Below, piece by piece: positions 1 to 64,000 of a DNA stretch of 64,000 nucleotides. A program made the position numbers and the translations under genes. Source of the DNA: Holtermannia corniformis (lineage: Eukaryota > Basidiomycota > Tremellomycetes > Holtermanniales). Location of the stretch: positions 100,271-164,270 of the forward strand of contig BCIJ01000004.1 in assembly GCA_001599935.1 (NCBI GenBank). Reading direction: 5' to 3'. Position 1 is the stretch's first letter; every line of letters begins with the position of its first letter. The notes under the pieces were generated by a model, which worked only from the letters and a program-made list of their open reading frames with translations, was not told the DNA's origin and made no database searches.

Positions 1-278
1 TTCGTCGGTGTTTCCGGTGCTCAAGGGGTTAAGCCCCGGTGTCTAGTTCGTCAGTTGTCCATAGTCTATGAACCACTTCCTTCCTCTCTGTCACTGGCTA
101 CGAAGCGCGCAGTCTGAGGCGGAAACGAGGGTCGATTTGACAGGTTGGAGAAGCTAGAACACCTGGGATAGGTAGTAAGGTACTCTGGGTACACATCTAT
201 GCAAAGATCCGGACGCAAAGAGGCACGAACGATGATGCAGACGTTGTTTCCTGCGGTAAGAGCTGCGGAATCAAAAAC
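1..278. other. left-edge stretch with no supported gene
   Basis: I see no convincing coding region here. A 76-codon minus-strand frame at 66-296 ends in the A-rich terminator of the neighbouring tRNA and has no recognisable domain, so I do not call it. Confidence 0.4.
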
Positions 279-293
279 AAAAAAAGCAAAAAA
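279..293 (-). terminator. Pol III terminator of tRNA-Ala
   Basis: On the minus strand, directly 3' of the tRNA-Ala gene, there is a T6 run (288-293) followed by a T7 run (279-285). Runs of four or more T are the normal RNA polymerase III stop signal, so the tandem arrangement suggests a primary and a back-up terminator. Confidence 0.8.
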
Positions 294-295
294 CA

Positions 296-403
296 TGGAG
301 GAGCAGTGAATCGAACACTGGGCCTGGTCAAAGGCTATTACGTAATAATAGCCATTACGTAATTAAATGCTAATGACCCGTTATACCACTAAACCACACC
401 CCC
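296..403 (-). tRNA. tRNA-Ala (AGC) with a 36-nt intron
   Basis: The minus strand folds as a tRNA. The acceptor GGGGGTG pairs with CTCCTCC except for one T-T mismatch at 6/67. The T arm is CAGTG-TTCGATT-CACTG and the anticodon stem is GGTCA/TGACC. The anticodon AGC (369-371) decodes GCU/GCC alanine codons. The pair at positions 3/70 is G-U, the classic alanine identity element, and the discriminator is A. A 36-nt intron (332-367) sits directly 3' of position 37, the canonical nuclear site. The intron has two TTACGTAA palindromes and can form a hairpin. It is a nuclear gene with a good Pol III terminator. Confidence 0.9.
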
Positions 404-639
404 GTCGATGTTTGGAGGCAAGTCAAAAAGAATAGAATAAAACACTTCCGGTCAGTAATGCACCAGACCACGTGTCGACTACATGTAAGCGGCTTAAATC
501 AGCATGCCTATAACCAGTTCAGGGACGAGCCTACACTGGTCTATGCCGCCGTACAACTAGTAACCTCCGCGACAATATTCCCGGCGACTTGTAGGAATCC
601 GGTGAAGACATCTTTTACATTTACTTGTAACTTGCAAGA

Positions 640-2339
640 ATGTTCCGACAAGCTCAAGCAGGCCCGTCGAGGCCGTATGGTACAGCCGCTGAAACCAGTG
701 AGCAGCCGGTCGCGTCGACGTTCGCGCTGCCGGAGGATGTCGGGACGTCGGTGCCTCGAGCTGAACCGTCCATGTTCGCAAAGTATATGGTGGACAAGTG
801 AGTCATATCCTTGAGAATGAACACGGCTGACACGGCAAGCCCATACTTTTCGGCGGGTGCTGGACTGATGGTGCGTCGCCGTGAGACCTCATCAAACACA
901 GCTTATCCTCCAGGGCATTGGCGTCGCCTTGACGGTGGCTCGACGTTCGGTCTCACTCGCGGCGAATCTCGCGCAACGGCGGCTGACCGTCACGCTCGAG
1001 ATCCCATCCAAGGATAAAGCGTATCCCTGGTTCCTCGAATGGATGGCAGCGCAGACGGCGGCTACACCTCCCACTGCATCTCTACGCTCCCTCCTCCGTG
1101 GCGAATCTTCCATGATGCAGCTGAAATCGCACGAGCTGGCAGTTGAAACGAGCTACACTCAACATCCCAACGGCTCGTCGTCAGCCGAGTTCAACCTGGT
1201 ACCGGGCCCAGGTACACACTACTTTCGCTATAAGGGCGCTTGGATGCGCATCGTTCGCGAGCGCGATGCCAAGCTCATGGACTTGCACTCGGGCACACCC
1301 TGGGAGACGGTCGTGTTGACAACGCTATCCAAGGACCGCGAGCTGTTCAAGGATCTGCTCAAGGAAGCGCGCGAGTGGAGTGAGAGAGAAACCGAGGGCA
1401 AGACGGTCGTTTACACCGCTTGGGGTGTCGAGTGGCGAGTGTTCGGCAAGCCACGTCGGCGACGCGAGATGGGCTCGGTGGTGTTGGGTCAGGGCGTCAG
1501 CGAGCGGATCGAACACGATCTACGCGCATTCCTCGGCAGAGGACGATGGTACGCCGAGCGAGGTGAGTGCTGCGTGTTTCCACTAGCCACACTGACGGGA
1601 CCAAGGTATACCATACAGGCGTGGGTATCTACTGCATGGACCGCCAGGGTCTGGCAAGACGTCGTTTATTCAAGCCCTCGCTGGCGCGCTGTCGTACAAC
1701 ATCTGCTTGCTCAACCTATCCGAACGAGGACTCACCGACGACAAGCTCAACCACTTGCTTGGGTTAGTCCCAGAACGGAGTTTCATCCTGCTGGAAGACG
1801 TCGACTCGGCCTTCAACAAGCGCGTGCAGACAAGCGAAGATGGGCAAGTCTGACGAGTCGCATCCAAGCTTGGGCTGACAGGCGGCAGGTACAAATCGTC
1901 CGTAACCTTTTCCGGTCTCCTCAATGCTCTCGATGGCGTTGCGTCTTCAGAAGAGCGCATCATCTTCATGACAACGAACCATTACGACCGTCTCGATCCG
2001 GCTCTGATCCGCCCAGGCCGGGTCGATCTGAAAGAGTTTCTCGACGATGCTGCACCAGAACAAGCCCGTCGTCTCTTTGTCCGATTTTACGGACAATCGG
2101 AACATCGCGGGCTCAAGCCTAGTGGCAAGGAAGAGAAGACTGGCCTCGCTGGTGTCGGCGAAGAGCTCGGGAATGATGAGGTGCAGTCGCTCGGCGCTGA
2201 AGTGGAACGGATCTTGCAAGAGCAGAGGGATCAAGGAAGAACCGTCAGCATGGCGTCGCTTCAGGGGCATTTCATTCGGCACGGCGCAAGCGAGAGTGTA
2301 GCGGGGATCGTCGACTTGTGCACCGAGAGGGTAGAGTGA
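640..2339 (+). CDS. BCS1: mitochondrial AAA protein Bcs1 (Rieske-protein translocase)
   Basis: This encodes the inner-membrane AAA ATPase that moves the folded Rieske Fe-S protein across the membrane during complex III assembly. Five exons fit: 640-797, 840-870, 902-1562, 1606-1843 and 1889-2339. The start of the BCS1-specific domain reads [11 protein letters not shown], followed by [17 protein letters not shown]. The AAA module has Walker A GPPGSGKT, Walker [12 protein letters not shown], and the tail [18 protein letters not shown] with the arginine-finger region. The third intron ends exactly at the linker into the AAA domain. The last intron (1844-1888) starts GCAAGT, a GC-AG intron, and only this choice keeps the AAA frame open. 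The start is the first ATG giving the hydrophobic N-terminus typical of the family. Confidence 0.93.
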
Positions 2340-2388
2340 ATACACATTGCGCATGCATTGCAATCGTCATGGCGTCTGGCAGGCGTCT

Positions 2389-3932
2389 CTACCACGATTG
2401 TAACAGACTTCTAGAAAGGCGTGCCTGCTGTACGTGAGCACCGCCGACGAGAGGCTGCGACTGACCGCCCAGGAAGTTGTCCGCGTCCGCGGCTTGCTTG
2501 TCCCAATCATCTTTGAATGCGGCAATGCCGACAAGAATGCCCGAAGCGAAGACTGCCGCTCAGCATGCGATACTGATTCAGAGTAATCACGCACAGACAC
2601 ATGAGATCATGAGCCAGAAGATGCCTGCACTCGTCAGTCATCTGTGCGATAATCCACGCGAACAGCGCACCCCAAACCTTGGGACCGCAGCAACCGATCA
2701 TATGCGCAAACTCGGACGCATCCGAAGTGTTGACTTTACGGGCGATGGTGTCCTGTCGCGCTCAGTACTGCCGGTGGTAGCCCGTACTCACATCTATGAT
2801 GTCCCACTTGTGCTGATTAGCACTAGATTGCACGGCCTGAGGCCACTTACGATCGAGTAAAAGCACGACATCACTCCGATGAACCTAGCCAGGATGGTGA
2901 GCTGGCTCGCCCAGCTCTTGCGGATACACGCACAGAACCACGAAACGAAGGGCGACAGAGTCGCCGAAGAGCCAGGCGACCTGGAAACGAGTTCAACGAC
3001 CGTGCGTACCATGTAATGCTCCACTGACCACCAAGAGCGCGGCCATGAAAAAGATGGTGAGCCACGCAATCCAGCTCTTGCGCGCCCACCAAAGGGTAAG
3101 CAGCCAAGAGAATGCGAGGATCAGGGTTGCGACTTTCGAGGCGTTTGTGTCAAAGCCCTGTGCATGTCAAACGTCACCTGTAGCGTGCGACCTGCACTCA
3201 CGGCAGCGATCAGCGCTGCACCGATGAAGGAGCTGCCCAGGTAGCCAGCGGGCAGGGTGATCTGTCTCTTAAGTGACTTGGGTCTGTTGAAGATTCCACG
3301 TACTGCCGGTATACCACCCCGCATCCTTGTCGTACCGCCTTCATTAGGGTCAAGCTGAATCGACTCGACGCTACCGCACGTAAGGATGCCAGCAAGAGCG
3401 TGCGAGCTGAGATGTCAGAAGTCCGCCTTTTCACGTCGGTAGACTCGCAGCTCATGCAGTCCGACAGTCTGGTCAAATGTCAGCATTGTTCTCCTGAAAC
3501 GACAGACTTGCCAAGAGCTTGAAAGGGTAGATGATCTTCTCAAGAATCGGCACTGCCGAGGTCAATCGCCACTTTACTGCAGGCCTCCACTGATTCACCA
3601 TGCCTGGCTCTAGGATCAGTGCAGCTTCCTGTTCTCTGGCTTGGCGAGTACTCACCACTTATAGCAATTAGCACTACAACAGCAGGATGGCTAGGTTGCT
3701 CACCACTGCGCAACGTCAGTTGCGTTTGCCACCATGCGCCCCTCCCCAACTCACGAATGCCTATCGCTACGACATAGCACGCCGCGACGATCAGCGTTGT
3801 CCTAGTGAAATCAGCTTCTGTTAGTTACGACGCCAACGCAACCCACCGCTGTGTGCTGTTTGGCGTCAACACCTCGGCCGCGCCTCTTCTCACGAGCTGG
3901 TGTGTTGCCTCGTTCAGTGCAAGAGGTGCCAT
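2389..3932 (-). CDS. M50B-like integral-membrane zinc metallopeptidase
   Basis: This is a polytopic membrane protein of the Peptidase_M50B family. Its cellular role in fungi is poorly known; M50 proteases generally cleave within membranes. From the start at 3932, MAPLALNEATHQL precedes a first TM segment (TTLIVAACYVVAIGI). Then come YPFKLL, the zinc motif HELSH inside TVGLHELSHALAG, and LPAGYLGSSFIGA, a family signature. Further TM helices follow, with the typical spacer ARKVNTSDASEFAHMIG before the last ones. The tail is hydrophilic and ends at 2389-2391. The HExxH motif is only completed by splicing: a 20-nt exon (3449-3468) codes TVGLHEL and is bordered on both sides by GC-AG introns. At least eight introns are needed, so some exon edges are provisional. 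Confidence 0.82.
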
Positions 3933-4197
3933 GATGTCAATCTGCTATCACTGTGTGACTGCCTCTTTGTCAGTTCACCTAGGCGCGATCGCACGAAGGA
4001 GATGGCACGGTCCGACGCCGATCCGAAGGATAGGAGGCGAGGCACTGCGGAAAGGGGCTCGTGGCGGTGCGCTTGTAGATCCTCGACCAACACCGCCCCA
4101 AGTCGCGCAGCGGCAGCTGCAACCAGCTGAATGCAGATCGAGCACCTTCGCATACCGGACATATACAATACGAACAATGCTATCACAAGATCACCCT

Positions 4198-6329
4198 CTA
4201 AAACGCCCAGTTGTACACCTTCTTGAGCGCTGACCGCTTCGCGCCCGCCTCCGAGTTGTTGGCCGCCTGGCGCGCAAACTCCATAGCCTCTTCGTGTTCC
4301 TCGATCTCTTGCAGGCCGCTGGTCAGGTCGCAGTTCTCCGACTTGACGATGTGAGTCCGCTTGATGACCTTCCAAAGAGCAAAGACGATGATGAAGATGA
4401 TTGGGGCAGCGTAGGCAAAGATACTGAGCAGGGTCAGCACTGCTAAACGGCTGCGCTGACAAGACTCACAAGTCAGGAGTCGACCACCCGCCCTTCATGA
4501 ATACAGGGTAGCCGTTCGAGAGGGTGACAATGCCGGAGGCGACAAGGGCGTACCAGGCGCCGTATGGTTGGTACTTGGACTTGACAGGCAAAGTTCCACG
4601 GTCAAGGCCGGCCGTGTTACAAGCCATGTAGAAGCGGGTGTAGGTGAACGCCATCGACATCCAGTTGACGAGCTGACTAGCCGTCGAAATGTTGATGAAC
4701 CAGTCAAGCACAATGCTCGAGTCGGACGAGACTTGGAGGAAGGTGAGGCAGGCGACAGCCATGGTGATAAGCACCGCGACGTATGGAACGCCGTTGCGGT
4801 TGACGCGTCGGATGAACTTTGGCGCTTGGGCGTCAAGAGCAAGACCGCTACGAGGCGTCAGCAGAGCTCTGTGATCAACCCTTATGTACGCACTGGAGAA
4901 CACGCGAGGCGCTGAAGAGGAACCCAGAACCTGCAGAGTAGACCGAGGTGGCAATGCCGGCGTTGACAACCGAGGGGAGACCCTTGATGTTCAAGCGGGT
5001 CATGGCGGCAACGTAAGGGGAACGACCGGCGCCTGGAAGGCCATCCGTGACGGCAGCGGTGAGGATGGGGTCGTTGTAGGGAACAAGGATGCCGACAGCG
5101 AAAGCCGACATGATGAAGCTGCGCGCGTCAGTGTGTGCTAGCGCGGTTAATGGCGCAAACTTACAAGAGGATCAGGCGGATGATGACGGTCTTGAAAGCA
5201 ATAGGCATGACCCTAAGGAACACATCAGAGGAGCCCACAGATCGCGAGATTCTACTCACTTGCGGGGGGCGACAGTCTCACCAGCGATCATGGACAAAAA
5301 GTCAGGGCCAGCAACAGCGCTAGTCCGTGTCAGCTAGTGGTTCTCTACAGATCGATTCACTCACAAGGCGGCGTTGAGGACGGCCGACCAAAAGCCCCTC
5401 AGGCGACCGACACTCGTCTTGCCGTAGTAGTCCGAGATTGGTCCTGGGTTCTTCCAGAACCGGAAGCCAAAGCGGTCCTTGAGTGGGTTGGCTCCCAACA
5501 TGGTGCAAAAGGTGAAGATGAAAAGACCGAGCATGAGGATGACTTTGCCTAGGAGCGTGTGAGCTGACGGTCTCTTGCGATTTACGGTGACCTACACAGT
5601 ACAATCCAGAACTCGGACTCGGCAAAGTACTTGGCAGACCAAAAGTGGAGCATGGCATAGGTGGCCAAGCAGCAGAGTGGGATGATGACGGGGTGCAAGT
5701 CCTGCAGTGTATCAGTCGACTGCCCCGAACGCTAACCGGCCGACGTACCGCTACCCAGAAACCGATGATAGTGTGCAAAGCGGTGATCTCAAAGCAAAGC
5801 AAAGAGCACATGGCGATGTAAAAGTTCCAAGCAGTTGCGACGCCGAAAGCCTCGTCGACCCAACGGCTGGCGAAACGCGAGAAAGACGACTCGATAGGGA
5901 GGTAGCAGACCATCTCGGCTTGGCCTTCATTGACGCTGCGAGAGTTCAGCTGAGCTCAAGCGCCCATTGCAATAACTGACAAGAAGATGACCGAACACCA
6001 GAAGATGTAACCAAGAAGCAAGAAGAGAGGACCACCACGGACTGGACGTGATCAGCATGGATTTGGATTGTCACGTAGACACTCACGAAGTGGTACACCG
6101 ATGGAAACGAAGACCGCGGTACCTGCGCTACATCAGCGGCGAACTCGTTTCAAGCGCAGCACTCACCAATCGTGGCGCCAATCGAGTACATCTGCACTTG
6201 ACGCTGAGTAAGGACACGATGAGCGGCATTACTAGTGATTGCCGGCCCGCTGTGTTCGACGCTCGTGTCGTTGACCTCAACCGAGGCCGCATCTTTGCTG
6301 TTCTCGCGACCCAACTTTGACATCTCCAT
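4198..6329 (-). CDS. plasma-membrane amino-acid permease (APC/YAT family)
   Basis: This is a 12-TM proton-coupled amino-acid permease of the yeast amino acid transporter group. From the start at 6329 a roughly 45-residue hydrophilic N-terminus leads to HRVLTQRQVQMYSIGATIG and TAVFVSIGVPL (TM1), then GGPLFLLLGYIFWCSVIFLS. The acidic loop before TM3 (AEMVCYLPIESSFSRFA) is typical. Central parts read LVPYNDPIL and SAGSGFLFSASR; TM8-10 lie at 4466-4900. The last exon carries TM12 and a Lys/Glu-rich cytosolic tail ending YNWAF. The substrate cannot be deduced. One junction near 5950 has no clean GT donor in frame and remains unresolved. An upstream in-frame ATG at 6428 would add 33 residues; I prefer 6329. 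Confidence 0.85.
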
Positions 6330-7442
6330 CTTGGACGGTGCTTGACTGGTTGATGGGATAGATGGAGGGGAAGCTAACGCGCAGTTCGGGCCGAGTATAA
6401 GACGTCTCACTGGCTCGCTGTCTTCCAAGGCCTATCATCGCGAACGCAGAGGTCATCAAACGAGGCCAGGTTTTCGCAGTGCCTGAGCTGTAAGCGATCT
6501 CGTAAGGCTTGGCAGAAGCTGGCCCGACGCTCGTCGCCATGTCTCCGCGATGCCCCGCCGCTTGGAGGCGTGGAGTTCGCTTGTAGAGGGCCTGTTGGAC
6601 GAATCACGGGGCCGGCATCGCCGGCTATATGTGGTTGGCTACAAACGTCTGCGGTTGACACCACCAACGGCTTTACGGGGTGATACTTTGGTCCGACTCT
6701 GTGTTGCAAGATCTCGCTTGTAGCGCTGGCGATCAAGTTCCGCCCGACACAGACATGAATGCTACTCACTGGTACAAAGTGCTCGCTTGCAGGGTATCAG
6801 TGCAGCTGACTGGGGTCGTCCGCTCTGGCTCGGTGAAGGACGATCATTTGTCATGTCCCTGAACAAGCAACGGCTCGTTAGGAGATCGCGTGGATATCAG
6901 TTTGTATCGTGTTCATGTGATCATGGCTCGTTCAAGCATGGTCACCTGAGCGTCGCGATGACAAGTTCTCCCCTCCTCGTAGCTGTGACGCATCCGGGCA
7001 GTACTCATCGGTCAAAGTAGACTGAGGAAACGGCGAGCGAGGTATCTGTACTGGTGTCCGCGGCGCACGCCAGCCAGAGTACGCTCCGTACCGGCAAGCG
7101 GGCTGGAGCTGACCGACCGACACGCGGATGTATCGGATAGCACGCACGAGCATGCAACTGCGTGTTGCTTTGGCTTGTAGCTTGCACTTAGGGTCCTTGA
7201 CAATGATCGCTCTCAGCCTTTGAAGACCCGAAAGGCAGCGAACCAAAGGCATCGTCAAAGACTGCATCATAGACCATGTATTACGTAATCAACTTGAACT
7301 CGAGTCACCATGAGCTTCGGGCGAGAGCAAAAGTCGGACAGTGCATTCGAAAGACCTTCCACTACCACAGCTGCGACTGCATTCACAGCGCAGTCTTGAC
7401 GACAAGCTAGGAGGAGATATTATCTTGAGCAGAACCACAACA
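6330..7442. promoter_or_regulatory. shared upstream region of the permease and isopropylmalate synthase genes
   Basis: About 1.1 kb separates two divergently transcribed amino-acid genes, with no credible coding frame. It must hold both promoters. Near 7087 there is CCGTACCGG, a CCG/CGG inverted pair with 3-nt spacing, and near 6610 GCCGGCATCGCCGGC. Such CCG/CGG pairs are the kind of site bound by Zn2Cys6 regulators, but neither matches the CCG-N4-CGG spacing of Leu3, so a specific regulator is not assigned. Confidence 0.4.
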
Positions 7443-9671
<2,229 letters not shown>

Positions 9672-9814
9672 GGAAACATCAAATGACGAAATGCAATGTT
9701 TACATCTTGCCTCGCAGAGGAGTAACGACTGAATATCCATCTCTGAACCGGCCTCCCTAGGCCGCGGCGATTATGTACGAAATCAAAAGAGTCTGGCTGT
9801 TGAGCCCTTTTGGC

Positions 9815-11983
9815 TCAGATAGTGACGCCAGCGCCAGCTATGACCAGGCCGCCGAATTGAGCCGTAAGACGACTGATGCCTTCCCAATTGCCAACGTGAC
9901 CGATGGTGATCTGCTCGCCGTCGTCTGTTGCGCCTGCACCACTCTCGGTGACTGGAAGACCTGTAGCCGAGGCTGAAGCCGAAGACGCTGAGGCAGATGC
10001 AGATGCAGGTGCCGAGGAAGACGTGCTCGAAGCTGATGCCGACGAGCTCGTCGATGTTGACGAGCTCGCAGCACTCGACGATGCAGCGGTCGATGATGAC
10101 GAGGGTGGCGGCGTCCAGGTCGAAGTGGACGATGGCTCGACCCAAGTCGAGGTTGACGAGGGTGGCGGCGTATAGGTCGATGTCGGCGGCTGCCACTCGG
10201 ACGTCGAAGTTGAAGGCTGTGGCTGTGGCTGAGGCGCCGCGGACGAGGGTGCAGGCTAAAGTGACGGAATCTGTCAGCAAGTCCCGCTGGCGGCTTGCGT
10301 CCACATACCTGCGACGGCGCATCGTCATTGAACCACCACGTCATGTCCATGACGCCAATCTGGGTTCGGTCGCCCAAACCAAACGAGTCGAACAAGCCGG
10401 GCGAGAAGTCGAGGTAGCCGTATGCGCCTGCAAGGTCCGCTGTGTCAGGGTGTTCGCCGTAAAGACTAACCAGGACATACATGTTGGGCACTCGTCCAGG
10501 ATCTGCGCTTGGCGCGTCGTGCCTCCATGTTGGATCGTGATCCACTTGAAGCAGTTGGGACCAGGGTAGCCTCCGCCGTACTGGGCCGAGTTGAGCGCGA
10601 CCATCATGTCGCCCTCGTTGCTACGCATCAAGTCAGCAAGCTGGTGCTGAGACTTCGGTGCAAGCTAGCTCATGCTGTGATTGGCATGTCATTGCGGCTA
10701 GACTTGGCTGGGGACACGAGCAGTGTTTAGTCCATCAGGCATGCAGTTCGCTTGTGGCATGGGCACTGCGCACTGCAGCCAGACAACAGGCAAAGCGGGT
10801 CAGAAGAGTAGGGCAGCGGCAGCAGACACTGTCTGAAAGCGGAGACGAGCCCACAAGCCGGACGCAGCTCAGTCGTTTCGAAAACACCCGCAAGTACCAT
10901 GGCTCTGCGAGAACGAAGCGAACAAAGCTATATCGCGCCGTGAGACTCGCCGCACACCCCATAGGGTCGATCGCAACATGACCAAGGTCGAGACTGGATA
11001 AGAGTCTAGCACCAAGTCGTGAACGTGAGAGCGTTCATCAAACAGCTACCGCGTGACACCACGGCCAGCGCACCAACTGTCCGACGATTATGATGGCGCA
11101 CAGACAGCTGCTTGACATGTCACTTCACGAGGTTCTGACTCGATGAGTGACTGCGTTGCACAGCTAGTGTCACCGATCTGCCGTCGGACGGATCGGGCGA
11201 CGAATGTAATGGGATCACTGCGCCGACTGATTGCACGAGAACCATCATGTACACAGCGAACGGAAGAGCAGAGAGACCGCTCACGTCTACGATAGCGAGG
11301 CCATCGGCCTTACAGAGTCTTCCTTCGAAGGACTTGGCCATTCACCAGGGCCGCACGCTTCGCGACTAAGGAGATCCACAGAGAACGCGGTTCTTGGGAG
11401 ATTGCACCATCGATTCGAAGCTCGAGATGATAGCGAACGCCGAACAGTTTGCAAACATCCGCTATGCAGGTGCTCGAGGTGCGAGTCGTGACGTCGCTTT
11501 GAGACGTCACTTCTGATACACACAATCTACCCTGTGCGATTGATAGCGGGGACGAGTAGACGTGCAACTCGCGCACGCCTCAAGGTGCCAAGCTATGCCT
11601 GAGAGCGTGATCTGCCTCTATGGCAGTCCGGCCCGACTTCAGGACGTAGCCGAAGCTTGAAAGAGCATGGGATCGGCCGCTTACCTGTACTGTCCGCAGG
11701 CACCCGTACCAGCTATGATCAACGGTCAGCATCCATCAGTGGCAAGAGCGAGATGCAGGACAAGGGCCTCCCTGATCCCGCACATCGACGCACTCTGATA
11801 CCATGTTGCGACTCCTGAGAATGTCTGGCCGCGCTTGGCAATAGCATCGGTAGTGAGAGTATCATTGCCGTTGATCGTGCGTGCAATCTTGCTATGGTGG
11901 CGACGTGGGTGCTGTGCGGGCCCTGCGGCTGCAACGAGCGATGCCAGGCCCAAGAGGGGGAATAGGAATGTCGAGAGGTGCAT
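9815..11983 (-). CDS. secreted, probably GPI-anchored double-psi beta-barrel protein
   Basis: The product starts with a signal peptide (MHLSTFLFPLLGLASLVAAA). A double-psi beta-barrel (RlpA/barwin-like) domain follows, reading FSGVATWYQTGTGACGQYS, then DMMVALNSAQYG, ILDECPTCAYGYLDFSPG and QIGVMDMTWWF. Such domains bind polysaccharide or modify cell walls without hydrolysis. The C-terminal half is a Ser/Thr/Pro-rich stalk with imperfect TWTPPPSS-type repeats and a short hydrophobic end (GGLVIAGAGVTI) that looks like a GPI signal. Exons include a 28-nt one (11685-11712), then a 1,064-nt intron (10621-11684), then the rest. The junction AG|C = Ser restores the barrel motif exactly. I chose the ATG at 11983 because the frame upstream to 11992 has only GTG. 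Confidence 0.82.
10621..11684 (-). other. 1,064-nt intron of the DPBB gene
   Basis: The intron begins GTAAGC and ends TTGATGCGTAG on the minus strand. Flanking exons encode contiguous conserved barrel residues, so the splice is well supported. It is about 20 times longer than the usual introns here. Open frames inside (for example 11231-11491 plus and 10735-10962 minus) resemble no protein I know, and I found no tRNA-like T arm. Confidence 0.7.
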
Positions 11984-12776
11984 CAGTGGCACTTGGCTTG
12001 AGGCTGCCTGCTGCCGTGCACTGCAAGTCTTGCTTCCTACTCGCTCACTCGTTCACCGGTGTTGACGTTTTGGTCTGTTCGATGGTACGGTGCACCGACG
12101 GCCGTGTCAAAGGACTCTGCGTCTGTGCGTTGCAGTTTTGCCTGGGATGTTGGCCGAGCTGTGACCGGCTTGCGTGTCGGGGTGTAAAGAGTGTGTCGGG
12201 TGCTGGGATCTGCTTGGCTACCTGCGCTGCTCTGGCTGAGGATGGGTAGGATGATGAGGATGGGGATGGCGCTCGGCGGTCGTGTTTGGTCAGAAAGGAG
12301 GTCAAACGCTCTCAGGGGCGGAATGCCACACAACGGACACGAGGCGATTCAGCGTGGCGCAACAAGGCAGCTTGCACGGCGGACTGATATACAAGCATGC
12401 AAGTATGCTGGCGTGCAGTCATGTATACGGAGCATGGAGGGATAAGTACGGCTGCTGACAAAGTGACAGTACTCTGGAAGGTGCGAGCCCCTGTCTAGGC
12501 GAGTGGTGAAAGTGGCACTTCGAGCAGCAAGCTGTGTAGACTTGAACATGACGCAACCGCGCATACTGTCGGCTGTCCAAGTCTTGTCATCAGTAGAAAG
12601 ATACCCTCATTATCTACTACCAAAATACCCTGCTGCCGTGTCCCTGCCAGCTCTTTGACAACGAGAGTCGGACGCCACCGGACCGCATCCGTCATTGTGG
12701 CCGCTGCACGTGGCACAAAGGACCGCACCGACCGCAATCAGCGCAGCGCAACGACCCGCAACGACCCTCATCCAAC
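11984..12776. promoter_or_regulatory. divergent promoter region of the DPBB and carboxypeptidase genes
   Basis: About 790 bp lie between two genes that start in opposite directions. No coding frame is supported. It should contain both promoters; I see no motif I can name with confidence. Confidence 0.35.
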
Positions 12777-15248
12777 ATGAGGCTCGGAATCGCAGTAACG
12801 GCTCTCACAGCCCTCTCAACAGCATCGGCACTCAGTCTCCCTGCTTTCCTCCGCGCTAGCCCACAAGACGCAATCTCCACCGCTCAATCCTGGGTCGAGG
12901 GCTTCATTAGCTCTCCTCTCCCGGCCGATGTCGGTGGCGTGAGCGTCAGTCAGGTTGAGCAGGACGGCATCACCTGTGTGTAACTCTGTCTCCTGTTGGA
13001 TTGCAGAGAGCTAAAGGGTGGTAGACCAGCACCTCTCTCACCCCTTGTTCCCGTCGCACGCGCTCCGCCTCGCATCGCCAAAGATCTGCGATAATGATGT
13101 CAAGCAGTACTCGGGCTATCTTGACATTGCAGAGGGCCAGCGACACCTCTTCTTCTGGTTCATGGAGTCGAGGGACAGCCCGAAAGATGACCCGGTCGTG
13201 CTCTGGTGAGTGCCCGTTGATCGAACGTGGACGCCGTACTGACGGCCTGCTAGGTTGAACGGTATGTATATCATAGTGGCAAAGTAGCTGCATGCACTGA
13301 CGAGGACTCATAGGCGGACCCGGCTGCTCGTCAACCACCGGTCTCCTCTTCGGTCCGTTCCATCTCCATCCCCCAATCCCCCGATGCACCAACTAACCTA
13401 TTCACCGCAGAACTCGGCGCCTGCTCAATCGCAGACAACGGTCAAAACGTGACCGCAAACCCTCACTCTTGGAACTCGGTCGCCAACATGCTCTTCCTCG
13501 ATCGTGCGCTACCTCTCTGTCTCGATCGGACAACGCTGACAAGAACTGCGTGATAGAACCTATCGGCGTCGGGTTCTCGTACGCTGACTCTGGAGCGGTC
13601 GACAACACCCCTGCGGCGGCCGAGGACGTTTACGCCTTCTTGGCCTTATTCTTCGGTAACGTGCGTGTTGGGTTGGCTCGGTGTAGTGTGCTTGGCGTGT
13701 GGCACTGCGCGCGCATCACATCTGCGTGTGGACGTTATCGCGCTGAACTCGTGTGGCTCGGGTTATGGCCGATTGAGATCGCGGCCTATAGCGCAAGACG
13801 GTCGTCGTAGCTCGCTTTCCGGGCTCACGTGTGTCACTTCACGTACACGAGCTGACAGCATCCTCAGTTTGACAAGTACGCGAACAACGCATTCCACATC
13901 TCGGGCGAGTCGTACGCCGGCACGTACCTCCCGAACATTGCCAGCGTGAGTCCGAGCACTGGTCGCCGCGCATTTAGATGTTCTTATGCGTCACAGACGA
14001 TCTACAAGCACAACCTCGCTCTCGAGGCGACGCCGAACGTAAAGGTTCCCAAGCTGAACCTCAAGTCGGTTCTGATTGGGTTCGTCCAGCAATATCTACA
14101 TGGTCGAGACGGGCCGCAGCTGACAGAGTTACGTAGCAACGGCTTGACCGATCCCAAGGTTCAGTTCCCGTCCGTCAAGGAATACGCCTGCGACTCGTCA
14201 TATGCCGTCTACGATGACCCGTCTGGACCTGAATGTGTTGCGCTCGAGAGCCATGGTGCGCGGTGTGCACAGCTCATCGACGGCTGCTACAAGTCCGTCT
14301 TCGCCGTCTTGCTTCGCTCATGCTGATGCCTGCGCAGGTCCGGTTCGCGCTTTGCCTGCGTCCCCGCGGCGCTGTACTGCTGGAGCCAAATCTACAATGG
14401 TCTGCAGCAGCTCGGCTTGAATATGTACGATGTTCGCAGGGTGCGTTATCGGCGTGTGTGGGAGGTCGGGGAGGCACTGACTTGGCCAGAAATGCGACAA
14501 GAGCGAGGACGCCGATGGGCCGGTGCGTCGCTTGTCGTGAACGATGGCATTTGTACTCATCGACATAGCTGTGCTACCGCGAGATGGGCTGGATGGAGAC
14601 TTACCTCAACAAGCCCGAGATCAAGAAGGGTCAGTCGTTTGTTCGCGTCTGGCTCCAGGTCTGACCCCTCGCAGAGCTCGGCGTGCCCAACCAGATTGAA
14701 TTCAAGTCGTGCAACATGCAGATCAACCAGGCGTTCTTGTTCAAGGGCGATGGCATGCACAATGCCGCCGCTTTGTTGCCTGAACTGGTGGATGCGGGCA
14801 TCAAGCTGCTCATCTACGCCGGCGAAGCCGATCTCAGTAAGTCGCGCGGTTCGAGATGCACGGCTCAGCTGACACCTTTCGCAGTGTGCAACTGGTACGC
14901 GATGTCCTCGCAGCTCACGTTCAACCACTGACAACGCAGGATCGGCAACCTCGAATGGTTGAGCGCGCTTAAGACGCGCTACCTGACCGAATTCACCGCC
15001 GCCAAGGTGACCAACTTCACCTCGTCTGAAGGCCACGTCACTGGCTTTGCCAAGAGTGCGGGCAAGGGCTCTGGGAACGTTGCGTTTGTCTCGTTCCATG
15101 AAGCCGGTCACATGGTGCGTCTGTCCAGCCGCCGGACGCGAGCGCGCACTGATCGTGGTTTGATAAGGTTCCGCACGATCAGCCGGTTGCGAGCTTGGAC
15201 ATGTTCTCGAGGTGGCTTAAGGACGAGCCGCTTGCGCATGGCAATTGA
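12777..15248 (+). CDS. PRC1: carboxypeptidase Y-like vacuolar serine carboxypeptidase (S10)
   Basis: This is a serine carboxypeptidase that trims C-terminal residues, in fungi typically in the vacuole. A signal peptide ([20 protein letters not shown]) is followed by a short propeptide; the mature enzyme begins around [15 protein letters not shown] and KQYSGYLDI. The oxyanion region reads LNGGPGCSS, the catalytic Ser is in [10 protein letters not shown], the Asp in AGEADLMCNW and the His in HEAGHMVPHDQP. The C-terminus [13 protein letters not shown] matches the family length. Introns are many: one ends at 13027 before HLSHPLF, and an 8-nt exon (13254-13261) supplies part of WLNGG between two introns. 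The propeptide is short compared with yeast CPY. Upstream it is divergent to the DPBB gene. Confidence 0.93.
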
Positions 15249-15446
15249 ACGCTGTAGGAGGCTAGCAAGGAGGCGAGCGAGCGATAGCAGACGAGATTGT
15301 GAAGCATGCAGTAGTTGAACCACGGTTGAGGAATGCCACGTCAGTCGGTGGTGGCTGTAACCCCTTTGGTTTGTTTGGTCGCAACAGACGCGCTCGGCTC
15401 TTTCGACATTGTTCAAGCGAGTTCAGGTCGACACGGTACGCTCGCA

Positions 15447-18400
15447 ATGTCAAGTTCTCGCCCACGACGCGCAGCTGCGTCTTCCCAGGCAGAGTCAAGT
15501 CGTGGCACACCGACGCGCACAACGCGCGCCTCGTCCTCACAGGAACCAGTCCTTCGCTTTCGTCGCAGTGCTGCCGCCTCTGCCGCCGACGCAGCAGCCG
15601 CAGCCGATGAAGTCGCACGCACCACACGACGATCAAGTAGCAAAAAGGTCTCGTATGCCGACGTGACGGCTCTGTCGGATCCTAGTGACGAGATTGTCGT
15701 GGAAGAACCCGACGCGATGGTCGAGGATGAAGTCAAGGAGGAAGTGATTGAGCTTGGCGAGGAGGAAGTTGACGAGGGAGAGGATGCCGAGGGGGATGAG
15801 AATGCGATGGAAGTCGATGGCGAGGCCGAGGCCGACGTGGAACGACCGGTCAATCGGCCAAAGGGCCGTCCGAAGGGTAGAAAGAGTAAAGGCAGGGGCG
15901 GGCGCAGGGTTGCTGCTATCAAGGAACCTGAACGCGAGGGGACGGAAGCCGAGGACGAGGACGGTGATGATGTGAGTGCTGGGTTTGTGTGTTAGACGAT
16001 GCTGACACATCGTTAGGTTGCTGACGGTATTTATGCCTTGTGATGCGGTGACGTCCGGCTGACCACGATAGAATCGGCCGTTGGCACGCGCAAGACCAAG
16101 AATGCAGTCTACCAGTTAGAAGAGGGTGGCGAGGAGGTAGCCCTGCCAGACGACGAAAAGGGAGATCAGAAGGTCGATGCCCTTGGCAATTTGCTAGGAG
16201 GTGCGTTTGCTCTTGGCGCGTGAGGTAACAGACTGACGCCAAACACAGGCCGTCAATACAAGTGCTATACCTTCAACTGTCCCGAACGTCACGACCCCGA
16301 CAAACTTTACGTCTTGTCAATCGACGCTGCACGCGCATGCGGCTTCGAGGCTTCGCTCGTCATGTTCCGCAAATACCCCGCGTTGATCAAGATCACGATG
16401 AAGCAGGCCGAGAAGGAGCGCTTGATCGACCTCGGCAAGATTAGTACCAATCTCAAGCACCGGTCGGTGAACATGGTACCTATGCGCAATGTGTACCGAC
16501 TGCTTGGAGCACGGCTGGTCAAGGGTCCGTCCACATCAGCGTGGCAGTGCTGTTCTAACGGCGCAGACGGCAAATGGGTGACGGATGACTACTACGAGGA
16601 TGAGGCCCTCAAGCAGTGCGAGGCGGCTGGCATCGAGCCTTACACCTTCGTCGGCGACCTGACACCCGAAACCCAAGATTCTAACCAACAGAACCAAGCT
16701 GCACTTCGTGGCCTGCAGTCGTTCTACACCCTCGGCGGGCCATCAACCCACTTTGGCGGCGCCGGTCTCGATCCCTGGACCGACGCAGTCGGAGGCAATC
16801 GTCGCGCCAAGCTCGTCTCCTCGGGTGTCACATACGAAGACTGGATGTATCGCTATGCCTCCGAGGCTCGGGCACGGGAACGCGAGCTGAGGCGAGAGAA
16901 GGAGGCGCGGTTGCGAAGGTTTGAGCCCAAGGAGAATGGGGGCGCTGTCTGGATGTATGCGCTCGAGCACGAGACTGAATTGGCGGCAAAGCTCGACAAG
17001 GCGGAGACACCGTTTGAAAGCCGCGCGGGCTCGGCAGCTGCCGAAGTGCGACCTGTGAAGAAGCGTAAACTGTGGAGCTCGTACGAGCCGGGCGTCGTTC
17101 GTGGTGTCTACGAGGTATGTCCACGACTTGCGTTACTGCACTGCTGACGTCAATGGCAGCCTCACACGCATACGCCACACGTGCCCCAGTTCACACAGCC
17201 GACCTGTGCGCGCTTCGAGCGCCTCTCGCGTCAACCGCTGTTCGATCGCCCACTTGGAGTCGACAAGGTCCGCTCAACGATGATCGGCACGATTGTCGGC
17301 CGAGGCGCATATGGCATCGCTAGCGTCGAGTACGCTCTCGAAGATGCGGCTGAGGCTGAGGCGACTGTCGCTGAGCGCCTCGCCGAGGTCCAGGCAGCCG
17401 AGCAGTGGGAGAGAACCCTGAGAGAGGAGCGAGTGATTGCGTTGCAAGCTCGTGCGGCACTGCGGAGAGGAACTGCATCACAGCGCGCTTCGGCCGCGCC
17501 GACACCTACCTTTACGGGCGACAGCGCCGTCGGTACCCCGACTGCCGCCCCGTCACCTGCAGGTCCCACCGCTGCAGAGCCCAAGATATCTCTGCTTGCT
17601 CATATCCAAGCCGCCCTAGACACTCTTTCCAATCCCGAAACACTACACGTCACAGCTTTTGTCTCTCATTTCAAACGCACAAACGCCCTGTTCCCGCATA
17701 CACTAAACCCTCCGAAATGTTGGCAACAGGAATACCTCGTCACAATCAGCTCAGACCTCAAAGCGAACGATCGAACAGACGCGACACCTCGCGTCATGGT
17801 TTCCGCCATTTCCGCATATCTCTACTACCTGCCCCAAACATCATCGAGCGTGCTGTACATCTCCAAGATCGATTCATCAGGCTATGCTCCGTCGCCCATT
17901 CCCGTCACACGCACCCTCGCCAGGTCCTTCATTGGCTACTTTGTCAATGCCAACACGCGCTTGACCCCAAACGTCTGGGTGCAGCTGTTTGCGCGAGCAC
18001 AGCGACAGTACCTCTTCGCGAATTCGAGCGATAGTGGGACGAAGAAATACTTGCCAGGTCTAGGCTTGTGCTCGTGGTGGAAGAGAGTACTTGAGGACGT
18101 TGTTCTGAACGAGGTGGCGGAGCCAGCGGTACAAGGAACGCCGTACCTGACGTACCTGCTACCATCATATGGTGCCGACGAAGCTGCCGGTATGGTCGGC
18201 CTACCCAAGCGTCCGCTTCCGGAGGGTGTGAATTGGAGGTACATCCCTCCAGGACATGCCTCGCTGCCCTCACCATATATCGATTCGACCACTTCGGCCA
18301 CGCCTCAGTCCATCGCTGTTCTGGTCCCTTCCCTGCCAGACGATCCAAAGACTCGATTCCTCGACGAGCTCGTCGCCGAGCTGCCGGCCAGCGCACCTAC

Positions 18401-18896
18401 ATCCCGTGATCGCTCATCATCAAGCATCGATCTCGCCAGGAAGTCCGACGACACGTCATATCGCGCATTGGCTTCAGCGGGACTCTCCAACACACCGGCC
18501 GACGAATTCTGGGAACGCATGGGTTTCCGCCAAGAGTGCTCGAGCGGAGACGTGACTGGCTTCTTCACCCTTGGTTTCGTGTCCGACTACCCCGGCACAC
18601 TGCAAACTGTCAAGCCGCCGGCCAGTCAGCCGATGCAATTGGCTCCGGTGATTCTTGAGCGCCTGAGCGCCGCTCTGCTGAACTTTGACTTTGGCACGCG
18701 CGAGCTCGCGCTTTCGTCGTCTACGGCATTCGAGGAGAATGTGGAGCGGATTGTAGGAGGCGAGGTGGGTGCGGCGCTGTGGCCGGAGGCGTACACCGTC
18801 AAGGTCCCTGCTAAGGAGGGCTTGCCGGTGTCGCAAGCGGCGCCAGAAACACAGCAGCCTGTCACGATGCTACAGGCGCGAAAGAAGAAGAAGTAA
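15447..18896 (+). CDS. fusion: Rsc7/Swp82-like remodeller subunit + Rtt109-like histone acetyltransferase
   Basis: The N-terminal 170 residues are basic then strongly acidic with an AT-hook-like patch (RPKGRPKGRKSKGRGGRR). A CRC_subunit (Rsc7/Swp82) region follows: QYKCYTFNCPERHD, MVPMRNVYRLLGARLVK, DGKWVTDDYYEDE and VRGVYEPHTHTPHVP. The last exon (17160-18896, 578 codons) holds the end of this region, an Ala/Pro/Thr-rich linker (about 17470-17580) and a complete Rtt109-like KAT11 domain of about 438 residues. That domain shows RQYLFANSSDSG, the WW pair in CSWWKRVLED, and LPDDPKTRFLDELVAE, where yeast Rtt109 has its Asp-Asp and autoacetylated Lys. The end MLQARKKKK mirrors the yeast MLKPRKK tail. 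No stop or plausible ATG separates the halves. Rtt109 acetylates H3 K56/K9/K27; Rsc7 belongs to RSC/SWI-SNF. An in-frame upstream ATG lies at 15333. Confidence 0.8.
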
Positions 18897-19036
18897 AGAT
18901 GCAAACTTATATGGTCATGGGCGGTGTTGGAAGGCTAGACATGACATAGCATAATCAATATCGCATTAGGCCAGACTATCCATTACTAAGCGCGTCGTCA
19001 CAGGCATATCCATCGTCCGTCGCGTGGGCTTTGCGA

Positions 19037-20714
19037 TCACGGGCGAACACTGAGCTTGCGCTTGCACGATCCGCCCGAGCAGCCGCCAGACCAGCCGCTC
19101 GACTGCTCGTGACCGCACGACGAGCCGTGGCAGCCGACGACCACGACCTCGGTCGGCTGAGCAAGTGCGCCCCATTGCTGGTGGCATGCTTGGGTGCAGC
19201 CAGCCAGGTCACCGTAGTTACCTTGGCCCTGACCGGCGACTTGCTCGACAACGGTTTGGGTCTAGCCGTAGCGTCAGCTGGCAGTCTTACTGGGTGGACT
19301 TCGGCTTACCGCAACGGCCGTTTCTGTCACAGTCTGCGCTTGGGTGACTGTAGCGAGCTGCGTCACCTGCGCGGTCTCGGTAACAATCTGCTGTTGAGTC
19401 TCGACCTGCAGAATGTCAGGCTCCCCTACGAACGCCGTAATGCCCGTACCTGGGTTTGCAAGACGGTGGTAGGAAGTGTCTCAACGGCCGTTTGGACGAC
19501 GGTCACGGCTTCGGTTCTGAAGACTTAGCTTCGTATACATGTGCAGGGTCAGAACGCACTGGGTTACCAGTTGCTGCTCCGTCTGAACCTGTGTCACTTG
19601 GACGGTAACAGGTTGCGCCTATATCTTGTCAGATCTAGTGATTGAACCCAAACTTCAACGCACCACCGTCTCGGTCATGACCTGAGTTTGGACCACTTGC
19701 TGCACCTCGGTCTTGACGACCTCCTGGGTCTGTATCTGGGTCGCAGTACTGGTAGACATATGAGCGCTGCACAGCGGATGCGGCGGGGACTCACACGTTG
19801 TTCTGGATTGTGCTGATATTTTGTGAGTGATGCGCGTAATGGCAGACTCGTAACGCACCTCACGGCGGTCTCGACGACCGTTGTCGGGACGACTGAAGTA
19901 CTGAACCGGCGTCAATTTCGACGTGTCACCGAAACACAAACTAACGCGACTTGGGTCTCAACTTGAGTCGCAGTAGCGGTACTGCACGTTGTTGTAAGCG
20001 TAATGATCCCAAGCCGCACCGACGACGCACACTGTGGCTGTCTCAACCTTGGTCTCGATGACGGTCTGGTAGTCTATAAATGGATCAGCTTTCTGCGGAT
20101 CGGGGACCACTGTGCCCCTCACAGATAGCGGTGACGGTCTGCGGCGCGCAGTGCTCGATGAGCGTCTCGGTAAAGACCTCTGCAAACGATCAGCAGTGCT
20201 TGGACTGCGTGCCAGCTCCACGTACCCTTGATGATCTTGGTTTCGTAGCATCCGACTTCTGTGAACCAACCGAGCTGCACACAGTGACCCGAGCCATCGC
20301 GCTGGTAGCCGTAGCCACACTGCATCGAGGCGTATGCCCACTGCTGAAAGTCGGCATAGTGGGCTTGTTGGCTGGGCGTGGAACATCAGGGATGATAGAG
20401 TAAGAGCTCAAGAGTACGCACAGAGCGGGTTCTTGCAAGACGATACCACAGCCCCAAGCGCCACACTCTTCACCTGCGCCAAGGACGTAGCCGTTTGCCT
20501 CGGCGACCTCGCGAGGGGTCGGTGGGTTGGTGGGGACAGGAGCCGGAGGGAACGTCGAGACTTGCATTCCCTCGGTTACGGCAGGCAGAGCGGCGCCTGA
20601 ACCGGACGCAGGTCCAGCAGCAGGCTGGTTCCATCCCAAAACCTGGGTGGCGGAGGCCACTGAAAGGCGAAGGAGCAGGGCGACAAGCGCCGTCTTGGTG
20701 GCGATAGCGGGCAT
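19037..20714 (-). CDS. secreted Thr/Val/Gln repeat protein with Cys-rich ends
   Basis: I do not recognise this family. From 20714 a signal peptide (MPAIATKTALVALLLRLSVA) precedes a Pro/Ala-rich stretch. A Cys-containing domain follows (GYVLGAGEECGAWGCGIVLQ, then SMQCGYGYQRDGSGHCVQL and EVGCYETKIIK). The middle is built from short exons coding QTV/VET/VTQ-rich strands: YQTVIETKVETA, ATATQVETQVA, TSVVPTTVVETA, VVQTQVMTETVV, QPVTVQVTQVQTEQQLVTQ and ATVTQAQTVTETAVA, separated by introns of about 40-60 nt. The last exon is Gly/Ser/Cys/His-rich, ends RKLSVRP at 19037 and has no GPI-type tail. A cell-wall or surface role is plausible from composition. The exon order is well supported by conserved donors and acceptors, but individual edges are provisional. 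Confidence 0.68.
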
Positions 20715-21313
20715 TACGATCTGATTATGGATTACGTCGTAGAGTCCAGCGGGCTATGGGATGTATTGGAGCGGGATGAGGTTGCGAAGAGTAGCTCCCA
20801 GAGCCGAGCGGTCCACGCTGCGAGGTAAAGAAAGTTGAAGCTGGACAGCTCAGCTGCGACTTGTCTTCGCACCGCCAGCCGACTCACAGGTACAAAACAG
20901 TCAAGCTAGCTGACTGACCACGTCAAGTGGAGAAGAAGCGACGAATACGTTGTAGGGGGGAGAGAAAAGGACGCAAACGCGGAAAAAGGCGATCGAGCAC
21001 TGTCGGCGGTTTGTACACGGCGCCCGCCAGGTGTGCGAGTGTGCGTTCGACATGCTTAGCGTGCTGTTTCAGGGGGATGTCAGGGTCGAGTTTGTCTGGC
21101 TGGGATCGAGCACTGCCATCTGTTCAGACAAGGTTTCAGCAAGGTGATGAAACGCGAGCAGCGTTTCAGTGCGGCTGGGCAAGCTGCTTATTAGCGCTGT
21201 CAGCGTGAGACGGATGAGGATGGTAATAATAGATGCGTGCGATGTGTTGGTGATGTGTTGCAGGATGTCCATCACGACTGATCAGCAACGCACAGACACA
21301 GGGATTAGATGCA
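20715..21313. other. intergenic stretch
   Basis: This 600-bp stretch holds the upstream region of the secreted repeat protein and the 3' flank of the complex I gene. I see no coding frame with a recognisable domain and no RNA gene. Confidence 0.4.
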
Positions 21314-22011
21314 TCAAGCCTTGGCGCCGACACCAGGACCTCGGCTGATCAAAGCCTCGAGCGCCTTGCCAACCTCTGTCTCTGACTTGTCCGCAAGCGA
21401 CGTCTGCGACTCGACACCCCGTTCTGAGATTGTGCATCAGCAAGTGAGGAGCAAGGGCTGACGAAGGCAAGAACTAACCGAACCGCGCAAACGCCTTGGC
21501 TTCGACACCGCTCGCTTCCCGGATCAGGACCTTTAGGTCTGGGTTGGCCGCCTTGATTGAAGGATAAGTGGCCTTGAGGTATTGCCTGGAGTAACGGTTA
21601 GCGGTGAACACGAGCGGGAAGCTCGAGCTCTATTGTGCAGGATCTGATACCTCAGCTGGAACAATACGAGCAGGTGAATGGCAAGAGGTGATAAATCAGA
21701 CAGAGACACGAGCTTGCGCCTGGCTACAGCTAACAGCGGCCAAGTCGGTCGCTTATGTCCGCCTGTCCACGACCGATACGCGCTGAGCGCTGTTACGATC
21801 AAAGCCGAACAACACAATACGCATGAGCCAGCACAAGGCTGAGAAGCGAAATCCAGCAGTGCCTTCCTCCTACAGGCCCTCCACCTTGACTCATGCTGCG
21901 AGACGACTTCGACTAAGAGACTCACCGTACACCGGCAGACGCCTGACCAGTCTGACACAGGTGGAGCCTGATCTCCTTCAACGCCTTTGGTAGCTGTTTT
22001 GTAAGAGACAT
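21314..22011 (-). CDS. NADH:ubiquinone oxidoreductase B8 subunit (NDUFA2-type)
   Basis: This is an accessory subunit of mitochondrial complex I with a thioredoxin-like fold. Exon 1 (21926-22011) codes MSLTKQLPKALKEIRLHLC and CQTGQASAGVR; exon 2 starts at 21585 with QYLKATYPSIKAANPDLKVL and LIREASGVEAKAFARF; exon 3 codes GVESQTSLADKSETEVGKAL, ending GPGVGAKA. The assembled length is close to the usual size of about 100 residues. The two Cys positions of the human subunit are not both obvious here. The first intron (21586-21925) is 340 nt, much longer than its neighbours, and splits an Arg codon. Confidence 0.9.
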
Positions 22012-22238
22012 TGTGCTTTGACGATGCTATCGACACTGTCAAATCCGCAAGCAGCGAAGCAGCCAGGTCCCAGGAGCCTATCTTCGTTTTGGGCGCCTAA
22101 TTGACCCTTGTAGCAGCGCCGGGGTGATCCGAAAGGCGCGCTGCTTCGGCCGTCGGCCATGTCCGAACTCCTGGTCCCCTTTGTGCGTGATATCGACGCT
22201 TGTCGATGCGAGCGAGTTTGGCAGGATACAACAGCATC

Positions 22239-24087
22239 ATGGCCGACACGATCAGGATTGCAGTCATAGGCGCAGGCTCTGCAGGTCTGGCTCAAGCAAA
22301 GCAGGCACTCGACGCCTTTGCTGGCCGACAGTATCGTAACAAGCCAGTCTCTGAGCAGAAAAAGCTAGACCTCGTCATCTTCGAAGGCCGCGAGCGAGTT
22401 GGGGGGACATGGTGTGTTGCCTCCACCACTCATGTACATGCGAGCCAGCTGATTATGATGTAGGACGATCGATGCAGACCCTACTCCACCCAAGACGCGT
22501 TTCGTCAAGGATGGCACCCAACTGCACTTTATCCCAGCTGACGGCGAGAACCCGTCGGCCATGTACCCCGGCTTGCGAACAAACCTGCCAAAGGTCCGTC
22601 TACTGACGTTGAACCATGTATGTGGCTGATCTTCAGAGCATCATGTCCTACCGCAACTCGCCATGGCCAGATGACGTGCCCGAATTCCCTCACCCAGGTG
22701 AGTCAGCCACCATCGAAGGGCGCGACACTCACCTATGGTTTAGAGCAGGTCGGAGCCTACTTGCAATCGTACGCCGAGAAGCACGACCTCGTTGCGCACA
22801 TCAGGTTCAACACGGTGGTCACTCGAATCCGATTAAGCGACGACGCACCGCTACAACCGTTCAGTAATAGCGGGTCATCACCCCTGACTCGTCGATGGCT
22901 CGTATCGTCAACCTCCAATCCCACAAATGCGGCGGTTACGCAGGACGAGGGATTCGACTTTGTCAGTGTCGCCAACGGACATTACACCCACCCATGGGTG
23001 CCCGAGGTGCCGGGGCTGAGGTTTGTCTGACAAGTTCGTTTGACGCAACCCGAATACTGATAGCACCCCGCAGCAACTTCACCGGACGCTACCTCCATTC
23101 ACGCTGGTTTCGTCACGGTGCCGACTATACTGGTCAGACCGTGTTGGTCGTTGGCAACTTTGCGTCAGGCTACGATGTCGCCCGGATGATCGCAGCGACA
23201 AACTACGAGACCCCAAGCGGGCTGCGGACACCCAGCTCGCCCAATCACCCACAAGCGAGGACGAAAATCTATCAATCATCGACAAACAATGGATCGGCAC
23301 CACAACGCTTTACCGCGTCTCACGAGTGGGATCAATACATTAATCACCGACCGGTGATATTGCGCATCGAGCGTGCTGCGACAGGCAATGGGCACGGGGT
23401 GGTCCACTTTGAAGATGGCACATCGGCTGATGATATCGACACTATCATCTACGCCACGGGCTACCACCTCTCATTTCCGTTCTTGAAAGCGGCCGACCGA
23501 CCATGGAACGAACATGAATACAGAATCGTTGAAGAGGAGATTGCCGAGGGTGAAGTGCCAAAGGGCGAAGAGGGCGGGTTGAAGGGTTTGTCTGGCAATG
23601 CCTTGGATGAGCTACTCCTCTTCCATCGCCTCGATCGGACCATTGCATTCCCCGGACTACGTGAGCTGCGTCTCGCCCGGGCTGACAGCATGCTGACTGC
23701 TTGCAGCGTTCCGCATTGTGCCCTTCCCATTCTTCGAAACCCAAGCCCATCTCACGTCGCTCACGTGGGCCGGCCTACTGCCATCCCTGCCTGAACGCTT
23801 CAATCCGCCACAGAACCCGGGGAACCCAGGTGAAGACAGTGCACCACTCACGATCGCGCAAAAGTTGCGGCGAGGGCTCAACTTTGGTCCGGGATACGAG
23901 TATGAATACCAAGTGGGTACTTGACGTGGGAAACGACGAGACGGCGCTGATACGTTGCTAGGACTATGTGCTTGCTCTGACTCGGGAAGGGGATGATGGC
24001 GAAGCTGCGTTCTGGGGCACTGTTGAACCTTGGCGGATAGAGAAGCGCAAAGACACGGATCTACGGTTCCGCACGCTCGGCTATTGA
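22239..24087 (+). CDS. flavin-containing monooxygenase (FMO-like)
   Basis: This is an FAD- and NADPH-dependent monooxygenase of the FMO class, which oxidises soft nucleophilic N or S atoms. The FAD site reads VIGAGSAGLAQAK near the N-terminus, followed by EGRERVGGTW. The FMO fingerprint FxGxxxHSxxF is present as FTGRYLHSRWF. The NADPH-binding loop is VVGNFASGYDVA and the C-terminal ATGY motif is IIYATGYHLSFPF. Exons end with DYVLALTREGDDGEAAFWGT and RFRTLGY. Introns lie near 22414-22470, 22595-22640, 22698-22745, 23022-23073, 23660-23706 and 23914-23961. It could act in thiol metabolism, like yeast Fmo1, but the substrate is not evident. Confidence 0.88.
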
Positions 24088-24156
24088 GTCGGTCGAGGCA
24101 TACATCCAACGCTATCAGCTACAATATCTATAGATCATCATGCCGTGCAACGTTAC

Positions 24157-26356
24157 TTATACAACAGCGTTCCGCGCCTCTTCCTTCTTACGCAATCGCT
24201 TCTCACCAGCCCGGCGCTCGCGCTCGTTTCGGGCACGGCGCCAGCCTGGACCCCAGCGCAGGATGACGAGCGGCATCGGTGTGGCCAAAAGGCAGATGCC
24301 GGAGATGAGCACGAATGCCCAGCCGGCGCCCATTCGGTGGTAGATGAGTTGACTGATGATCAGCGCTCGCACATGGCACAGTCTGATCGTTGACTTACAT
24401 GACGGCTGTGCCAACGGCGCCAAAGATGCAGCGTACGAGATTGAACTGCGACATGCGTCAGCGGGCGTCGAGGGAGCGAGGCGGACTCACAGATGCTGTG
24501 ACAGCGCCACTACTCTTTGGCATCATATCGATCGCGAAAACGGTGGCTGATCCACATCAGCATCTGTCATTCCCAGCAACGCAGCACTGACCGACGCTGA
24601 AAGCCCCTGCGCCGCACAGCCCAACAAAAAACTGAAGCACAATCGTGACCGCGATATTTGCCTTTGTTTGTAAAGCCCAACCCATACCGACACAGGCAAT
24701 GTGGAACACACTGCGACACGTTAGTAGTAAGTTACGGTCTTCCGCGGTAACGTACGGAACAAGGACCGGCAAGACGACGATTCGAGCTTTCTCAATCTGA
24801 AACGTCTCTGGCGCATCCTTGAGCTCGGCGCCCACACGCGTCCGCTCGCGCCTGTAGAAAAAGTCGAGAATGCGGCCGGTGACGACATTGGCGACTAGAG
24901 CGCCGACCCCATTTGGACTGCGCGCTATCAGTCATTGCAAGCACGGTGCCGTACCAAACACTCACATATAGCAGACGCCTATCAGAATATCGCTGTAATG
25001 GTACACATCCTTCAGGACTGTCGAGAGAATCGTGCTGTACTCAGAGTCAACATCCGTGGAGACAGCAGATAAATGCTTACAGGATGCAGTAGAACTCTGC
25101 GTAGATGAAGGACACATATACTAGCATGAGGCAAATGTCGGGATTGAGCAAGATGAGAAACGAATTGAGAGGTGTGAACTGTGCGAGTGTGTCAGGCTTC
25201 TTCTTGACAACGCGTTGGTGAGACGAACCGGCTTGGGTTCGGGCCGATCATCTCGCTCGTCGACCGTTCTACCGTCCATCTTGGCTTCCTTCTCGAGACG
25301 TCGACGCTTCAGGAGGACGGCCGGGGTGCAATTCAGTGCTGGCGGCGGAATCGACCCATCTCCAACAAGCGAGCGCAATGTTTCGGGGAAGAAGCTGGTA
25401 TGTTCAGTTCCGAGATCCTAGTAAGGCAGAGAGCTTACAAGACCATGGGGATGATGCAAACACCACATAAAATGGCGAGGAACCAGAATATAGATCTGGT
25501 GGCCGGTCAGCCGACCGACACAGGTTGCACAACTCACGCACCTCCAGCCAAGCGTCTCTGCAAAAACACCGCCCAAAAGTGGACCGACTGAGGATGTCAG
25601 AGGATGATTTTGTTACGCGCCAGACTCACTGGCCGGGCCGAACATATTGCCTGCTGCAAAGACGCCCATGTACGTGCCTCGCTCATGTGGGGCGGCAATG
25701 TCCGATACGCAGCCAGCGCCGATGGCTATGACCGCGGACCCGCCAGTAGCCTGGGCTACCTCAGTGCAACTCGCGCGCAATTCACCAAGACATACCTGCA
25801 GGCAACGCAGCAACATCAACAACCAATACGCCGAGGTCGGGGTCACAGCCAAGCCAATGCAGGCACAAAGGTAGATGAATAGGGTCATGAGGTAGACTGG
25901 TCTGTAGTCATATAAGCTTTGCGGTCGTTGCACAATGTGAACCTACCGCCGACCAAAGCTGTCCGAGATGGATCCCCACAAGGCAGGCGTGAGCGCTTGG
26001 AAGACACTGACGAACCGTCAGCGACAGAACGACTAATGCGTAAAGTAGCTCACAGAAAGATCGTGATGGTGAGATTGATCTTCTCGGCTGATACGTTGAA
26101 AGCTGTCGTAAGCAACGGAATCGCCGGTACATAGATATTGGTAGAGATCGGGCTAAGTGAGTCAGTGACACTCGACAACGTACAACGTAACGCACGAGAA
26201 GAGACCCGCAACACTACAAAGTGCGACGATTGTCCATCGCATCGAATAACTAAACGCCGAGTACGGCTTGGACGCATCGCTGGTTGTTGTGAGCGTCCGC
26301 CTGGGTTCTGGCTGAGGTGGATCAATCTTGTCTGGTGGCGACACATTGGCCGACAT
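24157..26356 (-). CDS. MFS transporter, DHA1-type (12 TM), intact copy
   Basis: This is a proton antiporter-type drug or metabolite exporter of the major facilitator superfamily. From the ATG at 26356 (MSANVSPPDKIDPPQPEP) a hydrophilic leader precedes TM1 (MRWTIVALCSVAGLFS). TM2 reads PISTNIYVPAIPLLTTAF and the loop 2-3 signature is ALWGSISDSFGRR. YWLLMLLRCLQ and ATGGSAVIAIGAG follow. The central loop (FFPETLRSLVGDG and a Lys/Arg-rich stretch) leads to TM7-12, ending with a highly basic tail (RRARNERERRAGEKRLRKK). About eleven short introns are needed. It is tandem to a shorter paralogue at 26785-27758. Substrate unknown; the frame upstream of 26356 lacks ATG. Confidence 0.85.
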
Positions 26357-26784
26357 GATCGACTTCGACAACTGCCGATTCGCAGATCGATGTCAGAGAG
26401 ATCAAGGATAGGCGGTGCGAGTGTTGCATGTGTAGTGTGTGCCAAAAGTAGCTTAGCTGGATAATGTGCAACTTCGGCGTCGGCCAGTACGGCAGGCATG
26501 AGACCGCAGCCAATCGGCCGAGTCACATTTCGGTCGAACGTCAAAGTGGCACTCTACCCGACGATGCGAGTGATGACGGCGCGCACCTCTGCCGAGGGAC
26601 CGAATGCAAGGTCGCAACAGGTACAACTCTTAACGATCACGCTGTAGAATGCGATACAGGGTCCATGAGCTCACGCGTACAGTGCTGTCTTCGTAGCTGA
26701 CGAAGGGAGACTCCAACGTCATGCAGTGACTTGCTTTGCTTCCTGCTTACGCGCGTGCTTTTGACGTCCTGACCGCGTCACCAC

Positions 26785-27758
26785 TCACAAGACCATCGGA
26801 ACCATACAGAGAGCGGAAGCGATGACAAGGAACCAGAATAGTGACCTGTATAGTGAGCAGGTGCGCTTTGCTCACTAGGCTACACACCTCCAACCCAGGG
26901 TCTGACCCAAAACGCCGCCAAGAAACGGCCCAACTGAATCGATCAGCTCAAAGATGTAATAAGCAGGATTATGGCACACACGCGCTGGACCCGTCATCAA
27001 ACCAGCCGTGAAGATGCCCATAAGAATGCCGCGTTCGTGCGATGCAGCAATGTCGGATATACAGCCCGTCCCTATAGCAATAGTAGCAGCGCCCCCCGTC
27101 GCCTATACCTGTCAGCACCTCTATTTACCGTGGCATAGCAACGCACTTGCAAACAGCGGAGTAGCATCAGAAGCCAGTAGGCGTTGGTGGGCGTAGCCGC
27201 AGGGCCGGCACTTGCGCAGAAGAAGATTGACAAGGTGACGATGTACACAGGTCTGTAAGCTTTAGAGATACACTGAAATCGGAATGTCTGCACCTTCTAC
27301 CGTAGCTGTCAGAAACCGCGCCGAACAAAGCCGGCGTCAGGGCTTGAAAGATACTGCACGGGTCAGTTGTTCGTGTCAAAGGCATGGAAACGCTCGAACT
27401 TACAGATAGACAGTGACGGTCAAGTTGATTCTTTCTGAAGACTCATTGAAGGCCTCCGTCAACAGGGGAATGGCAGGCACGATCAAGCTGGTCGAGATGG
27501 GCCTGCGAAGATGTCAACTCGGCGTCTTGCTTTCGCACCCGGTACTTACGAGAAGAAGCCAGCGACGCTTGATAGCGTGACGATGGTCCACTTCATCGGC
27601 TTGCTGAATGCTGAGTACGGTTTCACGCCTTCATTGGCCTTCGCTTGCGGTTTTGGAGATGCTGGTGGGATGGTGCCCTCCATGGAACCCTCGGCACGAA
27701 CACCCGTGGATGCGATCTCTATAGGCAGCTCTGAAGCACCACTGGTTGCTCTAGACAT
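26785..27758 (-). pseudogene. truncated tandem MFS paralogue (N-terminal half only)
   Basis: This copy matches the first half of the neighbouring transporter exon for exon. It has MKWTIVTLSSVAGFFS (TM1), SLIVPAIPLLTEAF, ALFGAVSDSYGR, YWLLMLLRCLQV, ATGGAATIAIGTGCISDIAA and the TM6 exon ending ASALCMVPMVL. Where the intact gene splices into the central loop, this one has an intact donor (GTGAGT) at 26783-26788 but no matching downstream exon. The following 400 bp carry nothing like TM7-12. Reading through the donor gives an immediate TGA. The frames and splice sites of the retained exons are intact, so it may still yield a 6-TM protein. It looks like a partial tandem duplication or 3' deletion. 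Confidence 0.75.
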
Positions 27759-28312
27759 AGCTGCAATGATGCTCTGTGGTCGGCCGCTGGAAGTTGCGCT
27801 CGAGCTGAATGCACAGACTTGTAGCTCGGCTTCGGCGTATAAGACTTGTGCACGCGATGATCGCCCTGCTTTCACATGTATAGCACTGTCACAACGTCAC
27901 CGCTGACAACGAATCACTGGCGAGCAGGCGCTTGGTGTCCACGACCGCCGTGCCGATGCTGTTGGTGATGTGCAGGTGCACGGTCAGAATGTCACCACGT
28001 GGTGCGAGTGGCATGTTGGTCCTTCACTCATGATCAAGGCGGGCGCCAGAATCAAAGGCGCACTGTCTGACGAAGATGAGCATTCGAGCTTGCTTGTACA
28101 TCTCGTGACTCACTTGTCACCAGAGAAGGAAGGAGCACCTTCGCGATCCTCACCTCGGCGAGGACCTGCACGATGACGTTTTTCGACCATCTGATTGGTG
28201 CAAGGTCTTGTGGCACCGGTCAAGCTGCTATATAGGTCTACTTTCAGTCTAACCTGAGACTGGAAAAGTTCTCGCTGGCCTGAGTACCTACCACGACACA
28301 GCAGTGCACAAG

Positions 28313-30559
28313 ATGGCACCTATCGCAATCAACGACCTCAACCCGTCGCCCGCAGAGGCCATTGTGGCACTCAAGGCGGCCAACGATACTCGCTTGCCGG
28401 TGACTATTCTGTCGGGTGCGTGACACACTGCTATTACTCACAGCGTGGTACTTACCCATGCGCAGGCTTCCTTGGTAGTGGGAAGACGACACTCTTGACT
28501 TGGATTTTACAAGTTTGTAGCTCGGCCTGGCGCAACTGGATGCTGATCATTGCGCCAGAACAAGGAGCACAATCTCCGTGTCGCTGTCATCGTCAATGAC
28601 ATCGGCGCTCTCAACATTGACGCGGCTCTGATCAAGAACCACAATGTGCTGCAGAAGGAGGAGAAGATTGTTCAGATGGAGAATGGTGAGTGAAACGATC
28701 ACTTGCAAGATAAGCGCGCTAAGCTGGTGAAAGGTTGCATCTGTTGCACCCTACGCGGTGACCTTCTGGAAGAGGTCGCAAGGTTGGCTGAGAGCAAGGC
28801 ATTCGACTATCTGGTCATTGAGAGCAGTGAGTTCATTGTTAAACCTTTTTGCACTCACTCACGCGCATACAGCCGGTGTTTCTGAACCTCAGCAAGTAGC
28901 AGAGTCCTTTGCGCCCGAGTTTGCAGAGATGGTGAGGCATTCGGATGATCGGTGTGCCGCAGAGCTGAATCAGTTCAGCACATCGCTGCTGCCGAAGAGT
29001 TGCGCGCCGAAGCCGATCGAGTCAAGCGCGAGGCCAGGGAGCGGGCAGCCGAGAAGGAGGGCGGAGTGATCGAAACCGTAGAGGATGTCGAGATGGGCGA
29101 TGTTGCTAGCACGCTGCGGCTCGCGGAGATCCTCGGTGCGGGCGGTCTACCAAAGGTTGCGCGACTTGATGTAGGTTGCACTGCTGGCGTTGTTGTCCGT
29201 GCTTATACACCGGCAGACTTGTGTGACCGTCGTCGACGCCTGCTCGCTGCTCAACAACTTCAACACATCCGACTTCCTCTCGGATCGTCAGGAGCCGGGT
29301 ACAGTCGATGAGCAAGACGAGCGCAACATTTCCGACTTGATGGTCGATCAATTGGAGTTCGCCGACGCCATCATCATCAACAAAACCGACATGGTTGATG
29401 CGCACACGCTCGCCAAGATCAAGAGCCTCGTGCGGACACTCAACCCTGACGCCGACATCATGACCGCCGTCCGATGCCACGTCGACTTGAAACGCATCCT
29501 CGACACCAACCGGTTCAGGTACGACGCCAGTAATTTCGGTACGATGTGGTGCTGACGTTGTCTTCAGCTTCGAAAAGAGTATGATGTCGGCTGGCTGGCT
29601 GAAATCGTTGCGCGAGGAAGTGCTGCCTGAAACCATCGAGTACGGGATCAGCACATTCGTGTATAAGGCTCGTCGACCATTCCATCCCGAGCGCCTGTGG
29701 TATGCTGTTAAGGACCGCTTTGTCGTCATCCAGGATTCCTACCAGGACATGCTCGAGGGCATGCAAGTCAGCCACGTGGATGGCGACGGCGATGCCAAGA
29801 TGGGCGGTGACGGATCTGGATCTGATTCCGAGTACGAGACTGAATCCGAAGAGGGCGACGACGAAGAAGAGGAAGAAGACCAGCCTCAGCTTGATCCCAT
29901 TGGACGCCTCAAGGTGAAGCAGGCTGATCCGGCGTTCGCGCCGCTCCTGCGATCAAAGGGCTTCTTCTGGCTGGCGACGCGGCCCATGATGAGCGGCGAG
30001 CTGAGCCAAGCGGGCGTCATGCTCACGCTCGGCGGTGGGTCGCGATGGATGTGCGAGATTGACGAGGACCAATGGCCCGAGGAAGAGGAGTAAGTCCTGC
30101 CTGTCTGAAATCTTGCCGACAATGTAGTATGCGTGCCAAGATTCGCAAAGACTTCAAGGGCGATTGGGGAGACCGTCGCCAAGAGCTGTGAGCACACGCT
30201 GTCTGCAATATACCATTGCTGATACCGCATAGGGTGATGATTGGCGAAAACATACCAGAGATTCAGCCACTGCTCACCAACATCTTCGACGAGTGCCTGC
30301 TGAATGACGTCGAGTGGAAGGCCTGGACGAAGGTCATGAAGGTGGGTTGAGACGAGATACAGTGCCAAACCTGATGGGTACAGTCGCGGACATCGATGAA
30401 GCGCAAGATCGCCAAGCTCCAAGACATGTTCGAAGACGGATGGGAGGGTGAGTGATTGTGGCTCGACTTTCGTATTGAAGCTGATCCTTTACAGACTGGC
30501 TGGACCAGGACGATCCGCAGGTAATGGAGCTGATGGGTGGTCATGAGGGTCACCACTGA
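28313..30559 (+). CDS. COG0523/CobW-family GTPase (Zng1-like metal chaperone)
   Basis: This is a G3E P-loop GTPase of the kind that delivers zinc or another metal to client enzymes. It begins [20 protein letters not shown]. Walker A is [10 protein letters not shown], the switch region is [13 protein letters not shown] and the family metal motif CxCC appears as [28 protein letters not shown] and the base-recognition motif NKTD ([11 protein letters not shown]) follow. The CobW C-terminal domain reads [11 protein letters not shown] and [11 protein letters not shown]. Two lineage-specific inserts stand out: a charged helix after EFAEM (about 28980-29110) and a Gly/Asp/Glu-rich acidic loop (about 29780-29885). 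Several introns interrupt it, with the last exons small. Confidence 0.9.
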
Positions 30560-30750
30560 GCTCTCCGAGCACATACACCGCTGTGCAGCAGTCGGTTTTC
30601 GTTCCTCGTGTATGTCGATGCATTATTTTGCGGGATGAGCCTGCCCCACGATCAAAACGCATGATAGAGAGGAGGGCTGATATTACAACATTCAGGTCCG
30701 GTCGTCTCTGCATTGATATCAGCACGCATAGCAGCCGCTGCGGCATGAGC

Positions 30751-31668
30751 TTACATTCGTCGAGAGTTCTGCACCCTAATGTACAACCAGTCTACTGCTT
30801 CTCGTACCCCTGTGCTGTTCGCCTTCGTCAGCAGAGTTCGCCGTCCTCAGCATTACACACCCCTCCAAGGCCGAAACACCTAGTACATCCAAGCTTGCCA
30901 TACGCTCGTCACGAGCGCCTCCATCGTCCCACGCAGCGACGACTGCGTCTGCCGCCCTCTGCTTGCCTTTTGACTGATTTTGCCCGTCCTCATGCGCTGT
31001 CGGTTTGGCACGGGACCAGGCATCGAAAGATTCGCGGATCTCTGCTACGGACAGGGATGCAGGCGTGTCCTGCTTGTTCGCCAAGAGAAGTAACGGCAGA
31101 TTGAGTAACCGGGGCGAATTCAGCACCTCATCTAAAGTGGTCAATATAGTCAAGAAACTAAGCGTTGATGACCCACCGAAGACTTCCCAACCCTCACTCA
31201 GCCGCCCTTGATCACTCGCATCCAACACGAAGACGACAGCGTGGCATTCGTCGTAGTACTTGGGCCAAATCGACCGAATGTCACGCTGCCCTCCCAAATC
31301 GAAGAAGTGTAGCGTCGTGGAAGGCAACGAGATCTTGCCAACTGCAAAGGCATTGGTACTCGTCGCACAGACTTGTGAATGGACGTACTGTTCTGGCCGA
31401 CCGTCGGACCAATCTTCTCCGGTGGCATGCCTGGTGTGGGGTTATAAAGCGTCTTGATTCTCTCCAGCATCGTCTACCGGATCACTCAGCACTCATGACA
31501 TGGCCCACTTGCTACTGACCGTCTTCCCCGCCTGCCACGCCTGATCAGCTGCGCACGGACAAGGTCACATTGTCATCGACGACTCACATTATCGAGGCCG
31601 ATAATTACTACGCTATACTCATCTTTGCGAGTCAGATGAGCATGCAAACCTTTCAAAAGGTGATACAT
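30751..31668 (-). CDS. ARL3: ARF-related small GTPase (ARL3/ARFRP1 type)
   Basis: This is a Golgi ARF-like GTPase. The N-terminus MYHLLKGLHAHLTRKDEYS matches ARFRP1/Arl3 proteins, which carry an N-acetylated Met-aromatic end instead of the myristoylated Gly of ARFs. G1 is assembled from GLDN, a 12-nt exon coding AGKT (31520-31531) and TMLERIKTLYN. The switch II motif is FFDLGGQRDIRSIWPKYY, and the guanine motif is LLANKQD. A charged insert (about 45 residues, rich in Gln/Lys/Asp) follows AWSRAKPTAHEDG. The last exon codes VREAVDWLYIRVQNSRRM and ends at 30751. The GLDNAGKT motif is only complete after two splices. Confidence 0.9.
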
Positions 31669-31942
31669 TGCTGCGCCCCAAGCTCGACGTGCCGCGGTCG
31701 TCTGCAACGCGGGGATCCCACCCAGCCAGGGGGTCAGTGGCAACGACGGGCAGAATGCCGAAACGCCGAGCCCATTTTGGTATATAACCGAAGGCTCCGG
31801 GTCGTCCTTTTCCACTTTTCAGCGGGATTTCGCGGCTTTGGCAGTTATGGCAGGCGTGGTCGCATTCATGATAAGTACAATAGCGTCGCCGACAAGTGGT
31901 CGCACGCCCCTAGCATATTGTATGTGATACGGTGCTTGACTA

Positions 31943-33678
31943 CTACGAACCGAGTGTCACCGTACCCGCTACGATGTTGTAGTTGTACACGCCGTTCTGC
32001 AGATCTGGTTAGCAGAGCCGCGCGCGATCATTTAACGCGACGAACGTAGCATTGGTTACTGATGGCGATTGTGCCCTCGCCGCTTCCTGACCGCCCACCT
32101 TCTGTGACGACCTCGAAGGCGACTTGTCCCGAGGACATAGGGAACGCCAGGGTGTGTATCCCTGCACTGTCGACCTTGCTTGAAGATGTGGTTGACCCGA
32201 TCTTCGCGGTGATCGTCGCGGGTCCCGTGGTCATGGCAGCGACGAAGACCGAATCATCGACAAGCTACGCGAGTTAGGTTCTCGATCGACCACTCCGAGT
32301 TTGGAGCCACCCACGTTCCAGCCATCTGGCTTTGTACCTACAGTGTCTGACGCGTCGCATCTGTGTGTATATGAGCCATTGATCACGCTACTGATGGCGA
32401 TCGAATCGTGCGCTCACTCCGCAGTCTTCAGTGTCGGCCTGTACCAGTACACCAGCATGTCCTCCTGCACCGGGACCGTCGCGCTTCCATTCTTGAATGC
32501 TCGCAGATAGGGCGCCATCAAGTCCAGTAACGCAGTATGCGGGAAGTCCTTGCTCCATTTGCTGATTCCGTCACCCGAGTCACCTCCCTTGTATGGTCCT
32601 ACGTGAGACGATTCGGTCCAGTCATTCCAGGTGATGATCTCTACGAACTTGAGTGCAGAGTGCGCGCGTGCCAAAGAAAGAATTTGCTGTAGCCGGGTCG
32701 GAAGGAGCGTGTCGCTGTACAGCAAGTAATTCTTGGGCCAGCCGGTAGATGCAGGTAGGTGTGCGTAGACTGTGAAAGTCAGTGATGACGTAAGGATAGC
32801 GTTCTCGTCCTACACCACGGAGAGACCTGAAGCTAGAGTCAGCGGTGCGCGCCACCACTGTTAGAGAGCACGTACCGGTGCCATGTACGTTTTCCCTAGC
32901 GGCTCAAGGGACGCCAGGTACGCCTCGTCCGCTGTGACAGTCATGTTCTGGCGAACAGGACCCGTTGTCTGTCCAGGCCATACATTCCTAGACGTCCGTC
33001 AGCCTATAACATGATGCTCTGACCCACCAAGAGAAGAGCCCGCCAATACTGGCGTCACTCGCTGCTGACCCCGCTTCTGAGTAGTACGGAACAGCATACA
33101 CGTCACGGCCAAGCGCTTTATCGACAGCCTTCCAGTCGGTGCCGTGACCCTCGAACGAGCTGACAAACACGCGATCATCGTATATAAATTGCGCAGAGGA
33201 GGTTGCGATTGGCCTCAGCAGAGTTGCGAGTGCTTCCGTATTCGAGGGATCGTAGTGTAAGAAGTCAATGGACACGAAGAGCGTGAAAGGAGCCAGCCCT
33301 GAGCGAGCATTGTATGACTCGGCCGCTGCGTAGGCAAGCTTGAGCTTGGCGGGAATGAACGACGACGCGTCGCAGTTCAGGGCCTTTGCGAGGATTAGTA
33401 CACTGCCAGTCAGAAGCGATGTAAATCCTACAAATCCGTCAATGCCTTTGCTGTGCGCCAGCTGAATATCAGCGAGGAAATCGGTTTGGGTATAAGCGCC
33501 GACAAAGCCCAGCATGAAGTGACTGCGAAGTGAGTGGCTTTGTCTGTGGGGAAAGTACTCACGCAAAGACGCGACGCCCTGTCCCGACATCGGTGACCGG
33601 AACAGCCCATGACCAGGCTGGAACAAGCAAGATCACGGCAAGCAACCGCGCGACACCAGGCAGTCTGGGAAGTCGCAT
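31943..33678 (-). CDS. secreted GH71 alpha-1,3-glucanase
   Basis: This is a glycoside hydrolase of family 71 acting on alpha-1,3-glucan (mutan) of fungal walls. A signal peptide (RLLAVILLVPAWSWA) starts at 33678. The catalytic domain opens with HFMLGFVGAYTQTDFLADI and IDGFVGF; further motifs are APFTLFVSIDF, VYAVPYYSEAG and VEIITWNDWTESSHVGPYKG, the GH71 block near the end of the barrel. A C-terminal beta-type region (LAFPMSSGQVAFEVVTEGG) ends NGVYNYNIVAGTVTLGS. A role in wall remodelling or attack on other fungi is likely; expression cannot be inferred. Confidence 0.85.
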
Positions 33679-34009
33679 CTTGGAACGTGGAGTAAGTCGC
33701 AAGGCCCATGAGAGGACTGACCCGCTCTGATAAGTACAGATGAGATCGCCAAGTTGGCGGTATTCCGCGTTTCATCTCGGTGATGAAGCCGTTGTGGCGT
33801 GGGCGACGATGGCAGGGCAATTAAGGAGAAGCGATGATCGCAGCCTCCTTTCTGACAGTTCTACACGATTCCGATGATGCACAGTGTTCTTGTATCCAAC
33901 TAATCGCTAACACGTTACGCAGCAGGTGAGTTAGCCTGAGTACATAACAACGGAGAAAAACAGGGTAATCGAACGCCAAAAAGGACCACCCCGAGCGGGT
34001 GGCAAAAGA

Positions 34010-34093
34010 TGTCGTCAGCCTGGATCGAACAGGCGACCGCACGATATCGTAACTGAACTTCAGTCGCGCGCTCTCCCACTGAGCTATGACGAC
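34010..34093 (-). tRNA. tRNA-Phe (GAA) with a 12-nt intron
   Basis: The minus strand folds as a tRNA with acceptor GTCGTCA/TGACGAC, D arm GCTC-AGTGGGA-GAGC and T arm GCCTG-TTCGATC-CAGGC. The anticodon stem is CGCGA/TCGTG with one G-U pair, and the anticodon is GAA. A 12-nt intron (TTCAGTTACGAT) follows position 37. A T4 run on the minus strand (34004-34007) just downstream is the likely Pol III terminator. Confidence 0.9.
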
Positions 34094-34453
34094 TCGGATA
34101 TTTGTCTAAATTCAATAAATATATAGATTAAAAAGTATTGGGAATACGATCTTTTTTTCTTCAGGGCCGCAGTTCACTGTGCTGCCCTGATGCCACAATG
34201 GCAAGTCTACAAATCGTAGTTGGACATTGGACTGCGCCCATAAGCGATGACATGATCATGTTCTGGGTGCCAGGATCGGTCTTCCCCGCGTCATGTGACC
34301 CCGGAGATCACCATGTGTCCCCGTTGCGCGGGACTCGACTATCCAGAGTTGAGTCGACAGCCGGGTGCTGCCTGACCTTACTGTTGACACTACGAAGTGC
34401 TTGGTACTACCAAGTCAGGCATGCAGTCCTCTCCTAATCTTGAGCTTCAAGCG
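34094..34453. other. intergenic stretch
   Basis: This 360-bp stretch lies 5' of both tRNA-Phe and the fusion gene. The first 60 bp are A/T-rich, as is common upstream of tRNA genes; I see nothing else. Confidence 0.4.
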
Positions 34454-37181
34454 ATGTCTCTCCAGACGTACGACTGTAAGCTTTGTTGCTATGCGAGATG
34501 AACGCTGCTTGACGACAACAGGTTTCTTCTACGGTACCTTGATGGTACCCTCTGTACTCGGAAGAGTTCTCGGTCATGCTTGTGACAAGCTTGAGCTACA
34601 AGATGCCGTGCTCTTGGTGAGACAGGCCGAGCTGTGTGGTTCCTACTGATCAGCGAAGGATTACACCCGACACTGCGTTGCGCGCGCCGATTATCCTGGT
34701 ATTGTTAGCAAAGCCGACTCTGAGACTGTCGCAGGGCGGTGAGTGAGCTGATTTTGGGGCATCCTCACTAGTGACATTGACCAGCAGCTTATCGCAAGAG
34801 GAATCGTCGGTTCGCGGCACCCTAGTCAAGGGTCTCTCGCACCGCGACGTGCAAGCCTTGGACGTTTTCGAAGGCAACGTATGTAATCAACCCGACGGTA
34901 CTAATGACTGACAAGCCGAGGAATATACCCGTGACGTCGTCGGCGTGCACGCTGTTTCCTCCCCTCGCAAGGCGGCCGATCTGCCTGCTACAGCTATGCC
35001 AACTCCAAACATCGCACTTGCCGATTTACTCGCAAAGACGCAGCGAGTTCCTGCGACTACGTACATCTACACAGCAGGACTGGAACGGCTGGAGCCCGCC
35101 ATTTGGAGGTGGGTGCTTCAACTCGGTGATGTTGCTTACGGCGCTTTAGCTTCGAAGACTTCCTTCGGGACAAAATTGATCGTTGGACCGGCCGCACAAA
35201 CGAGTACGACGAGGTTGAACAGCACCATGCAATAGTCTCCGGTGGTGAAAGTGAGCTTCCGGCGCTCGGCAGAAGCTTGCGCAAATACTGGGGTTTCGAA
35301 GATAACTGTGCGTGAGCGGCAACACCGGCAGGCTTCAGCTGACGTAGACAGATCTTGCAATCAACAATGGTAAGGCTGCGCTTGCCTTCGGGGGTCACGT
35401 ACTGAACCGGGCGCGACAGGCAGCTACGGTGCACCTCCCGATCCCGTCGTGAAAGCGGTCGCGGCCCTGACAGCGCAGATTGAGCGCAATCCAGACCGCT
35501 TCCTCAAAGTCACGCTGTATCCACTCATCGTCGAGGTCCGGCGCAAGATCGCAAGCTTAATACATGCGAATGTTGATGAGGTTGTCCTGGTAAGCAGGCT
35601 GACAGCTCTTTCTATATTGGGGCTTACAAGCCAGGTGCCGAACACGACGCATGGCGTCAACAACGTTGTTTCGAATATCAAGTGGGAGACAGGCGATGTC
35701 ATCTTGACTTGTGAGTCATCTGTCGTTGCATGGCGTCCATACTGACAACCGTCGCCGTAGACGCAACCACGTATAACGCTGTCTCGCAACTTGTCAAGCA
35801 CGAATGCGACGTGAACCCTGGCCTTTCGGTACACGTCATCAACCTAACGTTTCCGACCACCCACAAAGCTATCGTGGAAGAGACAGAAAAGGTCATCTCT
35901 CAATACAATAAGCCGAGCTCCGACGGCCTGGTCGGCAAGGGCGTGCAGCGCATACGCATGGTCATTATCGATGCGATCTCCTCAAACCCTGGGTATGTAC
36001 TTTCGGTTTCCCAATGTGCGGCGGTTGACTCCGATCAGAATGATCCATCCGTGGAAACAGGTTGTGCAAGTTTGCAAGAAGTATGGTATCCTCAGCTTGG
36101 TCGACGCCGCACACGAGATCGGCCAGTTGCCGGTCGATGTCGCTGCAGCCGATCCTGACTTTTGGGTTTCTGTGAGTGCCCCGCAACAGGCTCTTTCTGG
36201 TCAAGACTGACTGGAGGCTATAAGAATTGTCACAAGTGGCTGAGCTGGTCCGTGAAACGTCGCGCATTGCAACGCACTGACATTGTACAGCCACCGAAGC
36301 GTGGCCGCACTCTACGTGCCTTTCCGCAATCAGCACCTTATCCGCACCACATTCCCTACTGGCGCGCTGTATGAATCCACCAGGTATCCAACCGTTGGGG
36401 CCGAGCGGCCTTGGTCGTTCGTCAATATGGTGCGAACGATTACTTTGGCTCAATGTCCGCTAACACTTCGCAGTTCAGCTGGACAGGAACCATTCATTGG
36501 GGACCGATGCTGTCAGTCACCCCAGGTGAGTCTGGTGATCCGACTCCGTCCCAAGCTGAGTTTCAGCGCTCGAGTTTCGTGAATTCTTGGGCGGAGAGAA
36601 GAGGATCATGGACTATTGCCACAACCTAGCGGTCGAGTACGTGTTTTACACGTCTAGAGTGGAGCTAACGTACATACTCTCAGAGGTGGCAAAAGACTGG
36701 CTGATATCTTGGGCACCGAGGTCATGGAGAACGAGGCCGGCGAACTCACAGCTGCTATGGTCGGTGTCGTCTGTCTGTGATCTCCCTGATGACTCATACA
36801 CCGCAGACGAACGTGACGTTCCCCAATGTACCTGACCCAGTGAACCTCTCGCACGAGTGGAAGCAATTGGCATACATCAACAAGAGCCTGTTCGAGAAGA
36901 ATGTTTTTGTTCCATCCGTAAGTTATCGAGGTCAAGCAGGTCAGTCTAACACGAGAAGTTCCGACACGGCGGCAAATGGTGGTTCCGAGCTTCGGCGCAA
37001 GTGTGGAATGATGTGCGTTGGATAGTCAGCGCCTGATCTCGTTGACACTTTGCAGCTCTCGGACTTTGAGAAATTGGCAGAAGCAATCAAACAGGTCACA
37101 GCAGAGCTGCGGTACGTACCTGTAACTCTCAAAGAACCATGCTCATGTCGGATCATCAGCGAGGGGAAAGCGGATCCTTAG
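34454..37181 (+). CDS. fusion: gamma-glutamylcyclotransferase-like (AIG2) domain + class V aminotransferase
   Basis: Exon 1 (34454-34475) codes MSLQTYD. The AIG2-like domain follows: FFYGTLMVPSVLGRVLGH, DYTRHCVARADYPGIV, SVRGTLVKGLSHRDVQALD and VFEGNEYTRDVV, where the Glu of FEGxEY is the expected catalytic residue, then TTYIYTAGLERLEPAIW. The exon 35150-35307 codes the end of this domain (FEDFLRDKIDRWTG) and, in the same frame, the start of a PLP enzyme (LGRSLRKYWGFEDN). An 18-nt exon (35352-35369) gives YLAINNG, followed by SYGAPPDPVVKAV. The isopenicillin N epimerase-like class V aminotransferase continues with PNTTHGVNNVV, LSLVDAAHEIGQLPVDV and NCHKWL, whose Lys should bind PLP. FRHGGKWWFRASAQVWND lies near the end. 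No ATG allows a separate second start. Confidence 0.78.
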
Positions 37182-37235
37182 AATCATAGATGAAAGTCCG
37201 GAGTATACATCAAGTAACTACCAAAGTCCTAAAGT

Positions 37236-38067
37236 TCAAGCGGCAAAGTAATATAGCGAGGCGTACTCGACCGATAGCTTGGCGCCTTCCTCAGAACACT
37301 TGGTAGGGTCAGCGCGGTCACTCTGCGGTTGTATGGACGTACCGATGACGGAGGCTGTCCGCCGGCGGTGTGGACACGCAGAACGGTCTTCGCAAGGCTA
37401 TCGAAGCCGTCGAGAGCCGAAAGCTGAAGCCAGGCGACGTTCGTGGCTGCATTGGTTGGGTCGTTGACAGAGCCTGCCCTGGTCAGGATGACCTGTTTGT
37501 CGTTGGTCTTTGAGAAAAAGCCGGGCGAGATTGCGCCGGCGGTCGAGGAGCCGGGGGTGGTACTTCGCGCCGTCAGCAAGCGCGCTGATCGCATTGTGGT
37601 CACTCACACAAAGTGGTGCTCGATGACTGGCTTGAGAAAGGGAATGGAGCCAGGGTACGTCAAGAACTTGAGCGCCAATGTCGGCAGCGTCGTCAGAAGG
37701 TCAGTGCTCTTCGGCACGAAGAAGGGAGGTTTGGCGAGGATGCACGAGACATCGAAGAGGCTGTGACCGTCAGCCCAATGAAAGATCGTGTCGGCACGCG
37801 CACTCACTCCGCAACAGCACCCGCAGTCACATACGCTCCACTGGTGCAAGTGTAGTTCTGCCGGCCTCTGCCAACAGTCGCGAGCTTGAGTGACTGTCCG
37901 CTGGGCACTTGGATGCCCGCAGGGAGTGTGAGTGCCGGGATGGTACAGGTACCGGAAGATTTGAGGGCTGAAGTGAAGGTTGCAGCATTCGGGGTCGAAG
38001 ACTGCGCTACGGGTGCCGCAAACGCTGCCGGGAGGGCAAGAAGACCAGCGAAGAGGGTGAAACGCAT
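37236..38067 (-). CDS. secreted DUF3455 protein
   Basis: This is a small secreted protein of the DUF3455 family, function unknown. It opens with a signal peptide (MRFTLFAGLLALPAAFAAPV). VPSGQSLKLATVGRGRQNYT with a Cys just after, a middle exon with FLTYPGSIPFLKPVIEHHF, then VNDPTNAATNVAWLQLSAL and VLRVHTAGGQPPSS follow. The final exon starts with Cys, then SEEGAKLSVEYASLYYFAA. The HTAGG block and the ending Y-A-x-YYF type are the family signature. Confidence 0.8.
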
Positions 38068-38518
38068 CCTAGCAGCGAGTTTGAAGTCTGAGTAAGAAAC
38101 GATAGTAGTAGCGCCAGGCTAGGGTTTGAAAGTTGGAAAGAGGAGGGTACGAGGGTGAAGACAAGGCGACCGAATCGCGGCGCTTTATACATTTTGCGCG
38201 CCCTCGGGCTCAAGGGAGGTCAGCCACCGTACCGTGTCCACTCCAGGGCGAGACGACGTCGATCCTGTGGGCGATCGGCCATCCTTGAAGCTCAAGGCAT
38301 GCCTTCGCGTCCGGCAAAGGACGAAAGGATCGGCCTTTGGGCCGCGTCTCAGAGCCTATCTTCTCACGCACGGCCCTTACCGACAAACTCTCAGGGTCTT
38401 CTTGGGGGGATCGACAGGCACTTGACTGCGTCGTTCAACATGTGTTTCATCTATTTGCACTGCATCGTTTCATTCCACTTTGCTCTCTCTCCATCAACCC
38501 CTCAAACGCGCAAATAAC

Positions 38519-40728
38519 CTACTGCTTGGCCAGCAGCGATCGGCCCGTCATTTCTGCACGGATGTATCAGCCCTGTCTCAGCTTGGACCGTAGCCAACTT
38601 ACCCTTGGGCTGTGAGAGACCAAGAATGGCGAGCACGGTCGGCGCGACGTCGGCCAACGCGCCGGGCTCGCCTGAAACCTCGAGGGCGCCCTTGTCGCCC
38701 GTGACGATGAAAGGCACGGGGTCTGACAACGTCAGCTTCACTACTGTTAGCGCACCTCACTCACTGGTCGTGTGCGCAGTGTGCGGGTTGCCGGTCACGG
38801 GGTCGAGCATCTGCTCGGCGTTACCGTGATCAGCCGTCACAGCGAGCACGTAGCCAGCCTCTTCGCAAGCGTCGTAGACTGTCTTGACGGCCTTGTCGGT
38901 CGCTGTGATAGCCTTGACGGCCGCGTCAAAGTCACCCGTGTGGCCAACCATGTCGGGTGGGGCAAAGTTGCACATGACAAACTCGAATGCGTTGGTCTTG
39001 ACGACCTCGGCGACCTTGTCGGCCACGGCCTGGACGGACATCTCGGGTTGCTTGTCGTACGTAGCGACCTTGGGCGATGGGATCATCTCGCGCGACTCGC
39101 CCTCGAACTGCTTCTCGACACCGCCGTTGAAGAAGAAGGTAACGTGGGCGTACTTCTCGGTCTCTGCACGGAGTCAGTGAGAGCCACTCGGTGCAGAAGG
39201 ACAGCCCACCAGCAATGTGGCATTGCTTGACGCCCTGGGTGCCGAGCCATTCAGCGAGAACGTTGGTCATGGCTTGGGGAGGGAAAGCAATGTCAAAGGG
39301 GAACTCGGCGTTGTAGCGAGTCATGGTGGTGATGGTCTGTTGGTGTGAGCAATGCCATATAGAGTTTAGTCATCACCCACAAGATCCTCCGGCACATTGA
39401 CCTCCATAGGCTTGTCCGGAAGACCGAGCACAGTGACGAGCTCACGGATACGGTCCGAGCGGTAGTTGAACGTGAAGATCGAGTCACCCTCTGCAATCGA
39501 TCAGCACTGAACGCACACGGCACAGCCAACGGACTCTTGATGCGCGACTTGTCACCACCAAAGATGATGGGCTTCAAGAACTCGTCGGTCTCGTCCTTGG
39601 CGTAGCGCTCCTCGATCGTCTTGATGGCGTCGGTGCTCTCCTCGCCCTTGCCGTCGATCAAACCCTCGACGGCAATCTTGACGCGCTCCCAGCGCTTGTC
39701 ACGGTCCATGGCGTAGTAGCGGCCGACAATGGTCGCGAGCTCACCGACACCGTTCTCCTTGGTGAAGTCGAGCACCTGCTTGGCATAGCCAGCAGCTGAC
39801 CTTGGTGCAGTGTCGCGACCGTCACCAAAGAAGTGGATGTAGACTTCGGGGATACCGTGAGCCTTGGCGACCTTGAGAAGAGCGAACAAGTGGTTAATGT
39901 GCGAGTGGACACCACCGTCCGAGACGAGGCCACACAAGTGCAGGCGACCAGAGGTTTCCTTGGCGTGCTTCATCGCCTTGACAATGTTTTCAGTATCTTT
40001 GAACTCGTCCTTTTTGATGGCTACGGGCGTGTCAGCTGGGTCCTGGCTGGGCGGCGTTGACCCACTTTGGTCAATCTTGACAATGTCTTGCCAAACGATG
40101 CGGCCAGCGCCAATGTTCAAGTGTCTGATGGATATCAGCGATTGCTGATAACCTGTGGAAAGCGGACGGGGTAGTCGTGCTGCGAGCGCGGCTGCTAGCG
40201 ATGACTGTCGTTCAAGACGCTCGTGTCGTCCCGCAACGCAGCCGCAGGATGCTCAGCCACCCCCCACCCCGTCATCATGACCACACACAATCGTGACGAG
40301 ACGACTCGACACTCACCCAACCTCCGAGTTGCCCATCAAGCCCTCCTTGAGCCCAACAGCGAGCCCGTGCGCCTCGAGGGGGACAAAGTTGTGCTTGTCA
40401 CGGATAGCGTCCATGTGTTCCGTGTTGCCATGGAAGATGGCATTGCCCTTTTCGTTGTCGGAAAGACCCCAGCCATCGTGGACGCTACGTAGGTCAGGCT
40501 TATCGCTCGGCGGTGAAGGGGTGAAAGGAGGGAGCGTACATCAAGCAGACCTTCTCTGTTGCGAGTCACGTCAGCATTCTATCGGATGACACAGCCTGGG
40601 ACATCCTCGGAGGAGCCATTAGCTGTCAGTAAAAGAGACTTACTCTTGACTTGGACGCTGTCGGTCTTGAGCTTTTTGGCGTCAGGCGCTGCCGGCGAAG
40701 TCGGGGCGTCACGAGTGGTAGCGGCCAT
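38519..40728 (-). CDS. 2,3-bisphosphoglycerate-independent phosphoglycerate mutase
   Basis: This enzyme interconverts 3- and 2-phosphoglycerate in glycolysis using two metal ions and a phosphoserine, unlike the cofactor-dependent enzyme of baker's yeast. From the start at 40728 (MAATTRDAPTSPAAPDAKK) a short exon gives KVCLI, then VHDGWGLSDNEKGNAIF. The catalytic Ser is in GLMGNSEVGHLNIG. LVSDGGVHSHINHLF, FGDGRDTAPRSAAGY and GRYYAMDRDKRWERV follow, then the second metal site MCNFAPPDMVGHTGDF and AVTADHGNAEQM. The end is LGLSQPKEMTGRSLLAKQ. An intron of about 186 nt separates NSEVG from HLNIG. The N-terminus is extended by about 25 residues without an obvious targeting pattern. Confidence 0.94.
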
Positions 40729-41002
40729 GGTGAAAGCTGGTAATCTATCTATTGGTGATCTGCAGTGCTGTACGATGCCGTCTATCTCTATCAAAGAGTT
40801 CGTCAAAGGGTGGTAAAGTACGGCTGGGTTGGGAGGCGGGAGCGTCACTGGAAAAAGTCGCGAGCCTACAGAGGACAACGTGGGCGAGCGAGTGGAGGCG
40901 AATGCTTGACGCCGTGAACAGACAGACATTCTCGCATTGTCAAAGCGGGATGGCAGAGTCACAGCTTGCTTATTAACTAATGCTACAGTACAGTCACCAA
41001 GC

Positions 41003-43445
41003 CTAGGCCGCAATGTGCGACACCTCACGCTCCCAGCATCGGTGCTTTGCCGCCTGCTCGGTAAACTTTTGGATGAACTCGACGGCGAGGCCGACGTTGG
41101 GTGCCAAGACCACACCATTCTCCGTCACGATATCCTTGCTGTCCTGGACACCGGCAGAGAACTCTCCAGGGAGCACGGTGGTAGCGAGCCAGCCAACAAC
41201 GTTGCCGGTCGCACCGATAGCCTTTTGGTGCATGTAGGCTTCGCGACCGGCGTGAACGAGACGACCGTTCTTGAACTTCTTGAGGTAGTCGTCTGATGCA
41301 CCGCCGAAGAAGATGATGCCGTCGAAGTGGGTCGAGCGCGAAGTCTCGTATGTGAACTGGGTGTTGACAGTCGTGCCGGAGGCCGATTGGACGTTGCCTG
41401 ACTTGGGGCCGACGACCATGGGGATGCAGCCGGCGGCGGTGAACGCAGCCTGAGCGGCGAGAACGGGCTCGAGTTCAAAGCCCTCGGCGACGTACAAGCC
41501 GACCTTGCGACCGGAAGCGGTGAACACTGTCGAGTCAACTATGACCTTGGACGTATAGCTGAGCACTCACCCTGGCTCTTGCCGGTAACCTGCGAAAGGA
41601 ACTCGGACTTCTGGCCGTGGTTAGGACGAACCTCATCCGGGACCGTGACGTTGCCAAAGCCCTCGGCGACCTGGATCGCAAGGTTGTGGTCGATAATGTT
41701 GAACCGGTCGATCATGCGTTGCTGGACCTCGTGTTCCTCGCACTTGCCAAGCTCGAACTGAGCGGCCGAAACAATGTGCTGCTTCTCAACATCCGACATG
41801 GAGTTGTAAAACAGAGTCGCCTGGTTGTAGTGCTCCTGGAACTTGGGTCCGTGCGCGCGCTCGAGTACACCGGCCATGCGAGCCTGGTATGCGACGAAAC
41901 CGCCGTTCTGTTCAGGCGTGACCGGGTTCTTGTTGTGCCGGTTCGGGTAGTAGCGGGTACGGTTCGACTTTGAGAACATTTGCATCTGACCGTCCTGGTG
42001 GTTGTTGGAAAAGGGGCACACGGGCCGGTTGATGGGAATGTCGGGGTAGTTGACACCAATACGTGACAACTGCGTGTCCTGGTACGAAAAGTTACGGCCG
42101 GCAAGCAGTGGGTCGTCCGAGTGGTCGATACCGGGCACAATGTGCTGAGTGCAGTACGCGACCTGCTCGACCTCGGTATGGTAGTCGACCGGGTTACGGT
42201 TGAGCGTCATGGTGCCAATGTTTTGAACGGGCACGAGGTCTTCGGGGATGAGCTTGGTCGAGTCGAGCAAGTCGAAGTCAAACTTGTGCTCGTCCTGCCA
42301 ATGTCAGCACCGTGATGAACTAACTTGGTGAACTCACCTCCTCTGGCACAATCTGCACACCGAGCTCCCACTTGGGGTACGCGCCCGCCTCAATCGCATC
42401 GTACAAGTCACGGCGGTGGAAGTCGGGGTCCTGGCCGTTGAGCTTGAGCGCCTCGTCCCAGACGAGCGAGTGCGTGCCGAGGTGCGGGGTCCAGTGGAAC
42501 TTGACAAAGTGGCTCTTGCCCTCGTCGTTGATGAGACGGAACGAGTGCACGCCGAAGCCCTGCATGTGGCGGAACGAGCGGGGGATCGTGCGGTCGGAAA
42601 GCGCCCACATGTGCATGGCCGACGACTCGGGTGAAAGACCCATCCAATCCCAAGCGTTGTCATGCGCAGTCTGCGCTTGCGGAATCTCGTTGTGGGGCTC
42701 GGGCTGCGACTGTCAGCGACATCTTTGGATGACGCGGGCACACACCTTGACCGCATGAATAAGGTCGACGAACTTGATAGCGTCTTGAACAAAGAAGATG
42801 GGAATGTTGTTGCCAACCAAGTCCCAGTTGCCCTCGTCGGTATAGAACCGCACGGCGAAACCACGAACGTCGCGAACAGTATCGGCAGAGCCACGCGAAC
42901 CCATCCTGAGTAAATCAGCTCTGTTCGAATCGGGACCGGTATCGATCTGCAGCAGGCACGCCACGACTTACACGGTGCTGAATCGCAGGAAGACTGGGGT
43001 CGTACGCGAAGTGTCGGTCAGGATACCGGCCTTTGTGAACTCGGGGATCGCGGTGTGCAGCTTGAACTCGCCGTGCGCAGCGGCACCTCGAGCGTGCACG
43101 ACACGCTCTGGGATCCGCTCATGGTCAAAGTGGCCCACCTGTATAAATCAGCTGTGATCCGATGGGTGGCGCGTCGACTACTCACCTTCTCACGCAGGTG
43201 GAAATCGTTGATCACGGTCGGACCGCGAGCACCAGCACGCAGTGATCGGTCCGTGTCCTCGACCTTGAGACCAGAGTACGTCGTCAAAGGCGTCTTGTCA
43301 GAGGCCCCGATCGTGAACTCGTCGAGCTGCCTCTTCTTGGCATTGCCGACGGTCGATGAGAGGACTGTCATGGTCAGTCGAGCTTGACGTTGGACAAATA
43401 TCACCCACCCTTTTCTGAAGCGTTGTGTACTGCCTGTGCTGCCAT
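41003..43445 (-). CDS. large-subunit heme catalase with C-terminal class I amidotransferase-like domain
   Basis: This enzyme dismutates hydrogen peroxide. From [13 protein letters not shown] at 43445 the catalase core shows the active-site His in [34 protein letters not shown], the distal Asn region [28 protein letters not shown], and the proximal heme Tyr in [12 protein letters not shown]. The C-terminal flavodoxin/GATase-like domain ([38 protein letters not shown]) marks the large-subunit clade. There is no secretion signal and the last residues (EVSHIAA) are not a peroxisomal SKL, so a cytosolic location is my guess. Confidence 0.95.
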
Positions 43446-43803
43446 TGTTGGGGTTGGTAAGCTGACGATCGTCGCCGTGCTCGAGTACTTGACCGGGTCC
43501 GGTGATGCGAGTGGCGAGACTCACCAGCCAATCGCATCGTCCACGTTTGCCTCCACCACCGTCATCACCAGTTCCCGCAGCGCGGACCAGGGCCGATCGC
43601 CGGATGCACGCGGGCCATCGTGAGTAACGCTCGGACGCAATCTCCGAGCCGGCATTTGCTCAGCAGATCGAGTTAGTGGCAAACAGTGCGCTTTGGTAGT
43701 CAGCGGCGACTGAGTGAGCTCGATTTGGTAAGTCGATCCGAGAACGGGAGCGGCCGTGGGGAATGGCCGGTGACTAAAGATTCCTGACCGAATCAAAAAG
43801 AAA

Positions 43804-43874
43804 TGTTCCTGGCGTGAATCGAACACGCGTCAACAGCGCCACAAGCTGGTATGCTACCCCTACACCACAGAAAC
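43804..43874 (-). tRNA. tRNA-His (GTG), copy 1
   Basis: The minus strand folds as tRNA-His: acceptor GTTTCTG/CAGGAAC, T arm GCGTG-TTCGATT-CACGC, anticodon loop TTGTGGC with anticodon GTG, discriminator A. No intron is present. It is identical to the copy at 45782-45852 except for one acceptor base pair (T-A here, C-G there). A T5 run on the minus strand (43795-43799) is the likely terminator. The G before position 1 is genomically present in both copies, though eukaryotes normally add G-1 enzymatically. Confidence 0.92.
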
Positions 43875-44183
43875 CTATACAGGTTCCCCATAAAATATTT
43901 ATTTGTTTGACGTGCACACATAATATATATCACTTGAGTTGCACCTTAGTGACACTCTTCTTGATAATGCACACGAGCAGTTCGAGCTGCTTGCATCTGT
44001 GCTTCTGCCTGGTCATCTGAACATTCTGCTCTAGGACTTGATCCTGCTCTTGCGCTGCTTTGATCCGCGTCTTCAATGTATGCGCGTTTCAGAGTCACCA
44101 AGTCAAAACCAGACTCGAGCCGGGATAACGCAGAGGAAAGACGGACGAGACCAAGAGACAATATGGCCAACCTGCTCCAATAG

Positions 44184-44998
44184 GAGATTGGCCAGATCAA
44201 AAAGGCAAAGGGCGATCCAACCGAGCTCATGGCCAAGAAGCAACAGTTTGACAAGACGATTGCAGAGCAGACATCAGAGGTCGCGAGGCTCGCCAAGTTG
44301 CGTGATCTCTCAAAGCGGGCGCGATGGGTAACTTGGTGCTTGAAGACTGCTGTGTGTCGACGATCGAGGTGGGTTCTTTGACGGCCTCAGCAAGCGGAGC
44401 TTGCTCCATTCTGCTGGGTGACCTACTAGCCTCACGCCGCTCGGCTGACCCCACAGGACGAAGCCCCCTATCTGCGCGTATACCACTCAGAACCCAACCA
44501 CAACCGGCCTCCAACCCGAAGACAAATCATCCGGCATCATCTCGCACCACGAAGTGCTCGCCAGGCTCGAAGCGTACGATACCGAACGCGGCGTCAAGAA
44601 TTCAGGCCACCGCGGCTTCTTCGTGACCGGCGGTGGCGTCGACTTCAGCCAGCTGATCAACTACGGTGTGGACTTTTTGCGCAAGCGCCAGTTCAAAAAG
44701 GTCATGACGCCGTTCATGATGCGGCACGAGGTTATGGCGCAGACGGCGCAATTGAGTGATTTTGACGAGGAGTTGTACAAGGTGTGTGCGAGCGCGAGCG
44801 TAGCGGGCAGCATGCACAGGTTTTGACCTGAAGCGTCCAGCCATCCACGCTCTGCCGTGGTATTACCAGCCTGAGCTTGACTGATACATGCAGGTCACCG
44901 GCGCCTCGGGAGGACAAGACCTAATCGCGACTTCGGAACAGCCCATCTCGGCCTTCCACTCGGACGAGAGCATCGAGCCAAAGAACTTGCCCATCAGG
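44184..44998 (+). pseudogene. cytosolic seryl-tRNA synthetase relic
   Basis: Fragments of seryl-tRNA synthetase are collinear here. EIGQIKKAKGDPTELMAKKQ and ARLAKLRD come from the tRNA-binding coiled coil, then AGAMGNLVLEDC in a shifted frame. DEAPYLRVYHSEP shifts again to PEDKSSGIISHHEVLARLE, HRGFFVTGGGVDFSQLINYG (one residue deleted), QTAQLSDFDEELYKV and DLIATSEQPISAF. The match stops at KNLPIR, at an apparent splice donor (GTCGGT, 44999), before motif 2 and motif 3 of the class II catalytic core. The first 60-70 residues are not recognisable. At least two frameshifts plus loss of the catalytic half make it non-functional as a synthetase. Introns are still present, so it arose by DNA duplication, not retroposition. 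An intact gene should exist elsewhere. Confidence 0.82.
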
Positions 44999-45075
44999 TC
45001 GGTCACCCCTTTCCTCTTTCCAATTGCAATCTTGGTTCAGTTCGCATTATGGGCACCTTCGGCACCAGGGACTAA

Positions 45076-45490
45076 TCAAACGTTAGAAGATCTTGCGATC
45101 TTTAAAACTTGATACCCTGGTGCTAAAGGGCGACTCAGCTGAGCCACTTGGCGCTTGCGCTGCGCGTTTGCTTCAGGATCTTCTGTCCGCTTGAACTCGC
45201 GTCGTACGTCGCCCGCTGCGAGTCGCGATTCGTCGTCGTTCGTGCGAGCCAAGTGCTCTCGGGAGGCCAGTGGTCCCGAACAGGGCAAGGCAAAAGAGGC
45301 CCGTAGCGCCAGAGGCGGAGGAGGCCGCCGCGGATCTGCGCATGGAGACGACAAGGCGACCAACCTGGCTCAAACGCTGACCTTCGAGAACCTTCTTAAA
45401 CGTCTGTGTCGGAACCGGCACGAGTGAATCTGTTGCGGCCGTGATCCGACGGGTGGTGTGGCGGTTATACGGCGTACACGCTGCAGCTGG
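45076..45490 (-). CDS. possible small unrecognised gene
   Basis: Two overlapping minus-strand frames (about 45173-45553 and 45076-45363) contain plausible stretches, TDSLVPVPTQTFKKVLEGQ and DVRREFKRTEDPEANAQRKR, that could be joined by an intron. I do not recognise the product; the charged second part resembles small mitochondrial assembly factors only in composition. It lies in the decayed region between the two tRNA-His genes and may be spurious. Confidence 0.22.
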
Positions 45491-45781
45491 TGTTACACAT
45501 GGTGTCTGATTATGGTCACCTGAAGACTTGCTGCTCGCCCCGCTTGTGAGCATCTAGTCGTCTGGCCCCAGCTATCGGTCATACCAAGTCTTCCGATCGG
45601 CAGTGTCATGCGTCGAACATGGGACGTCGAACGTGACTTGCTGAAGCTGACTCCTTGTGGCTGTGAGCGACTCGATTGGCTCCCGGACAGTTGACTAACG
45701 ACGAGCGCAGATGTGTTGTTTGCCCCTTTATAACCAAAAGCACACATTTTCCCTATTGTCTCATTTAGGGCCCTTGTAAGG

Positions 45782-45852
45782 GTTTCCGTGGTGTAGGGGT
45801 AGCATACCAGCTTGTGGCGCTGTTGACGCGTGTTCGATTCACGCCGGGAACA
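45782..45852 (+). tRNA. tRNA-His (GTG), copy 2
   Basis: The plus strand carries the second tRNA-His, with acceptor GTTTCCG/CGGGAAC, the same anticodon arm with GTG and the same T arm as copy 1, in inverted orientation about 1.9 kb away. A T6 run (45857-45862) directly downstream is the Pol III terminator. Confidence 0.92.
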
Positions 45853-46770
45853 TTTCTTTTTTGCGCGTTGCCTGCTCCGTCCTCTGTTTCCCTATTGACC
45901 CGGTCGCCTGCCTTGCGTACGGTAGCGCGGGAGTCTCGCCACTTCCTGACACTCCTTTCACAATCCCCGTCTTGACGGAGGTAGGGTTGCCACGTCGCTC
46001 CGTGGCACCACGCTCTAGGGATTGTGTTTTTGTGTCTGGCCCAAAGGCGATTTGAGTGAACGACTCTTTTGTATAGCTTTGTTGCGCTGTTGCGCTGTTT
46101 TCTAATGTATCCGGTCATCAAAGCTGCGGACTGAAGTCGGTGGTTATTGATCACTACTGCCCTACACGAGTGACTCCGGCCGGCGGTGATGCTGCTTCCA
46201 GTGGCGTTTGGGAGACACCTCTAGCAAGCGCTGTGGATGTGTACTGGACGTGGTCTTACTCGTGATTATACCGTCGTCAGCTTGCCGTCGGCGCAGATGA
46301 CGCCGCTTGAAGGACACATCGCAGATGTCTATTGCCCGATGGCGTGGTGCGGACTGATGCGACTTCGTGAGATCCGAGGGTCATACACTATTGACTCGTT
46401 GATCGCTGCGTTCTTTTGTTCCTCTTGTAGATCGTAGGCGCACAGTGAGCGCTGCCTGGACGGACAGATTGGCAAGAACGTCACCTTGACAGGACAGGTC
46501 CAGCGGTGAGCGATGCGCGCCAACGCTGGGCATGCCGTCTATGGGCCTGGCAAGGTTCACCCACTCTTTTGCGTCTGAGCCACAAATCATGCAAAAGCCT
46601 GACAGCTACAGCTTTTCTCGTACGCAATCTGTCGCGAGGGTTGTCTTGGTTGCGATCATCTCGATCAATCACTTGCAATGCGATGACCGATGGCTGATGT
46701 AAGCAATGATGCGATGAGGGCGTCGTGTCCACAACTCGATCGTGTCCGATACATACAGATCCGTGCTTGT
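45853..46770. other. intergenic stretch
   Basis: About 900 bp between tRNA-His copy 2 and the end of the GH5 gene. Beyond the tRNA terminator I see no coding frame with a recognisable domain and no further RNA gene. Confidence 0.4.
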
Positions 46771-49554
46771 CTACATTACAACACACTCGCCGGGACAAAT
46801 ATCGAGCCAACTGCCGCCTAGGGCTTCAGCGTCTTTTTCCCAGGCCATCGCGCCTCCCTTGCGCTTGACGGTGATCTGAACCGTGGTCGCACCAGCAAGC
46901 GGGGGCTTGTACCACCACTTGAGCGTCTGACCCTGTGTCTCCCATCTCCCCGTTGACACTGTCACATCGAGATCCAGAACCGGCGAGGCGACCCGAGATG
47001 TTGGGGTACCCGGTGCCGATTCGTTATTGAGTAGGCTCGCCTTGGAGTTGGCGAGCGAGCGAGAGACGTAGTCGTCGAGCTCACTGTCGCGCTGACCTAG
47101 CGAAGCGGCATAGTGCACGTAGGGTAGGTAGATCTCGGTCATGATCTCTTCACTTGCTTGGTCCTCGGCCGTCACATCGACAGTCAGCTTGAACGTCGAC
47201 GTCTTGATGTCGAAATCGAGTTGCTTGGGGCGGCCGACGGTTGCGACGGGGAAGGGGCGACAGAAAGCACCAATAGCGCGAGCTCCGTCAAGTAGCAATG
47301 CCGGGGAAATCTGTCCCGCCGCGATAGCCTCGGGTGAGACGTCTTTAGACGTCACTCGCGCCTTGGTCGACACGGCCAGCGTCGTCGAAGACGGATAGGC
47401 GGACGACGTCATGGAGAAACCATCCCTTTCACCCGCGGGTTCACCACTGGGAATCAGTGCTTGGTCGTCTGAACTCCACAGAGACAGATCCTCGCCGTTC
47501 CTACATTATCAGCCAAATCCAGTTGACAGCGGGTACTCACCATCGATCACTCCACTGGTGAGAGTGGTCCGGGCAGTACGTCCAGACTGTCCAGTTGAGG
47601 ACGTTTGGTCCGTCGGCCGCATTCAGGCTACAGTCGAGTGCGCGTTGCTGAGCTCCATAATCGCCCTTGTACTTGCCATTGTCGGTGTATCCGTACGATC
47701 GTTTGCCATCCTGGGCGTGTCAGCAACGCTCACGAGCGTAGCGGTACCCACCATATCGTACGGGATGCCAATCTCGCCAATCAGCGTCGGGAAAGCACCG
47801 ATTATCTCGGTATCCTGCTGCAAGATCCCGAGTTGCGACTGGATGGAAGCCCGAATCGCCGTCTCGCCAATTTTGACGGCCTGGAGGACGCTCCAGTACT
47901 TGCCCCGCAAAACGCCGAGCGCGTCGGCGTTGAACCAGTTCCAGTGCTTGGTGATCAACGTCAAGCCGTCATAGTAGTGCGGGGCACTGCACGCGCGAGA
48001 CTGCAAGTGTGATTTGGGCAGGGCAGGCGGTTGTTTGAATACTGGCGGTTGGATAAAATGGATGGCCTCGGGATGGTGGCGGCGAACGGCGGATGCGTAC
48101 TCGAGCCAGTGGAGACGCCAGTGGAACGCAACGTAGTCTACAGGCTCGTGGTCTGGGTTCGAAGGGATCGAGGCAAAGTACTCTGCGTCCAGCACGGCAG
48201 TCGTCTCGGGATTCCACACGCCGTGCTCGCCCCAGACTGGTGGTCAGTCATGTTCCCAGCTTGATAAAGAGCTTACTGCACGTGCCGAGTTTCCACTCAT
48301 CACCCCTCGTCCAGCCCCACTTGCCACCGCCTCGCGTCGCCTCTTCCTCCGGCTTGAGCCACAAGCGTGTCCCTTGCGGGTCCAGCACGACTTTACCAGC
48401 CTTTGTAGGTCCCAGAGCTCCAAAGTCCCAATTATCGACCTCGACGGCCATGCCCATGCCCAGCTTGAAGCCGTCATACGCCGTCGGTGTCGGTCCTTTT
48501 TTCAACGCCTGCGTCTTTGGCAACTCTGTGACATTGTGATGGCCGATCAAGCCTTCGCTCGGCTCGTTCATAGAGTCCCAACCGATGACACAGACGTCAT
48601 AGAGCACTTCTGGTGACTCCTTGATCCGCTTGGCGAGTTCTGCCACGGCGCCGATAAAGTGGTCTTGCAGGTAGGTCTGAATGTTGACGCCGTCAATGAT
48701 ACATTTGGGAGCATAGTCCTTGCCGCCGTAGAACAGGGTGAAGACGGTCTGTGATACGAGACGGGTATAGTTTGTTGACCATAGCATGGAAGGGGTACTG
48801 GCGGGATCGGGGGCGGAGGGCGAGGGGTACTCGCAGTACACGATGGCCGATGTCGTGGTCGTAATGTTGCGCGGATCGATCCCGCACGCATACAGCGTCC
48901 AGAGAGGAGCACCAGAGCCGCCAGAGAACCTCGACCACTACAGACGTCAACACGGCTGAGAGCTCGTCCAGTCTACGTACCACATCCTGGTGCGGATCCA
49001 TAAAGACCTGGGTTCGTTAGCAGGTGGTCATACCAGCGCACTGAACGCACTCTGAAGCCATACTCTTTGCACTTTACGAGGACCTGGATGATATAGTCCA
49101 TGTGCTCATAGTCAAACTTGCCACTGTCGGATCCTCAGCACATCGCACACACCGCCATCACTCACGGTCCCTCATGCTCCAACGCCTCCCACGTAAAGAC
49201 GTAGCGAAGCATGTTATAGCCCCATGCTCGCAGTCTAGCCAAGTGTACCTACGCGCAGTCAGCATACAAGGAAGCCAACAGTCCCGCAAAACCCACATCC
49301 GCACTCCCATCTTCGAGATCGAGAGGCTGACCGCCGAACCAGTTGTTCGACCCGCCGGCTTCCGCTTCCTCCCAGAAGCCCTCGAGCCGCTCTCCAGGCT
49401 GATGGGCCGGGGCTTTCGTCGAGCCCGAGAGGTTGACACCGCGCAGGAGGACTGCACGACCATGCACGTCCCGGAAGTGGAGCGAGTCGGCGTGGATGTA
49501 TTCTGGCGGGACCGAGTTGCCTGTGACGGGCGAGAGGGCAGGCGTGGGCGACAT
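46771..49554 (-). CDS. GH5 endoglycoceramidase-related glycolipid beta-glucosidase (EGCrP/Sgl1-like)
   Basis: This is a glycoside hydrolase of family 5 related to fungal enzymes that remove glucose from glucosylceramide or steryl glucosides. From the start at 49554 the N-terminal block reads LHFRDVHGRAVLLRGVNLSG and NNWFGGQPLDLED. VFMDPHQDV, PLWTLYACGIDP and the acid/base Glu in VIGWDSMNEPSEGLIGHH follow. The nucleophile Glu is in LIGEIGIPYDM, then WTYCPDHSHQWSD. A C-terminal beta-sandwich-type extension of about 210 residues ends GSWLDICPGECVVM. No signal peptide is evident. An in-frame upstream ATG at 49590 (MFDSVGEHHQRT) is possible. Substrate choice between ceramide and sterol glucosides is not decidable by eye. 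Confidence 0.85.
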
Positions 49555-49768
49555 GGTACGCTGGTGGTGCTCTCCGACGCTGTCAAACAACGCCGTCGTG
49601 CAATCGTCCCACCCAGTCGCGCGTCAGGCGACGTCGACGATCCCGATGATTTGCCGGCTCGTGGCACACTGCGCAGCCATCGAATGCATCCAGTCTCGAA
49701 CAACTTCAATGTCATCTCTGCTCTCTGCTTCTTTACTCTCCGGTCATCTGGATCGCACACGTAAACGC

Positions 49769-51313
<1,545 letters not shown>

Positions 51314-51750
51314 GATGGGCTGCGGGTGATAGTGAGTGGATGCTGTGGGATCGACGGTGAGGTCGATGCGGAGGAGAGCTGAAGGGGGCGGCGTTCTGGC
51401 TGGTGCGAGTCGTAATGCTCCCGCATGTGGCAGGTGATGTCATGTGATCCAACGGAGGGTTTATCCTCGACCGTGGCGAACGGACGCCATCTCGGATGGC
51501 AGGCTAGGCCTTTGGTGAGCGTAAAGGTGTAATGAGAAAGGTGTTTGGGCCGCATGAGGATAACATTGGGCTAGTGGAAGGACTGGAACGTAAGCGGTCG
51601 CTGATTGGAGTGGCTGACCCCGAGCGGCAGAATAGGATTCTAGCATTCTGTAGTGATACATTGCGAGGGGTGCGGCTACGGATACAGTAACTGAGTCGAG
51701 ATACTAGAGCGGTGCGATACGATAAACCAGTGACAACAGCCCGCGTCGGT

Positions 51751-53245
51751 CTAAAAGTCCGCGTCGGTCGCAAATCGGAATTGTCCCGCCGGCTCGTCTG
51801 GCCGTACAGAGACGTTGGGCTTTTGATACGATGATACGCGCGACTCGAAAAAGTCTGGCGAACGAGCAGGTCAATGACAGCCATGTCCATGCTGTGTAAG
51901 ACGCACTGGCTTTGCCTTGGAGCGAGATGAGCTCCATCCACTCGAAAGGGTTGGTGGCGCGGTAGATCTTGGGATAGCCAAGCGCTTGCACCAGGCGATC
52001 GGCCACAAACTCGATATACTGGCCCATGAGCTATCTCTCGTCAGCCTCCTCTAACTTGGTCGTGCGAAGCCCAACGCACCGCAGCGTTGATCCCAATCAG
52101 CGCACAGGGCAACGCGTCACACAAAAACTCCTTCTCGATCCTGACCGCCTCCTCGACAATCTCCCGCACCTCGTATTCTGCGCACCGATGATGCAGGTGA
52201 TCATACATTAGGCAAGCGAAATCCGTGTGCGTGCCTTCGTCGCGCGAGATGAGTTCGTTGGAGAATGTGAGGCCCGGCATGAGGCCGCGTTTCTTGAGCC
52301 AGAAGATGGCGGCGAAGGAGCCGCTGAAGAAGATGCCTTCGACGCAGGCGAAAGCTACGAGTCGTGTCCGGAAGGGCTGAGCGGAGTCAGCAAACCTTGT
52401 CGAGTTTGGCGGTAAGCTCACCAGCTCTGGTGTAATCCACTTCAAAGCCCAATGCGCCTTCTTCTGAATCGCAGGTACTATTCAAATCAGCTTCCCCAAC
52501 TGAATTGACCGACGGAACTCACTCCGATCAATCGCTTCGAACAACTCGCGCTTCTCCTCGCTGCCCCTCACATACGTATCAATCAAGAGACTATACGTCT
52601 CCGAGTGCACATTCTCCATCATTGCCTGAAACGCATAGAAGCACCGAGCCTCGGCGCATTGGACCTCAAGCGCAAACTGCGAAATCAGGTTTTCTGCTGA
52701 TAGTCAGCCTCGGTAATAAAGTGTGTAGGCTCGAACACCAACCTCCGACGATGCCATCACTGGCCGCGAAGAACGCTAGTATTCCTATGAAATGTCAGAT
52801 TGGTATGGAAGGACCGAGAGCCGTGCTCACGCGTGATGAAATATCTCTCTCCGTCGGTCAAACTCTCAAAGTCTCTGACATCATATTGCAAGTTGATCTC
52901 CTCGGCGGTCCAATTACTATCACGATCAGCCAGTGTCTCCTTGAACTGGTAGAGCACTGACCTCGCTTGTGCCGCCTTGTACGCAGACCAGATCTAGGCG
53001 ACAGTCAGCACTGTGTGCAAGCAATATCACTCGCAACACACATCATGATAGCGGATGGGGAACAGCACGAAGCGTGATGAGCTCTCCTGCAGGATCTCTT
53101 CATCTGCCTCTTCGGGGAATCGTCTTGCCTCTAGCTTCTTCTCTGTGAGGCTTGCGATCTTGTTCTTGGGTGATGTGGAACACTCTGCAAGATGACTCTC
53201 GACTAGCGACAGCTGGGCCAGAGTCGCAGCTGTTTGATCGACCAT
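51751..53245 (-). CDS. RNR2: ribonucleotide reductase small subunit (R2)
   Basis: This is the di-iron/tyrosyl-radical subunit that drives deoxyribonucleotide synthesis. From [19 protein letters not shown] at 53245 the family core starts at [73 protein letters not shown] and [18 protein letters not shown] carry the iron ligands. [19 protein letters not shown] and [16 protein letters not shown] come next. The last exon codes [17 protein letters not shown] and ends FRFATDADF, the tail that docks on the large subunit. The final intron uses donor GTGCGT so that A|AC makes the Asn. Cell-cycle promoter elements were not identified. Confidence 0.95.
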
Positions 53246-53547
53246 GATCGCTCCCGGTCACCGAGTGATGGTCGAAGCTCGGGACGATACAAGCGCTGCG
53301 GCGCTATCTGGATGAGTTGCAAAACTTTATAGATTCAGTCTCGACTTCTCCGCTTACGTTTTGCCCAACTCGGTCCAAATGTTTGAGCAGACAACGAGCT
53401 CCTTGAAATCCGTTGCCACCCACGATCGGAAATGGTAACGATCGGACTTCGGATGTCCGAGCACGTGATCCGAGATTTCCGAGAAAGCGCGGACCTCTTT
53501 GTCTGTTCGCATTGACGCAAGAGCTGTAGACCGATAACGGGGCAGCC

Positions 53548-56540
53548 ATGCTCAAGAGCACAAAAGCTTGCAGGAGGTGCTCCATCACGGAGCTCGCGCA
53601 CCTGTGCCGTGCGTTCACGACAACGGCCAGTGGACAGGAGGGCGCAGCTGGTTCGAGCTCGTTTGCGAAACGACAAGGAGCGGTTCCGCCAGCTCGCGAC
53701 TGGGGCGCGCTCAAGCCTAAAGCGGAGCCTGCGAGAGATCCGACGCCATCAAAGCCGAAGAATGGAGCAAGGGGCCCGATCCGCAGCACTTCGCTCATCG
53801 ACAGCGTCCGTCAGGGGATCAAAGGCGAAAAGGTGATTGCACCGCGATTGCAACGCGACAAGACCAAGTTCGGACTCAGTGATGGCGGACCCAAAGCTGA
53901 GAGGGTAGCACCGCGTCCCTCACCGCCACATCTGGACACACAGCGCGCTCAAGATCATACTAGCGCGAACAAATGGGAGAAGAATGGCGAATCGTCGCGG
54001 TTCACACCAAGGGAGACCATCGAACCGGTAGAGGATACCGATGATCGGCATGGGCGGCGCGGCGGGAGACCGGAGAAGCATGGGAAGAGTCGCGGCTCGT
54101 TGATCCATGGCGATGTCCAGGCTGAGCTTCCAAGCCGACAACATCGGCATACGAGCAAGGAGGCTCCGGCTGCCAAGGCCAAGGTGCCCAAGACCAAGAA
54201 AGCAGTCAAGGACACCGAGGATAAGGCTCCAGCGGAGGTTTATATACCAAGCACGGTGACTGTCGGGCAGATGGCCAAGCTCTGCGGCAAAAAGCTTTGT
54301 GCGTCACCTGACATATTGCCACTGGATACGGCTGACAAAGTGTAGTTCTGATCCAACGGATCGCTTCGCGTTTGGGAATGTCTGAGGATCAACAGCGCTC
54401 AGACTACAGTGCGTTGATGTGAGGTCATAATCACTTAACAATCGTAACACCACGCAGTTCTCACCGCCGACGAAGCGAGCGGTATCGCGCTGGAATTCGA
54501 CATGATTCCAGTCGTCGATGACGACAAGGCATTCGACATCTTCCCAGAGTGGGTGCAACGAGGCGGAGCTGATCACACGGCTGATGATACACAGCTCCGA
54601 AACTAGCGATGCGGTCAACGACCTACCCCGACCTCCAGTGTGAGTTTTGTCATCGTTGTATAACCAATCTACCAACGGATGCTGATATCCCTCAGAGTCA
54701 CCATCATGGGTCACGTCGATCACGGCAAAACCACCCTGCTCGACTCACTCCGGCATACGTCCGTTGCGTCCGGTGAAGCGGGTGGCATCACTCAACATAT
54801 CGGTGCTTTCTCCGTACCGCTCTCGTCCATGGTCCCCGGGCCATCATACGCAGATTCCAAAGCGACAATCACATTCTTAGATACACCGGGTCATGCTGCG
54901 TTCACTGCCATGCGCGCGCGCGGGGCGTCCGTGACGGACATTGTGGTTTTGGTCGTGGCGGCAGATGATGGCGTCATGCCACAAACGAAGGAGGTCTTGG
55001 ACTTGGTCAAGGCAGAAGGGGACAAGGTGGGCCTCGTGGTTGCCATCAATAAATGCGACAAGCCCGGGTTGGACTTTGTGAGTTGTAGACGAACATGTCA
55101 AACCCAACATCCACTGACTTTGGATCTAGTCGAGAGTCAAGAGCGCGCTGGGCGCTGAAGGCATCCTGCTCGAGGAGGATGGAGGCGAGGTACCATCTGT
55201 CAAGGTCTCGGGGCTGGCGGGCACGGGCCTCGACGACCTGGTCGAGACCTTGTCGACTGTAGCCGAGATGCGCGATCTGAAAGCAAGGCAGGAGGGCAAA
55301 GCCGAGGGCTACGTGCTCGAAGCGCGCGTTGAGAAAGGTCGAGGGTGAGTTTGACTTCTTGCCAGCAGCTTGTGCTGATTCCATCAGCAACGTTGCGACC
55401 GTTCTGGTGACGAAGGGCACGCTCCGAGCGGGCGCCAGCATTGTCTCCGGTACGACATGGTGCCGAGTTCGACAGATGCAGGACGATCGAGGCAAGGCTA
55501 TCAGGGAGGCGCTACCCGGTGCACCCGTGACCGTCACTGGGTGGAAAGATGTACCGCACGCGGGCGACGAGCTGCTCGAAGCAATTGGCGGGGAAGGCGA
55601 TGCCAAGAAGGCGATCACCAACCGTCTGCGTGAGCAAGAGCGCCAAAAGCTCATGGCCGATGTGGAGAAGATCAACGTCAAGAGACGCGAGGAGCGCATG
55701 AGGGCTGAGAAGGAGGAAGAGGATGCGGTGGCCATCGAAGCGGCTGGCGGCAACGTCGCGCAGGCACAGGCAATCGCGGCCAAGAAGCTCGCCAAGGAGG
55801 AGGCCGAACATGGCTTCAAGGAGCTTCGATTGGTCATCAAAGCAGATGTGAGCGGCACTGTCGAGGCCGTCTGCGGCTCCCTCGAAGGGATTGGCAACAA
55901 GGAAGCCGGTGTCAAGATCATCCACACGGGTGTAGGGGATGTGACAGAGTCGGATGTGGCATTGGCCGAGGCAGCTCAAGGTACGTTGCGAAATGGTGAA
56001 TGACCTCAAGCTAACGTCGGTAGGCATGGTCATCGGTTTCTCCGTCAACGCCTCGCGCACAATCCAAGGACACGCAGCGACTCTTGCCGTGCCCCTCCAC
56101 CTCGAGTCGGTCATCTACCGCCTGATCGATACCGTCCGCAGCAAGGTGGCTGCGCTGCTCCCGCCGATCATCGAGACAAGAGTCACGGGCGAAGCGGTCG
56201 TCCAGCAACTCTTCAGCATCAAGGTCGGGCGCAATTCTGTCACGGTCGCTGGATGTCGAGTCGCAAACGGTGTCATCGGCAAACACGATGGCGTTCGGGT
56301 GCTTCGGGGTGCCGACCGCGCCGTCGTTTTCGAAGGTGATTGATCGGTTGATCGGATTACATACACAACCGCTTGCTGACAGGTGCAGGCACCCTCGACA
56401 CCTTGAAGCATGTCAAGACGGATGTCACTGAAGTCCGCAAGGGCACACAGTGCGGTCTCTCGATCCACGGCTTTGATGGTATTCAAGAGGGCGACGAGGT
56501 TGTCACATTCACTTCGTTTGAGAAGCCGCGCGAGCTGTAG
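53548..56540 (+). CDS. IFM1: mitochondrial translation initiation factor IF-2
   Basis: This is the GTPase that brings initiator tRNA to the mitochondrial small ribosomal subunit. A basic presequence ([20 protein letters not shown]) is followed by about 200 residues of low-complexity Lys/Pro/Arg-rich sequence. An IF-2N-like helix bundle ([27 protein letters not shown]) precedes the G domain: [37 protein letters not shown] and [11 protein letters not shown]. Domains II-IV include [34 protein letters not shown] and [19 protein letters not shown], ending [11 protein letters not shown]. Joining FPE to [14 protein letters not shown] needs a 42-nt intron near 54547-54588. A coiled-coil-like insert (about 55600-55760) lies between domains II and III. 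Confidence 0.93.
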
Positions 56541-56698
56541 CGGCGTCCGCATGCATTGTATCCCAGCTCGATATGATACCGTTCGCTCCTACAACAGTTC
56601 GACCCGAGTGCCATTTGCGACCGAAAGCCGATGATGCCGTAACCCGCCGTCTTTCTGGCGACGGCGAGCGCCAGTGTCTGTACTTGACAACCATCGCA

Positions 56699-57743
56699 AT
56701 GTCTCTTCGCACCCTTGCCATCAATCGTGCTCTCAAGCAGACCGTTGCTCCGCGTTTCACCACACCAAAGTGAGTGTCGAACAGTCGCCGGGCAGCCAGA
56801 GCTGAGCTCGGGCCGACCGGCGAGTGACGTCTGGCGCTGCCGGGCTTTGACGTGATCGAGCATCGGGAAGTAGGCTCACACGCCGCAGGTTGATTCCAGC
56901 AACGTCAAGACTGTTCACAACCACCCCATCCACCAACTTCAGCTCAACCCCAAAGATGGGTATGTGGCTAATTGTACTACACAAGTCGGCAGCGTGCTGA
57001 TGGTGCACGCAAAGCCTCTATTCTCGCCTCCACCGCTGCCGCTGCCCACAGCGCCGTCGCATCGCTTGCGTCGGTGTCGCCAGTCAAGGTTGGAGACAAG
57101 TTCCCTGATGCCACCGTCAAGGTCAACGACCCGTATGTCGCTCGTGTTCGCCCCGTAGTACCTCGTTGCTGACGGCCCCGCAGCGACAGCACTATCAACT
57201 TCTCAACGCTGAGCGGCAAGAACATCATCGTCGCCGTCCCTGGAGCGTACGTCGTGCAGCGTGTCACTGCGCATCACGCCTAACGACCGCAGCTTTACCC
57301 CGTCGTGCTCGTCTCAAGTACCTGGCTACATTGCCAAGTACGACGAGTTTGCCGCCAAGGGCGTCAAGGACATCTACGTCGTCTCGGTTAACGACATCTT
57401 TGTCGTCAACGCATGGAAGGAGAAGCTGTCTGCCGAGAAGGCGACCAAGGTCATCTTCAGTGCGTAGAGCTGGCGGCGTCTATCAGGGCTGTACTCACGG
57501 CGCTGCTAGCTGGCGACGACACTGCCAAGCTCGCATCCGCGCTCGGCCTCGTCCTCGATGCTCAAAGCGTCCTCGGCGGTCCGCGTCTTAAGCGCGCCGT
57601 GATTGTCGTCGATGATGGCAAGATTTCGCACCTCGCTGTCGAGGACGCGCCTCCTGAGGGTGAGTTGATATTTCGTCACTCTGGGCATCACTGACAGTGC
57701 AGTCACCGTCACGGCTGCCGAGAGCGTCCTCAAGGCTATCTAG
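56699..57743 (+). CDS. Prx5/Ahp1-type peroxiredoxin, probably mitochondrial
   Basis: This is a thiol peroxidase of the Prx5 group. An N-terminal basic stretch (MSLRTLAINRALKQTVAPRF) looks like a mitochondrial presequence. VSPVKVGDKFPDATVKV and LSGKNIIVAVPGAFTPSCSS follow, with the peroxidatic Cys in TPSCS, then QVPGYIAKYDEFAAKGVKDI, VVSVNDIFVVNAWKEKL and LDAQSVLGGPRLKRAVIV. The end VTVTAAESVLKAI is typical. No second conserved resolving Cys is obvious in the C-terminal half, so a 1-Cys mechanism is possible. Small exons and five or six introns are needed. Confidence 0.88.
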
Positions 57744-57820
57744 ATGCGTCTGCAAAGGAACAATGTGAATACCGAAAGCCGTGTAGCCAAGAAGATGCAT
57801 CAGATAGTGATACGAGCTTC

Positions 57821-58886
57821 TCAAATGACAAAAGCCAAGCCCATCCCTGCAACCATAGAAGGGAAGAACCACTGCAAGCCAGCCCACGGAACCAGTCCAG
57901 CTATCGCAGCTCCGGCTTTGACCACGGCCGGACCAGGACAGACGCCGGCGAGACCCCATCCGACTCCAAAGATCGCCGCGCCGGCGATCAACCGACCGTC
58001 AATCTCTGTCGATGTAGGGATCGCCCACTTGGCCGCGTGTTTGGGCTTCTGACCGAGTCTCGGCTTGATGCTCTGGTAGAAGTGCCGCATGTTGGGCAGG
58101 ACGCCGGATAGGACCAGCATCCCAAGCGAAGGGTCCCACACTGCGGGCTTCTCAAAGTGCATAAAGCCGAGCACCTTGGCGGGTGACAGCATGCCGCTGT
58201 ACGCCAGGCCGACGCTGAAGATCAAGCCGGTCGCGAAGGGGGTGAACTGAGGGGCGTTGTTGGATGTTAGAACTGCGACCAGGCGAGCAATTGGCGCCAC
58301 GGCGACAAGGGGGATGAGAGATGCCATGTCGCTTGGGATCAGGGCGGGCTTGGCTGATGCGGCGATCAAGCCCGGGAGGGGGAAATAGTGGGTTGTGAAA
58401 GTAGCAGTGGAGAAGAAGACTGCCGTTGCTGTCAAAGACCGAATGGACAGTCGGGACACGCCACAGAGAAAGTGGCCACTGGGAAGCGTCAGCAACGACT
58501 ACAGTGGCCGACAAGGTCTCGCAAACCTTGTACACCCATTGCCAAGCTACAGGCCGGTCAACGACGTCCAATCATCCCATGTCGCGACTCACTTTGCTGC
58601 CAAAGCCGACCAACAATCCAGCCAGTACCATCCGCCATACCTCGACTTGACCTCCCAGCTCATGCAGTGCCAAGATGTCACCCTTGCCGGTCCCTTTGAG
58701 CACGGCCGGACCCACAGCGAGCCCAAGCAATGCCAACCATCTCCACTTTTCTCGACGCGTCGGTCCGAAGAGTGCACCGCTAAAGATACCGGATATGCCA
58801 AAGACGCGTCCGGTATCGGCGAGGAAGTTCGACGTAGAGATGTGTAGGAGCAGGCCGCCGATCAGCGAGTGCACGGGCGTGAACAT
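57821..58886 (-). CDS. YeeE/YedE (sulphur transport, TsuA-like) membrane protein
   Basis: This is a polytopic membrane protein related to bacterial TsuA/YedE thiosulfate transporters. It starts MFTPVHSLIGGLLLHISTS. FLADTGRVFGISGIFSGALF and further helices follow. The conserved substrate path is assembled across introns: a 20-nt exon (58527-58546) gives LGNGCTS and the next gives GHFLCGVSRLSIRSL. The second repeat has LAGVCPGPAVV. The three Cys positions match those implicated in thiosulfate passage in the bacterial protein. The frame extends to 58949 only from a TTG codon, so I use the ATG at 58886. It is convergent with the peroxiredoxin gene. Confidence 0.86.
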
Positions 58887-58945
58887 TGGGTAACCGTGCT
58901 GGAGGCCAACGAGCTCGACTTTATCTGCATCCGTGGCGGTGGCGA

Positions 58946-58978
58946 TCAAAGGCCGTTCAAAGGCCGTTCAAAGGCCGT
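58946..58978. repeat. three tandem copies of an 11-bp unit
   Basis: The unit TCAAAGGCCGT occurs three times head to tail with no mismatches, 60 bp upstream of the chosen start of the YeeE/YedE gene. It could be a simple slippage repeat or a regulatory array in that promoter. Confidence 0.85.
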
Positions 58979-59102
58979 GCCAAGGCTGACGATCACGGCT
59001 CCTAGGCCGCTGCGGACAGCATGGACAGCAAAAGTCTGCATTGGCACCAGTTTAGCCTGTACAAGGAACGCGAGTCGCGAGTGCTGTCAGCTTGCTGTCG
59101 AC

Positions 59103-59513
59103 CTAGCCTTCTTGGCAGCCGCGTTTAAGGACTGCTCCTTGCGCATGTCTGTCTGCATAGACATTGCTTGTTCCAATCCAGCGGTAGGTCGCTACGAGGT
59201 CGAGTTCTTCCCCTTCCGATAATCGCAGATATTGCTTGTAGACAATCTTGTTTGCGTCGGGCGTTCTATGGAAGACGTAGCGGCTCACGGTGCCATTCCG
59301 TTCGTGCACGTCTAGTGGCTCATCGAAAGTAATTTCGTTTGTTGCGCGTGATTCCATTGCGATGAATGTGGTTGTGCAACCGGAGATGGGAGACTCTGCT
59401 CTTTGACAACGGCGTGCAAGCGAAGTCCTGCATATGCAACAAAAAGGAAAGGCCACTGCAAGCCCAAAAAATGCGAGATGATAAGTGAAGACCGCCCTGG
59501 CAATACTTGTCAT
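59103..59513 (-). CDS. small hypothetical protein with a hydrophobic N-terminus
   Basis: An intron-free frame of 136 codons begins MTSIARAVFTYHLAFFGLAV with a hydrophobic segment that could be a signal peptide or a TM helix. A polar region with TFDEPLDVHERNGTVSRYVF and RLSEGEELDLVATYRWIG follows. I recognise no domain. The stop is followed by an apparently clean gap before the YeeE/YedE gene. It may be real, but could also be part of a spliced gene. Confidence 0.35.
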   Translation of the reverse strand: MTSIARAVFTYHLAFFGLAVAFPFCCICRTSLARRCQRAESPISGCTTTFIAMESRATNEITFDEPLDVHERNGTVSRYVFHRTPDANKIVYKQYLRLSEGEELDLVATYRWIGTSNVYADRHAQGAVLKRGCQEG

Positions 59514-59642
59514 GATTCTCGAGGTAGGTTAATGAACAATGAACGACACACAGAATCTTTGCTGTGACAGCTAACACCGTCACATTAGTGTGATAAGTTA
59601 TTGTTGACGTGGCTCAATGAAGAGAAGCAAGTCAAAGCGCGG

Positions 59643-60682
59643 CTATACATTATACACAAAGGTCTCGTTGAGAGAGCAGTGCGCGAGAGGACCCCGCCCC
59701 GGTGACCTCCCCTTCGTCACTGCCCGCAACCTCATCAAGCCACGACGAAACGCTGGATAGAGCTCTCCGCTGGAAACCCATAAATGGTATTCGACACCTC
59801 CCGCACAGGCTTCTGCGAACCCCTGCATGTCTGTCAGAAACCATATGTGAGTAATGACAACTCTTACGCACCTGTACAAGCTTCTCTACTTCGTCTGTGC
59901 ACCTTGGCTTCACACCCTCGGGGCGTACATTGAAGTTACAGTCCTCGCCTGCAATGTCGTAGGCTATCGCGGCTGTGTCGAAACCAGCCTCGAACCCGGT
60001 CTTGGTCTCTTCGCTGGCGAGCGCCGTACTCGCACCTCCGCCAATCCACACCAACTCCCACATCGCGTCAGGCCAGACCTGCCCGCCTTGAACCGACGCC
60101 TTCGGACGGTGGTACGGTCTTGGTTGCACATGTGGCAAAAAGACCTGAAGCGTAAGATCGATCACTGCCTTGATGATGAGCAGTTGAAAGTGTTCCACGC
60201 GCTCTTCGCCTGTGTTCATCGACATCGTCAGCTATGTATCTTGCACCTCACGGTCAACGCACGCGGTGGCTCGACGACGCCCTCGACTTGGATCAGGTAC
60301 TTGTTCCAGGTGTCTGATAGGCCGTCGTGAAACGCCTCGCGTTGAGCCTCGCTTGGATCGTGCAAGAGCTCGCCAATTGCAACTCTGTCACATCTCCTTC
60401 AACATCGAACGCCAGATCGCCGGGCGGGACAAAGGCGATGCCGCTCGTGGCAAACACGACTGCACGGCGTCCGGCTTGGTGGTTAGCCACTTGCGCGTCT
60501 TGTGTTCCTGCAGGCGGTGGCTGCATGGGCTCCGGCAGCCAATGCGGTTCTCGCGGATAATCGACCATGCTGGTCAGCATCGCAGCGATGGGGGATAAAC
60601 CGCAAATCTCGTCGATGAGGTGCCGTACGGCGACTGGTAGACCTCTGTATGGAACGCTCGGTTCAATCGGCTGGTATGGCAT
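59643..60682 (-). CDS. unrecognised multi-exon gene
   Basis: At least three exons are supported. One reads VAIGELLHDPSEAQREAFHD and NKYLIQVEGVVEPPR. A phase-matched intron then leads to EERVEHFQLLIIKAVIDLTL and HVQPRPYHRPKASVQGGQVW. The same exon continues with GFDTAAIAYDIAGEDCNFN, and the last exon codes GFAEACAGGVEYHLWVSSGE, ending ETFVYNV. A first exon from 60682 (MPYQPIEPSVPYRGLPVAV) is likely, but its junction near 60410-60430 has no satisfactory donor, so the model there is uncertain. I do not recognise the family. It is divergent to another unrecognised gene at 60906. Confidence 0.5.
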
Positions 60683-60905
60683 GTTGTACTGTCAATTGAC
60701 GACGCAAGACCGTTCAATGCAGCTTGAGCTCTGAGCTCAGACATTTCAGAACACATGAAACTGACGATACAGTTGTGCAATGATCCGTGCATCCAGTTGC
60801 TGGTCAGTGCGGCTGCTCGTCACTGAACAAACCAACGATATGGTGGATGAGGTATGCTTGCTTCTCAGCACATATCTTGTTCCAACCAACGCAGCACTCT
60901 AGACG

Positions 60906-61925
60906 ATGGACGCACAACCCTACATGTCCGTACTCGAATGGTTGCGCAAGCCAAGCCGAGTATTCCTCTGGGGCGATGCACCACCCTCACCACCCGAGAG
61001 GCTTGCTGGCCTGCGGAGTACAGTTGACACGCTCAAGAAGCTGGATGCGCCGAAAAAACGCCCAACGATTGTCGTCTCACCGGGTGAAGTCGAGCGTCAA
61101 GTGCAGAATCTGCTGGATCATCCAGCCCTTTCGCAACCACCGACCCCGGGCGAGCAGTTCAGAATGCGGCGATATGACGAGACGAGGTCTTCCAAGTACG
61201 CCAACTGCATCCTCTGCGGCGGCTACAACAACACCCAGCTCCGCGCATTCTGGGAAGCCGAGGTTATCGGCCCAGCTATTTGGGTCGCGCGCAAGTTGCT
61301 AAACGATGTGTGTGTTGTCGGCCGCGACATCAGCATGAACGTCGCACGAGGGCTGGGAACGATCCATGACGAGCCTGATCTCACGATTGCGGCCGCGGAC
61401 GCATACCTCCCATTCATATGGCGTGGGCGGGACTTGCCGCTGAACAGACTCGATTCCCCTTTCATCCTCGCTTGTTTCTTCGAACCGGAGTTCACGCAAG
61501 TGAACCACCCTCTACCCGCCGTCAGACGGTCGTCACTTCGGCCCTCCCGTGTGAATGCACCCAAAGACGAGGCGTCGGGCCGACGTGATACGATCTTCCG
61601 CGTGGTGCGTCTGCTTTGACATCCTAAGCCTACCACAGCTGAAAAAATTCAGGCAGCCGAACGACTGCGCAAGGTCTTTGTCGAAAACGGTGTCATCTTC
61701 ACGCCCACGACTGCTACTTTCATCACGCTCAAGGCCGGCCAACTTGACGTCGGGCCGACGTTGCATGCCAAGTCATCGCCCAACGAGTCATCGGTGATGC
61801 TGGCGTTCGCCGCCGTGCTTTATGCGGCGTGGTTGGAAAAGGTTCGGTACGCTGCTGATCACGGCGTCGAGTTTCCGAAAGCACCCGGCGAGCCATCCGC
61901 CGTGTTTGGGGTTCGGACCGAGTAG
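60906..61925 (+). CDS. unrecognised protein, two exons
   Basis: The first exon codes MDAQPYMSVLEWLRKPSRVF, a Lys-rich segment (TLKKLDAPKKRPTIVVSPGE), a CxxC-like pair in KYANCILCGGYNNTQLRAFW, then VVGRDISMNVARGLGTIHDE and LPFIWRGRDLPLNRLDSPF. An intron near 61605-61652 leads to AAERLRKVFVENGVIFTPTT, ending PSAVFGVRTE. Composition and splice signals look like a real soluble protein of about 325 residues, but I cannot assign a family. Confidence 0.6.
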
Positions 61926-62807
61926 GATCCTTGAACGGTTGTAAAAGTGCGTGCGCACTCGTAGTTGTGATGATGCTTGACCCTTTATGAGTGACTGCAG
62001 GCTGCATGACAACGTAAGTCTCCGACAGGTCTGCGAACTTGGCGTTGTACAATCCACGTCACAATCAAGAGAAACTAGTTTGAGCTTCGAGTGGCCCAAT
62101 TCGAGAAGCCAGACTGGCGACCTAATGCAGAGTGTGCTTCATCAATGGAGCCATGCGGTGCACGAAGCCAGGCGTAAAGGTCAGCGCTTGCACAGCAAAA
62201 CTGTCGCGCATCCTTTCAGCAACACAAACACCATGTTGACCCCCTCTCCGTTGAAGCGCGGACCATGAAGCTCCCTTGTGTTGCTTCGCTCATTCCATCT
62301 CCGAGTTTTCACGACGTATAAGAACCCAAGCGCGCCACCCAGATTCTCGTGTCGTCTTTCCACCCTCTCCCGATGCGAACGACGGCTGACCAGCACCAGT
62401 CACCTCACGTCACCTCGGCCTGGTAGACGACGTCCACCACAATGCACTACAGCTGAGTGTCCTCTCGTTTCGTGTTTTGCCACTTGTCTGTCGACCTTTT
62501 TTCGCAGCTCGTTACCTCCTGAGGACCACGGTTCATATAAAGTTGAGTGGATACTGCAGTGAATGTTTCGACGTTGCAGAGCTTGCTAACATGCGGCGCC
62601 GAGTCTTGTCACCCGCCGCGCTCTACGGGCAGCGGCGGGATCCGTCAAGTACGCGCTGGCTCCTTTACGCGCCCGACACACTGGACTGGTTGCTCGTCCC
62701 ACGATCGCGCGGCGAACTCACGATCTTCTCGGCCAAAGCTAAAACATCCATCTCGTACACGGAACGCACACAGCACCCAGCGTCGTACCCATTACCCTTT
62801 CGCACAA
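61926..62807. other. intergenic stretch
   Basis: This stretch of about 880 bp holds the 3' flanks of two converging genes. A plus-strand frame at 62592-62854 overlaps the end of the PKA gene and shows no domain. I see no RNA gene. Confidence 0.4.
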
Positions 62808-64000
62808 TCACCTCGTCGCCAGGCCATACTGTTCGCCAGCCGAGCGCGCCATGATATCCTTGACCGGGCCAAGCAAGCGCGTGAACGCCTGCTCGCCCAA
62901 GGCCGCCACTCGCAGCTTTGAGCCCGGTTCGCCTGAGGCACGAACGGTCGCCGCACGGTTCTGACGGTTGAGAAGTGCCAACTCTGTTGTGCGGATCAGC
63001 TGAGTACCATGGGTTCGATCAGGCCGACAGTGACGCACCGCCAAAGTAATCGCCCTTTGTGTAATTCAGCACGACGTTGCCACCCTTGACGGCCTCGGCG
63101 GTTCCGCTCTCGACGAGGAAAAAGTCCTCGCCGACTTCGCCCTCGGTGATGACGTTTTCGCCCGCGTTGAACGTGCGAGACTCGAGCGCGTCGGCAATCT
63201 TGGCACGCTCATACCCCTCCAGCGAAGCAAGGATTGGCACAGTCGACAGGAAGGTCTCGTACATCCGACGCTTGCGCGAGGTGTGCTATGCCCGTCAGTG
63301 GGTAGCTCTCCGCGATGAAAAAGTGACTAACGTCAAGCAGGATGGTCCGGAACGAGATACGATCCAACGCCCAGAGCGTCGCCGCCGTCACTGACACGAT
63401 CGACGCAGCGCGCGGAGCACTGCCACCATCAGCCCAAGTGCGTCCCTCATCCCAGTTCACTCACTTGTACATCAGAGCAAGCTCGCCAAAGCTTCCACCG
63501 GCGGCCGTCGTGTGTACCTTCTTGCCCAGATCCTCCCGATCTCCCTTGTCCGCCTCGAGGATCTGCCCGTCCTTCTTGACAAAGATGTCGAGCTTGCCCT
63601 CCTCGACGACGTAAAAGTAGTCGCCGGCAGCCCCCTGCTCAATCACCATCTCGTGAGGCGCGACCGTGACTTCCTTCATCGCAGCGAGCACATCGGCAGA
63701 TTGCTCCTCGTCGAGGTTGCGGAACAGGAAGTTTTGCGAAATGGCGGCTCGGATTCGGTTCAGCTGATCTTCAGTCTTTGGGAACGACGGCGTGTGCACT
63801 GATGATGGGTTCGGCGTAGTCTCATCGTCCTCTTCGGCTGTCGACGCGAGCCCGCCCGACGAGAGGCCCGACTTGGCCTGTGCGGGCTTGAGGGATTCCG
63901 CAGATACCGAGGTTCGTCGGCCGAGTGCGTAGGATGGAATCATGGGCTCATCGGGCGCAGACTCTGGGATCGGCGGGATCGAAGTCGCCCCACCGAACGG
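62808..64000 (-). CDS. cAMP-dependent protein kinase regulatory subunit (5' part beyond the window)
   Basis: This is the PKA regulatory subunit that holds the catalytic subunit inactive until cAMP binds. The visible part begins upstream of MIPSYALGRRTSVSAESL; RRTSVS is the inhibitor/autophosphorylation site. The first cyclic-nucleotide domain has VIEQGAAGDYFYVVEEGKLD and the phosphate-binding cassette GGSFGELALMY followed by APRAASIVSV. The second has EVGEDFFLVESGTAEAVKGG and KGDYFGELALLNRQNRAATV, ending GEQYGLATR. Both cassettes keep the Glu and Arg needed for cAMP. The N-terminal dimerisation domain is outside the window. Confidence 0.93.

Follow-up and report, generated by a model that had tools for sequence, protein, structure and literature searches.

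In Holtermannia corniformis, the chromatin remodeler subunit Rsc7 and the histone acetyltransferase Rtt109 are encoded in one continuous reading frame. The gene is located on contig BCIJ01000004.1 in a stretch of 64,000 nt, hereafter the window, to which all positions refer. The fusion is really encoded in the DNA, and it combines two known families in a way that is new to the proteins and papers searched. At the level of sequence, two full-length proteins share one open frame, in which the invariant residues of the acetyltransferase are retained. The explanation that we regard as probable is that one gene gives one 1074-aa Rsc7-linker-Rtt109 polypeptide (117.5 kDa), which brings an H3 (K56) acetyltransferase into RSC; its expression as a single chain and its action in RSC are what we infer from the arrangement of the coding sequence.

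Gene model of the RSC7-RTT109 locus

The coding sequence is interrupted by five GT-AG introns of 42-48 nt, each of which carries CTGAC or CTAAC before the acceptor (Table 1). The nearest in-frame stop codon 5′ of ATG 15447 lies 39 codons before it. This start, the extent of the last exon (17160-18896) and its stop-free passage into Rtt109 had been claimed in the original prediction and were borne out, as the frame is open from 17160 to 18893. The exon reading itself had to be corrected, because a stop-free intron of 42 nt (16525-16566) had been missed. The 14 residues that the naive model translated from this intron, GPSTSAWQCCSNGA, are absent from all seven aligned relatives. Removal of the intron closes this insert and leaves the alignment gap-free there; the resulting KDGKWVTDDYYED is identical in P0115 and has close variants in the other six, and the product is shortened from the 1088 aa of the first model. 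That this intron was read as coding by eye is a warning for other gene models in the H. corniformis genome.

The locus is flanked by a serine carboxypeptidase-like gene upstream (13856-14928, + strand), which matched Peptidase_S10 in two pieces (E = 4.8e-7 and 1.3e-4) and is probably split by introns. Downstream (18976-20753, - strand), there are ORFs with VTQ/TETxV-like repeats, for which the two pieces tried had no Pfam match; as a guess, they perhaps encode a cell-wall protein.

Table 1. Positions in the window of the fused gene and its parts.
Feature	Position	Strand	Remarks
Coding sequence of the fused gene	join(15447..15971, 16017..16026, 16072..16200, 16249..16524, 16567..17114, 17160..18896)	+	
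Exon 1, N-terminal basic/acidic low-complexity part of the Rsc7 half	15447..15971	+	MSSSRPRRAAA...; compare MSRTRPRRAAA of P0112
Exon 2, 10-nt micro-exon	16017..16026	+	flanked by two 45-nt GT-AG introns with CTGAC
Exon 3, CRC_subunit domain begins	16072..16200	+	
Exon 4, CRC_subunit core	16249..16524	+	
Stop-free in-frame 42-nt intron	16525..16566	+	GTCCGT...CTAAC...GCAG
Exon 5, remainder of the Rsc7 core	16567..17114	+	from alignment with relatives
Last exon, Rsc7 C-terminal tail	17160..17471	+	PHTHTPHVP, GIASVEYALED, AEQWER; from alignment with relatives
Only in-frame ATG in 17160-17795	17280..17282	+	possible internal start of a shorter product
37-aa linker	17472..17582	+	no in-frame stop, no ATG in any frame, no CTNAY
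Complete Rtt109 (HAT_KAT11) without its own start Met	17583..18893	+	D of ISKIDSSGY, WW, DD and K of PDDPK, VTMLQARKKKK tail
TAA stop codon of the fused frame	18894..18896	+	

Two whole proteins and the junction between them

The original prediction had proposed an HMM search for CRC_subunit and KAT11 as a check, and both domains scored over their Pfam cut-offs in the search, which was run on the first, 1088-aa model: CRC_subunit (PF08624) with E = 1e-39 and 136.5 bits against a cut-off of 25, and HAT_KAT11 (PF08214) with E = 2.2e-33 and 116.4 bits against 22.5. An alignment with tremellomycete Rsc7 covers the Rsc7 half from its S/R-rich N-terminal start over PHTxxPHVP to the ..GLASVEY...AEEWE tail, and the solved Rsc7 chains 23cp and 6k15 match this half over the CRC domain. 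Although YEPHTHTPHVP had been taken as the end of Rsc7, five of the seven aligned relatives can be aligned further to A..WE (AEQWE from 17397 here) and end 8-34 aa beyond it, which moves the linker downstream to the place given in Table 1. In the more distant P0116 (Mrakia) and P0118 (Leucosporidium), the A..WE motif is missing and the ends differ. The gene models of P0117, P0120 and P0122 read YEV... just before PHT; on our own reading of these sequences, the three seem to share with the fused gene an intron just before PHT, into which their models run. The H. corniformis protein shares with Rsc7 (Npl6) of RSC the CRC domain, PHTxxPHVP and the SVEY...AEEWE C-terminal tail, but reads on past this tail and bears an acetyltransferase.

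The Rtt109 half can be aligned from SLLAHIQ to the terminal VTMLQARKKKK, so that only its own start Met is missing. In 12 of 12 aligned relatives, the leader before the SLxxHI column measures 2-31 aa, Met included. The WW and PDDPK motifs and the RKK tail were present as predicted, the tail reading RKKKK. All 73 aligned acetyltransferase sequences have the same WW, DD and K, and the D in SKxDSSGY (last-exon residue 238) is invariant. In the alignment with PDB sequences, each of these residues of the fused protein pairs with its identical counterpart in yeast Rtt109; the yeast positions we take to be D89, W221/W222, D287/D288 and K290. A structure model of the last exon, built from a 78-row alignment of which five rows are Rsc7, has a mean pLDDT of 82.9 and a confident acetyltransferase fold. 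Its first ~56 residues are of low confidence, and residues 57-107 form a long predicted helix at the end of the Rsc7 tail. The fold search returned 25 PDB matches at E<=0.001, with Rtt109 at ranks 1-18 and p300/CBP as the other seven. The fungal H3K56 acetyltransferase Rtt109/KAT11 (PF08214; PDB 5zb9, 5zba, 3q33, 6o22) is matched in fold, active-site residues and the VTMLQxRKKKK C-terminal tail; unlike it, the half described here lacks its own start Met and is tethered to Rsc7 at its N terminus. The C-terminal tail is conserved by sequence, and its yeast counterpart makes contact with Asf1 and completes a ring with Vps75 that encloses H3-H4 (PMC6684614).

The claim that a full-length Rtt109 domain is joined in frame to Rsc7 held, since both halves are whole and neither a stop codon nor a branch site lies between them. 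Between the final motif of Rsc7 and the first of Rtt109 lie 59 codons, none of which is a stop codon. In frame 0, the linker codons score 2.5, a coding-like value but lower than the mean for the rest of the gene (6.6, SD 3.0); frames 1 and 2, at -9.6 and -3.8, are not coding-like. At this composition, an open run of 579 codons has a chance of ~1e-8; a stretch of 55 codons, such as the junction, would be open by chance in ~18% of cases, so that the case rests jointly on the missing stop, the missing start and the little room between the genes. No ATG is found in any frame in 17400-17600. Two separate genes with a tail and a leader of usual length would, by our own estimate, have only ~125 nt to accommodate terminator, promoter and leader. 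These results agree with the original view of a linker without ATG and without room for a promoter. The internal ATG that it placed at 17281 is located at 17280, within the Rsc7 tail.

We searched the junction for introns. A standard intron in the linker was rejected, as CT[AG]A[CT] does not occur in 17160-17800, and the looser CTNAY is found in 17160-17700 only at 17161, 17599 and 17665, with none from 17400 up to 17598. Under looser rules, 17160-17900 contains four weak GT-AG candidates, whose acceptors all lie within the Rtt109 part. One of the four keeps the frame, the other three use the donor GTCGGT at 17529 and would end Rsc7 early, and none gives Rtt109 a start. This donor is of the GTNNGT type, like the GTCCGT of the fused gene itself. 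The scan missed donors such as GTATTT, which are covered by the branch-site search.

Two products might arise from the one locus, either as an Rsc7 messenger and a shorter one whose 5′ end lies within the Rsc7 coding sequence and which is translated from ATG 17280 into Rtt109 with a leader of 101 aa, or by splicing from 17529 that ends Rsc7 early. The ATG is in frame and has A at -3, and the 17529 donor, for which there are three candidate acceptors, would take Rsc7 out of frame and onto a stop codon. We nevertheless consider this unlikely: the ATG lies in the conserved Rsc7 tail, away from the usual start of Rtt109, and a promoter would have to sit in Rsc7 sequence; the last exon contains no separate stop codon for Rsc7, and none of the weak introns has CTRAY as a branch site.

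The 37-aa linker consists largely of Ala, Pro, Thr and Ser (10 A, 7 P, 7 T, 4 S) and is mostly of low pLDDT in the last-exon model, and it is probably flexible. Such an Ala/Pro/Thr-rich, poorly modeled segment would also suit a fusion protein that is made and then cut in the linker into separate mature products, which we consider quite improbable.

Copy number and proposed action in RSC

The copy search, which was done exon by exon with the best candidates scored, matched KAT11 and CRC once each in the 20.2-Mb, 55-contig assembly, and 0 of 14 prokaryote control genomes matched either domain. Within this search, a second Rsc7 or Rtt109 was rejected, so that no source of either protein other than the fused gene is visible. 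With one CRC match in the genome, the half may be Rsc7 of RSC or Swp82 of SWI/SNF; in C. neoformans, Rsc7 is specific to RSC (PMC6856107). Among the partner genes, the assembly has Asf1, a NAP-family gene (the family of Vps75) and two SNF5-family loci, as expected for Snf5 and Sfh1. Histone H3 with KSTELL (K56) was found in three of the fetched H3 loci.

In the single-polypeptide model, the Rsc7 half would dock into RSC as it does in Cryptococcus, and Rtt109 would become an RSC-borne enzyme on the 37-aa tether. In C. neoformans, the RSC-specific Sfh1 pulls down Rsc7, not the SWI/SNF-specific Snf5 or Brf1 (PMC6856107), which helps the suggestion that the fusion ties H3 acetylation to RSC. The C-terminal tail of Rtt109 is left free by the fusion, and Asf1 may present H3-H4 there. 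The fusion would then acetylate H3 at K56, and perhaps K9, on histones that are evicted by RSC or exchanged at RSC sites. In vitro, H3K56ac raised DNA breathing 7-fold and RSC speed only 1.2-fold and did not improve RSC binding (PMC2856916). Combined with the acetyl mimic K56Q, a deletion of rsc1 is lethal but one of rsc2 is not; the authors ascribe this to unwrapping and not to acetyl binding (PMC7308085). H3K56ac is reported to enhance promoter nucleosome turnover (PMC6763489). We therefore think action on evicted or exchanged histones more likely than acetylation of intact nucleosomes, and acetylation at RSC sites would favor nucleosome unwrapping and turnover.

As the copy search revealed no further Rtt109, replication-coupled H3K56ac would likewise have to come from the fused protein. 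A stronger version, in which the obligate single-copy fusion is the sole H3K56 acetyltransferase and a built-in RSC subunit, coupling remodeling and acetylation one-to-one, is put forward tentatively and given somewhat less than an even chance; if true, a remodeler would have to carry out replication-coupled acetylation or be present during it. The small in vitro effect of H3K56ac on RSC counts against the single-polypeptide model, and the benefit of the tether is not obvious, because the known substrate of Rtt109 is Asf1-bound H3-H4 (PMC6684614).

Whether H3K56ac and SWI/SNF-family remodeling form one pathway is disputed: ChIP ties K56ac to SWI/SNF recruitment, whereas acetylated nucleosomes had merely small effects on RSC and SWI/SNF in vitro (both in PMC2856916). 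A natural fusion would be an independent evolutionary hint that H3K56 acetylation and remodeling act together, and it offers a ready-made test protein for this link. Rtt109 is known with soluble histones bound to Asf1, and the fusion would moreover demonstrate that this enzyme can be attached to a chromatin machine.

Distribution and origin of the fusion

A search for the same architecture in related genomes had been suggested in the original prediction; 0 of 231 fetched proteins matched both the Rsc7 and the Rtt109 halves, the fetched Rtt109 set being the listed 120 of 662 Rtt109 relatives. Likewise, PF08624 was found in none of 110 KAT11 proteins of at least 598 aa (7992 candidates scored). 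The absence of fused relatives rests mainly on these 110 proteins, because the Rsc7 protein search yielded 13 matches from 7996 scored candidates, which low-complexity words perhaps crowded. In viral contigs, one stretch matched the pattern for relatives of the fusion and none was confirmed. The literature searched, mostly open papers, contained no description of an Rsc7-Rtt109 fusion, in line with the original prediction, to whose author none was known, and the papers naming both Rtt109 and Rsc7 were, in their available parts, not about a fusion. With one genome known and none of the 231 proteins matching, there is no sign that the fusion has been kept up by selection.

In a tree of the fused protein and 44 chosen of its 218 relatives, it fell within a group of 32 rows that has a support of 100/99 and in which the members with names are Tremellomycetes; its own branch is long and has no placed sister. 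In two of the relatives, Kwoniella sp. DSM 27419 (P0111/P0132) and Cryptococcus sp. DSM 104549 (P0112/P0127), Rsc7 and Rtt109 are encoded on separate contigs of 1.5-4.8 Mb, and the two genes are accordingly not neighbors there. They are also on separate contigs in Tremellales sp. Uapishka_1, which carries little weight as one of these is just 7 kb. The separation in the two former species suggests that a rearrangement probably preceded the fusion: RTT109 would likely have been placed behind RSC7, with subsequent loss of the stop codon of RSC7, the sequence between the genes and the start codon of RTT109.

KAT11 was joined to another Pfam domain in 11 of the 110 KAT11 proteins (7 PF20152, 2 PF13506, 1 PF00106 and 1 PF14622). 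Such joins in databases, together with the occurrence of the fusion in one genome only and the chance with which a 55-codon stretch stays open, speak for an assembly or sequencing error, or a strain-private mutation, that erased a stop and a start between two ordinary neighbors. This account is nonetheless highly improbable in our estimate, as stop and ATG would have to be lost by two errors together and the ~125 nt would have to hold terminator, promoter and leader; the database joins may stem from gene calling, whereas here the DNA itself is open. What those joins in Agaricomycetes (PF20152) and in Stemphylium and Talaromyces (PF13506) share with the H. corniformis fusion is KAT11 and a second domain in one entry; the partner here, CRC_subunit, occurs in none of them, and they may be gene-model merges.

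The combination of KAT11 and PF20152 was seen in seven Agaricomycete proteins (P0008, P0009, P0011, P0012, P0016, P0017 and P0022) and represents either a conserved neighbor merged by gene callers or another real fusion. KAT11 with PF13506, a glycosyltransferase domain named ceramide glucosyltransferase, occurs in P0065 and P0109 from Stemphylium and Talaromyces, which are perhaps merged neighbors.
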